Source of the DNA: Candidatus Aerophobota bacterium | Lineage (GTDB): Bacteria > Aerophobota > Aerophobia > Aerophobales > B3-G15 | Reading direction: 5' to 3' | Assembly (NCBI GenBank): GCA_014859225.1 | Contig: JACUUP010000015.1 | Span: 1-19,615 of the forward strand | DNA: 19,615 nt | Shown: positions 1-19,615 of the stretch, one piece after another | How positions within the stretch are numbered: the first letter of the stretch is position 1 | How the letters are laid out: each line of letters opens with the position of its first letter | Translations under genes and position numbers: made by a program | Notes under the pieces: generated by a model | The model's input: only the letters and a program-made list of their open reading frames with translations | What the model was told of the DNA's origin: nothing | The model's database searches: none

Positions 1-18
1 GTCTTTTTCTTTGGACAT
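1..18 (-). CDS. 5' end of a gene cut by the window edge, possibly topA
   Basis: Read on the minus strand, an ATG at 18 opens a frame reading M-S-K-E-K-D before the window ends. A purine-rich stretch (GGGAAAGAAG) lies immediately upstream and could serve as ribosome binding site. Six codons cannot identify a protein. The only argument for DNA topoisomerase I is context: topA very often follows dprA on the same strand in bacteria, and a Lys/Glu-rich N-terminus fits. Treat the start as plausible and the identity as a guess. Confidence 0.3.
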
Positions 19-50
19 CTTCTTTCCCAATGTACACCTTTTTTCCTTTT

Positions 51-117
51 CCTGAGCCTGTCAGGAACAGGTTCCTGAGCCTGTCAGGAACAGGTTCCTG
101 AGCCTGTCAGGAACAGG
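51..117. repeat. Threefold 23-bp tandem palindromic repeat
   Basis: Three near-identical copies begin at 51, 74 and 97 with a 23-bp period. Each copy forms a hairpin with arms TTCCTGA / TCAGGAA around the loop GCCTG; in copies two and three the arms extend to GTTCCTGA / TCAGGAAC (71-78 with 84-91, and 94-101 with 107-114). An alternative shorter hairpin, CCTGT / ACAGG, is offset within the same unit. The block fills most of the gap between the end of dprA and the next gene on the minus strand. There is no T-tract, so it does not look like an intrinsic terminator. A dispersed palindromic repeat that has multiplied locally is the best description. Confidence 0.85.
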
Positions 118-134
118 CTTTATTTATCAGCCTT

Positions 135-1256
135 TTAAATATCTTTAAGGAAAAGTTTCCCTGGAAGTTCTCTCACCATCCCCTTTAGCTGGAGCCTCAT
201 TAAAATATCAGCAACTTTTGCTACCGATAAACTACTCTGCCTAACTATTTCATCAATATGAGAAGGGTTAGAGGTGAGCTTATCAAAAATGAGTTTTTCC
301 TCAAAGGATAGCTGTAAATCATAAGTAAAGCTATCTTTTTCCCCGGAAAAAGGAATATTAAGCTCCTCAAGAATATCATAAACATTCTCCACCACCTTGG
401 CTCCCTCTTTTATTAACCTGTTGGTCCCTTCAGAGTAGGGGCTGGTAATAACACCGGGAACAGAAAATACCTCTTTTCCCTGCTCAAGGGCAAAATCTGC
501 CGTTATTAAAGCTCCACTTTTTAAAGGAGCCTCTACCACAACCACTCCCATAGATAAACCACTTATAATACGATTGCGCCGGGGGAAATTTCTGGCAAAA
601 GGTTCTGTTCCAAGAGAAAACTCTGAAATAACTGCACCGTTTTTTATTATCTCATTCATTAAAGAGCTGTTTTCACGCGGATAAACAACATCAACCCCAC
701 AGCCTAAAACCGCAATAGTTCTACCACCTTCCTCCAGTGCAACCTCATGGGCACAGGTATCTATTCCTCTTGCCATACCGCTTATTATGGTAATACGCTC
801 TCTGGCTAGTTCCCGGACAAGTTTTCTTGTCGCAGTCTTTCCGTAATTTGTTGCACGCCTTGTTCCCACCACAGCAACTGCCCTCTCATCTTCTTTTTTT
901 AATTCACCCCGTATGTAAAGGAGAATTGGCGGATAGGCAATCGTTTGCAAGGAGCTGGGATAATCAGAGTCCTTACATGTAACAAGCTTTATATTAAGCT
1001 TGTTAATCAAGTCTAAATCTTGCTCTAGAGAAATTTTTGGCAACTCATTTTTTATAAACTCTATTGTCTTTTTGTCTATTTTACAAATCTGAATAAGTTT
1101 TTCAAGGGGAAAGGAGAAAATTTTATCCGGGGTGCCAAAATACTTAAGCAGTTTACCTGCACCAGGACATCCAGCAGAAGAAATCTTACTTAAGAGAATC
1201 CAGCCTGAAAGGCTATTCAAAGAATCTTTATCACTCCCGCCACATTTAAACTGCAT
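135..1256 (-). CDS. dprA: DNA processing protein DprA (Smf)
   Basis: DprA loads RecA onto incoming single-stranded DNA during transformation and is also kept in non-competent bacteria. The protein shows an N-terminal helical (SAM-like) region at about residues 18-70, then the Rossmann-like DprA fold with VVGTRRATNYGK (about 129-140), SGMARGID (about 159) and FPRRNRIISGLS (about 224), the family's DNA-binding signature. A C-terminal winged-helix segment (about 310-373) completes the usual architecture. Length, about 373 residues, is normal. The longest frame starts at a TTG at 1262, but the ATG at 1256 has GGGA eight bases upstream and is preferred. It overlaps the end of the DUF1015 gene by 11 bases, so translation is probably coupled. 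The canonical GSR of the nucleotide-binding loop is GTR here, a conservative change. Confidence 0.95.
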   Translation of the reverse strand: MQFKCGGSDKDSLNSLSGWILLSKISSAGCPGAGKLLKYFGTPDKIFSFPLEKLIQICKIDKKTIEFIKNELPKISLEQDLDLINKLNIKLVTCKDSDYPSSLQTIAYPPILLYIRGELKKEDERAVAVVGTRRATNYGKTATRKLVRELARERITIISGMARGIDTCAHEVALEEGGRTIAVLGCGVDVVYPRENSSLMNEIIKNGAVISEFSLGTEPFARNFPRRNRIISGLSMGVVVVEAPLKSGALITADFALEQGKEVFSVPGVITSPYSEGTNRLIKEGAKVVENVYDILEELNIPFSGEKDSFTYDLQLSFEEKLIFDKLTSNPSHIDEIVRQSSLSVAKVADILMRLQLKGMVRELPGKLFLKDI

Positions 1257-2529
1257 CTTCAAGGTCCCGCATTACCAAACCGGATAAAAGTTTGGGATAA
1301 AAATAGCTTGATTTGGGAGGCATTTTCCCTCCAGTAAGGGCAACTTCCTGAATCTTCTCAACAGTTGTTGGTGCAAGAAAAAAAGCTACCTGGAAATGTC
1401 CCTTTAGAACCTGTTTAATTGCATGAGAGGGAGATGTGGTAAAATCAATCTCCTCTCCTTTAATTAAGTTTTTTTTATCAAGTAAATTTTTTACCAGGTC
1501 ATCCAGGATAGCCACGATAGCTGCTCTAACCTTTACTGAAAAAATACAGTTATCCTTTAGAATTAGTAAGGAAAAACCCTCCTGCCTGGTGTAAACTCCC
1601 AGAGCAGGGCTTCCTATTTTTTTTATCTCCAGTAATAATCTCTTAGCGGTATCTTCTTCATCCTCGCCTTCAAGCTTTTTAAAGCCTCTTTTATAAAAAA
1701 ATTTCTCTATTCCCTCAATTAGCTCCCTTGCTTGCTCCAGAGTAAGCTTACCTATAAGCCTGTGCACAGAGAGTATTGTAACACCGGGTGAGTTTGTGTT
1801 GAGAAAATACATCATCACATAATCTACGCCGCCCGGGGCATCACACTTTTTTCTCATCTCCTCTTTAAATCTAAGAGCAGTAAGATACCTGTGGTGACCA
1901 TCAGCAATAAAAATTTTTTTATTTTGCATGCAAGAACAAATCCTGTTAATTAAATCTGAATCAGAAATAGAGGATAATCTATGCCTTATTTTGTTCTCAT
2001 CTTCAAATTCAAGAAGAGTTTTAGCTCTTTTATAAAGGGCATCTATTTCTCTTGCAGGGTCACTAAAAAGTGCAAATATGGGAGAAAAATTAGCCCGGCA
2101 GGCTCTAAGCAGATTAAATCTGTCCTCCTGTGGTTCAGAAAAAACATTTTCATGGGGAAAAATTTTTCCTGAGGAAAAATCTTCAAGTCTCATCAGAGCA
2201 ACAAATCCTTCCCTTTCAACCTCATCACCATTAATAAGGTATCTTTGATAGTAGGTATACATAGAAGGAGCTTTTTCTTTCTTTAATATTCCCCTGCCAA
2301 GCCATTGACGAAAAAAATTTGCTGCACGGGTATATTTATTCTCCTCTGCGCCATCCCCCACCTCCTCCTTTCCTAAAATAATCCTTATAATATTGCAAGG
2401 ATGAGCCCTGTAGTAAAAATCCTGCGCCTGAGGAAATATCACATCGTAAGGAGGAGCTACTACCTTACTTAAATCACCTACCTCATTTTTATTGTACATT
2501 ATTCCCCTGAAAGGGCGCAGCACAAGCAT
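1246..2529 (-). CDS. DUF1015 family protein
   Basis: The 427-residue protein is a full-length DUF1015 member. Family hallmarks are the N-terminal LRPFRGIMYN, the VVAPPYDVI segment (about residues 23-31), the HPCNIIRIILGKEE stretch, the VALMRLEDF and FPHENVF region, RANFSPIFALFSDP, and the central FIADGHHRYLTALRF (about 207-221), whose DGHHR motif is the most conserved part and looks like an active site. No signal peptide or membrane segment is seen, so it is probably cytosolic. I do not assign a reaction. The family was long uncharacterised, and I recall, without being able to verify it, proposals linking it to free-serine phosphorylation. It sits 7 bases after ndk and overlaps dprA. Both the DGHHR motif and the overall length argue for a functional enzyme. 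Confidence 0.9.
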   Translation of the reverse strand: MLVLRPFRGIMYNKNEVGDLSKVVAPPYDVIFPQAQDFYYRAHPCNIIRIILGKEEVGDGAEENKYTRAANFFRQWLGRGILKKEKAPSMYTYYQRYLINGDEVEREGFVALMRLEDFSSGKIFPHENVFSEPQEDRFNLLRACRANFSPIFALFSDPAREIDALYKRAKTLLEFEDENKIRHRLSSISDSDLINRICSCMQNKKIFIADGHHRYLTALRFKEEMRKKCDAPGGVDYVMMYFLNTNSPGVTILSVHRLIGKLTLEQARELIEGIEKFFYKRGFKKLEGEDEEDTAKRLLLEIKKIGSPALGVYTRQEGFSLLILKDNCIFSVKVRAAIVAILDDLVKNLLDKKNLIKGEEIDFTTSPSHAIKQVLKGHFQVAFFLAPTTVEKIQEVALTGGKMPPKSSYFYPKLLSGLVMRDLEDAV

Positions 2530-2536
2530 ATCTTAT

Positions 2537-2995
2537 TTAACCTGGTTCACTATTCAGCCAATCATCCTCATCGTAGGAGAAAATTTCATCAGAGGAAAAA
2601 AAACAATTAATCTCCCGTTTTACCGACTCAAGAGAGTCAGAACCATGAACTATATTGCGTCTTCCATCTGAACCAAAATCTCCTCTTATACTTCCTTTTG
2701 AAGCCTCAGCCGGAACTCTTTCTCCTATCAGCTCTCTAACTTTTTGGACGGTGTTTTCTCCCTCAACTACCATAGCTACACAGGGAGAAGTGAGCATGAA
2801 CTTAACAAGTCCCGGGAAAAAGGCTCTACCTTTATGAGGCTGGTAAAACTTTTCAATCTCACTTTTATCTGGCTTAACCATTTTGAGAGCCACTATCTTA
2901 AAACCTTCATCTTCTATTCTTTTTATAAGCTGTCCAATTAAACGCTTACATACCCCATCCGGTTTTACCAAAACAAAAGTCCTCTCCTTCATCAT
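2537..2995 (-). CDS. ndk: Nucleoside diphosphate kinase
   Basis: Ndk transfers the gamma phosphate of ATP to nucleoside diphosphates through a phospho-histidine. The sequence shows RTFVLVKPDG near the N-terminus, the HKGRAFFPGLVKFM segment, GSIRGDFG, and the catalytic histidine in NIVHGSDS (about residue 117). The C-terminal tail DEDDWL is a longer form than the shortest bacterial enzymes. The start is ambiguous: TTG at 3001 overlaps the ilvN stop by four bases and has AGGG ten bases upstream, while tandem ATGs at 2995 and 2992 give the N-terminus MKERTF that best matches the family. I give the first ATG. The gene lies directly behind ilvN, so coupled translation is likely whichever start is used. 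Confidence 0.95.
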   Translation of the reverse strand: MMKERTFVLVKPDGVCKRLIGQLIKRIEDEGFKIVALKMVKPDKSEIEKFYQPHKGRAFFPGLVKFMLTSPCVAMVVEGENTVQKVRELIGERVPAEASKGSIRGDFGSDGRRNIVHGSDSLESVKREINCFFSSDEIFSYDEDDWLNSEPG

Positions 2996-2997
2996 CT

Positions 2998-3483
2998 TCA
3001 ACTTTTCATTTCCCTGGACAAAGCAACCTTTCCCGTCCTTACCAGTTTTTTTACACCAAGGGGCCTCAAAAGAGTTAAAAGGCCCTTTATTTTTTCCTCG
3101 TTACCTGTAACCTCCAGAGTTAGAGACTCCGGATGAACATCTACGATTCGGGCTCGAAAAATTTCCGCCAATCTCATTATCTCATCCCTATCTTTTCCTC
3201 TGGCATTAACCCTTACCAGGATAAGCTCTCTTGTAACAGTTGGCTGGCCTGTAAGGTCTACCACTTTTATTACATCAATTAATTTGCGAAGTTGCTTAAT
3301 CACCTGTTCAATAACCTGGTCATCCCCGGGCACAACCATGGTTATCCGGGAAATAGTAGAATCCTCAGTCTCACCCACGGCTAAAGAATCAATATTAAAT
3401 CCCCGGGCACTGAAAAGGGAAGCAATCCTTGCTAAAATCCCGAACCTGTTTTCTACTTCAACAGAAATAAGATGTTTCACCAT
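2998..3483 (-). CDS. ilvN: Acetolactate synthase small (regulatory) subunit
   Basis: This is the regulatory subunit of acetohydroxyacid synthase, which stimulates the catalytic subunit and senses valine or other branched-chain end products through its ACT domain. The N-terminal ACT domain is clear (about residues 1-75: HLISVEVENRFGILARIASL, then GFNIDSL and the VPGDD turn), followed by the C-terminal domain with TRELILVRV and the ending conserved in IlvN/IlvH proteins. Length, 161 residues, is typical. The start ATG at 3483 has AAGG five bases upstream. It follows ilvC after 63 bases. The large subunit ilvB, normally the immediate neighbour, is absent from the window. Confidence 0.95.
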   Translation of the reverse strand: MVKHLISVEVENRFGILARIASLFSARGFNIDSLAVGETEDSTISRITMVVPGDDQVIEQVIKQLRKLIDVIKVVDLTGQPTVTRELILVRVNARGKDRDEIMRLAEIFRARIVDVHPESLTLEVTGNEEKIKGLLTLLRPLGVKKLVRTGKVALSREMKS

Positions 3484-3546
3484 TTGTGCCTTAATATTTT
3501 TTAATCCTCTTTAGCATCGATTTTCACTTTTACTTCTTAGCCAATT

Positions 3547-4539
3547 TTACCTTTTTATCCAAGACATCATCTCCCTTAACCTTGTACCCACTTTCTCAAC
3601 TAAATGCTCTTCATCTTTTTTCCTCAGAGCACTAAAAACGGGACGATTCACTTTATTTTCCAGAATCCACTCTCGGGCAAAATGCCCTAACCTTACCTCC
3701 TCTAAAATCTTTTTCATCTCCTCTTTAACCCGGGAATCTATTATCCTTGGTCCGCGTGTAAGGTCTCCATACTCTGCCGTATTGCTGATTGCCTTTCTCA
3801 TACCAGTTAGCCCCGCCTCATAAATTAAATCAACTATGAGTTTTAGCTCGTGCAGGCACTCAAAATAAGCCATCTCCGGCTGATATCCTGCCTCTACCAG
3901 AGTTTCAAACCCTGCTTTAATAAGAGAGCTAACCCCTCCACATAAAACCACCTGTTCTCCAAAAAGGTCGGTCTCTGTTTCCTCATCAAAACTTGTTTCT
4001 ATAACACCTGCTCTGGTACAACCTATACCTTTAGCGTAAGAAAGAGCCAGCTCTTTTGCCTTACCTGTTGCATCCTGATGCAATGCTACAAGTCCGGGAA
4101 CACCTTTCCCTTCCACATATAGACGGCGTAGAAGCGAGCCCGGACTTTTAGGAGCTATCATAAAAACATCAACATCTTTTGGGGGAATAATTTGATGAAA
4201 GGTGATATTAAATCCATGAGAAAAACCAAGGGCATTTCCCTTTTCAAGATATGGTTCTATCTCATCTTTATAAAGCTCAGCCTGATATTCATCGGGTATA
4301 AGTATTTGAATAACATCAGCCTTTTTTGCCACCTCAGCTGAGGCCATAACGTCAAATCCTGCCTCCTTAGCCTTATCCCAGCCCAAAGTTCCCTCAAGCT
4401 CGCCTACCAATACTTTAACGTGGCTATCCCTGAGATTAAGCGCCTGTGCGTGTCCCTGATTTCCATAGCCAATTATCCCCACAACCTTTTGTTTGATAAA
4501 ATCAATACTTGCATCTTTCTCATAGTATATGTTAGCCAC
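3547..4539 (-). CDS. ilvC: Ketol-acid reductoisomerase
   Basis: KARI converts acetolactate and acetohydroxybutyrate to dihydroxy acids in valine, leucine and isoleucine synthesis, using Mg2+ and a reduced nicotinamide cofactor. From the GTG at 4539 the protein is 330 residues, the usual class I length, and begins [10 protein letters not shown] as in the family. GYGNQG (24-29) is the nucleotide-binding loop. SHGF (His108), [10 protein letters not shown] (Asp191, Glu195), [10 protein letters not shown] and SNTAEYG supply the catalytic and metal-binding residues. The open frame extends to a GTG at 4569, but a perfect AGGAGGAG placed just upstream of 4539 and overlapping the ilvE stop favours the shorter form. 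The segment [10 protein letters not shown] (45-54) lacks the Arg and Ser residues that normally hold the NADPH 2'-phosphate, so cofactor preference is uncertain. [10 protein letters not shown] also departs from the common KGPGHxVRR. Confidence 0.97.
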
Positions 4540-4542
4540 TTT

Positions 4543-4550
4543 CTCCTCCT
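4543..4550 (-). promoter_or_regulatory. Ribosome binding site deciding the ilvC start
   Basis: On the minus strand AGGAGGAG is followed by AAA and the GTG at 4539, with the core GGAGG five bases from the start. The site begins within the ilvE stop codon (4552-4550), so ilvC is very likely translated by ribosomes finishing ilvE. No comparable site precedes the GTG at 4569. Confidence 0.85.
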
Positions 4551-5428
4551 CATTCATATATTGGCACACCTTCTTTTTCAGTTAGCTCTCTAAATTTTTT
4601 AATTAATATTTTCGTTACAGAACCTACCCGACCATCCCCGATAACTCTTCCATCTACTCTGGTTACAGGTATAATCTCAGCCGCAGTCCCGGTTAGAAAA
4701 CACTCATCACTCGTATAAACTGAAAAGAGGGTGAAGACTTTCTCCTCAAAATTTATATTCTCTTCCCTGGCAAGTTCAATAACCACATCTCTTGTTATCC
4801 CCTTAAGAATCCCCGCCCAGGCGGGGGGGGTAACCAGAACACCTCCTTCTACAATAAATAAATTGTCTCCGGTGCACTCAGCAACATAACCATGGTTATT
4901 TAACATAATAGCCTCAGAAACACCCTTTGCTGTTGCTTCCAATTTAGCAAGGATATTGTTTAAATAATTGAGAGATTTTATGCCCGGGTCAAGTGCTGAA
5001 AGACTATTCCTTCTTACCGAAGAGGTTATAACCTCAAGTCCCTCCTCGTAAAATTTTTCCGGATATATGCTTATTTTATCAGTTATTATTATCAGCTGAG
5101 AATAGGGACATTTCTCGGGGTCAAGACCAAGGTCCCCCTCTCCCCTTGAAACCACAACTCTTATATAGGCATCTTTAAGTTCATTTTTTCTCAAAACTTC
5201 TTTAATTTTTTCCCTTAACTCATGCGGGGAAAGCGGTATTTTTAATGAAATTGCTCTGGCTGATCTAAACAAACGCTGGATATGCTCATCCAGTCTGAAA
5301 ACCCTCCCCTTGTATGCTCTTATTCCTTCAAATACACCATCTCCATAAAGAAAACCATGGTCAAATATAGAAATTTTTGCTTCCTCCTGGGGGACGTATT
5401 CCCCGTTAAGGTAAACCCACCTTCCCAT
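4550..5428 (-). CDS. ilvE: Branched-chain amino acid aminotransferase (fold type IV)
   Basis: The enzyme is a PLP-dependent class IV aminotransferase of 292 residues. It shows [15 protein letters not shown] (about 23-37), the PLP lysine in [10 protein letters not shown] (Lys151), the AECTGDNLF segment (about 183-191, Glu184 conserved), and [15 protein letters not shown] (206-220). Fold type IV also contains D-amino acid aminotransferases and aminodeoxychorismate lyases. The [14 protein letters not shown] segment and the placement between lysS and ilvC favour the final transamination of valine, leucine and isoleucine. A strong GGAGG lies eight bases before the ATG. The stop overlaps the ilvC ribosome binding site. 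A run of eight C residues on the coding strand (4830-4823) lies inside the gene. Confidence 0.92.
4811..4830. repeat. Inverted repeat with an eight-G run inside ilvE
   Basis: CCCCGCC (4811-4817) and GGCGGGG (4820-4826) form a perfect seven-base-pair stem around a CA spacer, and G continues to 4830, giving eight G in a row at 4823-4830. The stretch codes for the short Thr-Pro-Pro-Ala-Trp-Ala-Gly linker of IlvE and keeps the frame open. It is far more GC-rich than its surroundings. Confidence 0.8.
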
Positions 5429-5444
5429 TAATATTCCTCCTTAT

Positions 5445-6890
5445 TTACTTTGATTTAAGCTGTGGGAACAAAATGACTTCCCTGATAGAGGTAGAATCTG
5501 TAAGCAGCATAACCAATCTATCTATCCCGATTCCAAGCCCCCCTGCAGGAGGCATTCCATACTCAAGGGACTCCAGAAAATCATAATCTATAAACCTTTC
5601 ATCGGCAAATTTTTCCAATCTTTGCTTTTGTTCCAGAGGGTCATTCAGTTCCGAGTAAGCATTGGCAAGTTCCCATCCGGCGATAAAAAGCTCAAATCTT
5701 TCCACTACTAAAGGGTCCTCTTTTTTCCTTTTAGCCAGTGGAGCTGTCTCGTAGGGATAATCGTATAGAATTGTTGGTTGAATTAGATATGGCACCACTT
5801 TCTTATCAATGAGATGTTCAAAAATCTGGGACCTTGTTAAATCCCTGGTATTAATTCCACACCCCTCAGCAATTTTTCGCAGTTCTTCATCGCTTATTTT
5901 TAGGTCAATATCAATTCCTCCTATCTGTTGTAAAGCCTCTTTAAAAGTAAACCTCTTCCAGGAAGAAGACATATCTATCCTGTTTCCATCATATTCAATT
6001 TTCAGCTTTCCCTTAACTTTTTCAGTTACATAAGAAATTAACTGCTCTGCAAGCTCCATTATATCAAAATAATTAGCATAAGCCTGATACGCTTCAAGCA
6101 TGGTAAATTCTGGATTGTGAAACCTGTCAATCCCTTCGTTTCTGAAATTTCTACTTAGCTCATAAACTTTTTCCAGTCCACCCACAACAAGCTTTTTAAG
6201 ATAAAGCTCAGGAGCAATTCTCAGATAAAAATTTTTACCCAGAGCGTTATGATAAGTTTCAAAGGGACGGGCAGTAGCGCCACCAGGTACAGGCTGCATT
6301 ATGGGTGTTTCAACTTCAACGAATCCCCTTTTATCTAAAAAATCCCTTATTATTTTTACTATCTTTGCCCTCACAAGAACAATGTCCCGCATCTTTGGAT
6401 TCACCAGAAGGTCTAACCAGCGCTTTCTATAGCGAAGCTCTGTATCCTGAAGACCATGCCATTTATCTGGAAGAGGATGTAGAGATTTTGCCAGGAGAGT
6501 AAAATAGGAAAGCTCCACAGTTAACTCTCCGGTTCTTGTTTTAAAGACCTCGCCCTCTGCTCCAATAATATCCCCTATATCAATTTTAGATAAAAGTCCA
6601 TAGCTTTTCGCCAATCTATCCACTCTACCGTAAAGCTGGATTTTTCCAGTTTCATCTTTTAAATCAAGAAAGGTAGCTTTCCCGTGGGTTCTCTGAGCAG
6701 TTATTCTTCCCGCTATACGCACATTCGCCCCGCTTCGCTCAGTTTTCTCAAGAGAGGAAAACTTTTTATGTAGACTCTCAACCTGGTTCTGAGGCGAGAA
6801 TTTTTCCCAGCAGGGATTTCCCTTCAAGTTAATCCAGCTGGACAGTTTCTCTTTTCTTTCCTGGATAAGTAGCTCCTCAGGTGAGGGCAT
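5445..6890 (-). CDS. lysS: Lysyl-tRNA synthetase, class II
   Basis: The 481-residue protein attaches lysine to tRNA-Lys. An N-terminal OB-fold anticodon-binding domain (about residues 57-150: VRIAGRITAQRTHGKATFLD) precedes the class II catalytic core. Motif 1 includes GFVEVETPIM with the following PGGATARPF; motif 2 is RNFRNEGIDRFHNPEFTMLE; motif 3 is GLGIGIDRLVMLL near the C-terminus. Class I LysRS signatures (HIGH, KMSKS) are absent. The ATG at 6890 has GAGG nine bases upstream. It is the first gene after a near-consensus promoter and is followed by ilvE after 16 bases, so it heads the operon reaching dprA. Confidence 0.97.
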   Translation of the reverse strand: MPSPEELLIQERKEKLSSWINLKGNPCWEKFSPQNQVESLHKKFSSLEKTERSGANVRIAGRITAQRTHGKATFLDLKDETGKIQLYGRVDRLAKSYGLLSKIDIGDIIGAEGEVFKTRTGELTVELSYFTLLAKSLHPLPDKWHGLQDTELRYRKRWLDLLVNPKMRDIVLVRAKIVKIIRDFLDKRGFVEVETPIMQPVPGGATARPFETYHNALGKNFYLRIAPELYLKKLVVGGLEKVYELSRNFRNEGIDRFHNPEFTMLEAYQAYANYFDIMELAEQLISYVTEKVKGKLKIEYDGNRIDMSSSWKRFTFKEALQQIGGIDIDLKISDEELRKIAEGCGINTRDLTRSQIFEHLIDKKVVPYLIQPTILYDYPYETAPLAKRKKEDPLVVERFELFIAGWELANAYSELNDPLEQKQRLEKFADERFIDYDFLESLEYGMPPAGGLGIGIDRLVMLLTDSTSIREVILFPQLKSK

Positions 6891-6925
6891 CCCAACCTAC
6901 CTCTCAATTTATGATTTTGCCACTT

Positions 6926-6953
6926 ATTCTATACAAAGCTTGCCATATGTCAA
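6926..6953 (-). promoter_or_regulatory. Sigma70-type promoter for lysS-ilvE-ilvC-ilvN-ndk-DUF1015-dprA
   Basis: On the minus strand TTGACA (6953-6948) is followed after 16 bases by TAGAAT (6931-6926), five of six consensus positions in the -10 box and all six in the -35 box. Transcription would begin near 6919, leaving a short leader of about 28 bases before lysS, too short for a T-box or riboswitch. The rest of the 145-base gap between rimI and lysS shows no gene and no clear terminator. Confidence 0.75.
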
Positions 6954-7035
6954 ATAAACATCTCCAGTTTCCTGAAAAATTCAACTGCTGACATTTATCT
7001 CGGTGTTCAAAAGCGGTGGCGGCTATGTTCTACTT

Positions 7036-7503
7036 TTAATCCAGAGTTTTCCAGTAAATGAGGGCATCCTCATCTGTATCATGATAATAGTGGGACCTAA
7101 CTGCTATTTTTTTAAACCCTGATTTTTCATACAATGCCTGAGCGGCAAAATTGCTTTTTCTAACCTCAAGTGTCACTTTCTTCATTCCTTGTTTGCGAGC
7201 ATCCTCCAGAACATAGAATAGTAAAATTTTACCCAGGCCCCTTCTTCTATAGGAAGGATGAATGGCGAAAGTTGTAAGATGAGCCTCATCCTGTATCTTC
7301 CAGTAACCACCATATCCTACCAGCTTCCCCTCAAATTCCAAAACCCAGTAGTAGGCAAAATTCTTCTTCATCTCCAGATAAAAAAGTCTGGAGGTCCAGG
7401 GTGAAGAAAAAGATACCCTTTCAATATTTCCCACCTTATTGATATCTTCCTCCTGTAGGGGACGTATATTCACTTTATTGACACAAGTTATATTTTTCAT
7501 CAT
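7036..7503 (-). CDS. rimI: Ribosomal protein S18-alanine N-acetyltransferase (GNAT family)
   Basis: RimI acetylates the N-terminal alanine of ribosomal protein S18. The 155-residue protein has the single GNAT domain with the acetyl-CoA loop YRRRGLGKILL (about 85-95), the following LEVRKSNFAAQALYEKSGF (about 112-130, with the conserved Glu113 and Tyr125 region), and the C-terminal DALIYWKTL typical of RimI. It lies six bases after tsaB, the classic tsaB-rimI arrangement, which supports RimI over another GNAT enzyme. Two adjacent ATGs (7503 and 7500) begin the frame and neither has a clear ribosome binding site, so translation may depend on tsaB. Confidence 0.92.
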   Translation of the reverse strand: MMKNITCVNKVNIRPLQEEDINKVGNIERVSFSSPWTSRLFYLEMKKNFAYYWVLEFEGKLVGYGGYWKIQDEAHLTTFAIHPSYRRRGLGKILLFYVLEDARKQGMKKVTLEVRKSNFAAQALYEKSGFKKIAVRSHYYHDTDEDALIYWKTLD

Positions 7504-7509
7504 ATCTAT

Positions 7510-8181
7510 CTATGTCTTTTTTTTGTGTATTATAGGTGCCGATACATAAATGGGGGTCAAAATGAGGGGGTCAACTGTTCTGCCAGCTCTTATATCCCTT
7601 AGAGCCCATTTTAGCAGGGCCTTTTCTAATTTTACCTCTTTCTTGAAAAAAGAAATTTTTGAATTTGGTCTTTCCCGCGGAAGGTAATCTGCGGAAAAAC
7701 AGACAAATACTATTTCATCCGGAAAGAATTTTTTTGCCTGCTCAGTTATCTCATCAAAGGAGAGAAAAAGGTACTCACCTACCCTTTCCAATTCATCTGC
7801 ATCTTTTTTAAAAAAAGCAGCAAAAAATGAGCTCCTGTATGCCGGAATCAAAGCACATATAAAACCAGAGACGGGAAGCGAAAAAGCAATCAAATCAAGG
7901 GTGGGAACAGCTACAAGAGGTAGCATAAGAGAAAAAGATAAAGCTTTTGCCAGAGCTATCCCAACTCTTAAACTGGTGAATGAACCAGGGCCATTCGTTA
8001 TCACAAGAGCATCTACTCTCTGGATAGACAAATTGGTCTTTTTCAGAAGAGAGCTAATGAGCGGTAATAAATATTCAGAGGAGGATTGAGAGGAAAGTTT
8101 GCGAGATGCTAAAATCTTTTCGTCTTCTCCTAAAAAAACCAATCCTGATGGCAAGCATGTTTGTATTCCAAGAATTAGCAT
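7510..8181 (-). CDS. tsaB: tRNA t6A biosynthesis protein TsaB
   Basis: TsaB is the noncatalytic partner of TsaD in the complex that adds threonylcarbamoyl to adenosine 37 of ANN-decoding tRNAs. The N-terminal ASKHA-type half is recognisable: LILGIQT opens the protein, and ALVITNGPGSFTSLRVGIAL (about residues 58-77) is the family signature. Length, 223 residues, is normal. The usual IDTS at the N-terminus reads IQTC here, so the conserved Asp is Gln; TsaB is not the catalytic subunit, so this need not abolish function. The gene overlaps tsaE by seven bases and is followed by rimI, the common gene order. Confidence 0.92.
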   Translation of the reverse strand: MLILGIQTCLPSGLVFLGEDEKILASRKLSSQSSSEYLLPLISSLLKKTNLSIQRVDALVITNGPGSFTSLRVGIALAKALSFSLMLPLVAVPTLDLIAFSLPVSGFICALIPAYRSSFFAAFFKKDADELERVGEYLFLSFDEITEQAKKFFPDEIVFVCFSADYLPRERPNSKISFFKKEVKLEKALLKWALRDIRAGRTVDPLILTPIYVSAPIIHKKKT

Positions 8182-8660
8182 TTAAGTTCACTTTTAATGT
8201 TTTCAATTAAACGATGGTATCCTTTATTTTCCCCTGGTGTTAACATGACCTTTCTCATAGTGAAATCTTCAATTTGAATCTTTACCCTTAGATATTCAGG
8301 GGGTAAAAAATCTATAATTTTTTCTGCCCACTCTATTACTACCACTCCACAGGAGGTGTAGAAATATTCCTGATATCCTAACTCTTCCAACTGATGCACA
8401 TCATCCAGTCTGTAAAGGTCAAAATGATAAAGAGGATGAGGACCTTGATACTCATTAATTATGACAAAACTTGGACTTTTCACCCTTACCTTAATCCCCA
8501 TTCCTCTTGCTATACCCCGGGTGAGGGTAGTTTTCCCACTGCCAAGCTCGCCCATAAGAGCTATCATAGAAGGATAAAAGATATTTTTCCCTACTTTAAA
8601 TCCCAGCTCTATTGTCTCCTCCTCACTTTTTGTGTATACCACCAGCATTTCATCATTCAT
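8175..8660 (-). CDS. tsaE: tRNA t6A biosynthesis ATPase TsaE
   Basis: TsaE is the small P-loop ATPase that supports the TsaB-TsaD complex in making t6A37. The 161-residue protein has Walker A GELGSGKTT (37-45), the switch region SPSFVIINEYQG (62-73), the HFDLYRL segment (Asp81) and IEWAEK (Glu110, Trp111), all characteristic of this family. It overlaps thiE by four bases (ATGA) and tsaB by seven, which implies translational coupling on both sides. tsaD and tsaC are not in the window and must lie elsewhere. Confidence 0.95.
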   Translation of the reverse strand: MNDEMLVVYTKSEEETIELGFKVGKNIFYPSMIALMGELGSGKTTLTRGIARGMGIKVRVKSPSFVIINEYQGPHPLYHFDLYRLDDVHQLEELGYQEYFYTSCGVVVIEWAEKIIDFLPPEYLRVKIQIEDFTMRKVMLTPGENKGYHRLIENIKSELKC

Positions 8661-9697
8661 TCGCTTATTTTATACTCCTCAATTATTTCAATTAATTTTT
8701 GTGTTGCCCTCAAGACATCTTTTTCAGAAAAGATAGCTGAAATAACAGCTACCCCATCTACCCCGGTTTTCAGAACCTCTCTTATGTTCTTTAGTAAGAT
8801 TCCTCCGATAGCCACCACAGGTACTTTAATTTCCCTTTTTACACAAGATACCAACTCGCAGCCGACAGGCTCAAGAGCATCGGCTTTTGTTGGGGTAGAA
8901 AATACCGGTCCTATTGCAACATAATCAGCTCCCTCTGCTTCAGCTTTTTTTGCCTCTTGTACACTGTGAGTTGAAACTCCTATTATTTTATCCTCACCTA
9001 AAATTTTTCTGGCGAAAGATAAAGGAACATCATCCTGTCCCAGATGAACCCCTTGAGCATCACAGGCTAAAGCTATATCAATACGGTCATTTATAATAAA
9101 AGTCATCTCGGGAGGATTTATTTTTTTTAACTTGATAGCCCGATTTAAAAATTCTCTGGATGATAAGCTTTTTTCTCTAAGCTGAATTGCGGTAGCTCCA
9201 CCTCTTATTAGCTGAAAACTTTTAAATAATAAATCTTTCTCCTGGAGTGAAGATGGGGTTACAGCATATAAAGTCAAATTTATCTTTTTCCTCAGTCTTA
9301 CCTTCGTCTTTTTTTCCAGATTGTAGGTCTGGAAACGGAACTCCCGAAATTTCTCTCCCCAGGAGGAAAGAATCAATTTCCCATATTCCTCAAGACTGCG
9401 CAATGCCTCCTCTACCCTCTTAAAATTAGCCTCAATGAGCTCTTCAATTTTTTCTCTTTTTTCTTCTTTTAACTTCGCGCCAACATCCTGCACGGAATCT
9501 CTCAGAGCAATTAATTTTTCTTTCCCTGGCAACCTCTCTGTCTCTTTTAACAATAGATGGCGCAAATTTTTCAACTCTTCAGTTAAATCCCTATCATTGA
9601 TGAAAAATCTTACCGCATCCTCCAGAACTCGCAGTCCTTCACTTGCCCGATTTAAGTTAACGTCAATTACCCGGTAAGTTCTGTCATGAGATAGCAT
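8657..9697 (-). CDS. thiE: Bifunctional ThiD2-ThiE (HMP-phosphate kinase / thiamine-phosphate synthase)
   Basis: The C-terminal half (about residues 137-346) is thiamine-phosphate synthase, which joins HMP-diphosphate and thiazole phosphate in a TIM barrel: LYAVTP, AIQLREK (about 170-176), FIINDRIDIA, GVHLGQDD (about 216-223), VGVSTHS-type IIGVSTHS, YVAIGPVFSTPTK (about 259-271) and VPVVAIGGI. The N-terminal half (about 8-130) begins RVIDVNLNRASEGLRVLED, the signature of the ThiD2 domain, a monofunctional HMP-phosphate kinase known as a ThiE fusion in cyanobacteria, Aquificae and others. The frame can start at an ATG at 9712, but AAGGA seven bases before the ATG at 9697 favours the shorter form (346 residues). 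No TPP riboswitch is visible upstream; the gene sits a few bases after mltA. Confidence 0.93.
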   Translation of the reverse strand: MLSHDRTYRVIDVNLNRASEGLRVLEDAVRFFINDRDLTEELKNLRHLLLKETERLPGKEKLIALRDSVQDVGAKLKEEKREKIEELIEANFKRVEEALRSLEEYGKLILSSWGEKFREFRFQTYNLEKKTKVRLRKKINLTLYAVTPSSLQEKDLLFKSFQLIRGGATAIQLREKSLSSREFLNRAIKLKKINPPEMTFIINDRIDIALACDAQGVHLGQDDVPLSFARKILGEDKIIGVSTHSVQEAKKAEAEGADYVAIGPVFSTPTKADALEPVGCELVSCVKREIKVPVVAIGGILLKNIREVLKTGVDGVAVISAIFSEKDVLRATQKLIEIIEEYKISE

Positions 9698-9719
9698 CTT
9701 TCTATCCTTCATTTTTATC

Positions 9720-10967
9720 TTATTTTTTTATAAGAAAATAAAGTTTACCTTCACCCTTGAGATATTCACCCCCAACAAACCCCTTTTCTCCTTCGCCAAA
9801 ATAAATATCTGCTCTCCCAGGGCCTTTAATAACTCCTCCTGTATCCTGGCAAAATGCAAATCCAGCTTCATTTCTCATCCCCACACCCTCACCTTTTTCG
9901 TTAACCTGAGGCTCAGGGTACTCAAGGTAGACCAGAGCCCCCAGGGGAAATATTTTATCATCAATAGCTATTGACCTCTGAGGCGTGAGCAAACATCCGG
10001 TAGCTCCTGTAGCCCCTTCTTTTTTCTCATCTTTAACAAAGAAGATGAACCTTTCATTTTGATTGAGGTAGCTTTCCATCTGTTCTGGGTGACGCTGAAA
10101 ATATTCCCTGATTGAGGGCATGGAAAGTTTACCCCGGGGAAGTTTTCCTTCTTTTTCTAAGAGATGAGTCAGGCTGGTATAGGGTCTTGCGTTAGTTGCT
10201 GCGTAATTTACCCAGAGGGTTTCTCCATCATCCAGGACTATCTTTCCTGAACCTTCAATCATCAGAGAAAACTTATCCAATCTATCCTTTAAATATACAA
10301 ACTCCAGACCCTGCCCTTCCAGAACTTTTCTCTTTGTAATATCCTCTCTCGTCCAGTAAGGGGCAATTTCTCCTTTAAAAGGGTCAATCCTGTACACGAG
10401 CCTCTCTCCTTTAAGAGCAGGGATAAATTCTCCTAAATCAACTACTTTTAAATCCTCAGGTCTTACATATAAAGAGTATATAAAAGCGCCCTCCCTTTTA
10501 AGGCTTCCCTCATACACAGGAGCATAATAACCGGTGAAAAGAACTTCCCCTTCCCCACCCTCTCCAGCAGCCTGGAAGATGAGAAAGCGCTCTCTTATTA
10601 ACCTGTTCAGCTCATTCTGTGTTTTTGCCTCCTGCATGGTTTGCAAAAAAAGCTCAGCTGATTCTCTAATCAAAGAGGCTGGAAGTTTTGTTTCACCAAA
10701 GGGAAGCTCGTTACCATAATTTATCTTTTTAGAAAGAAACTCTTTTTGTCTTTCAAAGGCTATTTTTAGCTCCTCAAGAGCTTCATGGGAGAAGGTAAAT
10801 TGAAACTGGGGAATTTTGTCTTTTTCAACCTCAATAAGATATCTGGAAGGAGGTTTAACCAGAGGTTTTGCGGGAATGAGGATAAAAAAATAGTAAAGGA
10901 TTGCAAACTCTACTATGAGAGCACCACCTATAAGAGCCACAAGAAAAACTTTATCAGACCTTGTCAT
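9720..10967 (-). CDS. mltA: Membrane-bound lytic murein transglycosylase A (MltA family)
   Basis: MltA cleaves the glycan strands of peptidoglycan, forming 1,6-anhydromuramic ends. The 415-residue protein has an N-terminal membrane anchor (about residues 8-32, VFLVALIGGALIVEFAILYY) with no lipobox cysteine, so it is held by a transmembrane helix rather than a lipid as in E. coli. The MltA barrel includes FTGYYAPVYEGSL (about 144-156), and the C-terminal 3D domain contains DTGGVIKGPGRADIYFG with Asp375 and Asp387, matching the catalytic aspartate region. Between them, ATGATGCLLTPQRSIAIDD and FPLGALVYLE fit the family. The ATG has AAGGGG five bases upstream. It follows the GPP34 gene after 136 bases of repeat-rich spacer and precedes thiE. 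Confidence 0.93.
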   Translation of the reverse strand: MTRSDKVFLVALIGGALIVEFAILYYFFILIPAKPLVKPPSRYLIEVEKDKIPQFQFTFSHEALEELKIAFERQKEFLSKKINYGNELPFGETKLPASLIRESAELFLQTMQEAKTQNELNRLIRERFLIFQAAGEGGEGEVLFTGYYAPVYEGSLKREGAFIYSLYVRPEDLKVVDLGEFIPALKGERLVYRIDPFKGEIAPYWTREDITKRKVLEGQGLEFVYLKDRLDKFSLMIEGSGKIVLDDGETLWVNYAATNARPYTSLTHLLEKEGKLPRGKLSMPSIREYFQRHPEQMESYLNQNERFIFFVKDEKKEGATGATGCLLTPQRSIAIDDKIFPLGALVYLEYPEPQVNEKGEGVGMRNEAGFAFCQDTGGVIKGPGRADIYFGEGEKGFVGGEYLKGEGKLYFLIKK

Positions 10968-11002
10968 TTATTCCCCTTATTCTTAGTCTCCTTTCCGGTA
11001 AA

Positions 11003-11026
11003 AAAAGGGGACAGATTTATTTTTTT
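11003..11026. repeat. Short motif resembling dispersed REP/RAYT-type termini
   Basis: The core GGGGACAGATTTAT, flanked by an A-tract on the left and a T-tract on the right, lies between mltA and the GPP34 gene. From memory, very similar motifs recur in many environmental genomes beside Y1-transposase (RAYT) elements; no transposase is present here. It could be a remnant or non-autonomous end. The call rests on recall and was not compared with the rest of this genome. Confidence 0.4.
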
Positions 11027-11028
11027 CA

Positions 11029-11094
11029 AGACGCCTGTCCTACGTTGTATTGTGTCCATCTCTGGTAGGACGGGCGTCTCGCCTGTCCTAACGT
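11029..11094. repeat. Dispersed palindromic repeat with inverted and direct arms
   Basis: AGACGCCTGTCCTAC (11029-11043) pairs with GTAGGACGGGCGTCT (11065-11079) with a single A/G difference that remains a wobble pair in one RNA strand. The left arm core CGCCTGTCCTACGT recurs as a direct copy, CGCCTGTCCTAACGT, at 11080-11094. Frames through it encode the peptide GRTGVSPV, which I recognise as a recurrent by-product of this repeat class in many uncultured bacteria. Neither side carries a T-tract in the transcribed direction of the GPP34 gene, so terminator function is not supported. Together with the preceding motif it makes up most of the 136-base spacer. Confidence 0.75.
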
Positions 11095-11103
11095 AAACAA
11101 AAC

Positions 11104-11745
11104 TCAAGGGTGAAGGGAAGCCATAGCGATAGCTCGGATAACTGATTCTATGATGCGCGAGACCGTCTGACCTATAAGGTCCATTCTGGCAATCTGTTCT
11201 ATTCTTTTCTCAACCTTGGGCAGTTCCTCCTCGCTGAAGATTTCATTAGTTAGGTAGCATGCCTTAATCAGGCTAATGAGCACTACATCACGCGAGTCAG
11301 GAATATCATCACTTAGAACTACAGAGCGGATGCGCGTTTTTACCTCTTTTTCTTCCCTGTCATTTTGCATGGGATAACGTCTGCGGGCGAAGACCCAGAG
11401 AATTTTCTGCTCTTCCTCTCTTAGAATTTGCTTGTGAATAAGTCTTTCCAATACCTGTTCCTCAATGTCTTTACTTTCCTGTCTGAGGGTGATAATCCAG
11501 TAAGCTACTGTTCTGGTTTCCCTTGACCGAGCAATCCTCGCCAAGACCCAATCAAAGAGAGAATCACCCGTGGGCAATGCATCAACAAGTCTAAGGTTAT
11601 CCAAATCCACCTCTATTCTATCCATTAATGACAGGTCCATAAGTAGTGCTCCCACTAAACCATATCCAATAGAAGTTTTATCAATAATGACGCCTTTTTC
11701 ATCATCCAGAGCTAAAAGCAAGAGCTCTTCGGCAAAGCTAAGCAT
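11104..11745 (-). CDS. GPP34 (GOLPH3/Vps74-like) family protein
   Basis: The 213-residue protein begins MLSFAEELLLLALDDEKG and continues with YGLVGALLMDLSLMDRIEVD and LPTGDSLFDWVLARIARS, the pattern of the all-helical GPP34 family. Eukaryotic members (GOLPH3, Vps74) bind phosphatidylinositol-4-phosphate on Golgi membranes; bacterial members have no settled role, so I infer only a possible membrane-peripheral function. No signal peptide is present. The open frame runs up to 11847, but the extra 34 residues cover the promoter, and a strong AGGAGGAGGAG lies just before the ATG at 11745. It is divergent from rnhB and is probably first in the operon continuing to mltA. Its codon use does not stand out from its neighbours by eye. 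Confidence 0.82.
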   Translation of the reverse strand: MLSFAEELLLLALDDEKGVIIDKTSIGYGLVGALLMDLSLMDRIEVDLDNLRLVDALPTGDSLFDWVLARIARSRETRTVAYWIITLRQESKDIEEQVLERLIHKQILREEEQKILWVFARRRYPMQNDREEKEVKTRIRSVVLSDDIPDSRDVVLISLIKACYLTNEIFSEEELPKVEKRIEQIARMDLIGQTVSRIIESVIRAIAMASLHP

Positions 11746-11748
11746 AGT

Positions 11749-11759
11749 CTCCTCCTCCT
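11749..11759 (-). promoter_or_regulatory. Strong ribosome binding site of the GPP34 gene
   Basis: The minus strand reads AGGAGGAGGAG followed by ACT and the ATG at 11745. This is one of the strongest ribosome binding sites in the window and fixes the start at 11745 instead of further upstream. Confidence 0.85.
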
Positions 11760-11778
11760 GGTTATTTAATGCATCTAT

Positions 11779-11807
11779 GTTATACCATATATCAAGGCAA
11801 GCGTCAA
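11779..11807 (-). promoter_or_regulatory. Sigma70-type promoter of the GPP34 gene and following operon
   Basis: On the minus strand TTGACG (11807-11802) and TATAAC (11784-11779) are separated by 17 bases, each box matching five of six consensus positions. The predicted transcript starts near 11772, about 27 bases before the GPP34 ATG. The box lies inside the longer open frame, which therefore cannot be fully translated from this transcript. Confidence 0.75.
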
Positions 11808-11862
11808 TAAGAAACGTGAAGAGGTCAATTAAGAAGAATTTTGACATAAGTAAGGCGAGTAA

Positions 11863-11891
11863 TTGACAGAGCTGTTGCTTTGCACTACAAT
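11863..11891 (+). promoter_or_regulatory. Sigma70-type promoter of rnhB-lptCABD
   Basis: TTGACA (11863-11868) and TACAAT (11886-11891) are separated by exactly 17 bases, matching consensus at 11 of 12 positions. Transcription would begin near 11898, downstream of the TTG at 11880 that opens the longest frame and upstream of the ATG at 11931. It is divergent from the GPP34 promoter, the two -35 boxes lying about 55 bases apart. Confidence 0.8.
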
Positions 11892-11930
11892 AACTTTAAA
11901 CATGTTGATTTGATTTACCCGAAGCTAACT

Positions 11931-12569
11931 ATGCAAGAACTTGTAATGGGAATAGATGAGGCTGGTAGAGGACCAGTGATTGGACCAATGGTTGTCTGTG
12001 GAATAATGACAAAAAAGGGGTGTATCCCTGAACTTGTGCAAATGGGAGTGAAGGATTCAAAACTTCTCTCTCCATCTCGCAGGGAAAGGTTAAAAACGTT
12101 AATTGAAAGGATTGCGGTAAGATGGAAACTGATAAAAATTCCCCCATCCCAAATAGACAGGTATAGCATGAATTTTCTTCACCTTAAAGCTATCGCACAA
12201 TTGATTGATGAGTTTTCTCCTTATGAAACCATTATTGATTGTCCTACATCCTGTCCACCATCTTTTGAGAGAAAAATTAAAGCTTTGATAAAAGTAAAAG
12301 ATACTAAACTGGTGGTTGAGAATTTTGCAGATAAAAGATACAGTATCGTCTCAGCAGCTTCAATACTTGCCAAAGTAGCAAGGGACGAAGAGATAAAAAA
12401 CATCTCTTCTCTTTACAGCGATATTGGTTCAGGATACCCTTCAGATAAAAGAACGATTGAGTTTATTAAAAGATGTTTAAGGGAAGATAAAGTGCTTCCA
12501 GAAATAATAAGAAAAAAATGGAAAACAACAAAAAATCTAATAGCAGAGCAAGAAAATAAAGATGAATAA
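11931..12569 (+). CDS. rnhB: Ribonuclease HII, archaeal-like
   Basis: RNase HII cuts the RNA strand of RNA-DNA hybrids and removes misincorporated ribonucleotides. From the ATG at 11931 it is 212 residues: MGIDEAGRGPVIGPMVVCG (Asp9, Glu10), KDSKLLSPSRRE (41-52), Asp103 in IIDCP, NFADKRY (Asp134), SAASILAKVARDEEI (141-155) and IGSGYPSDKRTIEFI. The four acidic residues match the D-E-D-D site. GRGPVIGP, the PSFERKI segment, ADKRYSIVSAAS and the ending VLPEIIRKKWKTTKNL resemble archaeal enzymes more than the bacterial GRGPLAGPVV type. The longest frame starts with TTG at 11880 inside the promoter and is rejected. An alternative ATG lies at 11946. Neither has a strong ribosome binding site. It overlaps lptC by eight bases. 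Confidence 0.93.
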   Translation: MQELVMGIDEAGRGPVIGPMVVCGIMTKKGCIPELVQMGVKDSKLLSPSRRERLKTLIERIAVRWKLIKIPPSQIDRYSMNFLHLKAIAQLIDEFSPYETIIDCPTSCPPSFERKIKALIKVKDTKLVVENFADKRYSIVSAASILAKVARDEEIKNISSLYSDIGSGYPSDKRTIEFIKRCLREDKVLPEIIRKKWKTTKNLIAEQENKDE

Positions 12570-13122
12570 AAGGTGGCTATTTTTTTTATCTATCATTGGC
12601 GCAGGAACAGCTTTTACGCTCATAGTTTTTTTGCTTTTTAACTTACAAAAAGAACCTACAATGTATCCCGTTAACCGCCAGACCTTACAACTTCCCCTTA
12701 TGGAGATAGAGAAAGTTAAACTTATGGAATGGGATGAACAAGGGGAAAAGTTATGGATTTTAAAAGCAGATAAGGCAACCCAGTTTTCCCAGAGAATTAT
12801 TTCAGAAAATGTAAAGCTTGAGTTATTCCAAAAAGGAGAACCCGCTTCCAGGGGAGAAGCCAAACAGGTAGTAATGGAAATTCCAACCTCAAATCTCTGG
12901 TTGAAGGGTGATATCCATATAACTTCCTATCAGGAAATAGCCGAGCTGGAAACTTCCGAACTTAGATGGGACAGCTCTGAAAAAAAACTTCACACAGAAA
13001 AAGAGGTTACCATTAAAAAAGGAATGCTCGTCATTCAGGGCAAGGGATTAATATGTAAACCCGACTTAAGTTCGGTAATTATAAAGGAGCAGGTAACAAC
13101 CTACTATGAAGGAGGCATTTAA
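12562..13122 (+). CDS. lptC: LPS export protein LptC
   Basis: LptC is the single-pass inner-membrane protein that takes LPS from the LptB2FG transporter and passes it to LptA. The 186-residue protein has one N-terminal transmembrane helix (about residues 5-27, LFFLSIIGAGTAFTLIVFLL) and a periplasmic beta-jellyroll containing WDEQGEKLWILKADKA (about 57-72) and a later LWLKGDIHI strand, the usual LptC pattern of low sequence but strong topology conservation. Identity is made firm by lptA, lptB and lptD directly downstream. The ATG lies inside the end of rnhB. No strong ribosome binding site is seen, so coupling to rnhB is likely. Its TAA shares one base with the lptA ATG. Confidence 0.9.
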   Translation: MNKRWLFFLSIIGAGTAFTLIVFLLFNLQKEPTMYPVNRQTLQLPLMEIEKVKLMEWDEQGEKLWILKADKATQFSQRIISENVKLELFQKGEPASRGEAKQVVMEIPTSNLWLKGDIHITSYQEIAELETSELRWDSSEKKLHTEKEVTIKKGMLVIQGKGLICKPDLSSVIIKEQVTTYYEGGI

Positions 13123-13634
13123 TGATGATGAGAAAATTAGCAGTTTTAGCTGTAGCTATTGCTCTTGCGCTGGGATTTTTGTTAGCAGAAGTTAGCCCGG
13201 CAACAGATGGGCAACAGAAAATTACCGTCACCTCTAAGCAGCAAAGTATTGACTATGCTAACAGGATTTTAGTTTTTCAGGAAGAAGTTAAGGCAAACTG
13301 GGAAAACTACACTGTGGAGGCAGATAAAGCAGAGATTTACCTTGCTCCTGATGATACCCTAAAAAAAATTATAGCTACAGGAAACGTTAGAATTACCGAA
13401 GATGCTGGAATTCAGGGAAGTTGTCAGATAATTACTTATTTACCCCAGGAAAATCTTTTGATACTTGAGGGAAATGTTAAATATCAAGATGACATTGGCA
13501 ACAGCATTGAGGCTCAAAAAGTTACAATATGGACACTGGAAGAAAGACTGGAAGCAGAAGGAGACCCAGTTAAAGCTATCTACATTTTAAGAGAAGAGGA
13601 GGAAGACGCTGCTCCGGGTGGAGAATCTAAGTAA
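13122..13634 (+). CDS. lptA: LPS transport periplasmic bridge protein LptA
   Basis: LptA polymerises in the periplasm to bridge LptC and LptD. The 170-residue precursor has a signal peptide (about residues 4-27, LAVLAVAIALALGFLLAEVSPA, probable cleavage before TDG), then the OstA-like beta-jellyroll: ITVTSKQQSIDYANRILVFQ (about 34-53), VEADKAEIYLA, IIATGNVRI, LILEGNVKYQDD and IEAQKVTIWTLEERLEAEG. GGAGG lies six bases before the ATG at 13122, which shares a base with the lptC stop. The acidic C-terminus EEEEDAAPGGESK is encoded by the purine-rich stretch that also contains a possible ribosome binding site for lptB. Confidence 0.93.
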   Translation: MMMRKLAVLAVAIALALGFLLAEVSPATDGQQKITVTSKQQSIDYANRILVFQEEVKANWENYTVEADKAEIYLAPDDTLKKIIATGNVRITEDAGIQGSCQIITYLPQENLLILEGNVKYQDDIGNSIEAQKVTIWTLEERLEAEGDPVKAIYILREEEEDAAPGGESK

Positions 13635-14325
13635 AAGTTATCAAAAAAAACCCGTAGTTAAAAACGCCCACCTGGAAGTGAGTTCAGGCCAGGTAGCAGG
13701 ACTTTTGGGTCCTAATGGGGCAGGAAAAACTACCACTTTTTATATGATAGTCGGTCTAATACGACCTGATGAAGGAAAGATATTTTTAAATGGAGAAAAT
13801 ATTATAAGTCTACCAACCTATAAAAGAGCGTGCAGGGGAATAGCTTATCTTCCCCAGAACCCTTCTGTTTTTCAAAAATTAACAGTTAAGGAAAATCTTA
13901 TGGCTATCCTTGAAACTCTGGACCTTTCAGTGGGAGAAAGAGAGGAAAAAGCTAAAGAACTTATGGAAGAACTGGGAATTTCACATCTTAAAGACAAAAA
14001 GGCTTATTTTCTTTCTGGAGGAGAACGTCGTAGAGTTGAGATAGCAAGAGCTCTTGTTACTTCTCCCTCCCTCATTCTTTTAGACGAGCCCTTTGCAGGA
14101 ATAGACCCCATCACTGTAGCTGATATTCAATCCATAATTTTTGACTTAAAGAAAAAAGGTATAGGGGTGCTAATAACAGACCACAACGTTAGAGAAACGC
14201 TTCAAATAACTGATTTTTCTTACATAATGTATCAAGGAAATATACTTATTTCTGGAACAAGAGAGGAGCTTACTCAAAGTAAAGAAGCAAAGAGAATATT
14301 CTTAGGTGAAAAATTCAAGTTATAA
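13618..14325 (+). CDS. lptB: LPS export ABC transporter ATPase LptB
   Basis: LptB is the cytoplasmic ATPase that powers LPS extraction from the inner membrane through LptF and LptG. The 235-residue protein has all ABC elements: Walker A GPNGAGKTT (31-39), Q-loop Gln80 in YLPQNPSVFQKLTV, signature LSGGERRR (132-139), Walker B LILLDEPFAG with Glu157, and H-loop His189 in ITDHNVRETL. The FQKLTVKENLMAILE and DHNVRETL segments are typical of LptB rather than other ABC ATPases. The given start is the GTG at 13618. A CTG at 13609 has GGAGG six bases upstream and would add three residues (the frame there reads L-L-R-V-E-N-L). It overlaps lptA by 17 bases. lptF and lptG are not in the window. Confidence 0.95.
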   Translation: MENLSKSYQKKPVVKNAHLEVSSGQVAGLLGPNGAGKTTTFYMIVGLIRPDEGKIFLNGENIISLPTYKRACRGIAYLPQNPSVFQKLTVKENLMAILETLDLSVGEREEKAKELMEELGISHLKDKKAYFLSGGERRRVEIARALVTSPSLILLDEPFAGIDPITVADIQSIIFDLKKKGIGVLITDHNVRETLQITDFSYIMYQGNILISGTREELTQSKEAKRIFLGEKFKL

Positions 14326-14333
14326 GCTTTTAT

Positions 14334-16235
14334 ATGAGAAAACTATTAACCTTACTGCGAGTTTTTGTAATTTTCTTATTTATTTTGACACCACCTGGCT
14401 ACACCCAACAGAAAATTATTCTCCTGGAGACTGATAAGTTAAGCTCTGTTACCAATCCCCCCTTAATTATGGCAGAAGAAGGAGTTAAGATTTATTTTGG
14501 AGAAATTCTCATCAAAGCAGAAAAAATAGAGATAAATCTTGATACCACTGAAACAAAAGCGGAAGGTGAGATTCACCTTAGTTTTAACTCCTACCGAATA
14601 AAAGGCAAAAGGCTTGAATTCAATCTGGAAAAAAAAGAAGGATTCATCGAGGAACCTCAGGGGAGTATGGAAGGACATGTCTTGTTTCAGGGCAAAAAAG
14701 CTTACTTTTCTTCCCGGAAAATAAATCTTTTGGAGGGAAACTTTACCACCTGTGAACATCCCCTACCGCACTACCAGATAAAAGCAGAAGCGGTAGAGCT
14801 TTACCCCGGGAAAAAAATTGTAATTAAAAATGCCATCTTTTACCTTGGCTCTATTCCCCTTTTCTGGAGTCCTGTCTATGTTTATTACTTTGTTGAAAAA
14901 AATAGATTTCTCTTGCCTCAGCCAGGATACAGGCAATACAGCGGGTGGTATATTAAAACAAGTTATCTTTTCTACCCCTTTGAAAATACAGAAGCAGTTG
15001 CCCATCTTGATTATTATGAGAAAAAGGGGCTGGCAGGAGGGCTTGACATCTCTCATACTTCAGAAAAAAGTAAGACAAACATAACTGCCTATTATATCAA
15101 AGAAAATGATACAGGAGATGTAAGAGGGGTAGGGAAAATTCAAGGGATAGGTTATCTTTCCACTAAATCTTTATTAAAGCTAAATGTGAACTATTTTACG
15201 GATGCTGATTTTTTAAAGGATTATTTTTATCATTTGCCAGATGAAGAAAGACAAATTTTTCCCTCTTTTTTTGCCCTGGACTTAAAAGAAAAAAATGCCA
15301 GCCTGCTGCTACAGCTTCAAAAAAAGACAGGCTCCAGTGATGATTATCCCGAGTTTTTACCCCGTATCAAACTGAGTTTACTTTCCCCCACTTCTGTTCT
15401 AAGAGGGCTTTACATAAAACAAAACACAGAACTCACCAATTTTATTAAAGATGATGCTAACACAGTGAGATTGTGGTCTTCGCTAGATTTTTCTTATCCT
15501 CAGACTATTTTAAAATACATAAGGTTTAAACCTACCTTAGGGTGGGAGTTTTTCTGGTACAAACCAGAAAAAAAAGACGCTACCTCAGGCAGCATAAACT
15601 ATCAAAATTACGAGTTTTTTTCTTCTTTAAAAGGAAAAAGGGGGGATTTAACCCACGATGTTTTCTCAACCTTTGGTTACTACCACCGGGAAAAATCAGG
15701 CCCAGAGTTTCCTGAGCTGGATAGAAGGGAAAAAGATGTCAGGGAGGAAAATATACTCAGGTGGAAACTGCAAAATGAGTTTTTTTTGAGAAACTCCCTT
15801 CTTTTTTCCCTGGGCTTAGGTTTGAGTTATGATTTATCATCCGCTCAAAGAAAACTAAAACCCATGGAAGGTTTTCTATTTATACCTTTTGCAAGAGGTA
15901 GTTTATATACTGATTTTTCTTATGATTTCTACGAGCAAACTTTCCCTTTTTTTCACGGGGGAATCAATCTAAAACAAGCAAAATGGGAGCTTGATGCCAG
16001 CTATAGTAACTATTCAGGGGAAGGAGAATATATCTCCGCTGCCACTTCTTTTGAAGTTGTAGATAATCTTTCTCTTTCAAGTAAAATAGGTTATAATTTA
16101 AAGTCAGAAAGAATAGAAAACTTAAGTTATGGACTGGATGTCACATTGCACTGCCTGGGACTCAGGTTCAATATTCAGGAAAAACCTGAACTTGACTGGA
16201 ATGTATCATTTTATATTACCGCCTTTCCTTTTTAG
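14334..16235 (+). CDS. lptD: LPS-assembly outer membrane protein LptD
   Basis: LptD forms the outer-membrane barrel that inserts LPS into the outer leaflet. The 633-residue precursor has a signal peptide (about residues 5-24, ending near PPGYTQ), an LptA-like N-terminal jellyroll (about 25-165, including VKIYFGEILIKAEKIEINLD), and then the barrel region, introduced by the family segment FTTCEHPLPHYQIKAEAVEL and VIKNAIFYLGSIPLFWSPVY. The barrel is rich in alternating aromatic strands and ends in phenylalanine (ITAFPF), as expected for a BAM substrate. Only two obvious cysteines (about residue 140 and near residue 605) are seen, compared with four in E. coli, so disulfide maturation would differ. 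It is somewhat shorter than proteobacterial LptD. The lptE partner is not in the window. Confidence 0.93.
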   Translation: MRKLLTLLRVFVIFLFILTPPGYTQQKIILLETDKLSSVTNPPLIMAEEGVKIYFGEILIKAEKIEINLDTTETKAEGEIHLSFNSYRIKGKRLEFNLEKKEGFIEEPQGSMEGHVLFQGKKAYFSSRKINLLEGNFTTCEHPLPHYQIKAEAVELYPGKKIVIKNAIFYLGSIPLFWSPVYVYYFVEKNRFLLPQPGYRQYSGWYIKTSYLFYPFENTEAVAHLDYYEKKGLAGGLDISHTSEKSKTNITAYYIKENDTGDVRGVGKIQGIGYLSTKSLLKLNVNYFTDADFLKDYFYHLPDEERQIFPSFFALDLKEKNASLLLQLQKKTGSSDDYPEFLPRIKLSLLSPTSVLRGLYIKQNTELTNFIKDDANTVRLWSSLDFSYPQTILKYIRFKPTLGWEFFWYKPEKKDATSGSINYQNYEFFSSLKGKRGDLTHDVFSTFGYYHREKSGPEFPELDRREKDVREENILRWKLQNEFFLRNSLLFSLGLGLSYDLSSAQRKLKPMEGFLFIPFARGSLYTDFSYDFYEQTFPFFHGGINLKQAKWELDASYSNYSGEGEYISAATSFEVVDNLSLSSKIGYNLKSERIENLSYGLDVTLHCLGLRFNIQEKPELDWNVSFYITAFPF

Positions 16236-16244
16236 CTCTATTTG

Positions 16245-16277
16245 CCTCACCTTAACCCTATCCCGCAAGGGGAAAGG
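16245..16277. repeat. Dispersed-repeat-like imperfect hairpin between lptD and purD
   Basis: The sequence CCTCACCTTAACCCTATCCC, a GCAA loop and GGGGAAAGGG form an imperfect hairpin just after lptD. One plus frame through it gives the peptide LTLTLSRKGKG, which I recognise as a recurrent signature of a repeat family widespread in environmental bacterial genomes. A purine-rich, not T-rich, stretch follows, so it is not a classic terminator, and purD may be transcribed through it. Confidence 0.6.
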
Positions 16278-16324
16278 GAAAAAGGGAGGAACAAGAAAAA
16301 TTGTGACATTAACAGGAGGAATCA

Positions 16325-17593
16325 ATGAAAGTCCTGGTTATAGGGGGAGGAGGAAGAGAGCATACTCTTTGCTGGAAAATCTTCCAGAATCCTGAAGTGC
16401 AAGACATCTTCTGCATCCCGGGGAATGCTGGTATACAGAACATTGCCCATTGTGCGAAGATACCCTGTGAGAAAGATTTTTCTCAAGTAGCCCAATTTAT
16501 TAAAGAAAACAAAATTGACCTTACCATAGTAGGACCTGAGGCACCCCTTGCCGACGGGATAGTTGATGTTTTTGGTGAAGAGGGGCTAAAAATATTTGGT
16601 CCCACCAAAGAAGCGGCTCGGCTTGAAACAAGCAAAGTTTACGCTAAAAATTTTATGAAAAAATATGCTATACCTACGGCGAGATTTGAAACTTTCTCTG
16701 CTCTTGATAAAGCCCTAACTTATATAGACAAACAAGACGAGCCGCCAGTGGTGAAAGTGGACGGACTGGCAGGTGGTAAGGGCGCCTTTGTTGCAAAGTC
16801 AAAAGAAGTAGCAATGGATGCCTGTCGCAAGATTATACAGGATAAAATATTTGGCCTGGCTGGAGAAAGAATAGTGATTGAAGAAAAACTAAAGGGCGGG
16901 GAGATATCCTTCTTTGTGCTAACAGATGGAAAATCCGTAAAACCACTTGTGTCCTCTAAAGACCATAAACCTCTATATGATAAAGGCAGAGGACCTAACA
17001 CAGGAGGAATGGGTGCTTTTTCTCCAGCACCACTTAAGCCTTATCTTTTTAGAAAAATAATGAAAAGGGTAGTCATTCCTACTTTGCAGGGCCTAAAAAA
17101 AGAAAAAATTGTATATAAAGGTGTTCTTTACTTTGGACTGATGATTTACTCAGGTGAGCCTTTTGTTCTTGAATATAACTGTCGCTTTGGTGACCCTGAA
17201 ACTCAGGTAACCCTCCCCAGGCTGGGCAGTGATGTAGTAGATATTTTTCAGGCTATAGACCAGGAGATGCTGGAAACCATAGATTTAAGATGGCGTTCCC
17301 GGGCCGCTACCTGTGTAGTCTTAGCTTCCGGGGGATATCCAGATAGCTATGAGAAAGGGAAAATCATAAAAGGGCTGGACGAGGTTAGTAAGATAAAAAA
17401 TGTATTTACTTTTTATGCCGGAGTTAAAAGGGAAAATAAGAACTTTTTAACTGATGGAGGAAGGGTAATGGGGATTACGGGAATGGGGAAAAATTTGAAA
17501 GAATCAGCTAAAGCAGCCTACAGAGCAATTCAGAAAATCTACTTTGAAGGAATGCACTATAGAAAGGACATAGGTTGCACGAGGGGGTATTGA
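16325..17593 (+). CDS. purD: Phosphoribosylamine-glycine ligase (GARS)
   Basis: PurD performs the second step of purine synthesis, joining glycine to phosphoribosylamine with ATP. The 422-residue protein shows the N-terminal MKVLVIGGGGREHTLCWK, VGPEAPLADGI (69-79), the ATP-grasp domain with VVKVDGLAGGKG (142-153), VIEEKLKGGEISFFVLTDG, DHKPLYDKGRGPNTGGMGAF, the metal site LEYNCRFGDPETQV, and the C-terminal ASGGYPDSYEKGK with DGGRVMGITGMG. All substrate-binding motifs are present. AGGAGG lies five bases before the ATG. It follows lptD after a repeat-bearing 89-base spacer with no promoter that I can see, so it may belong to the lpt transcript. Its TGA overlaps the first -35-like box of the next promoter. 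No other pur gene is in the window. Confidence 0.96.
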   Translation: MKVLVIGGGGREHTLCWKIFQNPEVQDIFCIPGNAGIQNIAHCAKIPCEKDFSQVAQFIKENKIDLTIVGPEAPLADGIVDVFGEEGLKIFGPTKEAARLETSKVYAKNFMKKYAIPTARFETFSALDKALTYIDKQDEPPVVKVDGLAGGKGAFVAKSKEVAMDACRKIIQDKIFGLAGERIVIEEKLKGGEISFFVLTDGKSVKPLVSSKDHKPLYDKGRGPNTGGMGAFSPAPLKPYLFRKIMKRVVIPTLQGLKKEKIVYKGVLYFGLMIYSGEPFVLEYNCRFGDPETQVTLPRLGSDVVDIFQAIDQEMLETIDLRWRSRAATCVVLASGGYPDSYEKGKIIKGLDEVSKIKNVFTFYAGVKRENKNFLTDGGRVMGITGMGKNLKESAKAAYRAIQKIYFEGMHYRKDIGCTRGY

Positions 17594-17649
17594 CAAAATA
17601 AAGCAAGTTGACAAAATAAAGCTGATAGATTAGGATAAGATTAGGATAA
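17590..17649 (+). promoter_or_regulatory. Promoter region of exbB-exbD-tonB with duplicated boxes
   Basis: Two copies of TTGACAAAATAAAGC start at 17590 and 17608 (18-base period), followed by two abutting copies of GATTAGGATAA at 17628 and 17639 (11-base period). TTGACA at 17608-17613 and TAGGAT at 17631-17636 are exactly 17 bases apart, the best promoter pairing; start would be near 17643. The first copy overlaps the purD stop. GGGAG lies five bases before the exbB ATG. Confidence 0.65.
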
Positions 17650-17677
17650 GAAAAATCTTAAAGGAAAGGGAGAAAAA

Positions 17678-18289
17678 ATGCTTCAGCTACTTGTAAGAGG
17701 CGGATATTTAATGGTACCCCTTGTTATCTGTTCCATTTTAGCTTTAGCTATAATAATTGAGAAATTTATAGTATTGAAGATAATTGAGAACCGCTCCAAG
17801 AGATTTGCCCAAAAAACAAGGAGCATAATCAACGGACATGCAGATAACAAGGTAGAAAAAGTTCTTGCTCTTTGTGAGATGACCTCATCACCCTTAGCCA
17901 GAATTTTAAAAACAGGAATAGAAAAAAAAGATAAAGTAAGGGCAGAAATAAAAGAGACGCTTGAGGATGCCGGCTCTTTAGAGGTTCCCTATCTGGAAAA
18001 GCACCTGAAAATACTCGGGACTATAGTAACTGTTGCTCCTCTGATTGGACTTTTAGGAACAGTAATGGGTATGATAAGAGCCTTTGATGTGATTGCTCTT
18101 AGAGGTGTGGGAGAGCCGGGAGCCCTTGCAGGTGGAATTGCTGAGGCACTTCTTACCACTGCGGTAGGTCTTACTATTGCCATACCAGCCCTTGTTTTTT
18201 ATAATTACTTCATGCACCGCACAGATAAAATCGTGAGTGAGTTTGAAAAAGTTAGCAGCGAATTTATAAACTTTTTAATGGGGAAATAA
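17678..18289 (+). CDS. exbB: MotA/TolQ/ExbB family proton channel protein
   Basis: ExbB and TolQ form the inner-membrane pentamer of the proton-driven motor that energises TonB or TolA. The 203-residue protein has three transmembrane segments in the family pattern: about residues 9-30 (GYLMVPLVICSILALAIIIE), about 107-130 and about 150-172. The signature lies in TM2 and TM3: IVTVAPLIGLLGTVMGMIRA and GIAEALLTTAVGLTIAIPAL, whose Thr/Ala-rich faces line the proton path. ExbB and TolQ cannot be told apart by sequence alone. A TonB-type protein downstream and the absence of TolA, TolB and Pal favour ExbB. Confidence 0.92.
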   Translation: MLQLLVRGGYLMVPLVICSILALAIIIEKFIVLKIIENRSKRFAQKTRSIINGHADNKVEKVLALCEMTSSPLARILKTGIEKKDKVRAEIKETLEDAGSLEVPYLEKHLKILGTIVTVAPLIGLLGTVMGMIRAFDVIALRGVGEPGALAGGIAEALLTTAVGLTIAIPALVFYNYFMHRTDKIVSEFEKVSSEFINFLMGK

Positions 18290-18706
18290 ATGAAATTCCA
18301 TCGACCAAAGTCAAGATCGGAAGAAGTATTCATAAACTTAACTCCTCTTATTGATGTGGTTTTTCTTTTGTTAATTTTTTTTATGGTATCAACCACTTTC
18401 GCGGCAATAAGATATGGAATAAAGGTGGAACTTCCCAAGACAACCATCCCTCAGGAGAGGGTAGAGGAAAATATAGTAATCTCTGTAACCAAGGATAACC
18501 ATATATATGTTGGTAAAACATGGATTAGAGATGAAAAAAATCTCATAAGTATTTTAACAAAAGAGGTAAGGGAAAAAGGTGGGCTTGTTGTAATTAACGC
18601 TGATAAAGAGGTAAAGCATGGACGGGTGGTAGAAGTTATGGATTTAGCCAAAAGAGCTGGGGCTGTCCACCTTGGAATCCTTACTATCCCGGAGAAAAAG
18701 GATTAA
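18290..18706 (+). CDS. exbD: ExbD/TolR family biopolymer transport protein
   Basis: ExbD pairs with ExbB and carries the proton-binding aspartate. The 138-residue protein has one transmembrane helix with INLTPLIDVVFLLLIFFMVS (15-34), where Asp22 is the essential residue, and a periplasmic domain ending ADKEVKHGRVVEVMDLAKRA and LGILTIPEKKD, as in the family. It starts on the base after the exbB stop, with GGGG six bases before the ATG, so the two are translated together. Ends, motifs and length are normal. Confidence 0.95.
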   Translation: MKFHRPKSRSEEVFINLTPLIDVVFLLLIFFMVSTTFAAIRYGIKVELPKTTIPQERVEENIVISVTKDNHIYVGKTWIRDEKNLISILTKEVREKGGLVVINADKEVKHGRVVEVMDLAKRAGAVHLGILTIPEKKD

Positions 18707-18708
18707 AG

Positions 18709-19560
18709 ATGCGTAGAAAGGATTTTTTTAAACTTGGCCTTTTAATTTCAACCGGTATTCATTTTTCCCTTTTTGTATTTTTCCCTATCTGGAAATCCCC
18801 TCTTCCAGAACCCGAGATAATGGAGGTTTCTCTCATTGTAGTGGAACCCGAACGGGTACTACCTGAAAAAATCCCTGTAGCTTCTCCTCCCCCTCCACCA
18901 CCACCTCTTCCTGCACCTCCTGTTGCACCTCCTCCTGAAGCGAAGGTTGAACCGGCGGAGGCATCTCCCAAACTTTCTCCTGTAGAACTTGCTGTTCAAA
19001 CCACCCAGGATATCCCTGTGCTTCCACCCCATGCCAGACCAGAAAGCGAATTAAAGGTTGCATTTCCTACCTTATCTTTTGAGCCAGTAGCTTTTCCCCG
19101 CACAGGCAATGTAATTTCTAAAGAACAAATGGAGGGTAAAAAAACTCTGTTAGGAGCACCAACTGGCACTACACCCCTTACCAGAATATCTTCTCCCCTT
19201 AGAGGAGAAATCCCCACGTTAATACCTTCCCCGGGAGCTGGAGAAGGCAAAGATTTCATTGCGGGAGCCGAAGGACCAGTAGGCATAACCTTTAGAGGGC
19301 TTGGAACAAGAAAGGTTATGTATGAGCCTGAATTCACATATCCTGCGGACATGGAAAAACAGGGAAGAGAAGGAAGTGGAGTTGTGGAAGTAGATGTTGC
19401 ATCTGATGGAAGCGTTGTAGATGTGAGAATTATTTCTGCCGCGGGCTTGCCCCAATTTGACCAGGAGATAAGAAGAAAAGCGCGCTACTACAAGTTTTCT
19501 CCTGTAGATGAGCCTGGAATTAAAACCTACCCGGGAGAATTTAATTTCCGGTTAAGGTAA
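18709..19560 (+). CDS. tonB: TonB family energy transducer
   Basis: TonB carries energy from ExbB/ExbD to outer-membrane receptors. The 283-residue protein has an N-terminal signal anchor (about residues 9-27) with Ser14 and His18 at the spacing of the conserved Ser/His of E. coli TonB, a proline-rich periplasmic linker (about 55-90, including seven prolines in a row), and a C-terminal TonB domain (about 205-283: YPADMEKQGREGSGVVEVDV, ASDGSVVDVRIISAAGLPQF, then the YKFSPV segment). AAGGA lies six bases before the ATG, which is two bases after exbD. Residues about 161-180 come from a repeat-like DNA segment. No receptor gene is present in the window, so the substrate is unknown. Confidence 0.9.
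   Translation: MRRKDFFKLGLLISTGIHFSLFVFFPIWKSPLPEPEIMEVSLIVVEPERVLPEKIPVASPPPPPPPLPAPPVAPPPEAKVEPAEASPKLSPVELAVQTTQDIPVLPPHARPESELKVAFPTLSFEPVAFPRTGNVISKEQMEGKKTLLGAPTGTTPLTRISSPLRGEIPTLIPSPGAGEGKDFIAGAEGPVGITFRGLGTRKVMYEPEFTYPADMEKQGREGSGVVEVDVASDGSVVDVRIISAAGLPQFDQEIRRKARYYKFSPVDEPGIKTYPGEFNFRLR
19192..19247. repeat. Repeat-like insert within the tonB linker
   Basis: Two short hairpins lie in frame in tonB: TCTCC / GGAGA at 19192-19208 and CCTTC / GAAGG at 19225-19247. The encoded peptide, SPLRGEIPTLIPSPGAGEGK, contains SPLRGE and SPGAGEG, sequences I recognise as products of dispersed palindromic repeats in many environmental bacteria. The segment falls in the low-constraint linker between the proline-rich region and the C-terminal domain. 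Confidence 0.55.
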
Positions 19561-19615
19561 TTTACTATTCCAACTGAAATTTTTCTTTAGTAAAAAGCTC
19601 CAGGCAAGCATCTAC
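19561..19615. other. Non-coding tail after tonB
   Basis: The last 55 bases hold no open frame, no clear terminator and no recognisable site. Confidence 0.6.

Follow-up and report, generated by a model that had tools for sequence, protein, structure and literature searches.

The cofactor-selectivity loop of ketol-acid reductoisomerases (KARIs), located between beta2 and alphaB, corresponds to residues 47-53 in the published nomenclature (PMC8615647). In NADPH-type KARIs an Arg at loop position 2, often a Ser at position 5, and a Ser at position 7 hold the 2'-phosphate (PMC8615647, PMC5940873). All kinetic values given here come from the table as reprinted in PMC5940873 (Table 3), where loops of the NADPH type read LREGSSS, LRKGSNS or LRPGSRN. 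Natural KARIs with LR at positions 1 and 2 prefer NADPH, except for Sw-KARI, which carries LR in an acidic 12-residue loop and is bispecific, and KARIs with an LER loop are bispecific or NADPH-preferring (PMC5940873). The Ia, Ms, Hs and Sw KARIs, with acidic loops of other design, show NADH/NADPH ratios near 1 (PMC5940873). An acid at position 1 is found in only two KARIs of the table, Tp-KARI (loop DIPSSEN), which prefers NADH 74-fold, and Ua-KARI (loop ETEILGGNKNPS), which prefers NADH 152-fold, and none of the NADPH-preferring KARIs listed there has an acid at this position (PMC5940873). For Do-KARI (loop QLEGDAY) the table holds values for NADH only (PMC5940873).

The window analysed here, a stretch of 19,615 nucleotides from a Candidatus Aerophobota bacterium (contig JACUUP010000015.1), carries on the minus strand the gene ilvC (3547..4539), which encodes a class I KARI of 330 aa. 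The plus strand of the same span translates into stops only. The GTG start codon of ilvC (4539-4537) follows immediately on the stop codon TGA of the aminotransferase gene upstream and is preceded by the Shine-Dalgarno-like sequence AGGAGGAG (4543..4550, minus strand), with AGGAGG at 4550-4545, 5 nt before the GTG. The mechanical list of open reading frames contains a longer frame from the GTG at 4569, but this one overlaps the aminotransferase gene and is less likely; with AGGAGG ahead of it and a typical KARI N-terminus behind it, 4539 appears to be the better start.

Directly upstream of ilvC lies the gene of a branched-chain aminotransferase (BCAT; 4550..5428, minus strand; TIGR01122 344 bits, PRK08320 468 bits) and directly downstream ilvN, the small subunit of acetolactate synthase (2998..3483, minus strand; TIGR00119 208 bits). 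The lysyl-tRNA synthetase gene lysS (5445..6890, minus strand; TIGR00499 587 bits) heads the conserved block. BCAT and lysS are conserved neighbours of ilvC across the Aerophobota loci, the position of ilvN next to ilvC is kept in nearly all of them, and the whole order lysS-BCAT-ilvC-ilvN-ndk-DUF1015 is kept in most of the 12 Aerophobota loci with a class I KARI. In the window ilvN has no adjoining large subunit; the best match for ilvB, the catalytic acetolactate synthase subunit, is found elsewhere in the genome on a separate contig (C159). With BCAT and ilvN as neighbours and ilvB on another contig, the context fits a predicted role of the enzyme in branched-chain amino acid synthesis. A genome-wide search detected a single KARI, on which grounds a second KARI covering NADPH use was rejected.

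The assignment of the ilvC product to the family is clear. TIGR00465 scores 455 bits against a cut-off of 226, PRK05479 scores 539 bits, and Pfam KARI_N and KARI_C are both above cut-off. The length of 330 aa and the one KARI_C match, corresponding to a single C-terminal knot domain, are those of class I. All invariant columns of a 59-sequence alignment are kept, including H108, K131, D191, E195, E227, E231 and S252, so that the conserved catalytic and metal-binding residues are present and the protein should be an active enzyme. The AlphaFold2 model (mean pLDDT 95.8) superposes end to end on solved class I KARIs with Z up to 42.5, and for Ua-KARI (4XDY) 326 residues superpose at 1.1 A with Z 42.1. 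The KARI fold is therefore a confident prediction; since NADPH-type KARIs fit the model equally well, the superposition on 4XDY supports the fold and not the cofactor.

The selectivity loop (4381..4401, minus strand) reads ELEGTLG, that is E47, L48, E49, G50, T51, L52 and G53, with E47 encoded by 4399-4401. The first-pass annotation had read residues 45-54 correctly, including the loss of the Arg and Ser that contact NADPH: Leu48 and Gly53 stand where Arg2 and Ser7 usually bind the 2'-phosphate, so the Arg/Ser pair at positions 2 and 7 that marks the NADPH type is missing. Its further claim of a change from Ser/Lys to Thr/Leu is true as far as Ser5 is now Thr51, but Thr is a conservative replacement of Ser. 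In the same way, the Glu that it described as added is a real gain for Glu47 and not for Glu49, which is not diagnostic, as NADPH-type loops often have Glu in this place, too (LREG). Glu47 is the sole acid gained in the loop, which contains no basic residue. In the predicted model beta2 ends at residue 46, and Glu47 is the first residue after the strand. With the acidic Glu47 at a cofactor-contacting position and Leu48 instead of the usual Arg, the loop has the sequence signature of the NADH-preferring KARIs (Brinkmann-Chen group). When the loop was aligned with characterised KARIs, Ua-KARI (4XDY) aligned as VIGETEILGGNKNPSW, with its Glu in the column of Glu47.

The start of this loop is shared across the phylum. 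Named loci with the motif, among them those of the closest relatives, are metagenome bins of Candidatus Aerophobetes (L049 matches identically to L002, the nearest relative, and L046 to L003). All 12 class I KARIs found in Aerophobota have D/E at position 1 and L/V/I at position 2, and in all of them the start of the loop is conserved as [GSA][ED][LIV]. Among all columns, 47, 48 and 53, each within the loop, separate acidic-loop from other KARIs best, where the rank of column 47 follows by construction because this column defines the two classes. A sequencing or annotation slip is thus not the explanation, given the conservation in 12 of 12 proteins and the separation of the classes by these columns. 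At position 5 most acidic-loop KARIs carry S/T, and at position 7 N or G; the pattern [DE][LIVM]x[GSNDE][STCG]x[NG][WYF] covers 43 of 59, and DIPSSEN, the seven-residue loop of Tp-KARI, fits it as well.

Other KARIs were also seen. Three Aerophobota genomes from two genera of the same order as the source organism (G015, G010 and G009; 79-87% complete), in which no usual class I KARI was seen, encode a divergent KARI of only 32-36% identity (L098, L099 and L100, respectively), whose loop reads VIIGQSKDF or VIVGQSKKF and lacks the Arg of position 2. On sequence, this looks like an enzyme replacement within the phylum. Two genomes, G001, which belongs to the same family as the source organism, and G061, carry beside the main copy a second KARI of about 42% identity (L095 and L096, with the short loops VGSIKDISW and VGNIKDKAW); these are possibly paralogues with another role.

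Taken together, the ilvC product is probably an NADH-preferring, functional class I KARI that serves the biosynthesis of branched-chain amino acids. The preference is likely because Tp- and Ua-KARI, the characterised KARIs with an acid at position 1, prefer NADH, a rule that rests on few cases, as only two such enzymes have been characterised. In many NAD-specific Rossmann enzymes an acid at the end of beta2 binds the ribose hydroxyls and repels the 2'-phosphate. Here, Glu47 would accept hydrogen bonds from the 2'/3'-OH of the adenosine ribose and would repel the 2'-phosphate of NADPH, and the exchange of Arg for Leu48 and of Ser for Gly53 would remove the phosphate ligands. The candidate NADH use proposed in the first-pass annotation is thus the likely outcome, as the KARIs of the same architecture, Tp, Ua and Do, are NADH enzymes (PMC5940873, Table 3). 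An assayed KARI with exactly the loop ELEGTLG was not found in our literature search.

The distribution of such loops was surveyed in 150 class I KARIs outside Aerophobota, picked regardless of their loop from genomes across many bacterial families. D/E at position 1 was present in 47 of them (31%), Arg/Lys at position 2 without the acid in 77 and neither in 26; the survey over-represents uncultured lineages, and its second part also high-scoring KARIs, so these fractions are no census. The label 'rare', which had been attached to NADH-using KARIs with such loops, did not hold up in this sample and looks outdated. In a named genome collection, 7 of 30 pattern matches had no KARI match and were taken as chance. 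A third loop type, GLY(E/P/K/R)GSKS, was noticed in the loci L107, L109, L110, L114, L128, L146, L169 and others; it has Tyr for the Arg of position 2 and keeps the Ser at position 7, and the kinetics table of PMC5940873 contains no enzyme of this type.

In the subset of genomes with oxidase data, Aerophobota included, a heme-copper oxidase was absent from 39 of 48 genomes with an acidic loop versus 46 of 96 others (Fisher p ~1e-4). When loop type and heme-copper oxidase were compared over independent pairs on the tree, only five pairs were available, too few to decide, and the trend could not be separated from shared ancestry. The survey suggests that many little-studied bacterial lineages, most of them independent of oxygen, share the acidic pocket.

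The tree behind these comparisons was built without the loop columns, and Tp- and Do-KARI were left out. The acidic state is strongly clustered on it, with 14 changes versus a mean of about 59 after shuffling, and Aerophobota fall within a moderately supported group of 25 rows, all of them acidic. The well-supported branches force at least seven changes; a mixture-model tree, whose supported forks are few and which served only to set a lower limit, forces at least four. Therefore, the loop type has switched more than once. A clade of metagenome bins, mostly Actinomycetota (L031, L033, L037, L045, L047, L048, L054, L055, L057 and L059), has the near-identical loop GELEG(S/C)(K/R)(A/P)W but stands apart from Aerophobota on the tree, which suggests convergence of the two on the same loop.

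When the divergent KARIs were used as outgroup, most acidic rows came to lie near the root and most Arg-type rows were nested inside. NADH use would then be old; however, this root is not to be trusted as the outgroup branch is very long. The acidic loop may mark an NADH-type branch of class I KARIs that is both large and old and includes Aerophobota, instead of a repeated late switch from NADPH. The rooting, the strong clustering and the occurrence of the acidic loop in almost a third of a phylum-diverse sample speak for this, whereas the many weakly supported forks, some acidic lineages within Arg-type groups, the changes forced by well-supported branches, and the published view that NADPH use is ancestral (PMC8615647) speak against it, and on balance we lean slightly to the other side. 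More generally, it is possible, although we would not rely on it, that KARIs with the NADH-type loop [GSA][DE][LIV]x[GS][ST]xN, far from being rare exceptions, make up much of the bacterial class I diversity (about one third of the sample), are possibly ancient and are concentrated in lineages without heme-copper oxidases, and that NADPH may not be the ancestral cofactor of bacterial KARI. The reading of an old branch concerns origin and not function, and is compatible with a preference for NADH.

For the function itself, a bispecific enzyme that uses NADH and NADPH about equally is unlikely. Four natural acidic-loop KARIs, Ia, Ms, Hs and Sw, do behave in this way, and Thr51 might still act as a hydrogen-bond donor to the 2'-phosphate. 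However, three of these four retain an Arg in the loop (LERQGDS, LEREGKS and LRKPFDEASEKE), and position 1 is Leu in each of the four, whereas ELEGTLG has neither Arg nor Lys and shares its Glu at position 1 with the strongly NADH-selective Ua-KARI (Asp in Tp-KARI). That it is an ordinary NADPH-dependent KARI with an atypical loop, the 2'-phosphate being held by other residues, is very improbable: KARIs are mostly NADPH-dependent (PMC8615647), NADP(H) exists in a cell with an NAD kinase, and 26 of the 150 surveyed KARIs have neither the acid nor Arg/Lys, but here both usual phosphate ligands are lost from a loop without any basic residue, and the acid at position 1, with which no KARI in the published table prefers NADPH, is conserved phylum-wide.

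An NADH-preferring KARI had been linked in the first-pass annotation to a low-NADPH anaerobic metabolism. The NAD kinase in the genome rules out a cell without NADPH, and a search for NfnB/GltA gave matches only below the curated cut-off. Neither glucose-6-phosphate dehydrogenase nor a heme-copper oxidase had a match in the genome, which is 91% complete, so that both absences are weak evidence. A general shortage of NADPH is therefore a weak argument for NADH use. The anaerobic part agrees with the missing oxidase match and with the enrichment of acidic loops in such genomes, although that enrichment could not be separated from shared ancestry. Aerophobetes occur in deep-sea sediments and have been linked to acetogenesis via the Wood-Ljungdahl pathway (PMC6472368).

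The kind of enzyme described here is already known, and its distribution is the most interesting part. There is demand for NADH-dependent KARIs to make isobutanol and branched-chain amino acids anaerobically, a setting in which NADPH is limiting, and a phylum-wide conserved NADH-type loop provides a ready set of candidate enzymes. If the loop has the meaning that it has in Tp- and Ua-KARI, the synthesis of valine and isoleucine with NADH would be widespread and not rare. This would have consequences for the question of the original cofactor and for those metabolic models of uncultured bacteria in which NADPH is assumed.

Among the characterised enzymes, Tp-KARI from Thermacetogenium phaeum, compared by its loop alone, shares with the Aerophobota KARI the seven-residue loop, the acid at position 1, an aliphatic residue at position 2 and a hydroxyl at position 5; it differs by Asp for Glu at position 1 and Asn for Gly at position 7. 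Ua-KARI from an uncultured archaeon (4XDY) likewise has a Glu directly after beta2 (VIGE versus LVGE) and no Arg at position 2, but its loop has 12 residues with a final Ser, and overall identity is about 50%. Do-KARI from Desulfococcus oleovorans has the same Leu-Glu-Gly at positions 2-4, also without Arg, and differs at positions 1 (Gln), 5 (Asp) and 7 (Tyr). The NADPH-type KARIs of Slackia exigua (LREGSSS) and Methanothermococcus (LRPNGAS) resemble the Aerophobota KARI in fold, active site and loop length. However, their contacts to the 2'-phosphate are the Arg of position 2 and the Ser of position 7, in Slackia also a Ser at position 5, whereas the Aerophobota KARI has Leu48, Gly53 and Thr51 instead, and Glu47 in place of Leu.
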